64,000 nucleotides of DNA from Granulicella sp. (GTDB taxonomy: Bacteria > Acidobacteriota > Terriglobia > Terriglobales > Acidobacteriaceae): assembly GCA_025357875.1 (NCBI GenBank), contig JANYLK010000218.1, forward strand, positions 88,127-152,126, written 5' to 3'. The notes under the pieces are model-generated. The model worked only from the letters and a program-made list of their open reading frames with translations, searched no databases and had not been told where the DNA came from. Both the position numbers and the translations under genes were made by a program. Below, one piece after another: positions 1 through 64,000 of the stretch (within the stretch, counting starts at the first letter, position 1; the number at the start of each line of letters is the position of its first letter).

Positions 1-861
1 CATTGCGCCGCTCTCAAGCCACATCCGAAGCCAGTAGAACTGGTGTGTCCGCACTAGACGCGATGCTCTCGGCTGCATGACGGCAATTGCCGACTCTATG
101 TTCCTCGACATTGAGTCCATGTCCACAACCGACTCAAACGTAGCTTCAATGCCGTCGCACGCACATAAACGTTGCCGTGCCCCCGCCCACTCGACCGGGT
201 CGGTCAGGCCGCTCTGCACGTTGAGCCCGCTCATGCGCCCCATCGCGAAGGCTGCGGAAGCGTCCAGCTGGTAGGCAAACGCCAGGTATAAGATTTGCTT
301 CCCCGCGATACGGATGGGCACGATTCCCAAGGTCTGCGTAAGCAGCCTGGGTACGGCCAGCGCCATCGCTTCCGGATTGAATCCCTCCATTGTTAAGACC
401 GGGCATTGCCACTGGACGCTCAATGCGCGCGTAATATCGCCCTGTGTAAGACCACATTCTTGGATCAGCCAATCGCCGATGCGGCCACTTTTCGCACGCC
501 GCTGCAGATCGAGCGCATGTTGCAGCTCACTATTGGTAATCCGTCCCTGGGCCAGCAGAATCAAACCAAGTGGCATACGGTGGCGATGCCCACCCTGATC
601 GGGAGGAGCTTCGTCGTGTCCTGACTCCCGGCGAATCGCTGCGTTCACAAGTGCTCCCACACATGCGGTGCAACAACCCCACCTTCCTTCGAACATCGGC
701 CTGCGGGAATCTTTCAAGATAGCAAGCCAACTTCGCGAGCAGTTTGGATTGCCACACTGTGCGCGTCCATGCCCGAACTGGTGCGTTCGATGCTGATCGG
801 TGAACGCACGCAACTCGTTCGCTATTTGCTGTCCCGGGTTCAAACTCAAGTTCTTGCCCAT
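1..861 (-). CDS. Cys-rich protein with GspE/MshE N-terminal-like domain, partial (runs off left edge)
   Basis: My own reverse-strand translation from ATG at 861 stays open to position 1 (287 codons): MGKNLSLNPGQQIANELRAF...QCGNPNCSRSWLAILKDSRRPMFEGRWGCCTACVGALVNAAIRRESG...RMPLGLILLAQGRITNSELQHALDLQRRAKSGRIGDWLIQECGLTQGDITRALSVQWQCPVLTMEGFNPEAMALAVPRLLTQTLGIVPIRIAGKQILYLAFAYQLD... The second half resembles T2SSE_N. Absent from the ORF track because there is no stop in the window. Confidence 0.8.
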   Translation of the reverse strand, partial: MGKNLSLNPGQQIANELRAFTDQHRTHQFGHGRAQCGNPNCSRSWLAILKDSRRPMFEGRWGCCTACVGALVNAAIRRESGHDEAPPDQGGHRHRMPLGLILLAQGRITNSELQHALDLQRRAKSGRIGDWLIQECGLTQGDITRALSVQWQCPVLTMEGFNPEAMALAVPRLLTQTLGIVPIRIAGKQILYLAFAYQLDASAAFAMGRMSGLNVQSGLTDPVEWAGARQRLCACDGIEATFESVVDMDSMSRNIESAIAVMQPRASRLVRTHQFYWLRMWLESGAM

Positions 862-877
862 GCCCGCCTCGATAAGC

Positions 878-1195
878 CTAGAACAAGCAGCGGATGGTCT
901 CTAGCCGTAGCTGCGGTTCAGCGACTTCGCTGACGAGCAGGGCGAAGTTTCCTTCTACGATGACAACCTCGCCCCGAGCTACGATCCTATCGCCAACCAC
1001 AAGGTCCACCGGCTCGTTGACATGTCGATTCAGCTCAAGTACGTCTCCCAGCCCGAGTGCAAGTACATCCTTCAGGGCTAGCTCTCGGGAGCCGAACTGC
1101 AGGGTTGCATCCAGTTCGATCTCCATGAGGAGATCGCGCGCAGAGACAGTGGGCGTTTCCGCTCCTGGTTCGTGTTCCGAATTAGTTTCGTTCAT
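878..1195 (-). CDS. fliN: Flagellar motor switch protein FliN
   Basis: SpoA domain: MEIELDATLQFGSRELALKDVLALGLGDVLELNRHVNEPVDLVVGDRIVARGEVVIVEGNFALLVSEV. Confidence 0.9.
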   Translation of the reverse strand: MNETNSEHEPGAETPTVSARDLLMEIELDATLQFGSRELALKDVLALGLGDVLELNRHVNEPVDLVVGDRIVARGEVVIVEGNFALLVSEVAEPQLRLETIRCLF

Positions 1196-1266
1196 AGCAA
1201 CTCCCTCGTAGTCGGGTGATCAATAGGCCGCGCACCATATGGCAAGAACTATGGCTACCACACGAT

Positions 1267-2265
1267 TTATTGCAAGGACCGCACTTCCGCGTCCATGGCA
1301 TGACCCTTGACCTGGGCTCCGCGATGCTCGCCAGAGCACACGGGAAGAGCTCGAAACAGAGGCAGCCCGCCGACACGAAACTCGGCATTGGAGTGACGTG
1401 GAAGAGGCAGCCTCAACACTTTGCCCGGGGTGAGGGCCGCCAGGTCACCAGCGTTCAAACGCATGGGGGGAAATTGGAGCACTCCGCCGAATTGTGCCTC
1501 GGCCATCAGCAGGCTCATTCTCGCGCGCGCCTCCAACGATCTGCGCCGGGGCCGATCGCGATCTGCAATCAGCCTGCGAAGAATCGTATTCAGGACAACT
1601 GCGGGCAGGCATAGATTCAACGAACCCTGGGCCTCGGGCATGCGTATTTCGAAGCTGACGCATAGAACTTTTTCCGTACCCGGCATCAAACGCAAAACCT
1701 GGGCTTCCATCTCCCGCTTGTCGAGCGCAAATGTGAGACCCACCGGTTGCCACGCAAGGTTTAGTTCGCGCAGAATAATTTCCATGACTGAGAAAAGGAT
1801 CGCGTCCTCGATGTCCGTGGGCTCTCTCAATGCGCCCGCACGTCCTACCCCTCCGAGCAGCAGGTCGACAATCGGTGGCGCCATCGACAGGTCTAACTGC
1901 AAAGCGCCCATCACATCGAGAGGCTCTAACCGGGCAGAACAGACGTAGGCCGGATCAGGAATTCGTTCCGTAAACTCTGAATACATCATTTGTTCGGCTG
2001 AGGCGAGAGTGACCTCAAACCGAGTACGAAGCCACGCGCCGAGGTTGTGTGTCAGGTTACGGGCAAATAAATCGTTCACCGTGCTTATCGCCTGCATTTG
2101 GTCATTGCTGATCTGTCCGGCGCGACTGAAATTGTACGGCTCTGCCTTATGTTGCGGTTCGGAACTTGTGCTCACGGTCGCCGCTTGCTCCTGCTCTTTC
2201 TCCACGGCTTCCCGAGCCACCGCAAACATTGAGTCGATCTCGTCCTGTTCCAGATGCTTCTCCAT
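1267..2265 (-). CDS. fliM: Flagellar motor switch protein FliM
   Basis: MEKHLEQDEIDSMFAVAR...FARNLTHNLGAWLRTRFEVTLASAEQMMYSEF, typical FliM. Confidence 0.93.
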   Translation of the reverse strand: MEKHLEQDEIDSMFAVAREAVEKEQEQAATVSTSSEPQHKAEPYNFSRAGQISNDQMQAISTVNDLFARNLTHNLGAWLRTRFEVTLASAEQMMYSEFTERIPDPAYVCSARLEPLDVMGALQLDLSMAPPIVDLLLGGVGRAGALREPTDIEDAILFSVMEIILRELNLAWQPVGLTFALDKREMEAQVLRLMPGTEKVLCVSFEIRMPEAQGSLNLCLPAVVLNTILRRLIADRDRPRRRSLEARARMSLLMAEAQFGGVLQFPPMRLNAGDLAALTPGKVLRLPLPRHSNAEFRVGGLPLFRALPVCSGEHRGAQVKGHAMDAEVRSLQ

Positions 2266-2309
2266 CTTCCCTCCGTTTACTACCTAGTCAGCCCGAAACA
2301 TCCGCTTCT

Positions 2310-4415
2310 TCAACCAATCGTGCCAATGCTCTTTACTCTCACTACGGGCGGGATCTCTGCTGGGGACAACACCGTCACTCCAGGAAGGAAAGGCTCCAGC
2401 CAACGCCGCATGTGATATCGCGCCGGACTTGGTATCAGGAGCACAGGAAGGGCCGTTGTTGGGCCGCCTCCGGTGAGACGCTTAACAGATTCCACGATCT
2501 TGCGCAGGAAGGCAGCCGGAGCAGTTTTGGCACCATCGCCCAACAGACGCAAGCCGCTCTCCGGGTCAAAAGTTGCGACAATCTCCTGTTCGAGCGCCGA
2601 GGCGAGTACAAGCACACGCAGGCCACCCTCTGGGTCGAGCAAAGAATGCACAAGTGCGCGGCCGAGAGCCTGGCGAACTGTCTCCACCAGATGTACCGTA
2701 TTCTTCGATATCTGCGCCGCGTCGACAAGGACGTCGAGAATTGCTCCCAGGTCGCGGATGGAAACCTGCTCTTGCAGGAGTTGTTGCAAAACTTTCTGGA
2801 CCTCGCCCAGCGTCATCAGTTTTGGCACGAGTTCCTCGACCAACTTGGGATGGCTCTCGTTCATCGTGTCCAGCAATCGCTTGACCTCCTGACGCCCGAG
2901 CAGCTCATGCGCATGCTTGCGAATTAGTTCGCCGACATGGGTTGCGATGACCGTTGTCTGATCGACCACAGAATACCCCGCCGCCATGGCCTGCTCCTCG
3001 AGGCCCGGGGCAATCCAGCGGGCGGCCACGCCGAACGCGGGTTCATGAGTGACGATCCCAGCGATTGGCCGAGCGGTGGGGTCTCCATTAACTGCGAGCA
3101 CGCAGTTCTGCTCGGTCTGCCATCTACCAATCTCGATGCCACGTAATGAAAACACATACTCCCTCGGATTGAGTCGCAGATTGTCGGCGATGTGGACCGG
3201 TGGCACGATGAAGCCCAGTTCCGTGGCTAAGTGGCGGCGTAAGCCCCGGACACGGTTCAACATCTGGCCTCCCTGTTTCTCGTCCACGAGTGAGATCAAC
3301 TGGAACCCGATCTCAAGCGTCAGCTCATCCATCTTCAGCAAGCCGGCCAGGTTATCGCCTGGAGTCACTCCTGCGACGGCGACCGTCTTAGTGCTACCGG
3401 ACAGAATCTCTGCTGCCTCATCTGACGTACTCTCTTCCGGGATTCGACGCGCTATCATCCCGACCCCACCTGCCATCAGAAGGAAAGCCAGTGTTGGCAT
3501 TCCGGGAACCAGAGACAGAACCACAAGGACGCCGCATGCTATCCATAACGTATTCCGGCGTGCGAACAATTGCGTTCGCAATTCGTCGTCGAGTTGCCCT
3601 GACGACGAAGCCCGAGTCAGCACCATTCCGCCCGCAACCGTTACCAGCAGGCTCGGAATCATGGTGACAAGACCATCGCCGACGGTAAGGATCGTATAGG
3701 TCTTCACTGCTGTCATCAGGTCGGTGCCTTGTTGCAGCACGCCGATCGCAAGGCCGGCAACGATGTTGATCGCGGTAATCAGAATAGTCGCCAGCGAATC
3801 TCTCTGGTTGAACTTCGCGGCTCCATCCATGGCACCGTAAAACTCCGCTTCGCGAGCGATCGCCTCACGCCGCCGCCGTGCTCCATGTTCATCGATCAGG
3901 CCAGCGTTCATGTCGGCGTCGATAGCCATCTGCTTGCCTGGGAGAGCGTCAAGGGTGAATCTAGCGGTAACTTCGGCGGTCCTCACCGCACCGTGACTGA
4001 CGACGAGAAACTGGATCGCAATGAGCGCTAGAAACAGGACGAAACCGACTACATAATTCCCTCCTACGACAAACTGTCCAAATGACTCAATCATGCTGCC
4101 GGCCGCGTGCGTACCCTCGTGACCGTGCAGCAGGATTCTCCGGCTGGACGCGATGTTGAGGGACAGACGGAACAGGGTGAGCAGGAGCAATAAGGTGGGA
4201 AAGACGCTGAAATCAACTGCGCGTCGTACCTGGATCGCAGTGAGGAAGACGATGACAGAGGCCGTCATCGAGGCTACCAGGAGGACGTCCAGCACGAAGC
4301 TTGGCACCGGAATCAGCATGACGAATACCATGCTGATTGCTACGATCGGAAGAAGCAGCGCGTTGCGTTTCGCCTTGGTCCAGCCAACTGTAGAGGATGT
4401 AGATTTCGTGGTCAG
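2310..4415 (-). CDS. flhA: Flagellar biosynthesis protein FlhA (start probably CTG at 4415; the ORF track starts at ATG 4331)
   Basis: FlhA motifs: DFSVFPTLLLLLTLFRLSLNIASSRRILLHGHEG, GKQMAIDADMNAGLIDEHGARRRREAIAREAEFYGAMDGAAKF. In-frame upstream extension LTTKSTSSTVGWTKAKRNALLLPIVAIS completes the first TM segment. Confidence 0.93.
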   Translation of the reverse strand: MTTKSTSSTVGWTKAKRNALLLPIVAISMVFVMLIPVPSFVLDVLLVASMTASVIVFLTAIQVRRAVDFSVFPTLLLLLTLFRLSLNIASSRRILLHGHEGTHAAGSMIESFGQFVVGGNYVVGFVLFLALIAIQFLVVSHGAVRTAEVTARFTLDALPGKQMAIDADMNAGLIDEHGARRRREAIAREAEFYGAMDGAAKFNQRDSLATILITAINIVAGLAIGVLQQGTDLMTAVKTYTILTVGDGLVTMIPSLLVTVAGGMVLTRASSSGQLDDELRTQLFARRNTLWIACGVLVVLSLVPGMPTLAFLLMAGGVGMIARRIPEESTSDEAAEILSGSTKTVAVAGVTPGDNLAGLLKMDELTLEIGFQLISLVDEKQGGQMLNRVRGLRRHLATELGFIVPPVHIADNLRLNPREYVFSLRGIEIGRWQTEQNCVLAVNGDPTARPIAGIVTHEPAFGVAARWIAPGLEEQAMAAGYSVVDQTTVIATHVGELIRKHAHELLGRQEVKRLLDTMNESHPKLVEELVPKLMTLGEVQKVLQQLLQEQVSIRDLGAILDVLVDAAQISKNTVHLVETVRQALGRALVHSLLDPEGGLRVLVLASALEQEIVATFDPESGLRLLGDGAKTAPAAFLRKIVESVKRLTGGGPTTALPVLLIPSPARYHMRRWLEPFLPGVTVLSPAEIPPVVRVKSIGTIG

Positions 4416-5551
4416 CGTACTCCTCCGGCGAGGTGGACGGGTGCCGGTCGCAAAGTGTGCGCCTTCGCCGACTCATCGGCTGCCTTGCGATCGCGAGCAG
4501 CCTTCTCGACTTGCTGGCGATACAGGAAGGCTAATATTCCCGCTACCGCCGCGTATAGTTCGTATGGGATTGATTGTCCTTCGTCCACAGACTTGTAGAG
4601 GGATCGGGCCAAGGGAGGGTTTTCGATGATCGGAACGCCCGCCCAGCGCGCCTCCTCGCGTATTTTGTATGCATGCAGATTGCGCCCTTTGACGAGGACC
4701 GTGGGCGCTAACATCGACTCGAAGCTGAACTCAAGCGCGACTGCGTAATGTGTCGGGTTGGTGATCACAACGCTTGCGCGCGATACGTCGGCTTTCACCT
4801 TGCGGCGACGCATCGCATTTTGAATTCTGCGAATTCGTCCCTTGACCTGCGGATTGCCCATCGTTTCCTTGATTTCGTCGCGCATCTCCTGCTTGCTCAT
4901 GCGCAACTTCTTGTTCCACGCCACCCGCTCCATCGCGTAGTCCAACGCGGACCACGCCACCATCACCCATGCCGTCTTCACCGCCAGTCCAAAGCATGCG
5001 TCTAAAGTGGCGGGCAAGCGTGCTGTGCTCATGACCGGCATCGGGAGAATGAGTGCTTTGAGCGCTTTGATTCCGAGCGCGATCACGACTGCCGCGGGGA
5101 GCAATGACTTCACCAGACGAGTCACGGAACGAAGGCTAAAGATATTTCCGAGATTTGTTATAGGGTTCAGCCGTTCGATCTTAAAGCCCATGGATTCGCC
5201 GTGAATCTGCAGACCACCCGACTGGCCCACACCTGCCGCAAGGGTTGCGGTGAAACTGGCAACGAGGATAAGCCCTACCGGCAAGAGTGACGGCAAGAGA
5301 ATCTTCATTCCCTGCAGCATCAGAACACGATCCATGCCGACCTCCTGCAAGTCCCCTATACCCAGCTTTAGACTGCGCACGTAAGCCCCATCCCACGCGG
5401 AGAGGAACTGTTTCGTCATAGTTCCAAGCATCAGTACTCCCACCAGCATTGACATGGAGCTCATAAGTTCGCGACTGCGGACTACGTCACCTTTTTTGCG
5501 TGCTTTTTCCTTGCGCTGCTCGGTTGCCTGCTCTGTACCCTTTTCGCTCAC
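4412..5551 (-). CDS. flhB: Flagellar biosynthesis protein FlhB
   Basis: VSEKGTEQATEQRKEKARKKGDVVRSREL... and autocleavage motif VVITNPTHYAVALEF. GTG start overlaps the FliR stop (GTGA); the longer 5932 start is not supported. Confidence 0.93.
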   Translation of the reverse strand: MSEKGTEQATEQRKEKARKKGDVVRSRELMSSMSMLVGVLMLGTMTKQFLSAWDGAYVRSLKLGIGDLQEVGMDRVLMLQGMKILLPSLLPVGLILVASFTATLAAGVGQSGGLQIHGESMGFKIERLNPITNLGNIFSLRSVTRLVKSLLPAAVVIALGIKALKALILPMPVMSTARLPATLDACFGLAVKTAWVMVAWSALDYAMERVAWNKKLRMSKQEMRDEIKETMGNPQVKGRIRRIQNAMRRRKVKADVSRASVVITNPTHYAVALEFSFESMLAPTVLVKGRNLHAYKIREEARWAGVPIIENPPLARSLYKSVDEGQSIPYELYAAVAGILAFLYRQQVEKAARDRKAADESAKAHTLRPAPVHLAGGVR

Positions 5552-6345
5552 GATGCCACCAGCTTTGCTGCCTGATCCAGCAGAGCACTGAAATGCCGCT
5601 CGATCCAGGCGGGCCAGACCGCGAGTGATCCAATCAGCACGGCGTACGAGGCGAGTGTTTTGAGTGGAATGCTCACCACCATTACAGGGAGTTGGGGCGA
5701 GAGCTTTCCAACCAGCGCTACTACAATTTCCACAGTGAGAGCTGCTGCAATGACAGGGGCCGCAAGTTGCAGGCCAGCAAGAAACACGCCACCGGTCATT
5801 GCTGCAAGTGCAACACCGGTCTCTGCCTTCATTACAGCCTGGCCCACCGGGACCACCGCAAAACTGCGCATTACGGCAGCCAGTAGCGAACGGTCTAGCC
5901 CAGCGCCGATCAGCACCAGCAGTCCAAGCCAACTCAGTAACTGGCCCAGCACTGGTGTTTGAATATTGCTGTTCGGATCCATCAGGTTGACCAGGGAGAA
6001 ACTGAACTCCATTCCAAGCATCTGCCCCGCAAACATCAGTGTTTCGAGGATGAGGCTCAGTGCGAATCCGAACGTGAGGCCAACCGCTAGTTCTCCAAGC
6101 AGGCTCGCCATGTCTAACTCGACACGCGCGTGTGGCAGGGTTCCCACAACTGGGGCAAGCAATACTGTTATTGCGATAACAAAACCCGCCTTGATGCGTG
6201 GCGCGATGGCTGCCGAAGAGAACATCGGAGCGAACACCATCAGACCGCTAATGCGCACCATGACGAGCACACCTGCTGAGAGGTACCTTGGCCAGTCCGC
6301 AAGCTGCCTGCCCGTCAACATCGTCGCTGCGTCCTGAAGCTGCAT
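5548..6345 (-). CDS. fliR: Flagellar biosynthesis protein FliR
   Basis: Polytopic protein in canonical place; RISGLMVFAPMFSSAAIAPRIKAGFVIAITVLLAPV. Confidence 0.9.
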   Translation of the reverse strand: MQLQDAATMLTGRQLADWPRYLSAGVLVMVRISGLMVFAPMFSSAAIAPRIKAGFVIAITVLLAPVVGTLPHARVELDMASLLGELAVGLTFGFALSLILETLMFAGQMLGMEFSFSLVNLMDPNSNIQTPVLGQLLSWLGLLVLIGAGLDRSLLAAVMRSFAVVPVGQAVMKAETGVALAAMTGGVFLAGLQLAAPVIAAALTVEIVVALVGKLSPQLPVMVVSIPLKTLASYAVLIGSLAVWPAWIERHFSALLDQAAKLVAS

Positions 6346-6354
6346 AGGTTTCGC

Positions 6355-6624
6355 TTATCCCAGATACCGGTGGAAGTCGGTCCACAGCCCTATGGTGTAG
6401 TTGACCAAGCGGCCAACCAGCCATGGCATGGTCACGACGGTGACGACAAAGACCACAAGCAGACGCGGCACAACGGTGAGAGTTTGCTCTTGTACGCTAG
6501 TGAGAGTCTGTAGGACGCTTAGAAGCACACTGATAAGGCATGCGGCAATGAGTACGGGAGCACTGATTATCATCGCTTCGATCAGCAGCTTTCGCGCAAT
6601 TTCGGCTGCCATGTCAGGTCCCAT
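6355..6624 (-). CDS. fliQ: Flagellar biosynthesis protein FliQ
   Basis: 89 aa with two TM segments; LISVLLSVLQTLTSVQEQTLTVVPRLL. Confidence 0.92.
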   Translation of the reverse strand: MGPDMAAEIARKLLIEAMIISAPVLIAACLISVLLSVLQTLTSVQEQTLTVVPRLLVVFVVTVVTMPWLVGRLVNYTIGLWTDFHRYLG

Positions 6625-6639
6625 ATCCGGTCATCCTTT

Positions 6640-7602
6640 CTAGAAGCTTTTCAGCAGTGAACCTGCCAGAAGGTTCCATCCATCTACCATCACAAACAGC
6701 AGAATTTTTACTGGAGTCGAGATCACGACCGGCGGCAGCTGCATCATGCCAACTGAGGTGGTAATGCTCGCAATTGCAAGATCCACCAGCAAGAATGGCA
6801 GGAAGAGCACGGCGCCGATCTGAAATCCTGCCTTCAACTCGCTGAGCATGTAGGCCGGGACCACAACTTGCATTGGTAGATCCTGAGCCGTCTTCGGTCT
6901 GGTGGCCATCCCTGCGGATGCGAAGAGCGAGAGATCTTTTACCCGTGCATATCGCAGCATGTAACTCTTGACAGGTGCTGCCCCTAACTCCAAAGCTTGT
7001 TCCCCGGTTATGGTTCCAGAGCGATATGGAGCCAGGGCTTGCTGGTCAACTTGTAACATGACAGGTTGCATGAGAAACCACGTCATCATCAAACCAAGCC
7101 CCATCAAGACCTGATTGGATGGAGCGGTTTGCGTGCCAAGCGCCTGGCGCAGGAAGTGAAAGACCACCAACAGCCTGACCATGGGCGTCATCGAAAGAAG
7201 TAATGCTGGCAGAAGAGTCAGCAGCGTAAGGCCAATGACGATCGACCACGGCACGCTCTGGCCACTATTCAACTGGCCGGCTATGCTGTCGAACCCCAAA
7301 GGAGGGGCAACCGGAGCCGGGACAGCGGGCAAGGGCTTCTTTGCAGCGACGAGTGAACCACGCTTGGCGCCTGCGGAGATTGCCACCCGAACAGGCTTTC
7401 CCACGTCACGTGACGCACGATTGGCCCAGAAGGCTTGGGCGACCGCCGAGGAAGTGGGAGCAGATTGCTGGTCGCTTTGGCACGAGGCAGCCCTTGGGGA
7501 TACGAGCAGCGCCAGTATCGCGGTAACGACCGTGAACATCATCGATTTTGGCCAGATTCGACAAGGGTTCATTGGCTCCAGCCTGATTGGGACGGCTCGC
7601 AC
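6640..7602 (-). CDS. fliP: Flagellar biosynthesis protein FliP
   Basis: LSMTPMVRLLVVFHFLRQALGTQTAPSNQVLMGLGLMMTWFLM; VPAYMLSELKAGFQIGAVLFLPFLLVDLAIASITTSVGMMQLPP. Confidence 0.95.
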   Translation of the reverse strand: MRAVPIRLEPMNPCRIWPKSMMFTVVTAILALLVSPRAASCQSDQQSAPTSSAVAQAFWANRASRDVGKPVRVAISAGAKRGSLVAAKKPLPAVPAPVAPPLGFDSIAGQLNSGQSVPWSIVIGLTLLTLLPALLLSMTPMVRLLVVFHFLRQALGTQTAPSNQVLMGLGLMMTWFLMQPVMLQVDQQALAPYRSGTITGEQALELGAAPVKSYMLRYARVKDLSLFASAGMATRPKTAQDLPMQVVVPAYMLSELKAGFQIGAVLFLPFLLVDLAIASITTSVGMMQLPPVVISTPVKILLFVMVDGWNLLAGSLLKSF

Positions 7603-7994
7603 GGAGATTTGATCACCTGATGTGAGTGGGGCCTGACTTCGCCGATTAAGCGCGATCCTGTGCTTCTAAAGTGTTGAGGGCTCAGCTCCACGATCGAATG
7701 GACACTGTCGCCGCCGGCCCCAACTAGATATTCCATACCATCGCATTTCACCAGCATCAATTGACGTTTGCCACCGAGCTGCAGGGTTTCGATCAGATGC
7801 ATTCTCTTGTCTGTACGAGCTCTCCCGAGGTTTCCAAGACCGCTGGTGAGGACTTTCTGAATCCATACCAATAGCGAAGCCTCATGGCCGGGCTGTGTGT
7901 TGCTTGCCTCTTTGATTTCCGTTTCGGTGCCAGTACTTTTCAACATTGGATGGTCTGCTTTCCTGGGCAACGTTTCAGCCGTAGCTCTCGACAT
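7569..7994 (-). CDS. fliO: FliO-like flagellar protein
   Basis: Position upstream of fliP; core LIETLQLGGKRQLMLVKCDGMEYLVGAGGDSVHSIVEL. Exact start uncertain. Confidence 0.65.
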   Translation of the reverse strand: MSRATAETLPRKADHPMLKSTGTETEIKEASNTQPGHEASLLVWIQKVLTSGLGNLGRARTDKRMHLIETLQLGGKRQLMLVKCDGMEYLVGAGGDSVHSIVELSPQHFRSTGSRLIGEVRPHSHQVIKSPCEPSQSGWSQ

Positions 7995-7998
7995 GGTC

Positions 7999-8337
7999 CT
8001 ATGCCAGTCTTGTCAATCGCAGAGCCATGCGCTGTTCTACTACCTCGAACTCGCCCCAACCTATCTGAAGCGGTCCGACATTTAGCGGCACGTCTTCCGA
8101 CGATTTCCAAATACTTACCACGGTCTGGCCGCAACGAAGGCCAAGCAGACCACTTACCTTGAATCCACGTAATGGAATGCTGACCGCGAGCATCACCGGA
8201 AGACGCGCAATCATCGGCCACGCGAGATGTTCTTCCATGGGCGGGATGGAGTGCGCTGGCAATGCAGACTGGCCGATAGCGGCTATCTCTCTGCCGCTGC
8301 TTGCATTAGCAATCACCTGTGTATTCATGTCAGCCAT
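7999..8337 (-). CDS. Second FliN/SpoA-domain protein
   Basis: SpoA-like C-terminus: LPVMLAVSIPLRGFKVSGLLGLRCGQTVVSIWKSSEDVPLNVGPLQIGWGEFEVVEQRMALRLTRL. Confidence 0.75.
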   Translation of the reverse strand: MADMNTQVIANASSGREIAAIGQSALPAHSIPPMEEHLAWPMIARLPVMLAVSIPLRGFKVSGLLGLRCGQTVVSIWKSSEDVPLNVGPLQIGWGEFEVVEQRMALRLTRLA

Positions 8338-8471
8338 AACCTAATTGGTGCACGAGTCAGGCCAACAATCCTGGAGCTACATTAGCGATCTTTCACATCG
8401 GATTGGACCGCGCTGCCGGCAAAAGCATCACGGTCCTTCAGGGTGACCACCATCCACGTCCCTATAGATCG

Positions 8472-9707
8472 CTAGCGGATCATATTAATGGTCTCCTGTG
8501 TCACCGTATCAAACGTTGTCACCGTCTTTGAGTTCGCTTCGAACGCTCGTTGCGTAACGATCAGGTTTGCAAACTCGGTCGAGATGTCTACGTTCGACTG
8601 TTCCAAGGTGTCGTCTTTGATGGAACCGCGTCCACCCGCGCCCGGCGCGCCCACTGTCGCCGCACCTGATGCCGCTGTCGTCTGGTAGTTGTTGCCACCT
8701 TCGATGGTGAGGCCCTCAACGTTGGTCACCGAGGCGACCGCGATCTGACCGACAGTCTGAGTCTGGCCGTTCGAGAATGAAGCCGAGATCACTCCCGCCG
8801 AGTTTACCGAGAAATCCTTGTACGAGCCGCTTGCGAAGCCGTCCTGATTGCTCGTGGTCGCAGTGGATGTGCCTACCGTCTGTCCAATCTGTGGTGCTCC
8901 GCTTGAGCTATAAAGTTTCCAATTGAACGTCATTGCGCTCGCGCCGTCCGACATTCCCGGAAAAGTTATGCCTGCTACGTTTGCTGCGGGAGTCACAAGA
9001 GCGCCCGACGAGTTGAAGGTCAACGTGCCAGTCGTGTTTACCGGTATGCTTCCCGTCGTCATATCACCTGGCGGCATGGAAATCACGTAATTCCATGTAT
9101 TGTCCGCTGTCTTGGTAAAGTTCACCGATACCGCATGGCTGGTTCCAAGGGAGTCGTACATCGTGATGGTGGTCGAGAACGGCCCACCGATTGCCGTCGC
9201 AGCATCCAGGTTGCCCGTAAACCCGAAGTTCTGCGTGGCCTGTGCCCCCTGAGTTGCGTCGACTGGAATCTGTAGCGCCGTGAGCGGCGTGTTGGTATTG
9301 ACGACGCCATTGGCCGCGGCATATCCCATGACGCTATCTCCGCCGGTTGTGGTGAGATTGCCGCTCTGATCCAGTTGGAAATTTCCGGCGCGTGTCAGTT
9401 GCTGGATGCCCTGATGGTTAACCACAAAAAAGCCGCTGCCATTGAGAGCCATGTCGGTTGCATTGGTCGTGGTAGCCAGCGAGCCCCCGGTGAAGTTGGT
9501 GTTCGTCCCGGCAACTTGCGTACCCAGACCCACCTGGAGCGCATTCCCGGAACCCGTGTTCCCGATGTTTTGATAGAACAAGTCGGAGAAGCTTGTCGTT
9601 TGACCTTTGAAGGCAGTGGTGTTGAGATTCGCGAGATTGTTTCCGATCGTATTGAGCGCGACCGAGTTCGCCTCAAGTCCTGTAAGTGCAATTGAAAAAG
9701 ATGGCAT
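8472..9707 (-). CDS. flgE: Flagellar hook protein FlgE
   Basis: MPSFSIALTGLEANSVALNTIGNNLANLNTTAFKGQTTSFSDLFYQ ... C-term LEQSNVDISTEFANLIVTQRAFEANSKTVTTFDTVTQETINMIR. Confidence 0.95.
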   Translation of the reverse strand: MPSFSIALTGLEANSVALNTIGNNLANLNTTAFKGQTTSFSDLFYQNIGNTGSGNALQVGLGTQVAGTNTNFTGGSLATTTNATDMALNGSGFFVVNHQGIQQLTRAGNFQLDQSGNLTTTGGDSVMGYAAANGVVNTNTPLTALQIPVDATQGAQATQNFGFTGNLDAATAIGGPFSTTITMYDSLGTSHAVSVNFTKTADNTWNYVISMPPGDMTTGSIPVNTTGTLTFNSSGALVTPAANVAGITFPGMSDGASAMTFNWKLYSSSGAPQIGQTVGTSTATTSNQDGFASGSYKDFSVNSAGVISASFSNGQTQTVGQIAVASVTNVEGLTIEGGNNYQTTAASGAATVGAPGAGGRGSIKDDTLEQSNVDISTEFANLIVTQRAFEANSKTVTTFDTVTQETINMIR

Positions 9708-9737
9708 TTCCGAACCCCTTGTGTTATCGCTGAGAAA

Positions 9738-10115
9738 TTATTGTGATGAGGCTGTGCCGCCGACGGCGTTCGCTGAAGGATTGCCAGTCGCGCCCGTCGC
9801 CGTATTCAGTGTCGTAATGCCCTTATTAATCCCAATCAACTGCTGCAGGCTGTTCACGCCTACCATCTGGGAGATGTATGCGGTTGGGTCTGTGGGCTTG
9901 GTCGGGTCCTGATTCTTCATTTCCGCGACTAGCAGAGTCAGAAAATCGTTTGCTGTTACGGTCGCGCTGTCGATCGACGTTGAAGAAGTTGTACTCCCGG
10001 TGTTTTCGGTAGCGGCGTGCGATGACACCCTTGGCCGAGCGAGGGCGCCTGCCACGCTAGCGGCTGAACTTGCTACCTGTGGAACGGTTGCTACGATTTG
10101 CGGAATATTCTGCAT
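9738..10115 (-). CDS. flgD: Flagellar hook assembly protein FlgD (short form)
   Basis: FLTLLVAEMKNQDPTKPTDPTAYISQMVGVNSLQQLIGINKGI; only the N-terminal cap region is present. Confidence 0.88.
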   Translation of the reverse strand: MQNIPQIVATVPQVASSAASVAGALARPRVSSHAATENTGSTTSSTSIDSATVTANDFLTLLVAEMKNQDPTKPTDPTAYISQMVGVNSLQQLIGINKGITTLNTATGATGNPSANAVGGTASSQ

Positions 10116-10187
10116 GATTATCCTCTTTCACTTGTTGCAACCCATGAATCTGTTGTCTTCCTGGCGGCAGGACTTGACTGGCTCCGT

Positions 10188-11729
10188 TCATGCACAAACA
10201 CTCAACCAGCTTCCGTTGGTGCCAGCCCGAACTCCGAATGGCCATGTTTGCCCAATTGCCTCGCGAGAAATTCTTTGCATTTCTTCAACCGACCTATCCG
10301 TAGCGAGATCGTCGTCATCACCGATCCCACTCGTGTTGGTCGGTGTGGAGCGAGTCGCAGGCGAATCGCCATGAGCTTGCTGATGTTTGTGATCCCCTCC
10401 ATCGACGTTCGTTGTCTCGCCCCTTGGATCATGGCCCCGGGTGTCTCCGCTCTGTTGGCTGGTTGTGGCATCGGCGAACGTACTATTTGCACTTGCTGCA
10501 AAGCGGTGAACGGAAAGATCAGTCACACTGATTGCCTCGGTTCCTAGATACTTGACCATCTCCGGAAGACTGCCCCTGAGTGAGTCATGAGCAAGAGCGC
10601 TTGCAGTGAGCGAGGCGATAACGTCTCCCCCGGGGCCCAACTCGGCGCGTATCCGCAGCCAGCCGTGGATACCATCCAGGACTCCGACGTCCAATTGGGT
10701 CGGCATTACAGAAGGCACGAAGTGCAGGCTTTTGACTCCGGCAGCGTCGAGCACATTTGTTTCAAAGAGTTGAAGATCAACACGCGCGGATGACAACGTT
10801 GCATGATTCGGCGCAATTGTCTGGGTCAAGGCACTTGAATCCAATTGCTGATAAAGATGCGAACCACTCAGAGTCGAGGGTGCCGCTTCAGGGATCGGGG
10901 TGAGACCAATTTCGTTCTTACTCGGTACCGGAGAAGCCGCGGCCTCTCGATCCTGGCAAGGCGACGGAACTATTGCAGACTTGGCTATCAACTTAGCCGG
11001 CTTCGACAGGAGGCTTTCAACTGACCCCAAGCTGGGTTTTGCGGCAGTGCTATTTACAGTCTCGGCGCATTCAGAAGCCCGGTCCGGCTTCAGCGTTGGC
11101 AACACCGTTTTCGCTGATCCGGAGTTCTTCCTCCCCTGATTCTGCAGTACATCCACTCCGTAAGTCGGGGCAGAGCAGGCACCTTCGACTCGAGTTGGCG
11201 CGGCTATAACATCGGTAAATGTCACAACCTGAGGATTCACGACCTCCGCAGAGTTGGCCATCGCCCCCTTCTTCGTCTCAACATTTGCGTTCGAAGACGC
11301 TGTCTCAGTGACGACTGTTGCAGCTCTGCCAGCATTTGCATGTGCAGTGGGTATATCAGCAATAGCTGCATCCGGCGGCACGACTGTGTTCGGCTCCGGT
11401 GGAAGGGGGGTAATTTGATTTTGCGCGGCTGGTGTCGAGTCTTCTGCTTTCCCAGCAGAAGCGCTTTCGCCTGCTTTCGCGGCGCTCAGCAAACTCAAAC
11501 TATTCTTGCTCGGGGCTGAATCTTCGGGAGCGGTTTTTGCTGTCACAAGACCTGACGCTGACAGGCTTCTGGCCGCAAGGATTTCTCTATGCCACCCCAG
11601 ACTGAACCCTTCCATCAAAGTTGAAGATCGCGTCGAAACACTCATCTTCGACGGCATTGCGGCCGGACTGGTTTCCATGGTCGTTATTTGCGGTGCCTGC
11701 ATCGGTCGAGCCCTCGACACCTGGGACAA
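10188..11729 (-). CDS. fliK: Flagellar hook-length control protein FliK-like
   Basis: Pro/Ser/Ala-rich protein between fliJ and flgD; GWLRIRAELGPGGDVIASLTASALAHDSLRGSLPEMVKYL resembles the FliK C-terminal domain. Confidence 0.7.
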   Translation of the reverse strand: MSQVSRARPMQAPQITTMETSPAAMPSKMSVSTRSSTLMEGFSLGWHREILAARSLSASGLVTAKTAPEDSAPSKNSLSLLSAAKAGESASAGKAEDSTPAAQNQITPLPPEPNTVVPPDAAIADIPTAHANAGRAATVVTETASSNANVETKKGAMANSAEVVNPQVVTFTDVIAAPTRVEGACSAPTYGVDVLQNQGRKNSGSAKTVLPTLKPDRASECAETVNSTAAKPSLGSVESLLSKPAKLIAKSAIVPSPCQDREAAASPVPSKNEIGLTPIPEAAPSTLSGSHLYQQLDSSALTQTIAPNHATLSSARVDLQLFETNVLDAAGVKSLHFVPSVMPTQLDVGVLDGIHGWLRIRAELGPGGDVIASLTASALAHDSLRGSLPEMVKYLGTEAISVTDLSVHRFAASANSTFADATTSQQSGDTRGHDPRGETTNVDGGDHKHQQAHGDSPATRSTPTNTSGIGDDDDLATDRSVEEMQRISREAIGQTWPFGVRAGTNGSWLSVCA

Positions 11730-11876
11730 AGCACTTTAACGACCAAACTCATCGAGCAAACAGCAGATCCGATTAGGAGCCGCTCATATTTCGAACCGTC
11801 AACCACTCATAGCGGGGCATAGCGATCCCGTTTTAGGGTGCTACTTGTGGGCGCGACTCAGCCGCGGTGATTCGAT

Positions 11877-12320
11877 CTAATCTGTCGGGCGTTTGCGGCG
11901 GCTAAGGAACCAGTCGTCGGTCGCCGACTGCGTATTACGCTCTTCTTCGTTTCGTGCCACTCGGTGGGCATCGTCAATGACCTGCTTCACCATTTCATGC
12001 TCACGCCTGCTTTCCAGGAACTTCTGTGTGGCTTCGGACGCGTAACTTACACGCGCACTCAGCAGGGTTCGCAGCCTACCGAGGTTCCATCCGGAAACTT
12101 CGCCCTGCGCGTCCGCCATCAGCCACTCACCCCTATCACCGGAAGCCAATGCTGCACGGCCCGCTAACTTCGATTCTGCCAAAGCTGTCTGCTGCCGTTG
12201 AAGGCCAGCCCCAACCTGGGCCAGGGAAGCAAACGCCTGCTTCAGAGCTCGGCGATCCAGATCCTCACTCAGCTTCCGGATTGCAAGCAGACGTTGCAAG
12301 CGCTGTGCCCTTAGGCTCAT
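11877..12320 (-). CDS. fliJ: Flagellar protein FliJ
   Basis: 147-aa coiled-coil protein next to fliI; LQRLLAIRKLSEDLDRRALKQAFASLAQ. Confidence 0.75.
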   Translation of the reverse strand: MSLRAQRLQRLLAIRKLSEDLDRRALKQAFASLAQVGAGLQRQQTALAESKLAGRAALASGDRGEWLMADAQGEVSGWNLGRLRTLLSARVSYASEATQKFLESRREHEMVKQVIDDAHRVARNEEERNTQSATDDWFLSRRKRPTD

Positions 12321-13636
12321 ATGCCGATCTCGAGCGCCTGTAGTTGGGAGATGCAGTCCGCCAGGCTGACTCGCTCGCCGAACTCCTGGGTGAAGAATTC
12401 GCGGAGAATTGGCCGCGCGGCAAGTGCTTGATCCAGTTCAATGTCGGCTCCTGCCTTGTACGCTCCAATTCGTACCAGGTCTTCGGACCTTGCATATGCC
12501 GCCATCAACCTTCTTACTAGAGCTGCCTTAGTGCGATGCTCCACAGAGGTGACCGCAGGCATAAGCCGGCTGATGGAATCCAGTACGTTCACCGCTGGAT
12601 ACCATCCTTCGGCAGCCATGGCGCGCGAGAGAACAATATGTCCGTCAAGTAGCGAACGGACAGCGTCCACCAACGGATCCTGTTGATCGTCGCCTTCCAT
12701 CAGCACTGTATAGAAGGCAGTCACACTGCCCTGATTGAAGTTGCCGGCGCGCTCCACCAGACGCGCAAGCCGTGAGAAGACAGATGGCGTATACCCTTTG
12801 CTGGCGGGCGGTTCGCCGGCGGCCAGACCTACTTCGCGCGCAGCCATCGCGTAACGAGTCAGCGAGTCCAGGACGAGCAGAACGTGTTTTCCGCGCGATG
12901 CATAGAATTCCGCAACTGAAGTGGCTGCAAGGGCGGCACGCATACGTAGCAGCGGAGATTCGTCTGAGGTGGACACTAATACTACGGACCGTTTTCGACC
13001 TTCTTCACCCAGCGCATCCTCGAGAAACTCTCTTACTTCTCGGCCACGCTCTCCCACCAGTCCCACCACGGTCAAGTCGGCCGCGGTATTGCGGGTCATC
13101 ATTCCGATGAGTGTGCTCTTACCCACGCCTGACCCGCCAAAGATTCCCACGCGTTGGCCGCGACCAACGGTGAGCAAACCATCCAGGACCCGCACCCCGG
13201 TTGATAGGGGCTTACGAATCGGAACACGCTCCATCGCTTTTGGCACGACTCCATCGAGCGGCCATGCGCCGCCGATCCTCAGCGGAGCGAGTCCATCGAG
13301 CGGACGCCCAAGTGCATCCAGGACCCGGCCGGTCATGTGTTCGCTCAATGCCATCTGTGGAACCACGCCAAGTGCCGCAAGCGCGTCTCCGTAGCGAATA
13401 CCCTGGGTGGCGGCGAGCGGCATCGCGACCACATGGGGGCCGCGAAAGCCGATCACCTCCGCCTCGTGCCTGGCACCGTCCGCGTCGACAATCTCGCAAC
13501 ACTCACCGACGGAACATAGCGGCCCTTCGGACTCAATCGTCTGCCCGTTAGCCTTGACTACGCGCCCGTGCCACCGCCACGCCGGCCGTTCAGCCAACCG
13601 TTCGAAGTAAGGCTGAAGTGAGCTGTGTTCTGTCAC
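12317..13636 (-). CDS. fliI: Flagellum-specific ATPase FliI
   Basis: Walker A GIFGGSGVGKSTLIGMMTRN, VLLVLDSLTRYAMAAREVGLAAGEPPASKGYTPSVFSRL. GTG start at 13636 overlaps the FliH stop (GTGA). Confidence 0.95.
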   Translation of the reverse strand: MTEHSSLQPYFERLAERPAWRWHGRVVKANGQTIESEGPLCSVGECCEIVDADGARHEAEVIGFRGPHVVAMPLAATQGIRYGDALAALGVVPQMALSEHMTGRVLDALGRPLDGLAPLRIGGAWPLDGVVPKAMERVPIRKPLSTGVRVLDGLLTVGRGQRVGIFGGSGVGKSTLIGMMTRNTAADLTVVGLVGERGREVREFLEDALGEEGRKRSVVLVSTSDESPLLRMRAALAATSVAEFYASRGKHVLLVLDSLTRYAMAAREVGLAAGEPPASKGYTPSVFSRLARLVERAGNFNQGSVTAFYTVLMEGDDQQDPLVDAVRSLLDGHIVLSRAMAAEGWYPAVNVLDSISRLMPAVTSVEHRTKAALVRRLMAAYARSEDLVRIGAYKAGADIELDQALAARPILREFFTQEFGERVSLADCISQLQALEIGI

Positions 13637-14439
13637 TCGACAGGCCTGTGATTCAACAGATCGAAGAAGCCCTTCTCGATCTCTTCCAACTGGACGTGTA
13701 CTCCCAGTTCTACCGTGCCCATCTTTGTCTCGAGCACACATTCGCCACGTTCGAGCCGCGAATCCTCGACCACCTTGGGTCGTTCCGACGCCTCCGTCGC
13801 ATGAAATGCGCCCTCCCATGCCGCCACATCCGCACCTATTACACGCATCACCACGCCGCTTCGATCTGCCATCTTCTCCAGTGCTACTCGAACCACGCCA
13901 GTCAACAGAAGAGGATCGAGTTGCGCCTCGCGGTGCAATACGCGCGCCGCGATGGCCAAGGCGAGGCGCACAACCTCCTGTTCCACTTCGACGAAGTATA
14001 GGTCTTTGACGCCTCGGAATTGATCTAAAGAGTCCGCCAACCGGCGCCGCTCCTGGGCTACGGTGAGCGTCAGTTCAGCTTCCATCTGCGTACGCGCCCC
14101 GCTTCGTCCTTGTAATTCACCCAGCTGAAATCCTTCTTGTCGTGCCGCATCGATCGTACTGAGAAGCAATGTTTGCGTCGCTCCGGCATCATCGCAGGAA
14201 TACTGTCCTGCCGAGCGGATGCCGCTGCTGTATGCTCCGAATCGCTTGCCGATTAGTGACTCGTCCGACTGATTCATTCGGTTTACATCTTCACCTGTCA
14301 AACAGCGAAACTCACATGGAACAACAATACTTTCGGGCATTACAAACGCGGTCAAGGTGCTGGCTCCGTATGCGGCGACCGGGTAGGTGTTCCGGGACGC
14401 AACTCCAATTCCATTCACATCAGACGGCGAGTTCATCAT
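13633..14439 (-). CDS. fliH: Flagellar assembly protein FliH
   Basis: Position between fliG and fliI; VRLALAIAARVLHREAQLDPLLLTGVVRVALEKMADRSGVVMRV. Confidence 0.8.
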   Translation of the reverse strand: MMNSPSDVNGIGVASRNTYPVAAYGASTLTAFVMPESIVVPCEFRCLTGEDVNRMNQSDESLIGKRFGAYSSGIRSAGQYSCDDAGATQTLLLSTIDAARQEGFQLGELQGRSGARTQMEAELTLTVAQERRRLADSLDQFRGVKDLYFVEVEQEVVRLALAIAARVLHREAQLDPLLLTGVVRVALEKMADRSGVVMRVIGADVAAWEGAFHATEASERPKVVEDSRLERGECVLETKMGTVELGVHVQLEEIEKGFFDLLNHRPVE

Positions 14440-15481
14440 CGGCCTCCAGCTTTAATGTGATCTTGCCCTCTGCTTCAAGCGAGTGCGCCGTGACCAGCAG
14501 TTCCTGTTGAGCGCGTGCAACTTCCTTTGTGCGTACCGGCCCCATCGCCTCCATATCGTCCTTCAACATTTCCACTGCTCGAGTGCTCATCGCCTTGAAC
14601 AGATGTGCTTTCAAATTCTCCTTCGCTCCCTTCAGAGACAAAGCCAGAACGCGTTTATCTACAGCGGCTATGAGCTCGCGGACGCTGGCCTCGGGTACCG
14701 TTAGCAGGTCTTCAAAGGTAAACATCAGGTTGCGAATTCCGATTGCCAGCTTCGGCTCATCGACTTCGATCGCCTCGATGATGGTCTTGCTGGAGACCAT
14801 GTCCAACCGGTTCAGCATATCGGCGACTGCCTTGAAGCCTGCGTAGGATCTCCGACCATTTGAACCCATAGCCTCCATCCGCCGGTGCAGAATCACGCCA
14901 ACCTTTTCTGCCATCTCAGGTGAGAACTGGCGCATCTCGGCAAGCCTGCGCACGGTGTCGACACGCAAGCCGGCATCGAGATGCATAAGGAGCGCGGAGC
15001 CACGCTTGGGGTCTAAATGCGCAAGCACAAGAGCCACCGTCTGAGGGTGCTCGTTCTCCAGAAACTTGCTTAACTGGTGGGGATCCATCTTGTGCAGCAT
15101 CCCCAGATCGCCATGGGTTCGCTCCCGCATCCCTCGCACTTCGAGAAGCATTTCTGCGGCCCGCACCGGTCCGAAAGCCATCGTCAACAGCCGGGTTGCG
15201 TAGTCAGGCCCGCCTCGCACCATGTACTGCTCGGTTTCCAGCAGCCCATAAAATTCCATGAGCACCTGGGTCAATTGCCCTTGCGGAACCTCACCCAGCC
15301 GGGTGATCTCATCCGTCACTTGCTGCACGTCGCCGTTTGAAAGACTTTGAAAAAATATCTTTGCCAAATCATCACCAACCGCGACCATCAAAATTGCCGC
15401 CTTGCGCAGTCCGGGCAGCCCGGTGGGTGTAAATCCAAGAGGCATCTCGGCCGGTTGCTGGAGCATAGCCTGAGCCGCCAT
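14420..15481 (-). CDS. fliG: Flagellar motor switch protein FliG
   Basis: LRKAAILMVAVGDDLAKIFFQSLSNGDVQQVTDEITRLGEV; ENEHPQTVALVLAHLDPKRGSALL; ATG at 15481 overlaps the FliF stop (TAATG). Confidence 0.95.
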   Translation of the reverse strand: MAAQAMLQQPAEMPLGFTPTGLPGLRKAAILMVAVGDDLAKIFFQSLSNGDVQQVTDEITRLGEVPQGQLTQVLMEFYGLLETEQYMVRGGPDYATRLLTMAFGPVRAAEMLLEVRGMRERTHGDLGMLHKMDPHQLSKFLENEHPQTVALVLAHLDPKRGSALLMHLDAGLRVDTVRRLAEMRQFSPEMAEKVGVILHRRMEAMGSNGRRSYAGFKAVADMLNRLDMVSSKTIIEAIEVDEPKLAIGIRNLMFTFEDLLTVPEASVRELIAAVDKRVLALSLKGAKENLKAHLFKAMSTRAVEMLKDDMEAMGPVRTKEVARAQQELLVTAHSLEAEGKITLKLEADDELAV

Positions 15482-17298
15482 TATTGCTCCTGTCCCGCAG
15501 GAGCATTGATCCACGATTCCAGAAGCCGCGTGCTCTGCGCCGGCTCCTTGCGGATTTGATCGGAGATGTGTTCATAGATTGCCTGAGTGTCGGTTGGGCG
15601 TTGGAGAGGAATAAACGCAGCGTTCGAGCCGCTGGTAAGAGGCATTGCGTCAGTGGATCTACGGGTCGGTCTCGCTGACGCCGTGCCACCCGATCCCGCA
15701 GGCAATGCGACAGAAGTTTGGCTTAGCACGGTCATCATCTGGCGTGTCATCGGTTTCAACACGAGCATCACCAAAATCAGGCCGAGAGTAAAGAAACTCA
15801 CTGTCTTTAGAAGTCCAGGCTGCGCATGTAACACGGTGCCAGTCTGATCCATCAACTTCTCCAGTCCGGCTGGACTAGCTTCTCGGACGTTGGACGAAAA
15901 GCCAACATTTTCGATGACGACCTGATCCCCGCGCGCCGCATCGAATCCCACCGCCGCCCGCGCCAGTTTTTCAAGTCTTTGCATCTCTTCCGGTTTGCGC
16001 GGTGTCCAAATGGCCTTTGCGAGCTTGCCGGTCCCGTCCATTGTCATCCGATCATTCACCACTATAGCGGCGGTCACACGCTCTATTCGTCCTGGGCCCT
16101 GTTCGGAGTGCAAGACATGCCGAGTGACCGCGTAACTGTTGGTCTCTTCGGTCATCATCTGACCGTCAGGCTGTGACCCGCTTTGCGGATACACCGGAAG
16201 CCCAGCATTTTTCTGACCTCGACCGGGCTGTGCGCCTGCACGCGCTGTTTGCATCAGTGGAGGGACTGCTGCTGCGCCTGACCCAGCTGCCTGCAAGCTG
16301 CCCGGAGCGGTAGCCCCGGGTGTGTTGCTTGCCGTTCCTGGAACACCGGAGGCGTGCGGCTTGATTCCCATTGATTGTTCACTCTTGTGCAGACTGAGCG
16401 GCGCCACTTGAGTTGGGTCGTAAACCTCATCGGTCTTCTCTTCACTGCCCTGGTCGTAAAGCACATTCACGCTGACATGCACATTCCCGCCGCCCGCTGC
16501 AGGCTCCAGCATGGCTACCAATTTGTCTTCGAGAGCCCGCTCTGCATCGCCCCCAACTTCCCCAGCACCGGGAGGAGTCAGCTTGAGCCGTCCATCGGCA
16601 TCCACAAGTGTCACGTCAGAAGCGCTCAAATTCTCAACTGCTCCAGCTATCAGGCTTCGGATCGCGTCAGCTTGTCCTGACGGCATCAATGAGCGTCGCA
16701 GTTGAAGGACAACAGATGCCTTTGCAGCGTGGTCGCCTTCTCCAAACAATGAATCTTTTGGAAGCACAACATGCACCCGCGCCGATCGCACTACAGCAAG
16801 TGTGCCGATGGTATGTTCCAGTTCCCCTTCAAGAGCGCGCTGGTAATTGACCTTTTCGTCGAACTCTGACCCTACCCAGTTCGGCTTGTCGAAGAGTTCG
16901 AACCCCATCCGACCGGATTGGGGCATCCCTTTTGCTGCAACCTCCATACGCGCCTTATCCAGTTGGTCCGCGCTCACCTCCACGCCGCTGCTGTCCTCCG
17001 TCATCTGGAACGCTATGCCTGCCGCCGAGAGTTCCTGAGCTATCTGTTGCGTATCCTTGGCGTCCAATCCGGAGAAGAGTATTCGCCAATCTGGTCTGGC
17101 CGCGTACCACATCATCCCCGCGCAGGCTGCAGCGACAAGCAAGGCCGACGCGCCCATCCAGTTACGCCGTGAGGGAGGCATTCCCATAAAGCGCCCGCGG
17201 GCATCTCCGGCCATGGACGTGATGCGTTCTAGTGCCGAACCAGGTCCCGCCCGGACCTGGGGTGCGGGTATCTTTCCCAATTGTGCGCCGTCAGCCAT
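15481..17298 (-). CDS. fliF: Flagellar M-ring protein FliF
   Basis: WRILFSGLDAKDTQQIAQELSAAGIAFQMTEDSSGVEVSADQLDKARMEVAAKGMPQSGRMGFELFDKPNWVGSEFDEKVNYQRALEGELEHTIGTL. Confidence 0.96.
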   Translation of the reverse strand: MADGAQLGKIPAPQVRAGPGSALERITSMAGDARGRFMGMPPSRRNWMGASALLVAAACAGMMWYAARPDWRILFSGLDAKDTQQIAQELSAAGIAFQMTEDSSGVEVSADQLDKARMEVAAKGMPQSGRMGFELFDKPNWVGSEFDEKVNYQRALEGELEHTIGTLAVVRSARVHVVLPKDSLFGEGDHAAKASVVLQLRRSLMPSGQADAIRSLIAGAVENLSASDVTLVDADGRLKLTPPGAGEVGGDAERALEDKLVAMLEPAAGGGNVHVSVNVLYDQGSEEKTDEVYDPTQVAPLSLHKSEQSMGIKPHASGVPGTASNTPGATAPGSLQAAGSGAAAVPPLMQTARAGAQPGRGQKNAGLPVYPQSGSQPDGQMMTEETNSYAVTRHVLHSEQGPGRIERVTAAIVVNDRMTMDGTGKLAKAIWTPRKPEEMQRLEKLARAAVGFDAARGDQVVIENVGFSSNVREASPAGLEKLMDQTGTVLHAQPGLLKTVSFFTLGLILVMLVLKPMTRQMMTVLSQTSVALPAGSGGTASARPTRRSTDAMPLTSGSNAAFIPLQRPTDTQAIYEHISDQIRKEPAQSTRLLESWINAPAGQEQ

Positions 17299-17329
17299 AA
17301 AGCAACTCTCACTTCACTGATTTCCCGCT

Positions 17330-17641
17330 TCAGAACTGCATGCCCATCATCTGCTGATACGCCCCTACTGCCTTATTCCGAACTTGTAATGCGAGTTCAA
17401 ATGCCATATTTGCTTTTTCGGTCGCAATCATCGCATCGTGGATCTCAACGCCTTGTCCACTCAGCAAGCCTGTGACTGCCTGCGAGGCTTTTGCATCGAG
17501 TGCAGAGGTCTGCTCCACCATGGATCGAAATACCCCATCAAATGGCATCGCCGCTCCGAGCGCACCTGCCGGAGTCGAGGATGATTTTCCTGCAACTGCT
17601 GCATTGATCGCATTTAGTCCGCCTACAAGACCATGAATCAC
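17330..17641 (-). CDS. fliE: Flagellar hook-basal body protein FliE
   Basis: GVEIHDAMIATEKANMAFELALQVRNKAVGAYQQMMGMQF. Confidence 0.93.
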   Translation of the reverse strand: MIHGLVGGLNAINAAVAGKSSSTPAGALGAAMPFDGVFRSMVEQTSALDAKASQAVTGLLSGQGVEIHDAMIATEKANMAFELALQVRNKAVGAYQQMMGMQF

Positions 17642-17675
17642 AATCCACCTCCGATGCTTCGATTCTGCAACCGCT

Positions 17676-18173
17676 CTACTTCAATATCTCAAGTGAAGAT
17701 GTGACCATATTCTTTTCCGCTTGCACAGCAGTTGCATTCATTTCATACGACCGAGTCGCGCCCATCAGGTCGACCATCTCGGTCAGCGGGTTGATGTCGG
17801 GAAACGCGACGTACCCGTTCGGCCCTGCATCCGGATGCTGCGGGTCATATCGCTCAAGCGGCGCGCTCTGATCGCTCAAGACTCCCGCGACCTCCACACC
17901 TCCCGCAGTAGTTGCCCTCCCGAATCCCGCGCGAAATCCAGCAGGCGAAGCTCCAGCCATATTGGCATTTCCATATCCTCCCATTCCCAGCAAAGACGAG
18001 GCGAATCCATCGCCGGACGTCTGTTGGAAGACGACATGCTGTCGCCGGTATGGTCCACCGTCAACGGTTCTGGTGGTCTCGGCGTTGGCCATATTCGCTG
18101 CGACTACTTCCGCACGCACTCGCTCCGCCTGGAGCGCCGAAGCGCTAATGTCCATCACGCCAAATAAATTCAT
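17676..18173 (-). CDS. flgC: Flagellar basal-body rod protein FlgC
   Basis: MDISASALQAERVRAEVVAANMANAETTRTVDGGPYRRQHVVF...MVDLMGATRSYEMNATAVQAEKNMVTSSLEILK. Confidence 0.94.
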   Translation of the reverse strand: MNLFGVMDISASALQAERVRAEVVAANMANAETTRTVDGGPYRRQHVVFQQTSGDGFASSLLGMGGYGNANMAGASPAGFRAGFGRATTAGGVEVAGVLSDQSAPLERYDPQHPDAGPNGYVAFPDINPLTEMVDLMGATRSYEMNATAVQAEKNMVTSSLEILK

Positions 18174-18218
18174 CGCCCCGCTACCTTGAGCGTCTGCTCC
18201 GCAGCCGCCTCCAATTTC

Positions 18219-18593
18219 CTATTTGTCTGCACGGATTGCATCCATCACCCGCGTGAACTCTGTTTTCAGCAGAGAGACCCCGGCGCGAAACTCCAACTGC
18301 GTCTTGGCCAGTTGCATTCCTTCGCGGTCCATCGAAACATTGTTCCCGTCCGGCCTTGCCGTCAGACCATCTACGTTGTGGACGTTAACAGACGGAACGG
18401 CCAAACCGTTGGTTCCCAGCGCCCGCGAAAATTCATTGGCAAAGTCAAACTCCTGGGTTTTGTATCCAGGTGTATCGATATTCGCCATATTCTCTGCAGT
18501 CAACTTCATCTGGTCGCTGGCAAGATCCAGATACCGTTGCAGCGCATCGCTGGTCGCTGTCGTCACTTGCACTGGTCTGCCTCCATCTCTCAA
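18219..18593 (-). CDS. flgB: Flagellar basal-body rod protein FlgB
   Basis: RYLDLASDQMKLTAENMANIDTPGYKTQEFDFANEF. Confidence 0.92.
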   Translation of the reverse strand: MRDGGRPVQVTTATSDALQRYLDLASDQMKLTAENMANIDTPGYKTQEFDFANEFSRALGTNGLAVPSVNVHNVDGLTARPDGNNVSMDREGMQLAKTQLEFRAGVSLLKTEFTRVMDAIRADK

Positions 18594-18683
18594 CTAGACG
18601 GAAAGCAGTCACAGGGCCAAAGGCTGACGAGCATCATGAGAGGGCTCTTACAATCGCAATCGCTGCTCTGCGCCCGTAGGCGG

Positions 18684-20219
18684 CTACTTCTGGATCGCGG
18701 TCTCTGCGGGTGTCAATTTCCTGGAGACATCTGCCGGTGTCGGTAGTTGTGTGCTGTCCCAACCGCCGCCTAGAGCGACAATCAGCTGAACGGAAGCGGT
18801 CATCTGCTGTGTGTGCAGAGTGGCCAACGTCTGCTGATCGCTCAGCAGCGTTGTCTGTGCCGTCACCAAGTTGATATACGGGTCGATCCCAGTCTGGTAA
18901 CGGGCCGTCTCCAAGTCAACAAACTGCTGGCCCGACTGTGCCGCGAGTTGTTGCTGCTGGATTTGTTGCGACAGGATGCGCGCGGTCGAGAGATAGTCCT
19001 CGACCTGCTGGAATGCTGTAAGCACCGTCTGGCGGTAACTCGCAACATCCGCGTTATAGATCGCCGTATACCGGTTTACCGTTGCTCGCCGCAGGCCGCC
19101 ATCGTAGATGGACTGAGAGACTGAAGGCCCTACTGACCAGAAGCGGCTCGACCATTTAAATAAGTTGGTCAAACTGGAACTCTGCAATCCGCCACCTGCC
19201 GTCAACGTAAGCGCAGGATAGAACGCAGCATCGGCAACTCCGATGGCTGCATTAGCGGATGCCATCGCGCGTTCGGACGCAGCGATGTCAGGTCGACGCT
19301 CCAGCAACTGGGACGGTACACCGATCGGCACTTGTGGGGGCACCGCATTGAGTGGCCTCACTAAGATGGAAAACGAAGAGGGATCGGCGCCGATCAACAC
19401 CGCAATGGCATGTTCATATTGGGCACGCGCCACGCCTACATTAAGGGATGCAGCCTGCGCGTTCTCCAATGTGTTTTCCGCCTCGACTACGGAAAGTTGA
19501 GTTCCTACTCCGGTCTCGTACTGCGCCCGAGTATATTCGAACGATTTCTGATCATCCGCAACGGTCTGCTCAAAGACCGCCTGCAAGGCATCCTGTCCGC
19601 GAAGCTGGAAGAAAAACACAGCGAGACCGGCCTGCTCAGTCAGTCGCTGATTTTCCAGGTCAGCCGCGCTGACCTGCGCTGAATATTGCGACTGGCGAAT
19701 TGTATTGCGAATTCGGCCCCACAGGTCCGGTTCCCAGGATACGTCGAAAGGGAGGGATGTAACGTCATTCTGCCTATTAGTACTTGCGACCGTCTGCGTC
19801 GTCCCGTTGTTGGAGGAGTTGGACGAGTTGGCGGACGACTGACTGTGCTGATAGGAGGGACCAAACCCTACCGTTGGATAAAGCTGCGAGCGTGCCTCTG
19901 CCACTACCGCACGCGACGCAATGAAATTTTCAAAGGACTGCCGGATCGTCTGGTTATCGATGTTGAGCTTTTCTTCCAGTGCATTCAACTCTGGATCGTT
20001 GTATATCTCCCACCATTTTCCATGCAGCATGGCATCCTGCGGCTGTGCAACCTTCCAGGCATCGGACCCAGGCGAGGGCGTCGGCAACTCCTTGTACGAG
20101 ACCGGCGGCGCCTGCGCAATTGCGGGTGGCCTCTGGTACTTCGGGCCGACTCGGCAACCGGTCAGTAATACCGCCGCGAGTGTGGAAGCGACTACGGAGC
20201 AGAGACGAGGAGTGGTCAT
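18684..20219 (-). CDS. RND efflux outer-membrane factor (NodT/OprM type)
   Basis: Lipobox VLLTGCRVGPKYQRPP; WWEIYNDPELNALEEKLNIDNQTIRQSFENFIASRA; RRPDIAASERAMASANAAIGVADAAFYPALTLTAGGG. Confidence 0.93.
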   Translation of the reverse strand: MTTPRLCSVVASTLAAVLLTGCRVGPKYQRPPAIAQAPPVSYKELPTPSPGSDAWKVAQPQDAMLHGKWWEIYNDPELNALEEKLNIDNQTIRQSFENFIASRAVVAEARSQLYPTVGFGPSYQHSQSSANSSNSSNNGTTQTVASTNRQNDVTSLPFDVSWEPDLWGRIRNTIRQSQYSAQVSAADLENQRLTEQAGLAVFFFQLRGQDALQAVFEQTVADDQKSFEYTRAQYETGVGTQLSVVEAENTLENAQAASLNVGVARAQYEHAIAVLIGADPSSFSILVRPLNAVPPQVPIGVPSQLLERRPDIAASERAMASANAAIGVADAAFYPALTLTAGGGLQSSSLTNLFKWSSRFWSVGPSVSQSIYDGGLRRATVNRYTAIYNADVASYRQTVLTAFQQVEDYLSTARILSQQIQQQQLAAQSGQQFVDLETARYQTGIDPYINLVTAQTTLLSDQQTLATLHTQQMTASVQLIVALGGGWDSTQLPTPADVSRKLTPAETAIQK

Positions 20220-20247
20220 AGTGTTTTACTTCCATGGTTCATCAGGT

Positions 20248-23200
20248 TTAATCCGAAGCAGTTGGAATGGCAGCGTCATCGGGATGGTAGGTATCCCGCT
20301 CCCGCCCCATCACCCGAAGGCGCAGGCGATCCAGGGCGAGATAGACGACGGGAGTGGTGTAGAGGGTAAGCAACTGGCTTACGACGAGGCCGCCCACAAT
20401 TGTGATGCCAAGCGGACGGCGGAGTTCAGAGCCGGTGCCGGTCCCGAATGCGAGCGGAAGAGCTCCGAAGAGGGCTGCCATCGTGGTCATCATGATGGGC
20501 CTGAAGCGCAGCATACAGGCCTGGAAGATGGCGTCTTCCGTGCTCATGCCTCCTTCCCGCTCGGCCTGTAGCGCAAAATCGATCATCATAATGGCATTTT
20601 TCTTGACGATGCCGATGAGCAATACGATACCGATGATCGAGATAACATTCAGGTCCTGCTTGAACATCATCAGTGCAAGCATGGCGCCGACGCTCGCGGA
20701 GGGCAGTGTGGAGATGATCGTAAGGGGATGTACAAGGCTTTCATAGAGAATCCCCAACACGATATAAACCGCAAACAGCGCTGTTATTATCAGGATCCAC
20801 TCGTTGGCCAGCGACTGCTGATAGGCCTGGAGTGTGCCGGCAAAGAATCCGCGGACTGTGGATGGAATGCCTAGTTCCTGCTGCATCTGATCGATGGCCA
20901 GGGTCGCGTCACTCAAGGGATATCCAGTCGCCAGGTTGAACGACACGGTGACGGATGGAAACAAGCCGGTGTGGTTCAGCGACAGGGGCGTCGTGCTCGA
21001 CTGGACCTTGGCCATGGATAAAAGTGGGGTATTGCCGGTGACGGTTGAATTATTTGTAGATGTGTGAAGGTATATATCTTTTAGTCCTGCGGGAGTTGCC
21101 CAGTATTGAGGCGCTACTTCAAGGATGACGTAATACTGATTCAATTGCGTATAGATCAGCGAAACCTGTGACTGGCCGAAGTTGGCGTATAGAGTGGAGT
21201 CGAGTGAACTGACGGTTTGGCCAAGCCTCGCAGCGGTGATCCGATCGAACGTTATAAGCTGGTCGAGGCCACCGTTCTGCTGATCGGAGCTGACGTCCAG
21301 GAGGCCGGGAAGCTTCTTCATGGCCGCCAGCAATTTCGGGCCCCATGTCTGGAGGTCATTCACGTTGTCGGCCTGAATCGTGTACTGATACTGGGCGTTG
21401 CCTCCCCGCCCTCCGATGCGAAGATCCTGCGATGCCTGTAGGAAGGTGGATGCCCCTGTAATCTGGCCCAATTTTGGCCGCAGTCGATCAATTACTTCAG
21501 CGGCGCTCACCTTCCGCTCATTCAGCGGCTTAAGGTTCACAAAGATATTTCCTGTGTTCGTGGCGCCCCCACCCCCGGTAAATCCAATGACATTCCGTAC
21601 GGCCGGATCGTTCCTGATTACACTCTGGGCTTGTAGCAGCGCTGCATTCATCTCGGGAAACGATGCATCCTCGGGCCCGCGCAACGCACCGTTCAACTGG
21701 CCTACGTCCTGCTGCGGAAAAAAGCCCTTCGGAATTTTTATCGCCGTGGCCACGTTGAGCGCAATCGTCAGCAACAGTACGGTGAGGATCAGGCCAGGAT
21801 TATCCAGAGCCCAGTGCAGGCTCCTACGATACAAGTTCAGCACCAAATCAAAAAATCGCTCTGACAGCATGTAAGCACTGCCATGCGTCTTGCTGCGTTC
21901 ACTCTTCAGCAAATAGGCGCACATCATCGGGGTTGTGGAAAGCGAGATCATCATTGAGACGATGATCGCGGCGGAAAGTGTCACTGCGAATTCGCGGAAC
22001 AATCGTCCCACGATCCCGCCCATCAGGAGAAGAGGAAGAAAGACCGATATCAGGGAGATACTGATTGTAACTACCGTGAAACCAATTTCACGTGCTCCTT
22101 TCAGCGAGGCAGCGAAAGGTTCTATGCCGTCTTCTATGTGACGAGAGATGTTTTCCATCACCACGATTGCATCGTCGACTACGAACCCCGTGCAGATAGT
22201 CAGCGCCATCAGCGACAAGTTGTCCAGCGTGTACCCAAATAAGTACATCACTGCGAAGGTACCGATCAGTGAGGTAGGCACGGCGACTGCTGGAATTAAT
22301 GTAGCTCGTGGGTTTCGCAGGAAAATGAATACAACGAATATTACTAGTGCGACCGAGACTAAAAGTGTGTATTCCACGGTGCGCACGGATGCTTTGATGG
22401 TTGTCGTGCGATCCATCACCACGGTGAGATCAATTCCTTGAGGGATCGAGGACTTTAGCGACGGGATCTGGGCGTAGATCCGACTGACGGTATTGATGAT
22501 GTTCGCGCCGGGCTGGCGAGAGATGATCAGGAGTACGGCGCGCTTGCCGTTCAGATACCCGCCTGTGCGTACGTTCTGTACGGAATCGATCACATCCGCC
22601 ACATCGGACAGACGCACCGTAGCGCCATTCCTATATCCCACGATCAACGGCTGGTAGTCTTCAGCTTTAGAGATTTGGCCGTTCACCACAATATCGGCAC
22701 TGGTATTTCCGTTGCTTATCCGACCGCGGGCCAAGTTGGAGTTTTGTAGGCTCAAGACCGACCGGAGGCTTGCCATGGTAAGGCCGTAGCTCGCCAGTTT
22801 GGTGGGATTGACCTCAACCCGAACTGAGGGCAGCGCTCCGCCGCCTACATTTACCTGGCCGACTCCGGAAATCTGTGAGATCTTTTGCTGCATCACCGTC
22901 GAGGCTGCGTCGTACATCTTGTCCGGCCCGTAGATGTCAGAGGTCAGGCCAAGAATCATGATCGGAGCATCGCCAGGATTTACTTTGCGATAGGTCGGAT
23001 TCCCGGGAAGATTTGCTGGCAGATATGTGCGTGCTGCATTGATCGCCGCCTCTACATCTCGGGCGGCTCCATCGATATCCCGGCTGAGATCGAACTGGAT
23101 CGTGATCCCGGTTGAGCCTAGCCCACTGGATGACGTCATCTCAGTGACTCCCGCTATGTGCCCCAACTGCCGCTCAAGAGGCGTGGCGACGGAAGAGGCC

Positions 23201-23376
23201 ATGATCTCGGCACTTGCGCCAGGGAGACCAGCGTTGACCGAAATCGTCGGAAAATCTACCTGTGGCAGGGGTGAGACGGGAAGCACCTGAAACGCAATAC
23301 CCCCCACAATCGCAATCGCGACGGTCAGCAGCGTTGTCGCTACCGGCCTGTGGATGAATGGTGCGGAGATATTCAC
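20248..23376 (-). CDS. RND multidrug efflux inner-membrane permease (MdtC-like)
   Basis: MNISAPFIHRPVATTLLTVAIAIVGGIAFQVLPVSPLPQVDFPTISV...; canonical RND motifs over 1042 aa. Confidence 0.95.
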   Translation of the reverse strand: MNISAPFIHRPVATTLLTVAIAIVGGIAFQVLPVSPLPQVDFPTISVNAGLPGASAEIMASSVATPLERQLGHIAGVTEMTSSSGLGSTGITIQFDLSRDIDGAARDVEAAINAARTYLPANLPGNPTYRKVNPGDAPIMILGLTSDIYGPDKMYDAASTVMQQKISQISGVGQVNVGGGALPSVRVEVNPTKLASYGLTMASLRSVLSLQNSNLARGRISNGNTSADIVVNGQISKAEDYQPLIVGYRNGATVRLSDVADVIDSVQNVRTGGYLNGKRAVLLIISRQPGANIINTVSRIYAQIPSLKSSIPQGIDLTVVMDRTTTIKASVRTVEYTLLVSVALVIFVVFIFLRNPRATLIPAVAVPTSLIGTFAVMYLFGYTLDNLSLMALTICTGFVVDDAIVVMENISRHIEDGIEPFAASLKGAREIGFTVVTISISLISVFLPLLLMGGIVGRLFREFAVTLSAAIIVSMMISLSTTPMMCAYLLKSERSKTHGSAYMLSERFFDLVLNLYRRSLHWALDNPGLILTVLLLTIALNVATAIKIPKGFFPQQDVGQLNGALRGPEDASFPEMNAALLQAQSVIRNDPAVRNVIGFTGGGGATNTGNIFVNLKPLNERKVSAAEVIDRLRPKLGQITGASTFLQASQDLRIGGRGGNAQYQYTIQADNVNDLQTWGPKLLAAMKKLPGLLDVSSDQQNGGLDQLITFDRITAARLGQTVSSLDSTLYANFGQSQVSLIYTQLNQYYVILEVAPQYWATPAGLKDIYLHTSTNNSTVTGNTPLLSMAKVQSSTTPLSLNHTGLFPSVTVSFNLATGYPLSDATLAIDQMQQELGIPSTVRGFFAGTLQAYQQSLANEWILIITALFAVYIVLGILYESLVHPLTIISTLPSASVGAMLALMMFKQDLNVISIIGIVLLIGIVKKNAIMMIDFALQAEREGGMSTEDAIFQACMLRFRPIMMTTMAALFGALPLAFGTGTGSELRRPLGITIVGGLVVSQLLTLYTTPVVYLALDRLRLRVMGRERDTYHPDDAAIPTASD

Positions 23377-26300
23377 GACTGACCCGCAAATGCTGGATCG
23401 TTATCGGCAACCTTCCGTCCCGACTTGCGCGAGAAGCGGTGCGCCAAGTTGTCGAAGAAGATATAAATAACCGGCGTCGTATAGAGAGTCAGAACCTGGC
23501 TGACTATGAGACCACCAACGATGGTGATGCCGAGCGGCCTGCGCAGTTCCGAACCAATGCCACTTCCAAACGCAAGAGGAATGCCTCCGAGAAGCGCGGC
23601 CATCGTTGTCATCATGATTGGACGGAAACGAATGAGACAGGCATCGTAAATTGCCTCAGTCGAGTTCTTGCCCTGATTTCGCTCGGCATCGAGGGCGAAG
23701 TCCACCATCATGATGCCATTCTTTTTGACGATGCCGATCAGCAAGACGATGCCGATGATTGCCACGATGCTCAGGTCCTGATGAAACAGGAGGAGTGCAA
23801 GAAATGCGCCCACGCCTGCCGAAGGAAGCGTTGAAAGAATCGTGATGGGATGGATGAAGCTTTCGTACAGAACACCCAGCACGATGTATACCGTGACCAA
23901 CGCAGCCAGAATCAGGAGAGGCTCGTTGGACAACGAATTCCGGAAGGATGCCGCTGTACCTTGAAAATCGGCTTCGAGGCTGGGTGGCATGTTCATGTCC
24001 TTTTGCAGCTTGTCAATCCTGGCAATGGCGCTGCCGAGCGAAGCGTTAGGAGCCAGATTGAACGACACAGTTATGGAAGGAAATTGTCCTTGGTGAGTAA
24101 TAGAAAGCGGCTCGGTCGTCGTCTCGAAATGTGAGAACGCGCTGAGCGGAATGGCACGCCTTGGCGTTGAATTTGCTGCACCGGCGGAATTCGCACCACC
24201 CACCGACGACGTTGTGCCTGGGGCGAGTACGCGGCTTGGGGATGTCAGCGTGTTCGCTGTCGGAGTATACAGCGCGGACGCCGAGAGGGCATTCGATCCA
24301 GCCGAGGTGGAACCGTTTCCAGACGATGTGGAAGATCCTGCTCCTGTTGTACCCGTAGCTGCATTTGCCTGAATGTAGATGTGATCCAACATGTCGGGAT
24401 CGAGTTGAAACTGCGGCTGAGCCTCCAAGATTACGTGGTACTGATTTAATTGCGTATACATGGTGTTGATCTGCCGCTGACCGAACGCATCGTAAAGCGT
24501 ATTGTCGATGGTCGTCGGAGCAATACCCAGTCTGGAAGCGGTCGCTCGGTCGATTACCAGCGATACCGCAAGCCCACCAGCCTGTTGGTCGGTTGCAACA
24601 TCTTCCAGTTCCGGCAAACCCTTCAGCTTTTCGACAAACTTATTCGCCCAGAGATCCAGTTCATTTTGGTCCGGGTCTTCCAGCGTGTACTGATACTGGG
24701 TACGGCTGACGCGATCGTCGACGGTGATGTTCTGCACCGGTTGCATGAAAAGCTGTATCCCCTCGACCTTGTCAAGTTTTGGCCCAAGTCGGCGAATCAC
24801 ATTGGCTGCACTCAAATCGCGCTGATTGAGCGGCTTCAGATTGATCGATATTCTGCCGCTGTTAGTAGTGGTATTCGTTCCATCCGCTCCGATGAACGAT
24901 GACAAGCTCTCGACGGCTGGATCTTCAAGAATGATCTTTGCCACCTCCTGCTGCTTCGCCATCATCCCTTTTGAGCCAATAGTTTGCGGAGCCTGAGTGA
25001 TGCCCTGGATGACCCCCGTATCCTGTAGCGGGAAGAATCCTTTGGGGATCACGGTGTAGAGAAATATTGTCAAAAGCAGCGTTGCTACGGCGACAAGCAG
25101 TGTGATCGTCTGAAATCGGAGGACGAACTTAAGGGTCCGTCCATAAAACGCAATCATCGATTCGAAAGCACGCTCGGAAGCTTTGAAGAGGCGACCCTGC
25201 TGCGCTTCGGGATTATGCTTTAGAATTCTCGACGCCATCATCGGCGTCAGCGTCAGAGAGACGACTGCGGAGATAACAATCGTGACTGCCAGCGTTACTG
25301 CAAACTCGCGGAAGAGGCGGCCGACCACATCACCCATGAACAGCAGAGGAATTAGCACAGCAACCAGGGATACAGTCAACGAAACGATGGTGAAGCCGAT
25401 CTGTTCAGCGCCCTTGAGCGCCGCCTGCATCGGTGAGTCCCCTTCCTCAAGGTAGCGGGAGATGTTTTCCACCATAACGATGGCATCGTCTACGACGAAT
25501 CCGGTCGAAATGGTCAACGCCATCAGCGACAGGTTATCGAGGCTGTAACCGAGCGCGTACATTGCTCCGAACGTGCCGACAAGGGACAGGGGCACCGCCA
25601 CGCTGGGAATTATCGTGGCATACAGACTCCGCAGAAAGAGGAAGATTACCATTACGACAAGGGCAACCGTCAAAAGCAATTCGAACTCAACGTCGTCGAC
25701 CGACGCTTGAATTGAAGTAGTCAAATCGGTGAGTGTTGTGACCTTGACCCCTTGAGGTAGGTTTACTTCAAGTTGTGGCAATAGCCGCTTGATACTGTTG
25801 ACGACGGTGATGGTATTTCCGCCAGGCTGCCGCTGCACATTGAGGATGATGGCTGGTGTCTGGTTCATCCAGGCCGCTTGGGTGTTATTTTCAACGCCGT
25901 CGACGATGGTGGCGACATCAGTCAGCATCACCGGCGCGCCATTCCGGAAAGCAACGACTACCTTTTTGTAATCCTGAGTCGTGACCAGCTGGTCGTTGGA
26001 GTCGATTTGATAATCCTGATGCGGGCCGTCGAAACTTCCTTTGGCAGCATTGACACTGGAACTGCTGACCGCCGTCCGCAGATTCTCCAGATCGATGCCG
26101 TACGAGGACAGTGCCGTTGGATTCGCCTGGATGCGGACGGCCGGCTTTTGCCCGCCGCTGATGCTTACCAGGCCCACGCCGCTCAACTGCGATATCTTCG
26201 GTGCCAGTCGCGTATCAACCAAGTCTTCGACCTGGGAAAGCGGTGTGGTGTCGGAGGTGATTGCCAACGTAAGCACGGGAGCATCGGCGGGATTTGTCTT

Positions 26301-26690
26301 GCTGTAGATTGGCGGCGAAGGAAGATTTGCAGGCAGAAAGCTCTGCGAAGCATTGATCGCCGACTGAACCTCCTGCTCGGCTATGTCGATATCCAAATTC
26401 AGATTGAACTGCAGAACGATGACCGAATTACCGGCCGAACTGGTCGACGTCATCTGGCTCAGACCCTGTAACTGACCGCACTGGCGCTCAAGCGGAGCGG
26501 TCACGGTCGTCGCCATTACCTCGGGGCTGGCTCCTGGGTAAAAGGTAAGTATCTGAATGGTCGGGTAATCAACCTCGGGCAGTGCTGAGACCGGGAGTTG
26601 CTTATAGGCAACGATACCGATCAACATGATCGCCGCCATTAGCAAAGACGTCGCAACCGGCCGAAGGATGAAGGGGCGTGACGGGCTCAA
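23373..26690 (-). CDS. RND multidrug efflux inner-membrane permease (MdtB-like)
   Basis: MSPSRPFILRPVATSLLMAAIMLIGIVAYKQLPVSALPEVDYPTIQ...; ATGA overlap with the downstream RND gene. Confidence 0.95.
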   Translation of the reverse strand: MSPSRPFILRPVATSLLMAAIMLIGIVAYKQLPVSALPEVDYPTIQILTFYPGASPEVMATTVTAPLERQCGQLQGLSQMTSTSSAGNSVIVLQFNLNLDIDIAEQEVQSAINASQSFLPANLPSPPIYSKTNPADAPVLTLAITSDTTPLSQVEDLVDTRLAPKISQLSGVGLVSISGGQKPAVRIQANPTALSSYGIDLENLRTAVSSSSVNAAKGSFDGPHQDYQIDSNDQLVTTQDYKKVVVAFRNGAPVMLTDVATIVDGVENNTQAAWMNQTPAIILNVQRQPGGNTITVVNSIKRLLPQLEVNLPQGVKVTTLTDLTTSIQASVDDVEFELLLTVALVVMVIFLFLRSLYATIIPSVAVPLSLVGTFGAMYALGYSLDNLSLMALTISTGFVVDDAIVMVENISRYLEEGDSPMQAALKGAEQIGFTIVSLTVSLVAVLIPLLFMGDVVGRLFREFAVTLAVTIVISAVVSLTLTPMMASRILKHNPEAQQGRLFKASERAFESMIAFYGRTLKFVLRFQTITLLVAVATLLLTIFLYTVIPKGFFPLQDTGVIQGITQAPQTIGSKGMMAKQQEVAKIILEDPAVESLSSFIGADGTNTTTNSGRISINLKPLNQRDLSAANVIRRLGPKLDKVEGIQLFMQPVQNITVDDRVSRTQYQYTLEDPDQNELDLWANKFVEKLKGLPELEDVATDQQAGGLAVSLVIDRATASRLGIAPTTIDNTLYDAFGQRQINTMYTQLNQYHVILEAQPQFQLDPDMLDHIYIQANAATGTTGAGSSTSSGNGSTSAGSNALSASALYTPTANTLTSPSRVLAPGTTSSVGGANSAGAANSTPRRAIPLSAFSHFETTTEPLSITHQGQFPSITVSFNLAPNASLGSAIARIDKLQKDMNMPPSLEADFQGTAASFRNSLSNEPLLILAALVTVYIVLGVLYESFIHPITILSTLPSAGVGAFLALLLFHQDLSIVAIIGIVLLIGIVKKNGIMMVDFALDAERNQGKNSTEAIYDACLIRFRPIMMTTMAALLGGIPLAFGSGIGSELRRPLGITIVGGLIVSQVLTLYTTPVIYIFFDNLAHRFSRKSGRKVADNDPAFAGQS

Positions 26691-27937
26691 GGAGCGTTAC
26701 TCCCACTGGAGTTGGCCGCAGTTTGCCTATTGTGAATCGCGACGGCGGCGCCATCCTGTAGTTTGTCAAAGCTGCTTGTTGCCAGCACATCTCCCGGATT
26801 GATGCGCTCAACCTGAGCCCTCTGGCCATCGATCACACCCTCGGTAATGGGCCTCATGTGCGCCTTATTATTGGCGAGAACATATACAAACGCGGCTTGA
26901 CCGTTATGTTGTATTGCAGCGGTTGGGATCAGGGTCGCGCCAAACAGCGTCTTCACCAATAGACGCGCGTTCACAAACTGATTGGGAAACAGCGATGAGT
27001 CCTTGTTCGCGAAAGACGCTCGCGCCTTCACCGTGCCTGTAGTCGTGTCGATCTGGTTGTCCAGGGTCAACAGGGTGCCCTTAGCCAGTTGCTTCAGATC
27101 GGTTCGATCGAAGGCATCCACTTCAAGCTTCGCCCTTTGCTGTAACCGCGGCTGGATTTGCCCGAGACTATCTTCGGCAATGGTGAAGACCACGGTAATT
27201 GGCTGGATCTGCGTGACCACGGCAAGAACCGTTGTCCCATTCGCCTGGACGACGTTGCCCGGATCAACGAGGCGCAAACCTATGCGGCCGGGAATAGGAG
27301 ATGCGATGTGGCAAAAGTCGACCTGAATCTGGTCATACTGCACAGTACCCTCGTCATTGTGTACCGTTCCTTGATCCTGCTGGACCAGCTTTTCCTGATC
27401 GTCGAGAGTCTGTTTGGGGATAGCGTTTCTTGCCCATGCCGCTTGATATCGGGCAAGGTTCATTTTTGCCTGGTCCAGCAGGCCTTGATCCCGCTCCAGA
27501 ATGCCCTGAGCCTGGGCGAGAGTCGCTCTATACGGACGCGAATCTATCTCAATCAGGGGATCACCCTTGCGTACGAGTTGACCTTCCTTGAAGTGAACGG
27601 CGGTCACAATGCCGTTGACCTGGCTTGTAATTGAGGACGTATAGACGGGCGTCACGGTCCCAATAGCGTCAATATAGACGCCGATGTCTCCCTGCTGCGC
27701 GGTCGTCGAAGTAACAGCAACCGCTCCTCCTGCCGCATTTCGGCGGCCCGGCCCTTGTGCAGGAGCGGCCTCATGATGGCGCAGAACGAGAAAAAATCCC
27801 GCCGCGAAGAAAGCTAACAGCGAAATCCATACCACAGCCCGAACACCATTGCGGCGAGTGGGTTTTTGTGGATCAGTCGAGGCAGGAAGTTGATGATCGG
27901 GATTGACGATCGGGGGCTGATTTGAATCCGATTGCAA
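26687..27937 (-). CDS. RND efflux membrane-fusion protein (MdtA-like)
   Basis: YIDAIGTVTPVYTSSITSQVNGIVTAVHFKEGQLVRKGDPLIEIDSRPYRATLAQAQGIL. Confidence 0.94.
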   Translation of the reverse strand: MQSDSNQPPIVNPDHQLPASTDPQKPTRRNGVRAVVWISLLAFFAAGFFLVLRHHEAAPAQGPGRRNAAGGAVAVTSTTAQQGDIGVYIDAIGTVTPVYTSSITSQVNGIVTAVHFKEGQLVRKGDPLIEIDSRPYRATLAQAQGILERDQGLLDQAKMNLARYQAAWARNAIPKQTLDDQEKLVQQDQGTVHNDEGTVQYDQIQVDFCHIASPIPGRIGLRLVDPGNVVQANGTTVLAVVTQIQPITVVFTIAEDSLGQIQPRLQQRAKLEVDAFDRTDLKQLAKGTLLTLDNQIDTTTGTVKARASFANKDSSLFPNQFVNARLLVKTLFGATLIPTAAIQHNGQAAFVYVLANNKAHMRPITEGVIDGQRAQVERINPGDVLATSSFDKLQDGAAVAIHNRQTAANSSGSNAP

Positions 27938-28260
27938 TGCATTCTCCAGTCAAAGCACGTGAGACCGCGCTGCCCCACAACACTTGCAGCTTACGGAGAT
28001 TGACGGATCAACCCCGTCGTTTAGTTTCAGGCCTGCTACGGCATTCTGAATAGACGGATACAGAAACATATACTTTCATCCCAGTTTATCTCAGCGCAAG
28101 ACGCTTTGATCATGGCGAATTGGATGTCATGAAATACGCCTTCTTTACTCGATCTGCTGTCGTTAACGCAAACTTTCACGAAGCTACAACACTCTGCGCA
28201 ATGTTCACAAACTCTTCTCAAGGTTTTCAATCCGTGTTCACCCTGGTGGGACGCATAGCG

Positions 28261-29448
28261 TCAGAGATCTCGCTTTGCATGGTCGCGGAGCTCATTCAGG
28301 GGGTAGAAGGTGCCACGCCAAGCGACGCCGCCACGGAGCATAGTGGCCACCATCGATCGCAGCATAGAATATGCCAATACAACCGCACCAACCGGAAAAG
28401 AAATCGCGTAAAGCGGCGAGATCTGGCTGGAACGACCGGAGAGTATATACAGACCGAAGACTGAGCCTAAAGCGATCAATTCAGGAATAAGTGTCAGACG
28501 CATCGCCAGAAAGCCGATCGGAGCTACGCAGAAGACCACCATCCCCACGGCCCCCGCAAGCAGCATTTCCGGCCGGAATCGGAAGACAGCAAAGAGATTC
28601 TTGGTCATGCCGATAACGATGCCTAGAGCGCCGGCTGCCCAGTGAACGCTAACCATTCCCGGAGCGGTTGCGACTCGCTGGCGAAGACCCACGCGCTTCA
28701 CCCTGCGACCGAGAGCCAGGTCTTCGAGGATCTCCATTGGAGCTACCTCAAAGCCGCCGAGTTGCTGATATGCGGACGTGCGAATCAAGTTGAAGGCGCC
28801 TACACCGATCGCGTCACGCTTGGCTGCAGGGTCAGCGACGCGCCACAGTCGAACCGCCCAAAGGCTCATCACCTGTAGATAGGCCAGAATTATCCCTTCG
28901 CCGACAGTCTTGACGATGGTGGTCGGCAGCAAGACAAAATGATCGGCGTTGGCGCTCACAGCGTTGGCAAGTGAGCGACGGATCGCGTCAGACCGGAAGA
29001 TAATATCGGCATCTGTGAAGAGCAGGTAATCAGGATTGTGGTCAGCGATCGCGGCGCGGGCAGCAACCGACATCGCATGTGTCTTGCCCAGCCAGTTTGC
29101 CGGGAGTTCGGAGATGCTGATGACCTCGAGACAATTGCTGTTTTCACGGGCGAGTCTGCCCATAAGAGCGCCCGTCTGGTCGGTGGAGCGATCGTCCACA
29201 GCAACGATGCGGAGTTGCGCGTAGTCCTGCGCTAGCAAAGACTGTAGGCATCCAGACACGTTTGCGGCCTCGTTGCGAGCCGGAACGATCACGATGACGG
29301 ACGGACTGCCCGCCGGTGAAACGTCATACCTAGGTGCCAGCAGATTGGGAATGGTGGCAAGGCCTCGCGCGGCTTCTACCAGCTTTGACAGCCAGGCGAG
29401 CGCGACAAGCCAAGCGCAAACGATGAGGACCGGATGAAGAAGATGCAT
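28261..29448 (-). CDS. Family 2 glycosyltransferase (hopanoid-associated HpnB-like)
   Basis: VIVIVPARNEAANVSGCLQSLLAQDYAQLRIVAVDDRSTDQT, WLGKTHAMSVAAR, FTDADIIF. Confidence 0.8.
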   Translation of the reverse strand: MHLLHPVLIVCAWLVALAWLSKLVEAARGLATIPNLLAPRYDVSPAGSPSVIVIVPARNEAANVSGCLQSLLAQDYAQLRIVAVDDRSTDQTGALMGRLARENSNCLEVISISELPANWLGKTHAMSVAARAAIADHNPDYLLFTDADIIFRSDAIRRSLANAVSANADHFVLLPTTIVKTVGEGIILAYLQVMSLWAVRLWRVADPAAKRDAIGVGAFNLIRTSAYQQLGGFEVAPMEILEDLALGRRVKRVGLRQRVATAPGMVSVHWAAGALGIVIGMTKNLFAVFRFRPEMLLAGAVGMVVFCVAPIGFLAMRLTLIPELIALGSVFGLYILSGRSSQISPLYAISFPVGAVVLAYSMLRSMVATMLRGGVAWRGTFYPLNELRDHAKRDL

Positions 29449-29486
29449 TGAGTTAGGTTCTCACTTCCGGCGGCTGCATGGGTAAT

Positions 29487-30779
29487 TCACGCGGGATCCA
29501 TGCCGGAAGGAAGGCTATGCTCATAGCGGCCTCCAATGAAAAGCAGGACGGCTGCGATGAGCATGGTTAGGAGTGTCAGTCCAAGGCCCGTCGAGAGCGT
29601 GGACCTGTCACTGACAATGCCGATCAACTTGGGCGAAGGCGTGTCGCCAAGCGCGTGGATCATGAGTATCTCGATGGCTATGGCAGAGGAGCGGATCGAT
29701 GCTGGAACCGCGTTGATGATCGCCGCATTGAGCGGTCCCATGCCGAGGAAGATCAGGAACATGGCAACCGCGAGTGCAGGTAGCATCGTCGCTCGCGGGC
29801 CAAAGAAGCACAAGACAGCAGGCGGAACAGTAAGTCCGGCAGACCAGGCTGATACCAGGAAAAGTGCGCGATGATTGGTGCGTAGCCAGCGCTGGGCGAT
29901 CCATCCCCCGATGGCTGTTCCGCCGAGTCCGCCGATCGCCGTGATGGCGCCGAGCGTGATGCCGACAGACGTGGGAGCGAAGCCACTGCGCTCCAGGAAA
30001 GACGGCATCCACGCGGAGATTCCACCCAGCGAGAACGTGACCATTGCCATGCCGAGCGTTGCGTACATGTAACGTGGATTGACGGCCAGTTTTGCGATCA
30101 TTCGCAGACTGTCGCGGACGGTTTGGCTGAAGCTGTGCGCGGATTCTTTGGGTTGCGCGTCAGGATGAGGATCGCTGGCGCCGCGCGCTGGTTCCTTCAA
30201 CAGAAACACCATCACGATCGCGATGGTCAGACCCGGAACCGCCGAGACGTAGAACGGCATACGCCAGCCGAACTTCGAGCCGATGATCTCCCCAATCAGG
30301 TAGCCGATCGCGGCACCAACAGGAATTGCTGTGTAGAAGATGGTGAGGATGCGATTGCGCTGGTCCTCGGGATAGAAGTCCGAGAGCAGGGCGGGTGCGT
30401 AGATTCCGAGCGATGCTTCGCCGATGCCAAGGATCGCATGCCGGAAGAGAAGCGAATTGAATACGTGGACTGTTCCGGTAAGGATGTTGACGGTGCTGAT
30501 GGCAACCGCGCAAATGATCAGGAGCGGCTTACGCGGGAGATGATCGCCGAGCCAGCCGGTGAACGGCGCGGACAGCATGTACGTTAGAAAAAACCAGAAA
30601 GTGATTGAACCGATCTGCGAATCGGAGACCCCAAACTCCTTCTTGACGAGTTCCTGAACGCCCGGAAGGATATAGCGATCGATGTAGTTGACCAAATTGA
30701 GCGCGGTGAGCAAAACGAGCGCGGTGGTCGCTCCGGCGACGGAGCGGAGCGGAAACCTGGGCTTGGTCGCGGCGGCCAT
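29487..30779 (-). CDS. MFS transporter
   Basis: 12-TM MFS: LNLVNYIDRYILPGVQELVKKEFGVSDSQIGSITFWFFLTYMLSAPFTGWLGDHLPRKPLLI. Confidence 0.9.
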   Translation of the reverse strand: MAAATKPRFPLRSVAGATTALVLLTALNLVNYIDRYILPGVQELVKKEFGVSDSQIGSITFWFFLTYMLSAPFTGWLGDHLPRKPLLIICAVAISTVNILTGTVHVFNSLLFRHAILGIGEASLGIYAPALLSDFYPEDQRNRILTIFYTAIPVGAAIGYLIGEIIGSKFGWRMPFYVSAVPGLTIAIVMVFLLKEPARGASDPHPDAQPKESAHSFSQTVRDSLRMIAKLAVNPRYMYATLGMAMVTFSLGGISAWMPSFLERSGFAPTSVGITLGAITAIGGLGGTAIGGWIAQRWLRTNHRALFLVSAWSAGLTVPPAVLCFFGPRATMLPALAVAMFLIFLGMGPLNAAIINAVPASIRSSAIAIEILMIHALGDTPSPKLIGIVSDRSTLSTGLGLTLLTMLIAAVLLFIGGRYEHSLPSGMDPA

Positions 30780-30814
30780 CTTTGGGCAGAATAGCAGGCT
30801 CCGTGACCGCCTGC

Positions 30815-31219
30815 CTAAGTAACGTCAGGCCGGGGATAGGTGGCTTCGACTATGGTCGAAATTCCGCCGCGCGGGCGAAAGTCGCCGACAACCTTTGCCC
30901 AGACTGGCTTGCAGGATTTGACTACATCGTCGAGAACTTGATTGACGATATTCTCCTGAAAAATGCCGAGGTTGCGATAGGTGAAGAGATATTCTTTTAG
31001 ACTTTTCAGCTCCATGCAGTGTTCGCGCGGCATGTAGCGGATCGTAAGGCGCCCAAAGTCGGGCAAACCTGTCTTCGGGCAGACCGAGGTAAATTCGGGA
31101 TCGTCGACGAGAATCTCGTATGCGCGAAACTGATTCGCCCAAGTGTCGATGGAAGGAAATTTTGTATCTAAACCTGCTGCGGCGTGGGTGTCGGTGTAGC
31201 CGGTTTTCTGGGTGGGCAT
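30815..31219 (-). CDS. queF: NADPH-dependent 7-cyano-7-deazaguanine reductase QueF
   Basis: EFTSVCPKTGLPDFGRLTIRYMPREHCMELKSLKEYLFTYRNLGIFQENIVNQVLDDVV. Confidence 0.95.
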   Translation of the reverse strand: MPTQKTGYTDTHAAAGLDTKFPSIDTWANQFRAYEILVDDPEFTSVCPKTGLPDFGRLTIRYMPREHCMELKSLKEYLFTYRNLGIFQENIVNQVLDDVVKSCKPVWAKVVGDFRPRGGISTIVEATYPRPDVT

Positions 31220-31257
31220 ATTGTTATCTTATCTTTCGCGCAGTTACAAGGCCAAAT

Positions 31258-31287
31258 ACAGAGATTCTCAGCTGCGCTCAGAATGAC
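31258..31287. repeat. Dispersed 'GATTCT(T/C)(C/A)GCTGCGCTCAGAATGAC' repeat, copy 1
   Basis: AGATTCTCAGCTGCGCTCAGAATGACGAC, intergenic queF/M48. Confidence 0.7.
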
Positions 31288-31320
31288 GACGCAAGTAGTA
31301 GGTTGCAGGCCTATATCGAC

Positions 31321-32574
31321 CTAGTCGCGACGACCGAGGGTTGGGCGGTCGTCACCGGAGGTAGAGGTTCCGCTGGGGCTGTTTGGATCGTTGTTGGTTC
31401 CACCGACGCGACGGAGGGTGGGCTTATTTCCGCCACTCTTGTCATTGAGCTTGCGCTTGTTCTCGATGCGAGCTAGGCGTGTCTTGATGTCGTCGAATTC
31501 GCTGGTTGTCACGACGTAATCGGGACGCGCCGGCATGATCGTGGCAATCTCGGTCTCAGAATGCCTGATGCGGTCTGGCGTCTGCGGGTGGTCGGCAAAA
31601 ACCTTTGCTAGCGTGCCGGGTTTGTGCTTCTCCAGCGCGTCAATCTTTTCGAAGAACTGGATGAAGGCCTGCGGGTCGTAGCCGGCCTTATACATGTATT
31701 GCAGGCCGAGCCAGTCGGCTTCGGATTCAAATTCGCGTGAGAATTCAAGGAAGCTGATAGGTACAGCGAGTTGAGCTGCCTCGTAGATACCGTAGCCGGT
31801 CCACGAGCCCTGGGTGAATATGATCAGCGGGATAGAACCGATCTGTGCGTAGTTCATGCGGGTCATCTCGCGGGCTGCGTGGTGGGCGCAAACGTGAGCA
31901 GTCTCATGGGCCATAACGCCGGCCAGTTCAGCCTCTTCGTCGGCCGCCATAATAAGGCCGGAGTTGACATAGAAGAATCCGCCGGGAAGCGCCATTGCGT
32001 TGATCTCGTCGGAATCGATGACCTTTATCGTGAAGGGCACTTTGCAGTCGGAGTTTTTGACAATGTTCTGGCCGACGCGGTTGACGTACTCGACAACGAC
32101 CGGGTCGGTGACGAGGTGGGCTGACTTCTCTATCTCCATCGAATACTGTTTGCCCATTCCGATTTCGCCATTGACAGAGTACCAATTGCCGAGGCCGCGT
32201 TTGCCAATGTTGCGGGTGCCGACTGCGTCAACGTCGTCTTCGCTTCCCTTTTTAATGTGCGGGTCGAGCGCCTCGCCCGGTGACGGCAACACGTCAGTTT
32301 TTGTTTTTGGCGCTGGGACCTTAGCGGCGCTAGCCTTGGCCGGATCAGTCTTGATGGGGTCCGTTCCCGTTCCTGGCAATTTAACCGGGGCGGGGCTAGC
32401 GGCATCGCCCGAAGGTATTGTGCTTGTTTGCACCGATGGTGTGGACACCGGAGCGGAGGTACCGGGCGGTGGCGCTGCCGGATTGGAAGGCTGCTGAGCG
32501 AACGAGTGGGACGCCAGCGCGAGCGCGGCGACGGTGAGCAGAGCGGCGAGGCCGAACTGGAAACGAGGACGCAT
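31321..32574 (-). CDS. M48-family metalloprotease with signal peptide
   Basis: Start MRPRFQFGLAALLTVAALALASHSFAQ at 32574; HExxH in AGVMAHETAHVCAHHAAREMTR. Confidence 0.9.
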   Translation of the reverse strand: MRPRFQFGLAALLTVAALALASHSFAQQPSNPAAPPPGTSAPVSTPSVQTSTIPSGDAASPAPVKLPGTGTDPIKTDPAKASAAKVPAPKTKTDVLPSPGEALDPHIKKGSEDDVDAVGTRNIGKRGLGNWYSVNGEIGMGKQYSMEIEKSAHLVTDPVVVEYVNRVGQNIVKNSDCKVPFTIKVIDSDEINAMALPGGFFYVNSGLIMAADEEAELAGVMAHETAHVCAHHAAREMTRMNYAQIGSIPLIIFTQGSWTGYGIYEAAQLAVPISFLEFSREFESEADWLGLQYMYKAGYDPQAFIQFFEKIDALEKHKPGTLAKVFADHPQTPDRIRHSETEIATIMPARPDYVVTTSEFDDIKTRLARIENKRKLNDKSGGNKPTLRRVGGTNNDPNSPSGTSTSGDDRPTLGRRD

Positions 32575-32723
32575 AATCTTTCTCCGGGAGGATCGCGCTA
32601 CCTGCGGACGAGCGCAACTCAGCACCTCTTTAGACGCAGTATGCGCCAATCTAGTAAGCATTGGCATAATTCCCCTCCCGTCCCAGGGGGTACCTATAGC
32701 TAACTCTCTTTGCTGCAGCATGT

Positions 32724-33302
32724 TCACCAAGTATTGTAGGACGTTCCATCAGTGGCATTGGCCTGGGCGCCGGAATGGACGTCGTCAATGCCCCCGGAAT
32801 CGGTCTGGTCAATCGAACTAAGAGTGTCGGACTGGCTGGTAATCCAGGAGTCACTGCGACCGGTGATGGGGTCCTTGGGGAGGGCCTTAAGGTAACCGGA
32901 ACTGACGAGATCTTCCAGGCTCTGGGGTGCCTTCTGCTTATCGACGGTGTAGGAGCCGATGGCGGTGCGCATGACTTGTAGATCTTCTCGAAGCACGGCT
33001 TCTTTTGCGGCTTTGACGTTGCGAGTGTAGGACGGGACCGCCATAGCCGCGAGGGTGGCGATGATCATCATGACGATAAGCAGTTCGAGGAGGGTAAAGC
33101 CGGATTCCAGGCACGAGGGTCCAGGTTTGAGGTTCGAAGGCCGCAAGCGGGGTGCCGTGGGGAGGGGATGAAACCCAAGGGCAAAATGCCGAGATTCTTC
33201 GCGGCGCTCAGACTGACACGGGTGGCTGGCTGGGGACTGGTCGCTGTGCTCGGAATGACCGTGAGGCTCGAGCGGGGGCGCGGGTTGGAGTGGGTTCACC
33301 AT
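32724..33302 (-). CDS. Type II secretion-like pseudopilin (GspG-like)
   Basis: SGFTLLELLIVMMIIATLAAMAVPSYTRNVKAAKEAVLREDLQVMRTAI. Long atypical N-terminal leader, true start uncertain. Confidence 0.85.
   Translation of the reverse strand: MVNPLQPAPPLEPHGHSEHSDQSPASHPCQSERREESRHFALGFHPLPTAPRLRPSNLKPGPSCLESGFTLLELLIVMMIIATLAAMAVPSYTRNVKAAKEAVLREDLQVMRTAIGSYTVDKQKAPQSLEDLVSSGYLKALPKDPITGRSDSWITSQSDTLSSIDQTDSGGIDDVHSGAQANATDGTSYNTW
33192..33260. repeat. Dispersed repeat, copy 2 plus partial second half
   Basis: AGATTCTTCGCGGCGCTCAGACTGACACG at 33192, then TCGCTGTGCTCGGAATGACC at 33241-33260. Confidence 0.65.
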
Positions 33303-33919
33303 GTGCTGTACTTTGTCCCGTCCAGGGCTGTGCCGGCGCTCTTGGTATACACGTCAAAGACGTTTTGCCCGCCCCAACTCTCGGCGTCGGCGTCGTCCTG
33401 ATTGGATCGGAGGCCCCACTCGGTCGACCGGGTCATGGGGTCGGTGGGGACGGCTCGCAGGAAGCGGACTTTTTTAGCTTGAACGTCTACGCCATCGACG
33501 AGGGTCTGCAGGTCGGGAGGGTATCCTGCGCTGTCCGTCTTTAACTGAATGGCTCCACGGTCAGCTGCGTCTTTGTACCGGTCGACGGCATCGCGCATCT
33601 CCCAGAGGTCGCGACGGAGTTCGCGTTCTTTTTCGCGCTTGACCTGAAACTTGGCCATGGGCAGGGCGGCGGTCGCGAGTATGCCGACGATAGCGACCGT
33701 GATGATGAGTTCGATGAGGGTGAGGCCGGAATCCGAGTTCGGGGTTCGAGATTCGAGGTTTGAGGTGGGCAGGCTGGGACCGCTTGAGGCGGCCGGCGCA
33801 GAGGCGAAATGGGCGGATTCTTCGCTGCGCTCAAAATGGCAACGGCGGCGGAATCGAACGCGATGCCCTGACACCCTGCTTGTTGGATCCTGAGCCTTGG
33901 ACCTCACGTTCCACCTCAC
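33296..33919 (-). CDS. Type II secretion-like pseudopilin
   Basis: SGLTLIELIITVAIVGILATAALPMAKFQVKREKERELRRDLWEMRDAVDRYKDAAD. Long atypical leader, true start uncertain. Confidence 0.85.
   Translation of the reverse strand: MRWNVRSKAQDPTSRVSGHRVRFRRRCHFERSEESAHFASAPAASSGPSLPTSNLESRTPNSDSGLTLIELIITVAIVGILATAALPMAKFQVKREKERELRRDLWEMRDAVDRYKDAADRGAIQLKTDSAGYPPDLQTLVDGVDVQAKKVRFLRAVPTDPMTRSTEWGLRSNQDDADAESWGGQNVFDVYTKSAGTALDGTKYSTW
33814..33842. repeat. Dispersed repeat, copy 3
   Basis: CGGATTCTTCGCTGCGCTCAAAATGGCAA. Confidence 0.65.
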
Positions 33920-36312
33920 TTCACATGGACCGCGGCGGCGGTACCGGTCGCGGGCAGGTTTGCCTGGAGACTGTTCTTGGCGGCCATCTTAACCAGGGTG
34001 ATGTTGGTGTCTCCTGCGCCAATTGCCTTGAAGGTCAGCGTGCATACTTCGCCCTGGCCGTTGACGCCGCCAACACCCGGTGGCCGGGATGCAGAGATTG
34101 TCACAAATCCGTTGCCTTCGTCGCGATGCACCAGCGCTACCGGCTGGCCGTCGCCACCGAGCAGGCCTCCCGCATCTACATTGACCAATTGCAGGACCTT
34201 GGGATCAAACTGGATCTGCAGCGGGACAGAGAAAACGTCATGCGCGTTGGATAGAACTATGGACGATTGAAAAGTGCTGCCCAGGGGATGCATGGAGTTG
34301 GCCGGGAAGACGGTCAGTTGAACAGGCAAGCCAGCGGCCGCTGCGGCAGCGGTTTGCGGGGCTCCTCCGGGAGTAGGCGGCATGGCCTGCTGCTTCATTT
34401 GTTGGACCATAGCGGCGGCAGCGTTTGCGGCGGTCATGGTGGGGGGAGCGGGAGAAGTGGCGCTGGCCGGGAACAGATTGTCGATCGGAGTATCGGAGTG
34501 GCGAATTTCAATATTCTGTTGTGTGCCGGTATCGATGGCGCGGGTATTGAGGCTGGTCAGCACCGATTCGCGGACGATGTGCGGAATGAGGATGAAGACA
34601 ACTTCATCCTGCTGGCTCTCCTTGAAAACGGAGCCAAAGAAATACTTAAGTAGGGGAATTTCGGATAGGCCCGGAGTGCCGCTGTTGGTGGTGTTATCGG
34701 TCTTGGTGAGGATTCCGGCAAGCAGGCAGGGTTCGCCGTCGCGCAACTGGATGGTGGTGCTGTCGGAGCGCTGGCCGATGATGGGTTCGGTGACTCCGGA
34801 GATGGTGACCGAGCCACTTTGGCTGGAGACTTCCACGTTGAGTTTGAGCGAAACCTCGCGATCGAGATGGATGGTCGGGGTCATGTCGATGTTGACGCCG
34901 ACATCGAGGTAGGTGAACTGGGTCTGTACGCCGAAGCCTCCAAGCCCGCCAGCGGCACCGACTCCTGCGCCGCCGCCGAAGGAGCCGGTGGCGATGGGAA
35001 TTCTGGAGCCGATCTTAAGTTTGGCGTTCTGACCGTCGGTGGCGCGGATGCTCGGGTTCTGCAGGACGCGAGTATCGGCGTCCGAGAGTAGCGCATTGAG
35101 AGTGCCACCACCGATGGTGACGGCGAAGTTGGTGGCATTGATATTGGCCAGGGTATTCAGCGTGAAATTCGACGAGGTGCTTGTATTGGTGCCGACGTTT
35201 GTGCCGGTGCCAGTGCCAGTATTGTTGGTGTTCGTCGTTGCCTGCGGGGATAGTCCAATGGATTGTGGTAGCGTGATGCCGAGATTGCGGATCTTATCGC
35301 GATTGACCTCGAGTATGGCGACATCGACGACGACTTCAGCTTTGGTGCGATCAAGGTCATTCAGCAGTTTTTGGACAAGCAGAAGGTGCTCAGGGGGAGC
35401 CCGCATGACGATGGCATTCTGTGAGGCGACGAGATATATCTTGTCTTCGGGCGAGAGCACGTTACGGATCGCTGTGAGAATCTCGTTGGCGTCGGACTGC
35501 TGTCCCGCGTTGGTGAGATAGAAGGTTTGGACTGCGACCTCATCGAGGTCATGGTGCTTCTGCGTGGTGCTTGAGGCGACGAATATGGTGTCCGGCGTGA
35601 TGACTTTGTAAAAGGTCCCGGCGATGGTTCCGACGATTCGCAGCGCATCCGACAGGGTGACGTTAACCAGATCGATGGGGACACGCCTGGATTGGTAGTC
35701 GGGATCGAAGAGGACATTGAGGCCGGCGCCCTTGCCAAGCGCGGTGTAGATGTACTTAGTGTCCTCGATCGTATGAAGGGTGACGAGTTCGTCTGACATC
35801 GGCTTGAGGACGATGGGGGCGGAGACCTGGCTTACGTCACGCAGGGCGGCGCTTGCTGCGGCGGCAGGTGACGGCTGAGAGGAAGAGGTGCCGGGGAGCG
35901 TGTCCAGGCGCTTAGTAATCTGGATCTCCTGGGTGGCGGACTCGTTGGATGGGTCGATCTGAAGGGCGCGGGTGAACTGGTTGAGGGCTGCGCCGAGATC
36001 ACCGCTCTCGCGGAGGATGCGGCCGCGATCCACATGAGCGGCGGCAGCCTGAAAACGCATGCGGTCGACCCGCGCCGTATAGCGCATATCTTTAGGACTT
36101 TTCTCGTGGGCCTGGCGATAGGCCTCGTAGGCGGTGTCGTAGTCTTCGCGGAGTTCGGCGGCCTGACCACGCTTGTTCCAACTGCTGGCGCTCTGAGCAT
36201 GGGCTGAGAGACTAGCGGCCATGCCAGCGAGCAGGACGAACAGCGCAGCGAAGTATGCTCGACGCGCAGAGGAGAAAAGCCTTGATGTCAACGTTGAGGG
36301 CCTGCGACTCAT
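33916..36312 (-). CDS. GspD/PilQ-like secretin with N-terminal TPR and C-terminal cohesin-like domain
   Basis: Signal peptide after MSRRPST (36312); TPR-like GDLGAALNQFTRALQIDPSNESATQEI; secretin core VVDVAILEVNRDKIRNLGI...; C-term LTVFPANSMHPLGSTFQSSIVLSNAHDVFSVPLQIQFDPKVLQLVNVDAG resembles cohesin. Confidence 0.88.
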   Translation of the reverse strand: MSRRPSTLTSRLFSSARRAYFAALFVLLAGMAASLSAHAQSASSWNKRGQAAELREDYDTAYEAYRQAHEKSPKDMRYTARVDRMRFQAAAAHVDRGRILRESGDLGAALNQFTRALQIDPSNESATQEIQITKRLDTLPGTSSSQPSPAAAASAALRDVSQVSAPIVLKPMSDELVTLHTIEDTKYIYTALGKGAGLNVLFDPDYQSRRVPIDLVNVTLSDALRIVGTIAGTFYKVITPDTIFVASSTTQKHHDLDEVAVQTFYLTNAGQQSDANEILTAIRNVLSPEDKIYLVASQNAIVMRAPPEHLLLVQKLLNDLDRTKAEVVVDVAILEVNRDKIRNLGITLPQSIGLSPQATTNTNNTGTGTGTNVGTNTSTSSNFTLNTLANINATNFAVTIGGGTLNALLSDADTRVLQNPSIRATDGQNAKLKIGSRIPIATGSFGGGAGVGAAGGLGGFGVQTQFTYLDVGVNIDMTPTIHLDREVSLKLNVEVSSQSGSVTISGVTEPIIGQRSDSTTIQLRDGEPCLLAGILTKTDNTTNSGTPGLSEIPLLKYFFGSVFKESQQDEVVFILIPHIVRESVLTSLNTRAIDTGTQQNIEIRHSDTPIDNLFPASATSPAPPTMTAANAAAAMVQQMKQQAMPPTPGGAPQTAAAAAAGLPVQLTVFPANSMHPLGSTFQSSIVLSNAHDVFSVPLQIQFDPKVLQLVNVDAGGLLGGDGQPVALVHRDEGNGFVTISASRPPGVGGVNGQGEVCTLTFKAIGAGDTNITLVKMAAKNSLQANLPATGTAAAVHVK

Positions 36313-36744
36313 GCCAATGGTATGTGCTTCCTTTGCGCCGAATATCCGTGAAAGTTGGATGGACGTGTTTTGTGAAGCACCGCGCCCGGAATTCAGGCCA
36401 CTGGCTCCGTAGGATGGATTTGGCGTTAAACCATCCCTTTGCCCAAGGGCATCCAATCGGTTGCCGTTTGCCGGACGGCCACAGTCGCTAAACTGTTTGG
36501 ACTCTGGCGAGTATACCATTCGGATCACGTTCGGCCCTTCCAAATCTTCTTGCGTTTCAACTACCTGCGGACGAGATTTTCTACTGACGATACGGATATG
36601 GCGATTGGAGATCATTTGTTAGACGTATTGCGATCGCCCATGTGAGGTGAAATGAAGCCTCATGTTAAACTCGGGGTTTAGAAAAGAAGCGCTCTGGCTG
36701 AGTGAGCGATATTTTTAAGATCTTCCCAGATAATATTTTCTGCT

Positions 36745-37284
36745 ATGCCGAGATCGCTCTCCAATCCGACCGTTGCCGCGCAGCCGAAGCCGGCGGTGAA
36801 GCAGAAGGACCGCGACCCGGTGGCGGCCGGGATGCGCGACGCCGCTTATAACCGCTCTGCGAGCTACAACTATGCCCTGTTCGACAAGTTCGAGGCCGGG
36901 GTTGCTTTGCGCGGGACTGAGGTGAAGTCGATTCGCGAGGGCAAGGCAAACCTGAAGGACGCGTACGGGCTGCTGAAGGATGGAGAGTGTTTCCTGCTGA
37001 ACGCGCACATCGGTCCTTTCTCGCATGGCAACGCAATGAATCACGAATCGCTGCGCACACGCAAGTTGTTGCTGCATAGGACTGAGGTGCGGAAGCTTGA
37101 AGGTATGACGAAGCAGAAAGGGTTTACGCTCATCCCCACACGACTATACTTCCGCAACGGGCGAGTGAAGTGCGAACTGGCGCTGGCCAAGGGCAAGCAG
37201 GAGTGGGACAAGCGTGCGACCGAACGCAAACGCGAAGCAGATAACGAAGCAAAGTCGGCGATTGCGCGGAGTCAGCGGCGGTAA
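36745..37284 (+). CDS. smpB: SsrA-binding protein SmpB
   Basis: NRSASYNYALFDKFEAGVALRGTEVKSIREGKANLKDAYGLLKDGECFLLNAHIGPF; TRLYFRNGRVKCELALAKGKQEWDKR. Confidence 0.96.
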   Translation: MPRSLSNPTVAAQPKPAVKQKDRDPVAAGMRDAAYNRSASYNYALFDKFEAGVALRGTEVKSIREGKANLKDAYGLLKDGECFLLNAHIGPFSHGNAMNHESLRTRKLLLHRTEVRKLEGMTKQKGFTLIPTRLYFRNGRVKCELALAKGKQEWDKRATERKREADNEAKSAIARSQRR

Positions 37285-38157
37285 TCAGTGCTGGGGTTGG
37301 GCACTCTGCAATCGCTGTAACTGTTGGTAGACCTGTTGCGGCGTTTGCACACCGTTGAGCGATGTCGGATTGTCCTGTGGGGGAGCATTCGGCACGGGAT
37401 CTACAGGGGCGCCGGGCGCTACAGCGGATAAATTCTGAGGCGGCGCGGCACCGAATCTCGGTCGCACTAGTGCCTGGCCGGGAGAGTACACGGGTCGCGA
37501 TTGCTGGCCTACTGGAGGGTCGTAGGGTGGAGGAGTAGGAGCAGCGGAGGTATCGGCGTCAAGGCCAGGGGCATTTGGATTTGGGAGCGTGGGACCTCCC
37601 CGCTGGGGCGTGAGGATCAATTGCGACGGGGTGTTCGACGCACTATTAAGCAGCAGCATATTGCTGCCAGTTCCCTGCAGCAAGTTCGTCAGGATGTCCG
37701 ATGGTGCAGCGGGACCATACTTGCCGAAGACGCGCTGGTCGGCGACGCCGCCAGTGATGGTCATACCGGTAAGTCGGCTGATCTCGCGAAGAATTTGATT
37801 GAGGCTGGAGTTGTCCGCGGTGATCTCAAGCTGGCCTTGAACGTATGAAACGTTAGCAAGGCGACCGGGGCGAGTCGCGTCAATAGGACTTGTGCCGGTG
37901 AGAGTTGGCGCAGGCAGGGTCGTTGGAGTGGTGGAGGGCAGGGTCGATTGGGCGAACGCCATGCCGCTTCCGAGAGAGAGGAGCAGGGCGAGACGACGCG
38001 TTGAGGCAATCGAATCCACTGGGTTATACGTTATAGGACGTTGGGCATCGAAGAAAGCATTGCCGTCGCAGGACAAATCCCAGGTAATAACGAGGAATGC
38101 AATACTTCTTCCTGTTCCTCGGCGATTGCGACCGCAGTGGACAACGGAGAGAACCAA
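37285..38157 (-). CDS. Hypothetical exported protein with secretin/TonB short N-terminal (STN)-like region
   Basis: VSYVQGQLEITADNSSLNQILREISRLTGMTITGGVADQRVFGKYGPAAPSDILTNLLQGTGSNMLLL resembles STN; Pro-rich C-terminus. Confidence 0.6.
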   Translation of the reverse strand: MVLSVVHCGRNRRGTGRSIAFLVITWDLSCDGNAFFDAQRPITYNPVDSIASTRRLALLLSLGSGMAFAQSTLPSTTPTTLPAPTLTGTSPIDATRPGRLANVSYVQGQLEITADNSSLNQILREISRLTGMTITGGVADQRVFGKYGPAAPSDILTNLLQGTGSNMLLLNSASNTPSQLILTPQRGGPTLPNPNAPGLDADTSAAPTPPPYDPPVGQQSRPVYSPGQALVRPRFGAAPPQNLSAVAPGAPVDPVPNAPPQDNPTSLNGVQTPQQVYQQLQRLQSAQPQH

Positions 38158-38197
38158 ACTGCGTCTAACAAGAGCGGTGTACTAGACTGGAAGCCGG

Positions 38198-39292
38198 ATG
38201 AAGTCGGCAATCGAATTTCAATATTTTAGTGATCTTATGCGGAAAGATTTCCGACTGCGAGTGCGTGCCCTCATCTGTTGGGCACCCGCTCTGCTTGGGA
38301 TTGCGCTGGTCGGCAGTGGGAGTACTGGGAGCTGGGCGGAGACATGCACGACCCAATCCGGTCTGGCACCGGCTGAGCGTGATGGTATTGCAGAAGCTGC
38401 ACGAACCCTGGCTGGAATGGTTCAGCTGAACAATGCGGCTGCGCTGCAGTCGGCAGCCGTAGTGGAGGTCGGTAAGGATTTTGGTGGCTTGCAGTATCTG
38501 GTGGGCACGACGGCTCCGAAAGTGGCAGGCGGTGGGACGGCGGTGGAGCAGGTGTATCTGCTGGATGCCACCAACTTGAAGCGCAATCCCGACGGGTCCG
38601 CGCCCGACGCCCAGTTTTTCTGTTCACTAAACCGATCGGCGATGGAGACTGAGTTTTTGATTCCCGCGCTGCCTCCGGGAAGGTACGCGTTTGCTATCGT
38701 AACTGCGGCTGCGAAGCCGGCGGACGCGTGGCGGATGTCGTTCCTGATGCGGCAGGAGCAGGGGCGGTGGCTGCTTGCCGGCTTTTACCCGAAGGCAACA
38801 ACCGCCGCCGGACATGATGGATTGTGGTACTGGACGCAAGCTCGGCAGATGGTCACACAGAAGCAGCCATGGAACGCGTGGCTCTACTATCAGGCTGCGC
38901 AAAAGCTGCTGCAGCCTGCGGACTTCGTGCTAAGTACACATCTGGAGGAGCTACGGACGGAGGCTAGGACCGCAGCTCCCCCTGCACTCTCGGAGGGCGT
39001 GAGCGCGGATGCTCCACTGGTAGTGAAGGGCGCGGATGGCAATGAGTATCATTTCACCGGGCTGGGTGTAGATGATTCCCTGGCGCAGCCTACGCTGGAT
39101 GTGGCCGCGCATTTACACGTGGGTTCGGCGACCGATACTGTTGCCGCGCGGAAACGAAACGATAATGCGGCGAGCGCTCTGCTTTCTGCGTATCCAGAGA
39201 TGCGCAGGATTTTCCACGGGGTGTGGATTTACGCAGAAGCTGTCGGTCACAATCCTTTTGCCACAGAACAACCGATGGCAGAGATCAAATAG
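38198..39292 (+). CDS. Hypothetical secreted protein
   Basis: Signal-peptide-like N-terminus (RVRALICWAPALLGIALVGSGSTGSWAE), continuous 364-aa ORF; no family recognised. Confidence 0.65.
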   Translation: MKSAIEFQYFSDLMRKDFRLRVRALICWAPALLGIALVGSGSTGSWAETCTTQSGLAPAERDGIAEAARTLAGMVQLNNAAALQSAAVVEVGKDFGGLQYLVGTTAPKVAGGGTAVEQVYLLDATNLKRNPDGSAPDAQFFCSLNRSAMETEFLIPALPPGRYAFAIVTAAAKPADAWRMSFLMRQEQGRWLLAGFYPKATTAAGHDGLWYWTQARQMVTQKQPWNAWLYYQAAQKLLQPADFVLSTHLEELRTEARTAAPPALSEGVSADAPLVVKGADGNEYHFTGLGVDDSLAQPTLDVAAHLHVGSATDTVAARKRNDNAASALLSAYPEMRRIFHGVWIYAEAVGHNPFATEQPMAEIK

Positions 39293-39547
39293 CAGCTTCA
39301 CAACTATGATAAATAAAATTTCTAGAGTTACTTTCTAACCTCTTCAACTTTAATCGCGTGTCGCGCTTGATTACTAGTAGGTCTGTGCGACCGATAAAGA
39401 GGAGTATTGCAGATTTTGATCATGTCAAAACTGATTGACGGTTGATGTCTGAAAAGCTCTATAAATGTCCAATCCGATCCCTCGCGTCGCATCGTAACCC
39501 GATAGCAAGACGAGATCCGAAGCTGTACAGGGAGAGGTGAACGCATC

Positions 39548-40510
39548 GTGGATAAATTGAGTGAACTTTCTAACAGGAGTCTTAATCGGCGCAAGTTTCT
39601 CGCAGGCGTCGGCGCAGCAGGCGCAGCAACTGCGCTGGCCGGTTGCGGAGGGCCTAACGCCTACCAACCGGCAGCAATGTCATCGTCGTACAACGACGTA
39701 GACATTCTGAATTTTGCGCTCAACCTTGAGTATCTGGAAGCCGAATTTTATCTGCGCGCGGCCACCGGCTCAGGGCTTTCCGCCGCGGACGCTGGGACGA
39801 GCCCAGGCGCGGTTACTGGGGGCGCGCAGGTAACGGGCCTGAACACCGCACAGCAAAACATCTTGAACGAGATTGCGTACGACGAGCAACAGCATGTTCG
39901 CTTCCTACGATCGGCTTTGGGGTCCGCGGCGGTATCTCGACCAGCGATCGATTTGACGGCCTCGTTTAATGCTCTCGCTTCAGCGGCGGGTATAGGTTCG
40001 ACTTTCAATCCTTTTGGCGGCGGCTTCGACGCATTTATCACCGGCGCATTCGTCTTTGAAGATGTAGGTGTAACTGCGTATAGCGGAGCGGCTCCGTTGA
40101 TTAGCACAGCGGGTATCGCGGCTGGCCTTCTTTCTGCCGCAGCCGGCATCCAAGCGGTCGAGGCCTATCACGCGGGCTATGTCAGGACCTACCTCACCGC
40201 CCAGGCGATTCTGAATCCCACCTACGCATTCCTCGGGTACGCCAACAAAGTGTCTGCACTGCGCGCCACACTGGGCGGCGGCAATGAGACCCCTCTGACC
40301 GTGCCGACCGGAACTGTGCCCGTTACCGCGACTTCCATCGTCCAGCCGAGCTCCATTGTTGCTGCAACGAGCGCAAACGCGATTGCATACGCACGCAATA
40401 CTGATCAGGTGTTGCACATTGTCTACGGCACTGCCAACGGTGCTGGCGTAAAATCGGGCGCCTTCTTCCCCAACGGCCTAAACGGAAAAATAACTGTTAC
40501 CCAAAGCTAA
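39548..40510 (+). CDS. Ferritin-like domain protein with Tat/lipoprotein-type signal
   Basis: NRRKFLAGVGAAGAATALAGCGG; DVDILNFALNLEYLEAEFYLRAA; EIAYDEQQHVRFLRSALG. Confidence 0.88.
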   Translation: MDKLSELSNRSLNRRKFLAGVGAAGAATALAGCGGPNAYQPAAMSSSYNDVDILNFALNLEYLEAEFYLRAATGSGLSAADAGTSPGAVTGGAQVTGLNTAQQNILNEIAYDEQQHVRFLRSALGSAAVSRPAIDLTASFNALASAAGIGSTFNPFGGGFDAFITGAFVFEDVGVTAYSGAAPLISTAGIAAGLLSAAAGIQAVEAYHAGYVRTYLTAQAILNPTYAFLGYANKVSALRATLGGGNETPLTVPTGTVPVTATSIVQPSSIVAATSANAIAYARNTDQVLHIVYGTANGAGVKSGAFFPNGLNGKITVTQS

Positions 40511-40535
40511 GGGCGAAGCCCGAAGGAAAATCAAA

Positions 40536-41576
40536 ATGGCATCTCAAGAGACAAATATTCTCGACAATATAATTGCCAGCAGGCGCGCACTGCTGGTCGG
40601 CGGCGGAGCAGCTCTTGCGGCTCTCGCCATGCCTGGTACGGCGAAAGCTGCAAGCACCGTCACCAGTTACAGCGATGCGGACATACTCAACTTCGCCCTT
40701 AACCTCGAATATCTTGAAGCGAATTTTTACTACCTCGCGACATTCGGGACCAACATCAGCACAACCAACCCGCTTTATCCCACCGGAGCGATGGTCCAGG
40801 GAATTACGGGGACGGGTACCCAGGGAACAGTCACTGTCAAGGCCAATCCAAAGGTCCCGTTTACAAGCCTAGTGGTCGCTTCCTATGCGGTTGAGACGGC
40901 GATCGAGGAAGGCAAGCATGTCGCTTTCCTACGTTCGGCACTTGGAACCGCTGCAGTGGCCCAACCGCAGATCGATCTAATGGGTTCTTTCAATACTCTC
41001 TTCGCTGCTGCCTCTGGCGTTAGCGGAGCAACCTTCGATCCGTTTGCCAATGATGCGACCTTCCTGATTGGCGCTTACATCTTCGAGGATGTCGGAGTGA
41101 CCGCGTATCACGGGGCTGCACCTTTGCTGACGACAGGGACAACTGGCAAGACGTATCTTGCGGCAGCGGTTGGAATTCATGCGGTTGAGGCATATCACGC
41201 TGGATTGATTCGGACGTCGATCAATGCGCTGGACAACGGTAGCCTAGGTGTTCCGGCCGGTACGCTGGTTACCTACACCAACCTTGTGTCGACGCTTCGC
41301 GCCAAGCTTTCCAAGGCAGTGGCACCCTCTCCTGCTGCCCCATTTGACGCTGATCCGGACGATTACGGGCTTTCACAGGGCGCCACCGTCTCCCTAGGCG
41401 GCGGAAGCAATGTATCCCGAAGCGTGATCGTAGACGCCGACCCGACCACTGTTATTGGGTTTGCGCGGACCACAACGCAGGTGTTGAACATTGTCACCGG
41501 CGGTAACGCAGGCACTGCCGGAACGCCCGCCAAGGGAGTGTTCTTCCCGAACGGCCTGAACGGATTGTTCTCCTAA
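40536..41576 (+). CDS. Ferritin-like domain protein with Tat-like signal (paralogue of upstream gene)
   Basis: SRRALLVGGGAALAALAMPGTAKA; DADILNFALNLEYLEANFYYLATFG; EEGKHVAFLRSALG. Confidence 0.88.
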   Translation: MASQETNILDNIIASRRALLVGGGAALAALAMPGTAKAASTVTSYSDADILNFALNLEYLEANFYYLATFGTNISTTNPLYPTGAMVQGITGTGTQGTVTVKANPKVPFTSLVVASYAVETAIEEGKHVAFLRSALGTAAVAQPQIDLMGSFNTLFAAASGVSGATFDPFANDATFLIGAYIFEDVGVTAYHGAAPLLTTGTTGKTYLAAAVGIHAVEAYHAGLIRTSINALDNGSLGVPAGTLVTYTNLVSTLRAKLSKAVAPSPAAPFDADPDDYGLSQGATVSLGGGSNVSRSVIVDADPTTVIGFARTTTQVLNIVTGGNAGTAGTPAKGVFFPNGLNGLFS

Positions 41577-41616
41577 CAAAGAAGCAGCGTCTGCCGCACT
41601 GCACTCGTCCACTTCG

Positions 41617-41656
41617 GCCCCGGTACGAGCAACTTGCTCGACCGGGGCTACTTTCT
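41617..41656 (+). terminator. Probable intrinsic terminator downstream of ferritin-like pair
   Basis: GCCCCGGTACGAGCAACTTGCTCGACCGGGGC hairpin (8-bp and 5-bp stems with one bulge) followed by TACTTTCTT. Confidence 0.7.
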
Positions 41657-41922
41657 TGGGTAGTGATTGACTACGTCTCGCAAAATGGAGACCAGAAGGC
41701 TCCATCGTGATAGACAATAATTTCTGTCGAACGAATCGAAGTGCTATCTTGGAATCGTTTGCAGATTGATCGGTATCGAAGATTGCCGGTGTTTTATCCG
41801 TCTGTCGAATTTACCCTCAAGCCACCCTGAAAATGGGTCAGCGCAAATTGCATTTTAGGCGGGGCGGTTGGTGAGCAAAGTTTAGATACACACACATTAG
41901 GCAGCGAACGGACTCGAGACCT

Positions 41923-42579
41923 ATGGTTAAGATGGCGAAACAAGAAAAGACGTTGAGTGAGGCGATCCAGAATCGCCGTGCTACGCCGAGCTTCGATGGC
42001 ACGCCAATTCCTTCCGAGGACCTGCGCAAGATCATTGATGCCGGGCTCAGTGCGCCGAGCGGTTACAACATACAACCGTGGCGTTTTATCGTGGTCCAAG
42101 GTGAAGAGCAGAAGAAGCGACTTCGGGGAGCTGCTTACAACCAGGGAAAAGTAGAGGAAGCGTCTGCGGTTATCGTGGCCTGCGGCGACGCCGATGGATG
42201 GCGCAAAGACCTAGACCAGATGCTCTACCAGGGACGCGAAGGCGGGATGCCCGAGGGATACGCTGCGCAGGCTCGCAACAGCGTGACGAATTATCTGTCC
42301 CACTTTTCCAGCGATGAGATGCATGGATGGCTGAACAAGATGGTGATGCTTGCGTTTACCCACATGATGCTGATGGCAGAAGTAATGGGATACGACACGG
42401 CTCCGATGGAGGGCTTTGAGCAGGAGAAGGTGCATGAGGTGCTGCGACTTCCGTTGAGCTACTGGGTTGTGGCGCTGCTTGCAGTTGGACACCTGAAGGG
42501 ACCAGACAAATTCAATGGCGGTCGGTTTGAGATGAGCCATACCGTCTTCGGCGAAGAGTTCGGTAAGCCACTGAAGTAA
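41923..42579 (+). CDS. Nitroreductase family protein
   Basis: LSEAIQNRRATPSFDGTPIPSEDLRKIIDAGLSAPSGYNIQPWRFIVVQ. Confidence 0.9.
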   Translation: MVKMAKQEKTLSEAIQNRRATPSFDGTPIPSEDLRKIIDAGLSAPSGYNIQPWRFIVVQGEEQKKRLRGAAYNQGKVEEASAVIVACGDADGWRKDLDQMLYQGREGGMPEGYAAQARNSVTNYLSHFSSDEMHGWLNKMVMLAFTHMMLMAEVMGYDTAPMEGFEQEKVHEVLRLPLSYWVVALLAVGHLKGPDKFNGGRFEMSHTVFGEEFGKPLK

Positions 42580-42587
42580 AGGCCATC

Positions 42588-43598
42588 GTGAAACATGAAA
42601 TCGCCAAGATGAATTGGTTACTGAAGGTCCCGGGAATATTCGTACTTCTCGCAATCACTGCCGGCGCCGTCTTCTACTGGAACCCTCTCTGGGTTAATGA
42701 TCAGCAGATTCGCTATCACCTGTGGCGGTCAAAAGTGCATAGCGAATATGTCGACGTCCGCGGGAGTCGCATTCACTACCTGGAGGCCCGGCCGCCCGAC
42801 GGATCGCCAGGCAAGCCTCTTCTACTCTTGCATGGTTTGGGCTCCCGGGGGGAAGACTGGGCACCTATGATTCCCGCCCTAGCCGCCGCGGGCTTCCACG
42901 TGTACGCACCCGATCTACTGGGGTATGGCCGCTCCGACAAGCCTGGGGGTGCGTACACCATTGAACGCGAGGAACAGGTCATTATTCACTTCATATGGGC
43001 TAGCCACTTGGCACCGCAAGACCCCGTTACGGGAGGCTTTCATGTCGACCTCGCGGGTTGGTCCATGGGCGGATGGATCGCAGCGAAACTTGTGCTCGAT
43101 AACCCTGCATGGTTCAACCGTCTGGTGCTATATGACAGTGCTGGTATCACGTTCCAACCATCGTTGGCGCGCGATGCGTTTGTCCCGACCGACTCCGCGG
43201 GTCTCGCGCTCCTGATGTCCATGCTCAGCCCGCACCCCGCCACACTTCCGCCGTTTGTTGTTCGCGCCAGTCTGCGAAGAGTCGCCGCGGAAGGCAAAAT
43301 TATCCAGTCGAGCGTGGATTCGATGGAATCCGGTTCCGATCTGCTGGACGCACGACTTGGAAACATTAGTCAACCAACGCTGATTATGTGGGGGGCCGAG
43401 GATAAACTGATCCCGATCAGCGTGGGAGAGGCTATGCACCGCGGGATTCCGAATTCCGTCTTCGAGAGTGTGACTGGCTGCGGGCATCTCGCGCCGTCCG
43501 AGTGTTCAAAGCCTGTACTGGCGGGGACGATCCAATTCCTAAAGGCGCAACCGCCAATGCGTGGCGGGGAACAGATTCTTTCAGGAGATGCACACTAG
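42588..43598 (+). CDS. Alpha/beta-fold hydrolase, membrane-anchored
   Basis: N-terminal TM; LLLLHGLGSRGEDWAPMIPALAAAGFHVYAPDLLGYGRSDKP; nucleophile elbow GWSMGG. Confidence 0.9.
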   Translation: MKHEIAKMNWLLKVPGIFVLLAITAGAVFYWNPLWVNDQQIRYHLWRSKVHSEYVDVRGSRIHYLEARPPDGSPGKPLLLLHGLGSRGEDWAPMIPALAAAGFHVYAPDLLGYGRSDKPGGAYTIEREEQVIIHFIWASHLAPQDPVTGGFHVDLAGWSMGGWIAAKLVLDNPAWFNRLVLYDSAGITFQPSLARDAFVPTDSAGLALLMSMLSPHPATLPPFVVRASLRRVAAEGKIIQSSVDSMESGSDLLDARLGNISQPTLIMWGAEDKLIPISVGEAMHRGIPNSVFESVTGCGHLAPSECSKPVLAGTIQFLKAQPPMRGGEQILSGDAH

Positions 43599-44227
43599 TC
43601 AGCTTTCCACTCGTACGCACCGGCCTGCGGCAGGCCGATGTGGGCAAGGACTCGGTCGACAAATTGACGCGCCATGTCGGTTGTACTTTGGGGAATATTG
43701 TAGAGGGTGGGCATTACGGGAAAGATTGTGGTGCCGGCATCCGATGCGAGTTGCATGTTGCGGAGATGGATGCGATTGAACGGCGTCTCTCGGACGCACA
43801 AGATTAGCGAGCGGTGCTCTTTGAGGCAGACGTCGGCGGCGCGCTCGATCAGGTTTGAGGCCATGCCGTTGGCAATGCCGGCTAGTGTGCCCATCGAACA
43901 AGGTAGGACGATCATGCCGTCGGAGCGGCAGCTTCCGCTTGCGACGTCGGCTCCGATGTCGGCCTCGGTATGTTGAACAATTTTCCCGGAGGAGCTTGCT
44001 GCGCCGAGCAGTTTCTCGACAAGTCCATTCCGACCGCTGAGTTGCATCTCTTCGGCGAAGACGCGCAGTGCGGCTTCAGACGGGATGAAGTCAATCTTTG
44101 CGACACGGGCGTCAGCGTTTAGAGCGCGGAGCATTTGGACGGCAAAGACGGAGCCGCTTGCGCCGGTGACGGCGAGAGTGATTCGGAGGCTAAGGCTGGA
44201 CGGATCGGCTTCTGTTTGGCGGGTCAC
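43595..44227 (-). CDS. ubiX: Flavin prenyltransferase UbiX
   Basis: LAVTGASGSVFAVQMLRAL; MIVLPCSMGTLAGIANGMASNLIERAADVCLKEHRSLILCVRETPFNRIHLRNM. Confidence 0.95.
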   Translation of the reverse strand: MTRQTEADPSSLSLRITLAVTGASGSVFAVQMLRALNADARVAKIDFIPSEAALRVFAEEMQLSGRNGLVEKLLGAASSSGKIVQHTEADIGADVASGSCRSDGMIVLPCSMGTLAGIANGMASNLIERAADVCLKEHRSLILCVRETPFNRIHLRNMQLASDAGTTIFPVMPTLYNIPQSTTDMARQFVDRVLAHIGLPQAGAYEWKAD

Positions 44228-44251
44228 ACCGTTGATTATCGCCGATTGGAG

Positions 44252-44425
44252 CTATCCTTCGACAACGCTGGTCGATTGCGAGACTCTCATGACGGACTTT
44301 ACAGGCATCTGACGAGCATGCGTGCGGAAGAGTCCGAACAAAGCCAGACACACACCATGGGCCAGCAGCACACCTGCCGCCATTGAGGCAAGAACCGCAC
44401 ACACCAACATCAACGAATCACTCAC
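44252..44425 (-). CDS. Small single-TM protein (57 aa), GTG start
   Basis: My translation: VSDSLMLVCAVLASMAAGVLLAHGVCLALFGLFRTHARQMPVKSVMRVSQSTSVVEG*; GAGG about 8 nt upstream of GTG. Not in the ORF track (below size cutoff). Confidence 0.5.
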   Translation of the reverse strand: MSDSLMLVCAVLASMAAGVLLAHGVCLALFGLFRTHARQMPVKSVMRVSQSTSVVEG

Positions 44426-44722
44426 GGGAGATTCCTCTACTCTCTTCTCTTGATTTTTCGGGCGCGAAAGGGATGCGGCCTAGCTAACCCGAATCTGCTC
44501 TGAAAAGAATTTATCCGATGGCAAGCGTTCCACAACGACTTTTTCGATTGCGAACCATTGCTCATTCAGATACGTCCAGAGGCGCTGGGGTTGGATGGGC
44601 TTTTCGCACCATCAATTAAAGGGCGGGCCTAGTGATTACCGGCACCGCCAAAATGCCGTATCCTAGAGGCTTGGCCGTTTCACTCCCATGCCGTATCTGT
44701 GGGTGCGCGGGCGAATCTCAAA

Positions 44723-47700
44723 ATGGGAATTACACACATCACGGTGCGCGGTGCGCGGCAGCATAACCTGCGCAACGTCTCGGTCTCGATTCCGCGAAAT
44801 ACGCTGACAGTCGTGACCGGACTCTCCGGCTCGGGCAAGTCTTCGCTTGCGTTCGACACGATCTACGCGGAGGGGCAGCGGCGTTACGTCGAGACGCTCT
44901 CTGCTTACGCGCGCCAGTTCCTCGACCAGATGGAGCGGCCGGATGTGGACGCAATCGATGGGCTGTCTCCGGCGATATCGATTGAGCAGAAGACTACGTC
45001 TCGCAGTCCGAGGTCAACCGTCGGTACGATCACGGAGATCTACGATTACTTGCGGCTGCTCTATGCGTCGGTGGGACAGCCTCACTGCCCGAACTGTGGA
45101 ATGCCGATCACACGACAGACGGCGGACCAGATTGTCGAGCGCATTGTGGCCATTGCGCCCGGCGAGCGTATTACGGTTTACGCGCCTCTTGTGCGCGGAC
45201 GTAAGGGCGAGTTTCGCGAAGAGTTGGAGGCTCTGGACCAGCAGGGATTCCGCGCGCGCATCGATGGTGAGCTGACGGAGTTAACGGAAGGCATGCGGCT
45301 GGATAAGCGCAAGAATCATACCGTCGAAGCCATCGTCGACCGCATTATCCTTAAGCTGGTTCCGGGCCAGCCAGCCGCGAACGGGGCACCGAAATATGAC
45401 ACGAAGCGCCTGGAGACATCCGTTGCCAAAGCGCTGCAGATGGCAAACGGACTAGTGTTAGTGGGCATTCAGGGTGCAAATCGTACGCAGGAGGAGACGC
45501 TGTATTCGTCTTCTATGGCGTGTCCGGATTGCGGCATTGATGTGCCTCGACTGGAGCCGCGGAGCTTCTCTTTCAACTCTACTTACGGGGCCTGCCCCGA
45601 GTGCCACGGACTGGGCAGCATCTACGACTTTGACCCGGCAAAGACTATTACCGACTGGTCAAAGCCGCTGCTCGATGGGGCGATGGGACCGGGATCGGGG
45701 TCGACGTACCTACTGCGGTTGATCAAGCTTGCGGCGGAGAAGTACAAGATCAACCTGAAGGTTCCATTCTCCGATTTGAGCAAGGCGAACCAGGATTTTT
45801 TGCTGTATGGTCCGCCGAAGAATGAGGTTGGGCGTACGGGATTCCATGGGATCTTTGCGTATCTGCGTTCGAACCTTGACGACACCAAGTCCGAAGGGTA
45901 TCGCGAGTACATGATGCAGTACATGTCGGCGTCAAAGTGCCCGCGATGCCAGGGCCGGCGGCTGCGGCCGGAATCGCTGGCAGTAACCATTCCCATCGGC
46001 GGCGAGGCAAAGTCGATCGCAGACTTCACCGGTCTTTCTCTGGAACGGGCGCTGACTGGAGCGCGTGGAATGCACTTCACCGGGCGTGACCGCATCGTTG
46101 CGGACAGGCTGCAGCGCGAAATCATCGAACGTCTTGAGTTTCTCAATGCGGTGGGCCTTGACTACCTCTCGTTGGATCGCTCGGCTGCAACGCTATCCGG
46201 CGGCGAAGGCCAGCGGATACGGCTGGCAACGCAAATTGGTTCTCGGCTGCGGGGAGTGCTCTACGTTCTGGATGAGCCGTCTATTGGACTGCATCAGCGT
46301 GACAATCAGCGGCTAATCCGAGCGCTTGAAGACCTGCGTGATCTGGGCAACACCGTGCTGGTCGTTGAACATGATGAAGACACCATTCGGACCGCTGACT
46401 ACGTGCTTGATCTTGGTCCCGGCGCGGGTAAGAATGGCGGCTATCTGATCGCCGCTGGAACCCCGCAAGAAGTGATGGACAACCCCGCGTCGCTGACTGG
46501 GCAGTATCTTGCGGGGAAGATCGAGATCGTCGCGCGAGTTGCGCCCCGGCCGCTGACAGGCAAGTGGATTACGGTTGAGAATGCGCGCGCGCATAACTTG
46601 CAAGACGTGACCGCGCACTTCCCTCTTGGCGTGATGACGGTCGTGACCGGTGTCTCCGGCTCGGGCAAATCGACGCTGGTGGCGGATATTCTTTATCGTG
46701 CGCTGGCTCGCGATCTTTATGGCTCGCGGGAGGACCCCGGCGAGCATGGGCGTGTGGTTGGCATCGACCAGATCGATAAAGCGATTCAGATCGACCAGTC
46801 GCCGATTGGGCGCACTCCGCGGTCGAATCCGGCGACTTATACCGGCGTTTTTACGGCAATCCGTGATCTGTTCGCTATGCTGCCGGAGTCGCGCGAGCGG
46901 GGATATAAGCCCGGGCGCTTCTCCTTTAACGTGCAGGGCGGGCGCTGCGAGGCCTGCCAAGGCGAGGGCCAGCGGCGCATCGAGATGAACTTCTTGCCCG
47001 ATGTGTACGTGCTTTGCGATATATGTAATGGACGTCGTTACAACCAGGAGACGTTAGCCGTCCGCTTTAAAGGCCACTCCATCGCGGACTTGCTGGAGCT
47101 GCCAATCGCGGATGCGCTGCCTGTGCTAAAAGACATCCCAACCGCCGCCGCAAAGCTACAGACGCTGGTCGATGTCGGGCTGGGATACATCCATCTGGGA
47201 CAGTCTGCAACAACGCTTTCGGGCGGAGAAGCGCAGCGCATGAAGCTGGCCCGGGAACTCTCGAAACGCCAGACCGGACGCACACTTTATCTGCTGGATG
47301 AGCCGACTACGGGGCTGCACTTCGACGACGTGCGCAAGCTGCTGGAGGTGCTGCACCGTCTCACTGACCTGGGAAATACGGTGATCATCATCGAGCACAA
47401 TCTCGACATCGTTCGCAATGCGGACTACGTACTGGACATGGGGCCCGAAGGCGGCGAGCGCGGTGGGCGGGTGATCGCGCATGGCACTCCGGAGCAGATC
47501 GCGGCTGTCGCTGGGTCACATACCGGGGCCTTCCTGGCGCGGCACTATGCTCCGCATCAAATCGTTCCCAATGGGAGCGGTGGACTTAGCCATGCCGGTG
47601 CACAGCCGCTCGATATCGTAGCTGCGCCAGATCGGGCAAAGAACTCGCGTGGCAAATTCATCGCACCGGAGAAAAAGACTGGCATGCCGTCTGCGCGACC

Positions 47701-47788
47701 TGTAGAGCTGACCAGGAGCGCTGCCAGGAAATCCGCTGTGAAGGTAGCAAAGAAGAGCGCACCGACATCGCGGAAAAAGTTAGCATGA
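44723..47788 (+). CDS. uvrA: Excinuclease ABC subunit A
   Basis: [70 protein letters not shown]; zinc and ABC motifs. ORF-track start 44699 is slightly upstream. Confidence 0.97.
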
Positions 47789-48669
47789 GCCTTTCGCCCA
47801 ACAACGTCCGTGAAGAGATGCCGAATGTGGATGAGCCGACCACTCAGGGCGTCCAGGTAATTCCACGCCGCATCCCTAACATCGGTCATGCGCTTCTGTT
47901 CGTCAGCCTCGCGGGGTTTTTGCTGATCATTGCAGAGGTGCTTCTGGTAGCTTTTGGAAAATCGCCCGCGGCTTTGGTGGCGGGCGTCATTACGGTCCAG
48001 CACCCCAAATTGCAAATTGCCGCCATGGCCTCAACTTACGTGGTGACCCTGTTTGCCGGCTGGCTATTTTATCCCCTGATGTGGCATCGCACGTTTCTCG
48101 ATGGGCTGCAATGGCACTGGGCGACCGCTCGCAAACAAGCGGGCCAACTGATTGCTCTGGGTTTTGTGCTTGGACTCACAATGCAGGTCGTCACCTATTT
48201 CATTCCATCGCCAAAGTCTTTGCCGATCGATGATTTTTTTCTAACACCAACGACAGCTTGGCTTGTTACCATCTTCGGAACGGTTGTCGCGCCGATATTT
48301 GAAGAGATATGTTTTCGTGGATTCCTAGTGCCGGCTTTCGCGATTGCGTACGACTGGCTTAGTCTGCCGCGGACGGACGAGGCGCGAGTCCACTGGAGAA
48401 TGACGACTACATTGACTACGGGCTCGCTGCTTTTCTCAGCGGTGCTATCAAGTCTCTGCTTTGCCATGCTGCATGCGCAGCAGGTAGCTCATTTGTGGCC
48501 GGCGCTGCTTGGACTCTTTTCCATCTCGCTGGTGCTGACATTTGTGCGGGTGAAGACGCAGTCGGTTGCAGCGTCGACGCTTGTGCATAGCGCTTACAAC
48601 GGATTTGTCTTCATCACGGTATTGTTTGCAACCGGCGGATACCGTCATCTTGACCGCATGACTCACTGA
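47785..48669 (+). CDS. CPBP-family intramembrane metalloprotease
   Basis: [17 protein letters not shown] (EExxxR) and later [10 protein letters not shown] motifs; ATGA overlap with uvrA. Confidence 0.88.
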
Positions 48670-48709
48670 TCCATGCCGATTTCTAGGAACAGCGATACTC
48701 TTTAGACAC

Positions 48710-49381
48710 ATGCCAACTGATACCCGCACAGCACTGCTCGACCTGATTGCTACACTCTCCTTCAAACTGGGCGACTTTACCCTCGCCAGTGGACAGAAGT
48801 CCGACTACTACATCGACTGTCGCACCACGACTCTTCACGCCGAGGGTGGTCGGTTGGCCGGGTTGGTGCTGTATGACTAGATCCGCGAACACATGCCGTC
48901 CGCGGTTGCGGTTGGCGGCTTGACCATGGGAGCCGATCCGCTGGTGTCGAACACTGCGTCGGCGAGTGCGTGGGCGCTCGCGGACTACGACGAGATACTG
49001 GAACTCACGGCCGATCTCGAACTTGGCGAGGCTGATCCGGGTCCCGCCCCCTCGCTGGTCCATGGATTTCTGGTGCGCAAGGCAGAGAAAGCACATGGGA
49101 CGGGACGGCGAGTTGAAGGATTTCTTCAGCCCGGAGTGCAGGTGGTCATCGTCGATGATGTATGCACGACGGGTGGGTCCACTATTACCGCGATCGAAGC
49201 GACTCGCGAAGCTGGCATGATCGTAGCGGGCGTACTCTGCCTGGTGGACCGCGAGCAGGGTGGACGGCTCAATATCGAACGTGCGTTGGCAGAGATCGCC
49301 TCCGACCGGGACATCCCATTCCTGAGCGTCTATACGGCAACGGACGTACGCAAGGCGCATATCGCGCTCAACTCCAAGTAG
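48710..49381 (+). pseudogene. pyrE: Orotate phosphoribosyltransferase PyrE interrupted by an in-frame TAG at 48878-48880
   Basis: MPTDTRTALLDLIATLSFKLGDFTLASGQKSDYYIDCRTTTLHAEGGRLAGLVLYD*IREHMPSAVAVGGLTMGADPLVSNTASASAWALADYDEI...FLVRKAEKAHGTGRRVEGFLQPGVQVVIVDDVCTTGGSTITAI; same frame before and after the stop. Confidence 0.88.
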
Positions 49382-49392
49382 ACTAGATAGAC

Positions 49393-50466
49393 ATGATTCC
49401 TACCCTTGAATGGCTACCTGAAGGCGTAAATTTTCTTGACCAGACCAAGCTCCCGTTTGAGGAGACCTATGTCCTTGCGACCGATTACAAACAGGTCGCC
49501 ACTGTCATCAAGGATATGGTTGTGCGCGGCGCCATGGCCATCGGCGTGTCGGCTGCAATGGGGGTTGCGCTGGGCATCGACCGTTCGACAGCGACCACGC
49601 TTCCTAACCTCGCCTCTGAAGTTGATCTCATCTGCAAGACTCTTGCCGAGACGCGTCCCACTGCCGTGAACCTGTTCTGGGGTATCGGTCAGATTCGCGA
49701 TCTCTACAATGAGCTGACTTCCAAGAATACGCCAATTGTGGAGATCAAGAAGGCTGTCGTCGTGCTCGCCCGACGGCTTTATGACGAGGACATTGCCAAT
49801 CTGCGCAAGCTTGGGGCGTTCGGTGCGGCTCTTCTCCCGCAGCAAGGCACGGTACTGACCCACTGCAATGCGGGGGCGCTGGCAGCGTGTGGATATGGGT
49901 CGGCGCTTGGCGTCATCCGCGCAGCGATCGAGCGCGGCCAGAAGATCGATGTCTTCGCCGATGAGACTCGTCCCTTCAACCAGGGCACGCGACTTACGGC
50001 CTGGGAGCTGGTGAAGGACAATATCCCGACTACTTTGATCTGTGACAACATGGCCGGATATTTTATGTCCAAGGGCAGAATCCAGGCCGTCATCGTGGGC
50101 GCGGACCGGATCGCGGCCAACGGCGATACAGCCAACAAGATTGGCACCTACTCGGTCTCGATTCTCGCGAAGGAGCACGGTATTCCGTTCTATGTTGCGG
50201 CGCCATTCAACACGATCGATCTCGAAACCGCATCCGGCGATCTGATTCCAATCGAGCAACGTGCGGCCCGCGAGGTCACTCACGTCAAGGGCGTCCAGGT
50301 TACGCCGCATGGAGTGTCAATCGAGAATCCAGCGTTTGACGTTACTCCCGCGAAATATGTCACTGCGATCATTACGGAGCGGGGTGTGCTGCGCGCACCG
50401 TATGGCGAGTCAATTCAGGCCATGGCGACCGGCGCGACGGTTCAGACCGAGTTCGCCATCGCCTGA
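49393..50466 (+). CDS. mtnA: S-methyl-5-thioribose-1-phosphate isomerase
   Basis: [109 protein letters not shown]. Confidence 0.96.
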
Positions 50467-50526
50467 TTGTCGAGCACCAGTAGGTATGTGTGACACACGA
50501 CCAAAGCCAACAGCTCTCTCGACCCA

Positions 50527-50542
50527 TGTGACCCACATCACG
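50527..50542. promoter_or_regulatory. CRP/FNR-family palindrome TGTGACCCACATCACG (GTGA-N6-TCAC)
   Basis: Direct reading; about 94 bp upstream of the first USP gene. Confidence 0.6.
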
Positions 50543-50635
50543 GACACTTTCGTCTCGCAGGCGTTTAATCCAAATAGGCGAATACTTTAATGCGTCATTG
50601 AGCACGCGGATCACGCTCGATGATCGAGGTGTACC

Positions 50636-51517
50636 ATGCCCGTGCTGCAACGCGTCTCGGTTTCTCTCCGACACATTCTATTCGCGACAGATTTCTCAGC
50701 CGCGTCGGACCGAGCTTGTGCCTATGCGAAGGCGCTGGCGTTGAACTTTCGCTCTTCTGTGGAAATCGTGCATGTATTTGACCCTTCGGTAGTCACAACC
50801 TACGTGGAGGCAATCCTCGGAGTCCCAGCGAAAGACAGGCAGCGGGTGATGAGCGATAGCCTTGAGCAAGTAAAGAAAGACTTCACCGCTTCCGGGATAG
50901 AGGCCCAAAGTTCGCTACCGGAAGGGCGTCGGCCACACGCCACGGTGCTGAAGCTGGCAAAAGAACATGAGACGGATCTGATCGTAGCCGGCACCCACTC
51001 CCGATGGGGAATGGAGAGGCTGGTCATCGGCTCGACTGCGGAGGAGTTGATTCGCAACGCTGCCTGCCCGGTGCTGACCGTGGGTCCGCACGCGAAGGAT
51101 CCACCGGCAGGGCCGCTTGTGTTCCGGACTATTGTCTACGCGACCGACTTTTCTGCCGAAGCCTCCAAGGCCGCGGTCTACGCGCTCTCCTTTGCGCAGG
51201 ACAGTGGCGCGCACCTTTACTTCTGTTACGTAGCCGGCGCCGAATCGACACCTAAAGATAGAAAGTTGATGGATGTTCGCTTCAAGGCCGACTTGAAACG
51301 GATGATCCCGGAGAGTTCTTACGAATGGTGTACTCCTGAGACCGTGGTGGAGCATGGTGACGCGGCTGAAGGCATCCTCGAATTAGCCGAAAGGATGCAT
51401 GCGGATTTGATTGTTCTCGGGGCTCGCAACGCGTCTTTTTGGCTTACCCATATTGAGCATGGTCTGACTCCCGACTTACTCGCCGAGGCAACATGTCCCG
51501 TGATGACCATATGTTAA
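50636..51517 (+). CDS. Tandem-domain universal stress protein
   Basis: HILFATDFSAASDRACAYAKALA...; GTHSRWGMERLVIGSTAEELIRNAACPVLTVGP; second Usp domain follows. Confidence 0.93.
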   Translation: MPVLQRVSVSLRHILFATDFSAASDRACAYAKALALNFRSSVEIVHVFDPSVVTTYVEAILGVPAKDRQRVMSDSLEQVKKDFTASGIEAQSSLPEGRRPHATVLKLAKEHETDLIVAGTHSRWGMERLVIGSTAEELIRNAACPVLTVGPHAKDPPAGPLVFRTIVYATDFSAEASKAAVYALSFAQDSGAHLYFCYVAGAESTPKDRKLMDVRFKADLKRMIPESSYEWCTPETVVEHGDAAEGILELAERMHADLIVLGARNASFWLTHIEHGLTPDLLAEATCPVMTIC

Positions 51518-51617
51518 AACCGAACATCAGCATCGAAGATGTGAGCCGTGCGCAGCCGGAGTCAAGCAAGGCGACCCAATCTATCTCAACTCAGCAATGG
51601 CCCGGAGGCTTTGCATA

Positions 51618-52331
51618 ATGCCTCTATCCTCTCAAGCTCGACCGACGCGTCAATGCGGTGATTGTGACTTCCGCTCGCTTCGCATGTTTTGTAGCCTCGG
51701 ATCCGAAGCCCTCGAGGAATTCGAGGCGATTGGCGCTCATTCGACTCTGCCACGAGGCGCCAAGCTCTTCCAGGAAAACGCGCCAAGTCAGGGAGTGTTT
51801 GTCATCTGTTCAGGGCAGGTGAAGTTATCCTGCACATCGAGAGAAGGCCGAACGCTAATTCTTAAAATCGCGATGCCGGGAGACGTTTTAGGACTAGGCG
51901 CGGTTATTTCCGGATCCAAATACGAAGTCACCGCGGAGACGGTCCAGCCGGCGGAGATTAAGAGCATTCGGCGGGAAGAGTTTCTCGCTTTTCTGAAGAA
52001 GCATGGGCAAGCCAGCCTTCATGCTGCCAAGGCTCTCTCCGAGGAATACAAAGCTGCATTTTTTGATGCGCGACGACTGGCGCTGTCGGGCTCAACTGCG
52101 GGACGTTTGGCTGGTGTGTTGTTGGACTGGGGCCGGGCGGAGTCTTGTGGGAAGCCCGAGATGCGACTGACCATGGCGTTGACGCATGAGGAACTGGCGA
52201 ACCTGGTCGGATGTTCACGGGAGACGATGACGCGGATGCTGGGGCGATTTAAACGGGAGAAGCTGATCAAGATGCACGGCGTCTCGATACACATCCTTTC
52301 TCCGGAGAAGCTGGAGCGGATCTGCGCCTGA
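51618..52331 (+). CDS. Crp/Fnr-family transcriptional regulator with N-terminal Cys motif
   Basis: cNMP-type domain LPRGAKLFQENAPSQGVFVICSGQVKLSCTSREGRTLILKIAMPGDVLGLGAVISG; HTH LTHEELANLVGCSRETMTRMLGRFKREKLI; SD CGGAGGC before ATG 51618. Confidence 0.93.
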   Translation: MPLSSQARPTRQCGDCDFRSLRMFCSLGSEALEEFEAIGAHSTLPRGAKLFQENAPSQGVFVICSGQVKLSCTSREGRTLILKIAMPGDVLGLGAVISGSKYEVTAETVQPAEIKSIRREEFLAFLKKHGQASLHAAKALSEEYKAAFFDARRLALSGSTAGRLAGVLLDWGRAESCGKPEMRLTMALTHEELANLVGCSRETMTRMLGRFKREKLIKMHGVSIHILSPEKLERICA

Positions 52332-52373
52332 TCTGTCGGCTGCCGCGCATTATATGCCTTCCCATGCACAGGA

Positions 52374-52387
52374 GTGATCCATATCAC
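52374..52387. promoter_or_regulatory. CRP/FNR-family palindrome GTGATCCATATCAC (GTGA-N6-TCAC)
   Basis: Direct reading; 49 bp upstream of the small ORF at 52437 and upstream of the second USP gene. Confidence 0.65.
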
Positions 52388-52436
52388 AGCTTTGCTCATT
52401 CAATCCTCTTAAGATTCAGTTTTGAGGAGGTGACTG

Positions 52437-52574
52437 ATGGCTGACTGCTGCGTCAATCCGGTTTGCCGTTCAGAGTTCCGACTCCCCGATAGTAGCGCTT
52501 TTTCTGCGTACGGTCAGCCGGTGACCAACCCTTCCGGAGAATGGGGCAGCCATGAGCACGGCCTATACCTCTAA
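52437..52574 (+). CDS. Small Cys-containing protein (45 aa)
   Basis: My translation: MADCCVNPVCRSEFRLPDSSAFSAYGQPVTNPSGEWGSHEHGLYL*; near-perfect SD GAGGAGG 6 nt upstream of ATG. Not in the ORF track (below size cutoff). Confidence 0.55.
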   Translation: MADCCVNPVCRSEFRLPDSSAFSAYGQPVTNPSGEWGSHEHGLYL

Positions 52575-52650
52575 TGCGGTCCGGCGAGGATCCTTTATCG
52601 CCGACGGTCTCGATTCTGCTCTTTCGGATCAGAAAGGAGTGTCTTCTCCA

Positions 52651-53580
52651 ATGCAAACATCCGCGACGGATCCCATGCCCTCTTTTGATCGTCTTCTCGT
52701 CGCGACGGACTTTTCAGCCGCGTCACAAGCTGCCTTCTGCGCCGGTCTTGATACATGCGTTGCGGTTGGAGCAAGCCTCGTAATTCTGCATGTGTTCGAA
52801 TATGCCGAACCTGCACCTCCGGAGACAGGAGGCCTGCTGCTGGAATTGCAGGTGATGCGTGAGACAGCCGGCAAAGCCCTTGATGATTTGCGCCAGCAGG
52901 CGGAGCAGGCTGGCGTCGCTTGTGAAGCCATCTTGGAGTCTGGCATTGCGCATTCCGTGATTCTAGAAACCATAGCGGAACGGTCGATTGACCTGGCCGT
53001 GCTGGGGACGAACGCACTTCATGGATTTGAGCGCCTGGTCTTCGGTTCGACTGCCGAGGCGGTCCTGCGCAGGTCGGCGTGCCCGGTATTGACGGTTGGG
53101 CCCAGGGTTGACCAATGCGCAAAGTCCGGTGCGGCCGACGGACCTGTCATCTTCGCCACCGACTTCGACTTCACAACGATCCATGCGATACGCTACGCCG
53201 CCTGCTTCGCTAACCTTCACGGTGTGCCGCTGCATTGCCTACATGTCTTGCCACGCACGCTTGAAGCCGCCTCCCAGGGGGCGATTGTACCATCGATTAT
53301 GGCCGAGGCGCTGCTGCAACTTGCTTCGGAGAGTGGGGTGGTGATTGCACCACCCACGTGCGCAACCACCTTCGGCAGCGAAATCTCCCATGCCGTTGTG
53401 GAGTATGCGCGCGAACACAAGGCTAAGATGATCATCCTGGGTGTGCGCCAGTCATCACTGCTGGCCTCGCACGTGCCCGAACATATCACCTACCGCATCA
53501 TCACTGAGGCCAATTGTCCAGTGCTGACCATGGCTTTTGCCTCGCATGTGACGTCCATTCACGCCGCTGCACGCCGATAG
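52651..53580 (+). CDS. Tandem-domain universal stress protein
   Basis: SD AAAGGAG before ATG 52651; RLLVATDFSAASQAAFCAGLDTCVAVGASLVILHVFEYAEP; GTNALHGFERLVFGSTAEAVLRRSACPVLTVGP. Confidence 0.93.
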   Translation: MQTSATDPMPSFDRLLVATDFSAASQAAFCAGLDTCVAVGASLVILHVFEYAEPAPPETGGLLLELQVMRETAGKALDDLRQQAEQAGVACEAILESGIAHSVILETIAERSIDLAVLGTNALHGFERLVFGSTAEAVLRRSACPVLTVGPRVDQCAKSGAADGPVIFATDFDFTTIHAIRYAACFANLHGVPLHCLHVLPRTLEAASQGAIVPSIMAEALLQLASESGVVIAPPTCATTFGSEISHAVVEYAREHKAKMIILGVRQSSLLASHVPEHITYRIITEANCPVLTMAFASHVTSIHAAARR

Positions 53581-53670
53581 GCTAAGCCGCTGATTTGTCT
53601 CACTTGATTGTGTGATGACGGACACAGACCGGCTCTCGTCGTCGTGTCAGAATTCATGTTGGGGTGACTC

Positions 53671-53826
53671 ATGCAATCTGCGACAGCAACCACAACCTGC
53701 GCTGCAACGAACCCGCACTGCAAAGGCCATTGCTCCGGCTACGGAACCCAGACGGTCTGCCCTCCATTGATTGTGCTTGCAGTGTTGTCGACTCAGCCAG
53801 CGGAGAACGGCACAGGTACGGCCTGA
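53671..53826 (+). CDS. Possible small Cys-containing ORF (51 aa)
   Basis: My translation: MQSATATTTCAATNPHCKGHCSGYGTQTVCPPLIVLAVLSTQPAENGTGTA*; weak SD GGGGTGA. Confidence 0.3.
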   Translation: MQSATATTTCAATNPHCKGHCSGYGTQTVCPPLIVLAVLSTQPAENGTGTA

Positions 53827-54090
53827 CGGGTTTCGTTCGATGGAATCGGGGCGTAACTCGAATTCCGTTTGCTGATTCTGCTCGGCAGTCGACACCCCTT
53901 GCTCGCACGTGCAACAGTTGCTGATACATTTCGTTTTGGAACGTTCTCTCTACTCCATCCCATCGCACTGAAACCATTTTCTTGTTCTCTTCCACATGGA
54001 GGCGGTTGTGCGTCCGAAAATTACAAATCCAGGAGTAACATCAAACGTGGCAGCCGCTTCTTCTCCTCATCCCTGGACATCCAAAGCTTC

Positions 54091-55275
54091 ATGACCCCAA
54101 GACGCAAGATCGGCATCACCTGCTACCCGACCTATGGCGGCAGCGGAGTTGTCGCCACCGAGCTTGGCATTGAACTTGCCGCCCGCGGCCACGAGGTGCA
54201 CTTCATCACCTCCTCGCCGCCGTTTCGGCTCAATGGACGCGAAGCCAACATTCGCTTCCACGAGGTGGACGTTTACCACTACCCGTTGTTTGAGCATCCG
54301 CCCTACGATCTCGCTCTGGCCACTCGCATGGCCGAGGTCGCCGAGTTCTATTCGCTCGACCTGTTACACGTTCATTACGCCATCCCTCATTCCATCTCTG
54401 CTCTGCTCGCGCGCCAGATGCTGGAAACGCAGCAGCAAGCGATGCGACGCCGTTATCTTCCGTTCATCACCACGCTGCATGGCACGGATATCACGCTGGT
54501 TGGGCTTGACCGATCCTACCTGCCAATCACACAGTTTGGAATCGAGCAATCCGATGGAGTCACTGCGATCTCATCCTATCTCCGGGACCGCACACGCGAG
54601 GCGTTCAGCATCCAAGGCGAAATTGAAGTGATTCGCAACTTCGTGAATTGCGACGTATACGTGAAGGTACCTACCAAGGTTGTGGCGATGCGGCCGCGAT
54701 ATGCCAGCGCAGACGAAAAACTTCTGGTTCATCTCTCTAACTTCCGGCCGGTCAAGCGCATTCTGGATGTGGTCGAAGTTTTCGCGCGCGTCTCTGAGGC
54801 GCTGCCTGCACGTTTGATGATGATCGGCGATGGGCCCGACCGCTCCGCAGCCGAGCACCTCGCGGTGCGCTTGGGCGTGGCCGAACGTATTCACTTCCTT
54901 GGCAAGCAGGACAACGTCAACGAGTTGCTTCCGCTCGCCGATTTGATGATCATGCCCTCTGAGATGGAGTCGTTTGGATTGGCCGCGCTCGAAGCCATGG
55001 CCTGCTCCGTGCCTACCGTCGCCACCCGCGTTGGCGGCGTCCCCGAACTTATCGACGATGGCGTCAATGGCCTGCTCTTCCCTATAGGCGACGTGGAAGC
55101 TATGGCCAACGCCGCCATCGACCTGCTCGGCGACGAACCGCGACTCGCCATCATGTCGACTACCGCGCGAAAGACTGCAAGCGACCGTTTTTGCTCGTCC
55201 CGCATCATCCCGCTTTACGAGGAGTATTACGAACGGGTTCTCGCCCGGAGCCGTGATCTCCCGCCCACCGCTTAG
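54091..55275 (+). CDS. bshA: BshA-like N-acetyl-alpha-D-glucosaminyl L-malate synthase (GT4)
   Basis: RKIGITCYPTYGGSGVVATELGIELAARGHEVHFITSSPPFRL; HVHYAIPHSISALLARQ; LHGTDITLVGLDRSYLPITQFGIEQSDGVTAISSYLRD; EMESFGLAALEAMACSVPTVATRVGGVPELI. Confidence 0.9.
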   Translation: MTPRRKIGITCYPTYGGSGVVATELGIELAARGHEVHFITSSPPFRLNGREANIRFHEVDVYHYPLFEHPPYDLALATRMAEVAEFYSLDLLHVHYAIPHSISALLARQMLETQQQAMRRRYLPFITTLHGTDITLVGLDRSYLPITQFGIEQSDGVTAISSYLRDRTREAFSIQGEIEVIRNFVNCDVYVKVPTKVVAMRPRYASADEKLLVHLSNFRPVKRILDVVEVFARVSEALPARLMMIGDGPDRSAAEHLAVRLGVAERIHFLGKQDNVNELLPLADLMIMPSEMESFGLAALEAMACSVPTVATRVGGVPELIDDGVNGLLFPIGDVEAMANAAIDLLGDEPRLAIMSTTARKTASDRFCSSRIIPLYEEYYERVLARSRDLPPTA

Positions 55276-57900
55276 AAGAATTGGAAGTTGACCTCGAGAT
55301 TCAACTCTACTGGCACGGGTTTTCCATCCTCCATCGCAGGTTTGAACTTGTATTGCTTGACGGACAGCTTTTTCATCTAGCCCCATGCCTAAGCCGCGCA
55401 GCACATGTACGTTCTGCGGCATCCCCTGAGTGTCGACAATCAGGCTCAGGAGTACGATTCCGGTAAGTCTGGCTTTTTTCGACTCCTGCGTCATTTCAGG
55501 CTCAACCTGATAGATCATGATGGGTGTTGAAACGCTACCTCCAATTTTCCTCAGGCCGGTAATTGCGTCCGTCGCCGCGCTCTGTTCCGGTTGCTCTGTC
55601 GTATCGCCAAACGTGTAGTTGATATTGATTGTCGTCTCGACTGCGGTCGGCTCGCCGTTCAGCAAGTAGGGCTTGTACTTCCACTGCCTCACCGCCTCCA
55701 TCGCACTTGTCGCTAGCTCCGGGGGACCGCTTACAACCTGCAGCGCCTGGATCGTCCCCGTATTTGAGATGACCGCATGTAGTACGACGACACCTTGCAC
55801 ACCCGCAGCTTTAGCCTCTTGCGGATATACAGGATCAACCTTGGAAGCCAGCATCCCGGATGCCACTCCGCCCGAGACGCGTATTGGACTCCTTGGCGGA
55901 ATCGCGACCATGGGTGCTGAATCTTCCGCCTCCGGAAGGTGCTGTGCGACACCCCTACTGTCACCATTGCCAAACGTGTAATTCACTGTGATCGTCGTTT
56001 CTACTTCGACCGGCTCGCCATTCAGCAGGTACGGCTTGTACGTCCAATGATTCACTGCATCGATTGCACTCGCCCGCAGCATCTCCGGTCCGCTGATTAC
56101 GTTAAGACTTTCAATTGTTCCTGTCTTCGATATGACCGCGCGCATAACAACAGCACCCTGCACATGCACCGCCTTTGCGTCATTGGGATAGACCTGAATT
56201 GGCCTACTAATGACATTCCCCGCCATCGCACCAGCAGGAACCTTCACCGCCCGCGTTATACCCGTCGACGCGACGGTAACTCCTGCAGTGTTTTCTGGTT
56301 GGCGAATTTGAGACACCAACTGAAATTTCCCGCACTTACAGTCATCGACAAATCTCACGTCGATGCTCTGCCCTCTCCCATCAGCAGAGCGATAGTGCCA
56401 AACTTCAATAGGTACGTTCCCCGCACCGTTCCCGCTCCGTTCACCGGGCGGGTGCGCGTCAATCGATTCCGGTCTTCCATGCACGATGTAAGTTCGCCCG
56501 CGATCTGTAGTCCATCCCGGCCGATCAGCCGCGAAGTGTTGATTGGCGTAGGCAATACGCGCGTAATACTGTTCCTTGAAACCAGCCGCCGGCGGCTCAT
56601 AGGTCAAACTGTGACGCTGCCAGAATTTGCTGATGAACAGGTTCCGGTCGTCGTCATTTGTCAGGCGGAGAAAGTGAGCACGCTCTTCCGGAGTGATGAT
56701 GTAAGTCACATCCTCGTTCAACCAGTTTTTGTACACAGGTTGCAAGGCCCGTGGCTGTGCAGAATCCTGCGTGGTCTGCCGTTGAGCGAGGCTTGTCGCC
56801 TGCGGTGGCGTAGAGTCAGATCGACTCGGCGCGATGATACCTAAGGGCGCGGCTTCTACATTCTTGGCTTCTGCTCGCGAAATAGTGATTCCATATAATC
56901 CACCGACCGCAATGATTAAAGCCACAAGCGTGAGTGCTGCGAACCGCGACGCTGCCACATCTTCCCTAAATCCGAGTAACCTTTTCAATCGCATCTTCAG
57001 CACTCCTCCATTCGCGCCCAGTACAAATTCTGGGAACGCTGCGCGGCGCTCTTCCAGATACGACAACGCCTTTGCATACGCAAGCACGTTGCCGCCCATC
57101 GCAACTGCGATCTCGTCGCAGCAGCATTCTCGCTCGCGGCGCACATGTTTTGATACCCACCACACCGCCGGGTGATAGAACAACAATGCCTCAGCGACGG
57201 ATTGGAAGACGCTCACGAGATAGTCGTGGCGACGCACATGCGCCAGTTCGTGACAGAAGATCGCCTCAGTCTGCAACGTGGATAGACCAGTGAGACAGCT
57301 CGCAGGGATTAGAACGACCGGACGCAACCAACCGATGACCGTCGGCACCTGAACCCTCCCGGAGTGGAGCATTTTGACGGTGCGCACAACCCTCATGCGG
57401 CGTTTCAGATCGTCAAAGAGACCTTGCAACTCGTGCGGTGGCGCCTGGGTTCCTGTGACCTTCAGCCTTCGAGCAACCGTCAAACCACAATTGAGGAGCG
57501 CTACAAAGAAGATCGCGCCCGCGAACCACGCCACCAGCAGCCAAGGCAACGACCGATCCAGAGCCGCTGCAATCCGGATAGGCCAAGGCGCTGCGAGTTC
57601 GCCAATGCCGACCTGCAGCATCATCTCAACGTCGATCGCTATCGCCGATTGCTGTAACTCGTTTTGCGTTTTGTAGTCCTCGAAGGCAAGGCGTGCAAAC
57701 GTAAACAACGGCATTGCAACCATCAGCGCCAGCGCAAAGCAGGCTGCTCCGTACCGTGCCTGGGATGACCGGCCCCCAAGAGATCCCAGAACAAGCCACA
57801 AGACCAGAGCAGCAAGTGTTCCCTGCCAGAGGAAATGAATCAAGGTCCAGCCCAGAGCGTGAACGAGCGAATGTCCGGAGAATTCCATCAATGTAGCCAT
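55272..57900 (-). pseudogene. BlaR1/MecR1-type M56 peptidase fused to a GWxTD-like region and three TonB_C domains; frame disrupted near 55361-55372
   Basis: FCHELAHVRRHDYLVSVFQSVAEALLFYHPAVWWVSKHVRRERECCCDEIAV (M56); GWTTDRGRTYIVHGRPESIDAHPPGE..PIEVWHYRS (GWxTD); three VQGxVVxxAVIS..G.I / LTGIVLLSLIV TonB_C units. Alternative frame ...KKLSVKQYKFKPAMEDGKPVPVELNLEVNFQFF* ends at 55272. Confidence 0.8.
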
Positions 57901-57902
57901 AG

Positions 57903-58307
57903 CTACCTCTTTTCGAACCGGTCCAACATCTGACGAATTTCTGCTAATTCCGACGCCGACACTTTCTCCGACGAGAGCGCGACCAGCACCAGGTCTTTTG
58001 CCGAGCCATCGAACGCACGCTGCATAAGATTTCTGGTCAGTCTTTGCTGTGTCTGCTGCTGCGCAATCCGCGCCTCGTACACATGCGACCGGAATTTCTC
58101 GCTACGCTCCAGCAAGCCCTTCTCCACCATCACCTGCATCTGCTTCAGCACCGTGGTGTAGCCCGTGTCCTTGCTGCTTTGAGTGTGGACGTCGCGCACC
58201 GTGCTAGGTCCTGCCGCCCACAAAATGTTGAGAATCTCCAACTCAGCATCGGTGGGCAGTTGTACTGAACTAGTTGTCTTGCCTCGTCGCTTCATATTCA
58301 TCACCAT
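57903..58307 (-). CDS. BlaI/MecI/CopY-family transcriptional regulator
   Basis: LPTDAELEILNILWAAGPSTVRDVHTQSSKDTGYTTVLKQMQVMVEKGLLERSEKFRSHVYEA. ORF-track start at 58331 is TTG inside the operator; ATG at 58307, 58301 or 58295 is more likely. Confidence 0.93.
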   Translation of the reverse strand: MVMNMKRRGKTTSSVQLPTDAELEILNILWAAGPSTVRDVHTQSSKDTGYTTVLKQMQVMVEKGLLERSEKFRSHVYEARIAQQQTQQRLTRNLMQRAFDGSAKDLVLVALSSEKVSASELAEIRQMLDRFEKR

Positions 58308-58309
58308 CG

Positions 58310-58325
58310 TACGACACATCTCGTA
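58310..58325. promoter_or_regulatory. Putative BlaI operator TACGACACATCTCGTA (TACGA-N6-TCGTA)
   Basis: Perfect 5-bp arms; immediately upstream of the likely blaI start. Confidence 0.65.
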
Positions 58326-58358
58326 TGTCAATGATTATTCTCGTATATTAAGGTCGCT

Positions 58359-59048
58359 CTACCGTGGACTTGGTGCTGGCCACTGTTCCAATACTCGCTG
58401 GGCGACCTGGTAAATCAAACCGCCCTCAACGAGTGCGTTCTGCGGCGCGGTTTGAATATAGCGAACGATACCGTGAGGGTGGGTGACGATCAGCAGGGGA
58501 AAGTCTGTGGCGACGAAGATGTCGAGCGTGTCGTTGGGGACGATGAGCGTGGATGTGCCGACAAGCTGATCCGCGACGTTGATCTTGGTTCCGGCCTGTA
58601 TTTCGATGTGAGGTATTGCACCTTTTGTGGATGCGCCAGAGGATTGCCTAGCCAACTTCGAGAAGGCGTTTACGGTCCTCGCAGGTTGGTTCACGATTAG
58701 CTTCGGTGCCGGCGGCCTAGGGTTCGCCTGCGCCAACAGTGCATAAAACCTAACGCGTTCCTGCTTCAGGCTGGCAGCCGTAGACACGAAGAGCGTGTCC
58801 ATTGCCACACACTGAGCGCACCAGTCGGGAAAGAGCAAAAATGCACTGGCTCCGGCCGATTTGCGCTTCAAATCAGGTGAGACAGGCTTGCGCACAATAT
58901 CTAGCGGACGGTACGCCCGATCGTAAGCAGCCTGCGGCGATAGTTGCAGAGTCGCGGATTTGGGGAGCGCAGACTGCAGCTGTGACGGATTTTGGGCAGG
59001 AGCGGCGCGGAGGCAGAACAGCAATACAAGGATGGGAAGCCATCGCAT
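58359..59048 (-). CDS. Secreted thioredoxin-fold-like protein
   Basis: Signal peptide MRWLPILVLLFCLRAAPAQ; SAFLLFPDWCAQCVAMDTLF (CxxC). Confidence 0.65.
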   Translation of the reverse strand: MRWLPILVLLFCLRAAPAQNPSQLQSALPKSATLQLSPQAAYDRAYRPLDIVRKPVSPDLKRKSAGASAFLLFPDWCAQCVAMDTLFVSTAASLKQERVRFYALLAQANPRPPAPKLIVNQPARTVNAFSKLARQSSGASTKGAIPHIEIQAGTKINVADQLVGTSTLIVPNDTLDIFVATDFPLLIVTHPHGIVRYIQTAPQNALVEGGLIYQVAQRVLEQWPAPSPR

Positions 59049-59095
59049 GATGACCTCATTGCTATTCCACTAGGTGCGATCTTTGGACATTTTAG

Positions 59096-59111
59096 TACGA
59101 TACTCGTCGTA
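59096..59111. promoter_or_regulatory. Putative BlaI operator TACGATACTCGTCGTA (TACGA-N6-TCGTA)
   Basis: Same arms and spacing as 58310-58325; about 48 bp upstream of the thioredoxin-like gene start. Confidence 0.65.
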
Positions 59112-59147
59112 TAAGGATGTAGATACGCTGCAATTCGTAAGACATGC

Positions 59148-60638
59148 TTACTCCCGCGTGATCGCCCTGGCAACGTCTGCCCAAGTTGCCTGGAGGGCGT
59201 CGCCGAACTGCGCCCATGGAGCCGCGCCGGCCTCCAGCACCGGCATCACCAGCGTCACCTTGGTTCCACGCCCTGGACGGCTGACGATCTCTACCTCGGC
59301 CTGGTTTCCGTAGAGGACCTCCATGCGCTCGCGAACGTTCCGCATGCCGATTCCTCCTGCTCTATTTCCAGCGCCGTTCCCCATTCCGGCGCGCACGGCT
59401 TCGCTGGCGAGGACGCCCAGTGCGATCGCGGGTTCAGAGTCCATGCCGATGCCGTCATCTTCAACTTCGATAAGAAGCCGTCCGTCTGAAAGAATCCGGC
59501 TACGCAGCGTCACCGTGCCTCCGCCGATTCGTGGCTCCAGTCCGTGCTTGATAGAGTTTTCGATCAGCGGTTGCAGCAGCATACTCGGTACCACTACAGG
59601 CAACGTCTCCTCGGATATCTCCTTCACTACTTTGAGCTTTTCACCAAAGCGTACGACTTCAATGTCAAGGTAATCGTCCGTGAACGCAAGCTCTTCGGAG
59701 AACGGCACGAACGCGTCGCGATGCTTCAACAGCACGCGCAGTATATTTGCTAACTTCACGATCATCTCGCGCGCCAGCTCGGGCTGCGATCGAACCAGCG
59801 AAGCGATGGAGTTTAGAGTGTTGAACAAGAAATGCGGATTGATCTGCCGTTGCAAAGCATCCAGGCGCGCCTCCATCAACAAACGGCCCTGCTCTTCCAG
59901 CTTGCGTTCGATGCGAATCGCACTCCAGATCTTTAGCGGAATTCCAACGACCACCGGCGCACACGCGCAGATTGCAAGTTCTACTAGCCAGTACGGCGAA
60001 TGCAACTCGAAGAACATGCCTGGATAGAACCGCGATAACATGCTCGTGCAAAACTGTATCGCGGTTATAAGGACAAGCAGCAGAATCTGTCTATCAAATT
60101 GAGGCCGGCGCAGGTTCCTCGTTACCCAGCGATACAGACTCAGATCGATCATTGGGGAAAACGACCACACCTCTTCGCGCTTGGTAAACCTGCCATACAG
60201 GCCCGCGATTACCCCGACCGTAAGGTTTACGGGCAGCGTCCAGAATTCCCCATGCCATACCGCAGGGATCGACAGTGCGGCGCCGCCCAGCATCGCGGTA
60301 CCCGGTCCAAGGAGCAAACCCAGTAGGATGGTCGTCTCAAACGAAATGTCCGCGGCGTAAAAGTTCGGCACCCGCACTCGAATCCAGACGCCGAGTGTCA
60401 GCGGCACGCAGATGGTAGCCAGCAGGCCGAGCATCTGTCGGCGGCCTCGACGCGGCAGTAAGAGCAACTTCTTGAACGTGTTTGAACGCGCCAGCGAACT
60501 GGACACGGCCGCAGCCACGCCGAGTTTGATCAGCAGCGTGATCAAGATCAGACTGTCCGGCACCTGCGCAACAATAGCGTGTGTCATCCCATGCGCCATA
60601 TCCAATACTCTATTTGTTTGTCGTTGTTTGTCATCCAA
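59148..60638 (-). CDS. LytS/YehU-family sensor histidine kinase
   Basis: LQRQINPHFLFNTLNSIASLVRSQPELAREMIVKLANILRVLLK; PSMLLQPLIENSIKHGLEPRIGGGTVTL; GIGMRNVRERMEVLYG. Confidence 0.93.
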   Translation of the reverse strand: MDDKQRQTNRVLDMAHGMTHAIVAQVPDSLILITLLIKLGVAAAVSSSLARSNTFKKLLLLPRRGRRQMLGLLATICVPLTLGVWIRVRVPNFYAADISFETTILLGLLLGPGTAMLGGAALSIPAVWHGEFWTLPVNLTVGVIAGLYGRFTKREEVWSFSPMIDLSLYRWVTRNLRRPQFDRQILLLVLITAIQFCTSMLSRFYPGMFFELHSPYWLVELAICACAPVVVGIPLKIWSAIRIERKLEEQGRLLMEARLDALQRQINPHFLFNTLNSIASLVRSQPELAREMIVKLANILRVLLKHRDAFVPFSEELAFTDDYLDIEVVRFGEKLKVVKEISEETLPVVVPSMLLQPLIENSIKHGLEPRIGGGTVTLRSRILSDGRLLIEVEDDGIGMDSEPAIALGVLASEAVRAGMGNGAGNRAGGIGMRNVRERMEVLYGNQAEVEIVSRPGRGTKVTLVMPVLEAGAAPWAQFGDALQATWADVARAITRE

Positions 60639-60740
60639 AGAGAGCGTGGAGTCGCATTTAGGATCGATCTACGCGCTGCTTGCATCGATCCACGATCCCG
60701 GTCATCCAAAAACTCTCCACCTGGTCCGTATAATCAAGTT

Positions 60741-61394
60741 ATGCCTTTCGAATCCATTCGCAAACTCGCCGATGCCGATTTCCCCACTCGCTGGGGACAG
60801 TTCCGCATCCTCGGCTTTGAAGGCATCGTCGCCAATCCGGAACCATGCAACGACGCGGTTCCCGCGCCCGCGAAACGCATCGAGACGGCCGTCGTGCTTG
60901 TGATGGGCGATATTGTTCCGGCCAAACCCGGAGCAGCGGCGCCTGTCGTACGCATCCACTCGCAATGCCTTACTGGAGACGTATTTCACTCGTTGCGCTG
61001 CGATTGCCGTCAGCAGCTCGAGCTGGCCCTTGCGACAATCGCCGACGCAGGCGCCGGTATCCTTATCTACGAGGACCAGGAAGGCCGCGGGATCGGGCTC
61101 ATGGCGAAGCTTCAGGCCTACGAGTTGCAGGATCAGGGCCTCGACACCATGGAAGCTAACCTCGAACTCGGCTATCGCGCCGACTGCCGGGTGTACGAAC
61201 TTCCCGCCGCCATTCTCAAAATGCTCGGCGTCCAATCGGTTCGCCTGATCACCAACAATCCTGAGAAGGTCGATGCGTTGGAATCCGTTGGCATCATCGT
61301 CGCCGAGCGCATTTCCGCGGAGGTTGCGCCAGAGCCGACCTTTGAGAGGTATTTGAAGACCAAACAGGAAAAGATGGGCCACCTGGTCAGCTAG
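60741..61394 (+). CDS. ribA: GTP cyclohydrolase II
   Basis: VRIHSQCLTGDVFHSLRCDCRQQLELALATIADAGAGILIYEDQEGRGIGLMAKLQAYELQDQGLDTMEAN. Confidence 0.95.
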   Translation: MPFESIRKLADADFPTRWGQFRILGFEGIVANPEPCNDAVPAPAKRIETAVVLVMGDIVPAKPGAAAPVVRIHSQCLTGDVFHSLRCDCRQQLELALATIADAGAGILIYEDQEGRGIGLMAKLQAYELQDQGLDTMEANLELGYRADCRVYELPAAILKMLGVQSVRLITNNPEKVDALESVGIIVAERISAEVAPEPTFERYLKTKQEKMGHLVS

Positions 61395-62548
61395 ATGGGT
61401 CCTCGGCAAATTCACATCGTAGCCAAGGTTCCACGTAATCCTTCCATCCGTTCGGCAGATTCCTGGGGCTATACGTCTCATCCATTTCCAACTTTTGGGC
61501 AACGCTTGCATGGATTACTGACCCTGGGGGGATCACCCTGCTCGACCCAAGCGGGATCGTCCATTTCTTTGTCTTTGTTGTCCAGTCGTAGACCCTGCGT
61601 GGGACAATTTCCAGCGGCCACCAATTCCACTTCAACGATTGATGAATTGGCTGGGCTGAGTCGGGCGGAACCGGTGGCGGAGGCGGAAATCGTCCAAGAA
61701 TCATCAGAACCCGTTGAGGATCGACGAGTAGACCAAACTTAACAACCTCGCACATCATCCATTCCAGCGTGATCTGCGAAAGTCCGCTATCTGCGCTGGG
61801 ATAGGACCCTCCGATGTCGGAGTGCACTCCCGCAAACCAAACCTGGTGGATAGTCTGCTGTTCTTCATCAAGCTTTTTCGGCAGCGCGGCCCCCCACAGG
61901 TTATTGCGGAAGAAGCACCGTCGTTCGTCGATCGACAAAGCGTGCACGCCATGCGTCATACTGGGGTTCTGCGCGGTGTACGGTAGCTTGAGCGGGTCCC
62001 AAATAATACCAACGGAACTCACCGTATCCCATACACCCACGACGTGCAGTTTCGGGCTGCGGCTGTAGGTACTCTTAAAGCCTTCGGCCTCTTTAAGGGT
62101 GGGCAACATTCCATCCGCCGTACGCGTATGGCGCGCATACATCTTCAAGATGTATGGGATCATGCCTTCGTTGCCGACATGCAGTAGCCCATACATGTGG
62201 ATCATGCCGGCAAGCGCACGTACCGTGTATGCTCCACGGCTGAACCCAAAGAGATAAATCCGGTCGCCTTCTTTGTATCCGTTCATCAGGAAACGATAGG
62301 CATCGCCGACATACCGCAATAGACCTTCGCCGAAACCAAGGCCCATCACCACTGAAAATGCGGCTTCTAGCCGGTTGCGCGAAGTAGGCGAGCCCTCGGT
62401 TCCAACTCCCGGATGGTAGTAGGCGACCTGCTTTTCATCGTCGAGACTGAGGGCTCGGTAGAGGTTCACTACATTCGAATTCCGGTCGCCATACTCGTTG
62501 CCGGTGCCGTCGCAGCAGATCACAATGTTCTTCGACACGACTGCCTCC
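61387..62548 (-). CDS. DUF2235-family alpha/beta hydrolase-like protein
   Basis: KNIVICCDGTGNEYGDRNSNVVNLYRAL...VAYYHPGVGTEGSP; GFSRGAYTVRALAGMIHMYGLL; start approximate (MEAVVSKN). Confidence 0.88.
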
Positions 62549-62593
62549 ATAAAAGTGAACGAGCCCATTTCACCCAAAGTCAAACACTCGATT

Positions 62594-63154
62594 TCAAGAA
62601 CGTCGTTCGTGCCACAGCCGATACACGCCCCAGGCGGCAGCGGAGCAGTTGTCGACGACGCTTCCATCGAGCAGCATCGTCTCGAACTCGGCCACACCTA
62701 CTCGATGTACTTCGAGGCCAATCTCTTCGGCGTCGCGGTCATGCTCGCCTTGTGTAAGTCTCTCGGCAAGGTATACGTGCTGCTTTTGATTCATCACTCC
62801 GTAGCCAATTTGTAACGTGGTCAGCAGGGTCATGCGCTCTGCGATCAAACCGGTTTCCTCGCGTAGTTCGCCGCGAGCCATCTCTTCGGGATCTACATTC
62901 GCAATCTCCCAGCCTCCTTGCGGAAGCTCCAGGAATCGCGCGCCAACCGTATAACGGAACTGCTCGACCAGATAAATGAAGTCGCCCTGCGGCGTGGATT
63001 CGATTGGGATGATGATGCACGCAGGGTCTTTGTCGATTACGCCGTAGATGCCGCGCTCGCCGTTCGCTCGCTCGATTACGTCCTCGCGAACGCGCGTCCA
63101 CTTATTGCGGTAGACTTCGCGGCTGCTAATCGTTTTGATCTCGCGATCGCTCAG
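62594..63154 (-). CDS. NUDIX hydrolase (ADP-ribose pyrophosphatase-like); probable CTG start at 63154
   Basis: LSDREIKTISSREVYRNKWTRVREDVIERANG; Nudix box GGWEIANVDPEEMARGELREETGLIAERM. Confidence 0.9.
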   Translation of the reverse strand: MSDREIKTISSREVYRNKWTRVREDVIERANGERGIYGVIDKDPACIIIPIESTPQGDFIYLVEQFRYTVGARFLELPQGGWEIANVDPEEMARGELREETGLIAERMTLLTTLQIGYGVMNQKQHVYLAERLTQGEHDRDAEEIGLEVHRVGVAEFETMLLDGSVVDNCSAAAWGVYRLWHERRS

Positions 63155-64000
63155 GCCTTCTTCTCCGTTGCCCAATACACGGCATACTTCTCGTCTGTGA
63201 CGCGATACATTGGCTTTACCGCGAGAGCACCCTTCGCAGATTTCGATTTGAACTGCAGATCTTTTGTCGATACGACCTCGATCCAATCAGCCGCATCGCC
63301 ACCTGAAGCGACCGGTGCCTTGGCTGGAGAGCCAAGGTCCGCAGGCTTCGGGCCTGTATCGAACCCACCAATCTTCAGCGGGCCATCCCTTGGACCGAGG
63401 CCGAGATCGGCGGCCACTACCAGCGGCCCGTACAGCGCCGCGCTCATCACCGAGTCGCTGAGGAGCGGTTCGGAGTGAAGACGCATGGGCAACGACAACT
63501 CAACCTTGTCGCCGTCGCGCCAGTCGCGCGTGAGAGATATATAGCTGCCCGCTTGGGCAAACGCCTCAAGCTCGCGGCCATTCACTCGCACCGATCCTCC
63601 ATCCACAACCCAGCCCGGAATACGTACGTGTATCGTTCTCCGTTGAGGCGTAGAAACCTTGATTCGGAGCGTAGTTCCCTGCTCGGACGGAAACGAAGTC
63701 TCTTGACGCAGTCCGAACTTCTGTTCTGGCCAGTTCAGTTCAGACGCGATGAATTGATTGACCCATACGCCGTCTGCATCATGAAAGTAGATTGTGTCGT
63801 TGAACTTGGCGAACTCTTCGGCACCCGTGCCTGTGCAGCACCAGAAGGATTCTTCCGCGGAGTTGAAGTGACGCCAATAGCCCGCCGCGAGTGGGAAGAA
63901 ATACTGTTTCAGCCCCTGCGAGTTCTGCGTTCCCATGCGGCAGTTCCAAAGGCTTCGTTCGTACGCATCCATCCAGCGCGCATCGCCGCTCCACGCAAAG
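63151..64000 (-). CDS. GH127/DUF1680 (beta-L-arabinofuranosidase-like) protein, C-terminal part, runs off right edge
   Basis: Open to 64000 in frame (FAWSGDARWMDAYERSLWN); SFWCCTGTGAEEFAKFNDTIYFHD; HVRIPGWVVDGGSVRVNGREL. Confidence 0.85.
   Translation of the reverse strand, partial: FAWSGDARWMDAYERSLWNCRMGTQNSQGLKQYFFPLAAGYWRHFNSAEESFWCCTGTGAEEFAKFNDTIYFHDADGVWVNQFIASELNWPEQKFGLRQETSFPSEQGTTLRIKVSTPQRRTIHVRIPGWVVDGGSVRVNGRELEAFAQAGSYISLTRDWRDGDKVELSLPMRLHSEPLLSDSVMSAALYGPLVVAADLGLGPRDGPLKIGGFDTGPKPADLGSPAKAPVASGGDAADWIEVVSTKDLQFKSKSAKGALAVKPMYRVTDEKYAVYWATEKKA

What the first reader, a model, noticed from the sequence alone, without database searches (positions are those of the whole stretch)
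55272..57900. M56 protease - GWxTD - triple TonB_C fusion
The single reading frame appears to contain, in order: a BlaR1/MecR1-type membrane protease (HELAH, residues ~1-345), a GWxTD-like segment (residues ~390-525, GWTTDRGRTYIVHGRPESIDAHPPGE...EVWHYR) and three tandem TonB C-terminal-like repeats (about 555-645, 675-765, 785-end). BlaR1 normally ends in a penicillin-binding sensor. Replacing it with repeated TonB_C modules suggests a different ligand or partner, perhaps outer-membrane or energised-transport status.
Basis: partly seen in the sequence, partly recalled or inferred. Interest (0 to 1): 0.7.

Follow-up and report, generated by a model that had tools for sequence, protein, structure and literature searches.

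The report
BlaR1-like protease with borrowed TonB tail
A soil bacterium carries a membrane protease built like the penicillin sensor BlaR1, but its outside part is assembled from copies of the cell's own TonB transport domains and of a little-known acidobacterial domain, so it probably switches genes in response to the state of the outer membrane rather than to an antibiotic.

Summary
The domains are real: Peptidase_M56, GWxTD and three TonB_C all pass curated cut-offs. One correction: it is not a single clean frame. The third TonB_C breaks near 55362. Its last strand and stop (55272) lie in another frame, and the mechanical ORF runs on antisense through bshA. Relatives have this domain intact.

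The gene follows blaI, as does nearly every M56 gene found. The blaI promoter carries a conserved dyad, TACGAN6TCGTA, filling the -35/-10 spacer. In this genome that dyad occurs only there, before an adjacent periplasmic thioredoxin-like gene, and once (probably by chance) inside metH. This fits a self-repressed BlaI/BlaR1-type switch.

M56-GWxTD is common in Acidobacteriota (37 of 90 M56 domains compared); TonB_C joins it in a minority. GWxTD with three TonB_C was seen only here. The TonB_C copies belong to the two classes of genuine TonB in the same genome: T1 and T2 to the proline-rich class, T3 to the other. Relatives keep this A-then-B order. The GWxTD looks captured from the housekeeping GWxTD protein, CxCG motif included.

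New variant of a known kind. Sensing of TonB or outer-membrane status is inferred, not shown.

The parts
55272..57900 (-). M56-GWxTD-TonB_C receptor gene; in frame to about 55362, then a change of frame to the natural stop at 55272-55274
56866..57900 (-). BlaR1-type membrane metalloprotease domain (residues 1-345), with hydrophobic segments at 20-38, 51-69, 118-136 and 320-338 and a re-entrant-like 188-206
57238..57252 (-). HELAH (217-221), equivalent to BlaR1 H201EXXH; D226 follows at the BlaR1 Asp210 spacing
57115..57129 (-). E258CCCD262, equivalent to BlaR1 E242XXXD, with the same 41-residue spacing from HEXXH
56326..56724 (-). GWxTD domain (393-525); confidently modelled, helical with a beta hairpin, no solved relative
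56332..56340 (-). C521-x-C523 (CKCG), the only two cysteines of the extracytoplasmic part upstream of the frame change
55975..56190 (-). TonB_C copy T1 (571-642), class A (proline-rich TonB)
55612..55839 (-). TonB_C copy T2 (688-763), class A; 57% identical to T1
55272..55509 (-). TonB_C copy T3 (class B), interrupted by the frame change near 55362
57903..58295 (-). BlaI-family repressor (mechanical ORF 57903-58331; likely start ATG at 58295, as in relatives)
58310..58325 (-). operator TACGAGATGTGTCGTA, filling the spacer after TTGACA in the blaI promoter
58330..58345 (-). imperfect second operator copy TACGAGAATAATCATT; relatives have a better one at the same place
58359..59048 (-). periplasmic thioredoxin-like protein (signal peptide, CAQC), probable regulon member
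   Evidence: (Thioredoxin E=0.033, weak)
59096..59111 (-). second exact operator TACGACGAGTATCGTA, followed by -10-like TAAAAT, upstream of the thioredoxin-like gene

Best explanation
This is a BlaI/BlaR1-type regulated-proteolysis switch whose periplasmic sensor is a mimic of the cell's own TonB proteins plus a captured GWxTD domain. BlaI represses its own operon and the neighbouring thioredoxin-like gene through TACGAN6TCGTA (inferred from sequence). The periplasmic tail binds the partners that TonB and the GWxTD protein normally bind, most likely the TonB boxes of outer-membrane transporters that TonB is not serving, or misassembled envelope proteins. Partner binding alters the membrane protease, which then cuts BlaI and derepresses the controlled genes. 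Shown here: the domains, the catalytic motifs, adjacency to blaI, the conserved operator and promoter geometry, and the kinship of the TonB_C copies to the cell's own two TonB classes. Inferred: protease activity, BlaI cleavage, the partner and the signal.
For: M56 domain with HEXXH, EXXXD and the further catalytic Asp, all at BlaR1 spacing; sequence and fold match to BlaR1 structures. A BlaI gene directly upstream in the window and at all M56 loci of the survey but one short fragment, L091. Exact operator dyad in the promoter spacer at 31 of 50 blaI upstream regions, 27 of those 31 with a TTGACA-like -35 directly before it. TTGACATACGAN6TCGTA occurs once in each of 7 genomes that carry this system and 0 times in 34 other relatives. 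In the own genome the dyad occurs only at blaI, at the thioredoxin-like gene and once inside metH. The TonB_C tree has two deep classes on starred branches; T1/T2 fall with proline-rich TonB and T3 with the other class, and M56 tails with two or more resolved copies run A then B. Models of the tail match the TonB C-terminal domain bound to the receptor FoxA. Relatives' tails add POTRA, CarboxypepD_reg or HlyD-like modules.
Against: No partner, ligand or cleavage has been measured. The regulon seen is very small (own operon plus one gene), and no TonB-dependent receptor gene was found with the operator in this genome. TonB_C modules can be general protein-binding modules. The third copy is broken in this assembly. 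The thioredoxin-like target is not conserved in position, and its -35 element is weak. The tree of TonB_C domains rests on 76 columns.
Confidence: 0.45

Rival explanations
1. The same BlaI/BlaR1-type switch, but the tail senses periplasmic thiol or disulfide state (or a metal) through the CxCG pair in GWxTD. The output is a periplasmic thioredoxin-like protein, and the TonB_C copies are only anchors.
For: C521 and C523 are the only extracytoplasmic cysteines before the frame change; CxCG is kept in the fused GWxTD domains of the window's M56 clade and in the standalone ones of its order. The second operator lies before a CAQC thioredoxin-like gene. The convergent neighbour is bshA of bacillithiol synthesis.
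Against: CxCG is equally present in the standalone GWxTD proteins, so it need not belong to sensing. The closest M56 relatives lack GWxTD altogether. bshA is only a neighbour, with no operator. The thioredoxin-like gene is not next to blaI elsewhere.
Confidence: 0.2
2. A general cell-envelope stress switch. The protease is triggered by membrane or peptidoglycan disturbance, and the tail modules evolve freely without a specific ligand.
For: Tails differ greatly between close relatives with the same M56, blaI and operator. The syntenic relative L005 lacks GWxTD.
Against: The modules are not random: TonB_C of two classes in fixed order, GWxTD, POTRA, CarboxypepD_reg. No penicillin-binding domain is present and no beta-lactamase gene was seen beside it.
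Confidence: 0.25
3. A decaying gene in this genome: the frame change removes the third TonB_C and adds about 260 meaningless residues, so the receptor no longer works.
For: Loss of the natural end near 55362 and an ORF that runs on antisense through bshA.
Against: The other 850 residues show no decay, the catalytic motifs and both operators are intact, and the residues after the break still encode a good class B end in the other frame, as expected for a very recent or assembly-made change.
Confidence: 0.1

Closest known systems
BlaR1/MecR1 with BlaI/MecI (Staphylococcus aureus; PMC9834060)
   Same: N-terminal four-helix M56 metalloprotease with HEXXH and EXXXD, extracytoplasmic C-terminal tail, adjacent BlaI-family repressor, dyad operator in the promoter
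   Different: No penicillin-binding sensor; tail of GWxTD and three TonB_C; no beta-lactamase output seen; operator TACGAN6TCGTA
M56-GWxTD proteins of Acidobacteriota (unnamed; found here)
   Same: Same M56 family, same blaI neighbour, GWxTD at the same place
   Different: Most have no TonB_C; only a few have one or two; the window has three and the CxCG form of GWxTD
M56-TonB_C proteins of Acidobacteriaceae (L006, L008, L036; syntenic relative L005)
   Same: Closest M56 domains (61-68% identity), same operator, class A and class B TonB_C in the same order
   Different: No GWxTD; CarboxypepD_reg, coiled or POTRA parts instead in some
TonB C-terminal domain (TonB-FoxA, 6i97; TonB-BtuB, 2gsk)
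   Same: Same fold and profile; the cell's own TonB proteins are close sequence relatives
   Different: No ExbB-type single transmembrane helix and no proline-rich linker; carried by a protease
Standalone GWxTD protein (TIGR04514, about 600 aa; own genome C126:44127-44483)
   Same: Same domain, including CxCG
   Different: Secreted-type protein without M56 or TonB_C; GWxTD is found in nearly every genome of the class (144 of 151)

Membership tests
BlaR1/M56 receptor (Peptidase_M56, PF05569) | M56 profile above the curated cut-off | tested here: met
   96.9 bits, cut-off 31
BlaR1/M56 receptor (Peptidase_M56, PF05569) | HEXXH and EXXXD gluzincin motifs at BlaR1 spacing | tested here: met
   217-221 and 258-262; catalytic residues invariant among relatives
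BlaR1/M56 receptor (Peptidase_M56, PF05569) | Four membrane helices with the tail outside | tested here: inconclusive
   Hydropathy and model agree with four helices and a re-entrant part; topology not measured
BlaR1 beta-lactam sensor (NF000326 and related equivalogs) | Penicillin-binding sensor domain; equivalog cut-off 400 bits | tested here: not met
   87 bits, protease part only; no transpeptidase domain
BlaI/BlaR1 regulatory pair | Adjacent BlaI-family repressor | tested here: met
   Penicillinase_R 90.5 bits, cut-off 22.6; adjacent at nearly all M56 relatives
BlaI/BlaR1 regulatory pair | Operator dyad in the controlled promoter | tested here: met
   TACGAN6TCGTA between TTGACA and the -10; binding itself not tested
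BlaI/BlaR1 regulatory pair | Cleavage of BlaI by the protease | not testable with these tools
   needs the bench
GWxTD domain (TIGR04514/PF20094) | Profile above cut-off and GWxTD motif | tested here: met
   100.3 bits, cut-off 28; GWTTD
TonB_C (PF03544) | Profile above cut-off in three stretches | tested here: met
   149.3 bits, three stretches; the third is cut by the frame change
TonB energy transducer | Single N-terminal helix for ExbB and proline-rich linker | tested here: not met
   No such segment; the own genuine TonB (L181) has both

The most novel reading that the evidence does not exclude
A BlaR1-type receptor that uses copies of the cell's own two TonB C-terminal domains as bait to gauge outer-membrane transporters left unserved by TonB, and reports this by cutting a repressor. 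It would be a direct sensor of TonB-dependent transport.
Probability: 0.25. Interest if true: 0.8.

Novelty: new variant of a known kind. Interest (0 to 1): 0.5.

Why it matters
If true, BlaR1-type receptors would be a general chassis for reading envelope state, with the sensor part swapped in from the very machines being watched (TonB, and in relatives POTRA or CarboxypepD_reg modules). It gives a first testable role for the uncharacterised GWxTD domain, which nearly every genome of the class carries and for which the paper library searched holds no study, and a concrete operator with which to find the regulons.

Tried and rejected
Programmed frameshift near GAAAAAG: not pursued, because the relatives compared have two extra residues there and an intact single frame. 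Third genomic operator match (C151): inside metH, taken as chance. Thioredoxin-like gene as a conserved partner: homologs in only 5 of 40 relatives and none beside blaI. Remote fold of GWxTD: no PDB match with E below 0.001 and no sequence relative in PDB. Single origin of M56-GWxTD: the GWxTD tree prefers more than one origin, but the AU test does not reject one (p=0.155); the M56 tree does reject all GWxTD-bearing M56 as one clade (p=0.0006) and those of the window's larger clade as one clade (p=0.002), so GWxTD was gained or lost more than once. Papers on GWxTD, DUF3738 or M56-TonB fusions: none relevant found.

Full report
Observation. The window lies in a draft genome of 4.56 Mb in 229 contigs; named relatives are Acidobacteriaceae such as Granulicella and Edaphobacter. 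The minus-strand gene 55272-57900 encodes, in order, an M56 protease, a GWxTD domain and three TonB_C stretches, all above curated cut-offs. The frame that holds everything to residue about 846 does not stop at 55272 but runs on to 54571, opposite bshA. The natural end of the third TonB_C, with stop at 55272-55274, lies in another frame. The break is near 55362, where relatives have two more residues. It may be an assembly error or a real mutation.

Protease. HELAH 217-221, D226 and E258-D262 sit at the same spacings as H201EXXH, Asp210 and E242XXXD of S. aureus BlaR1. Sequence search and fold search both find BlaR1 among solved structures. Hydrophobic segments fit four helices plus a re-entrant part. 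There is no penicillin-binding domain, and the BlaR1 equivalog score is far below its cut-off. It therefore probably works like BlaR1 but is not a BlaR1 beta-lactam sensor.

Genetic setting. A BlaI-family gene lies directly upstream, as it does at all but one (L091, a short fragment) of the M56 loci examined. Upstream of blaI is a dyad TACGAN6TCGTA. In 31 of 50 blaI upstream regions the dyad is exact; in 27 of these 31 a TTGACA-like -35 abuts it, and the -10 follows after one base, giving a 17-base spacer. TTGACATACGAN6TCGTA occurs once in each of seven genomes that carry this system and nowhere in 34 other relatives; the reversed control gave none. In the own genome the bare dyad has three places: the blaI promoter, a place 48 bases upstream of a thioredoxin-like gene next door (58359-59048), and one inside metH that is probably chance. 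With the downstream CTA included, the pattern is found in 6 of 41 genomes, all with the system. Two extra sites lead to a secreted TIGR03435/DUF3738 protein in G016 and to a second blaI in G017. The inference is a self-repressed switch with a very small regulon.

Tail: TonB_C. The own genome holds a canonical proline-rich TonB (L181) and two TonB-family proteins of another class (L182, L183). A tree of TonB_C domains splits into two deep classes on starred branches. T1 and T2 lie with the proline-rich TonB, T3 with the other class. In the related M56 proteins with two or more resolved TonB_C domains, class A comes first and class B last. The models of these domains match TonB C-terminal domains, including ones solved in complex with outer-membrane receptors. 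The protein lacks the ExbB-type helix of TonB, so it cannot be an ordinary energy transducer. Only 76 columns support this tree: the two-class split is well supported, finer branching is not.

Tail: GWxTD. GWxTD occurs in 144 of 151 genomes of the class, mostly in a separate secreted-type protein of about 600 aa. Its model is confident (pLDDT 90), but no solved structure resembles it. The fused domains of the window's M56 clade and the standalone domains of the window's order carry CxCG; the other fused and standalone forms seen lack it. One fused protein filed as Acidobacteriaceae (L025) lacks it but groups with the Bryobacterales type. The window's domain falls in a clade of fused CxCG domains (100/96) that joins the standalone domains of its own family (99/94). 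This suggests capture from the housekeeping gene, separately from the fusion in Bryobacterales, although one origin is not rejected (p=0.155). On the M56 tree the window pairs with L005, which lacks GWxTD, and the GWxTD-bearing proteins are not one clade (p=0.0006). The tail modules have therefore been swapped repeatedly.

How common. Among 90 M56 domains compared, 37 carry GWxTD, 8 carry both GWxTD and TonB_C (one pair identical), and only the window has GWxTD with three TonB_C. The survey kept the best 80 loci of a larger set plus near relatives, so counts are of a sample. Relatives add POTRA, CarboxypepD_reg or lipoyl/HlyD-like parts.

Mechanism. Best reading: the tail acts as bait for partners of TonB and of the GWxTD protein; engagement shifts the protease so that it cuts BlaI. 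Shown: anatomy, motifs, operator and kinship. Inferred: cleavage, partner and signal. Rivals are a thiol or metal sensor through CxCG (supported by the thioredoxin-like target), a general envelope-stress switch, and decay of this copy.

Literature. No paper in the library searched describes GWxTD, DUF3738 or an M56-TonB fusion. From my own knowledge, M56 proteins with TonB_C also occur in Bacteroidota; this was not tested here.

Noticed in passing
window 58359-59048 and 59096-59111: Thioredoxin-like periplasmic protein (CAQC) with its own exact BlaI-type operator, lying between a LytS-type histidine kinase gene and blaI; the syntenic relative L005 has no such gene there.
   Followed up: partly
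L005:5977-9389: Syntenic relative: M56, coiled repeats, CarboxypepD_reg, two TonB_C, POTRA, TonB_C; a short stretch of N and a frame change lie inside.
   Followed up: partly
L010, L013, L027: M56-GWxTD proteins that end in POTRA (L010, L013) or carry a lipoyl/HlyD-like part (L027).
   Followed up: partly
L173:1501-2633: Exact operator and promoter upstream of a secreted TIGR03435/DUF3738 protein, a possible further regulon member in G016.
   Followed up: partly
L180:1091-1519: Second blaI with the operator in G017 and no M56 gene seen after it; the contig may be misjoined.
   Followed up: no
L169:4976-9314: The standalone GWxTD gene of this genome is divergent from a MacA-type adaptor gene followed by an ABC transporter gene.
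   Followed up: no
window 54571-55361: About 260 codons stay open antisense to bshA after the frame change.
   Followed up: partly
L017, L040: Acidobacterial-type M56 genes on contigs filed as Rhodanobacteraceae and Nevskia soli; contamination or transfer.
   Followed up: no
L170, L171 (G000 C42 and C127): The genome has two further blaI-M56 pairs with short tails and without an exact TACGAN6TCGTA operator.
   Followed up: partly
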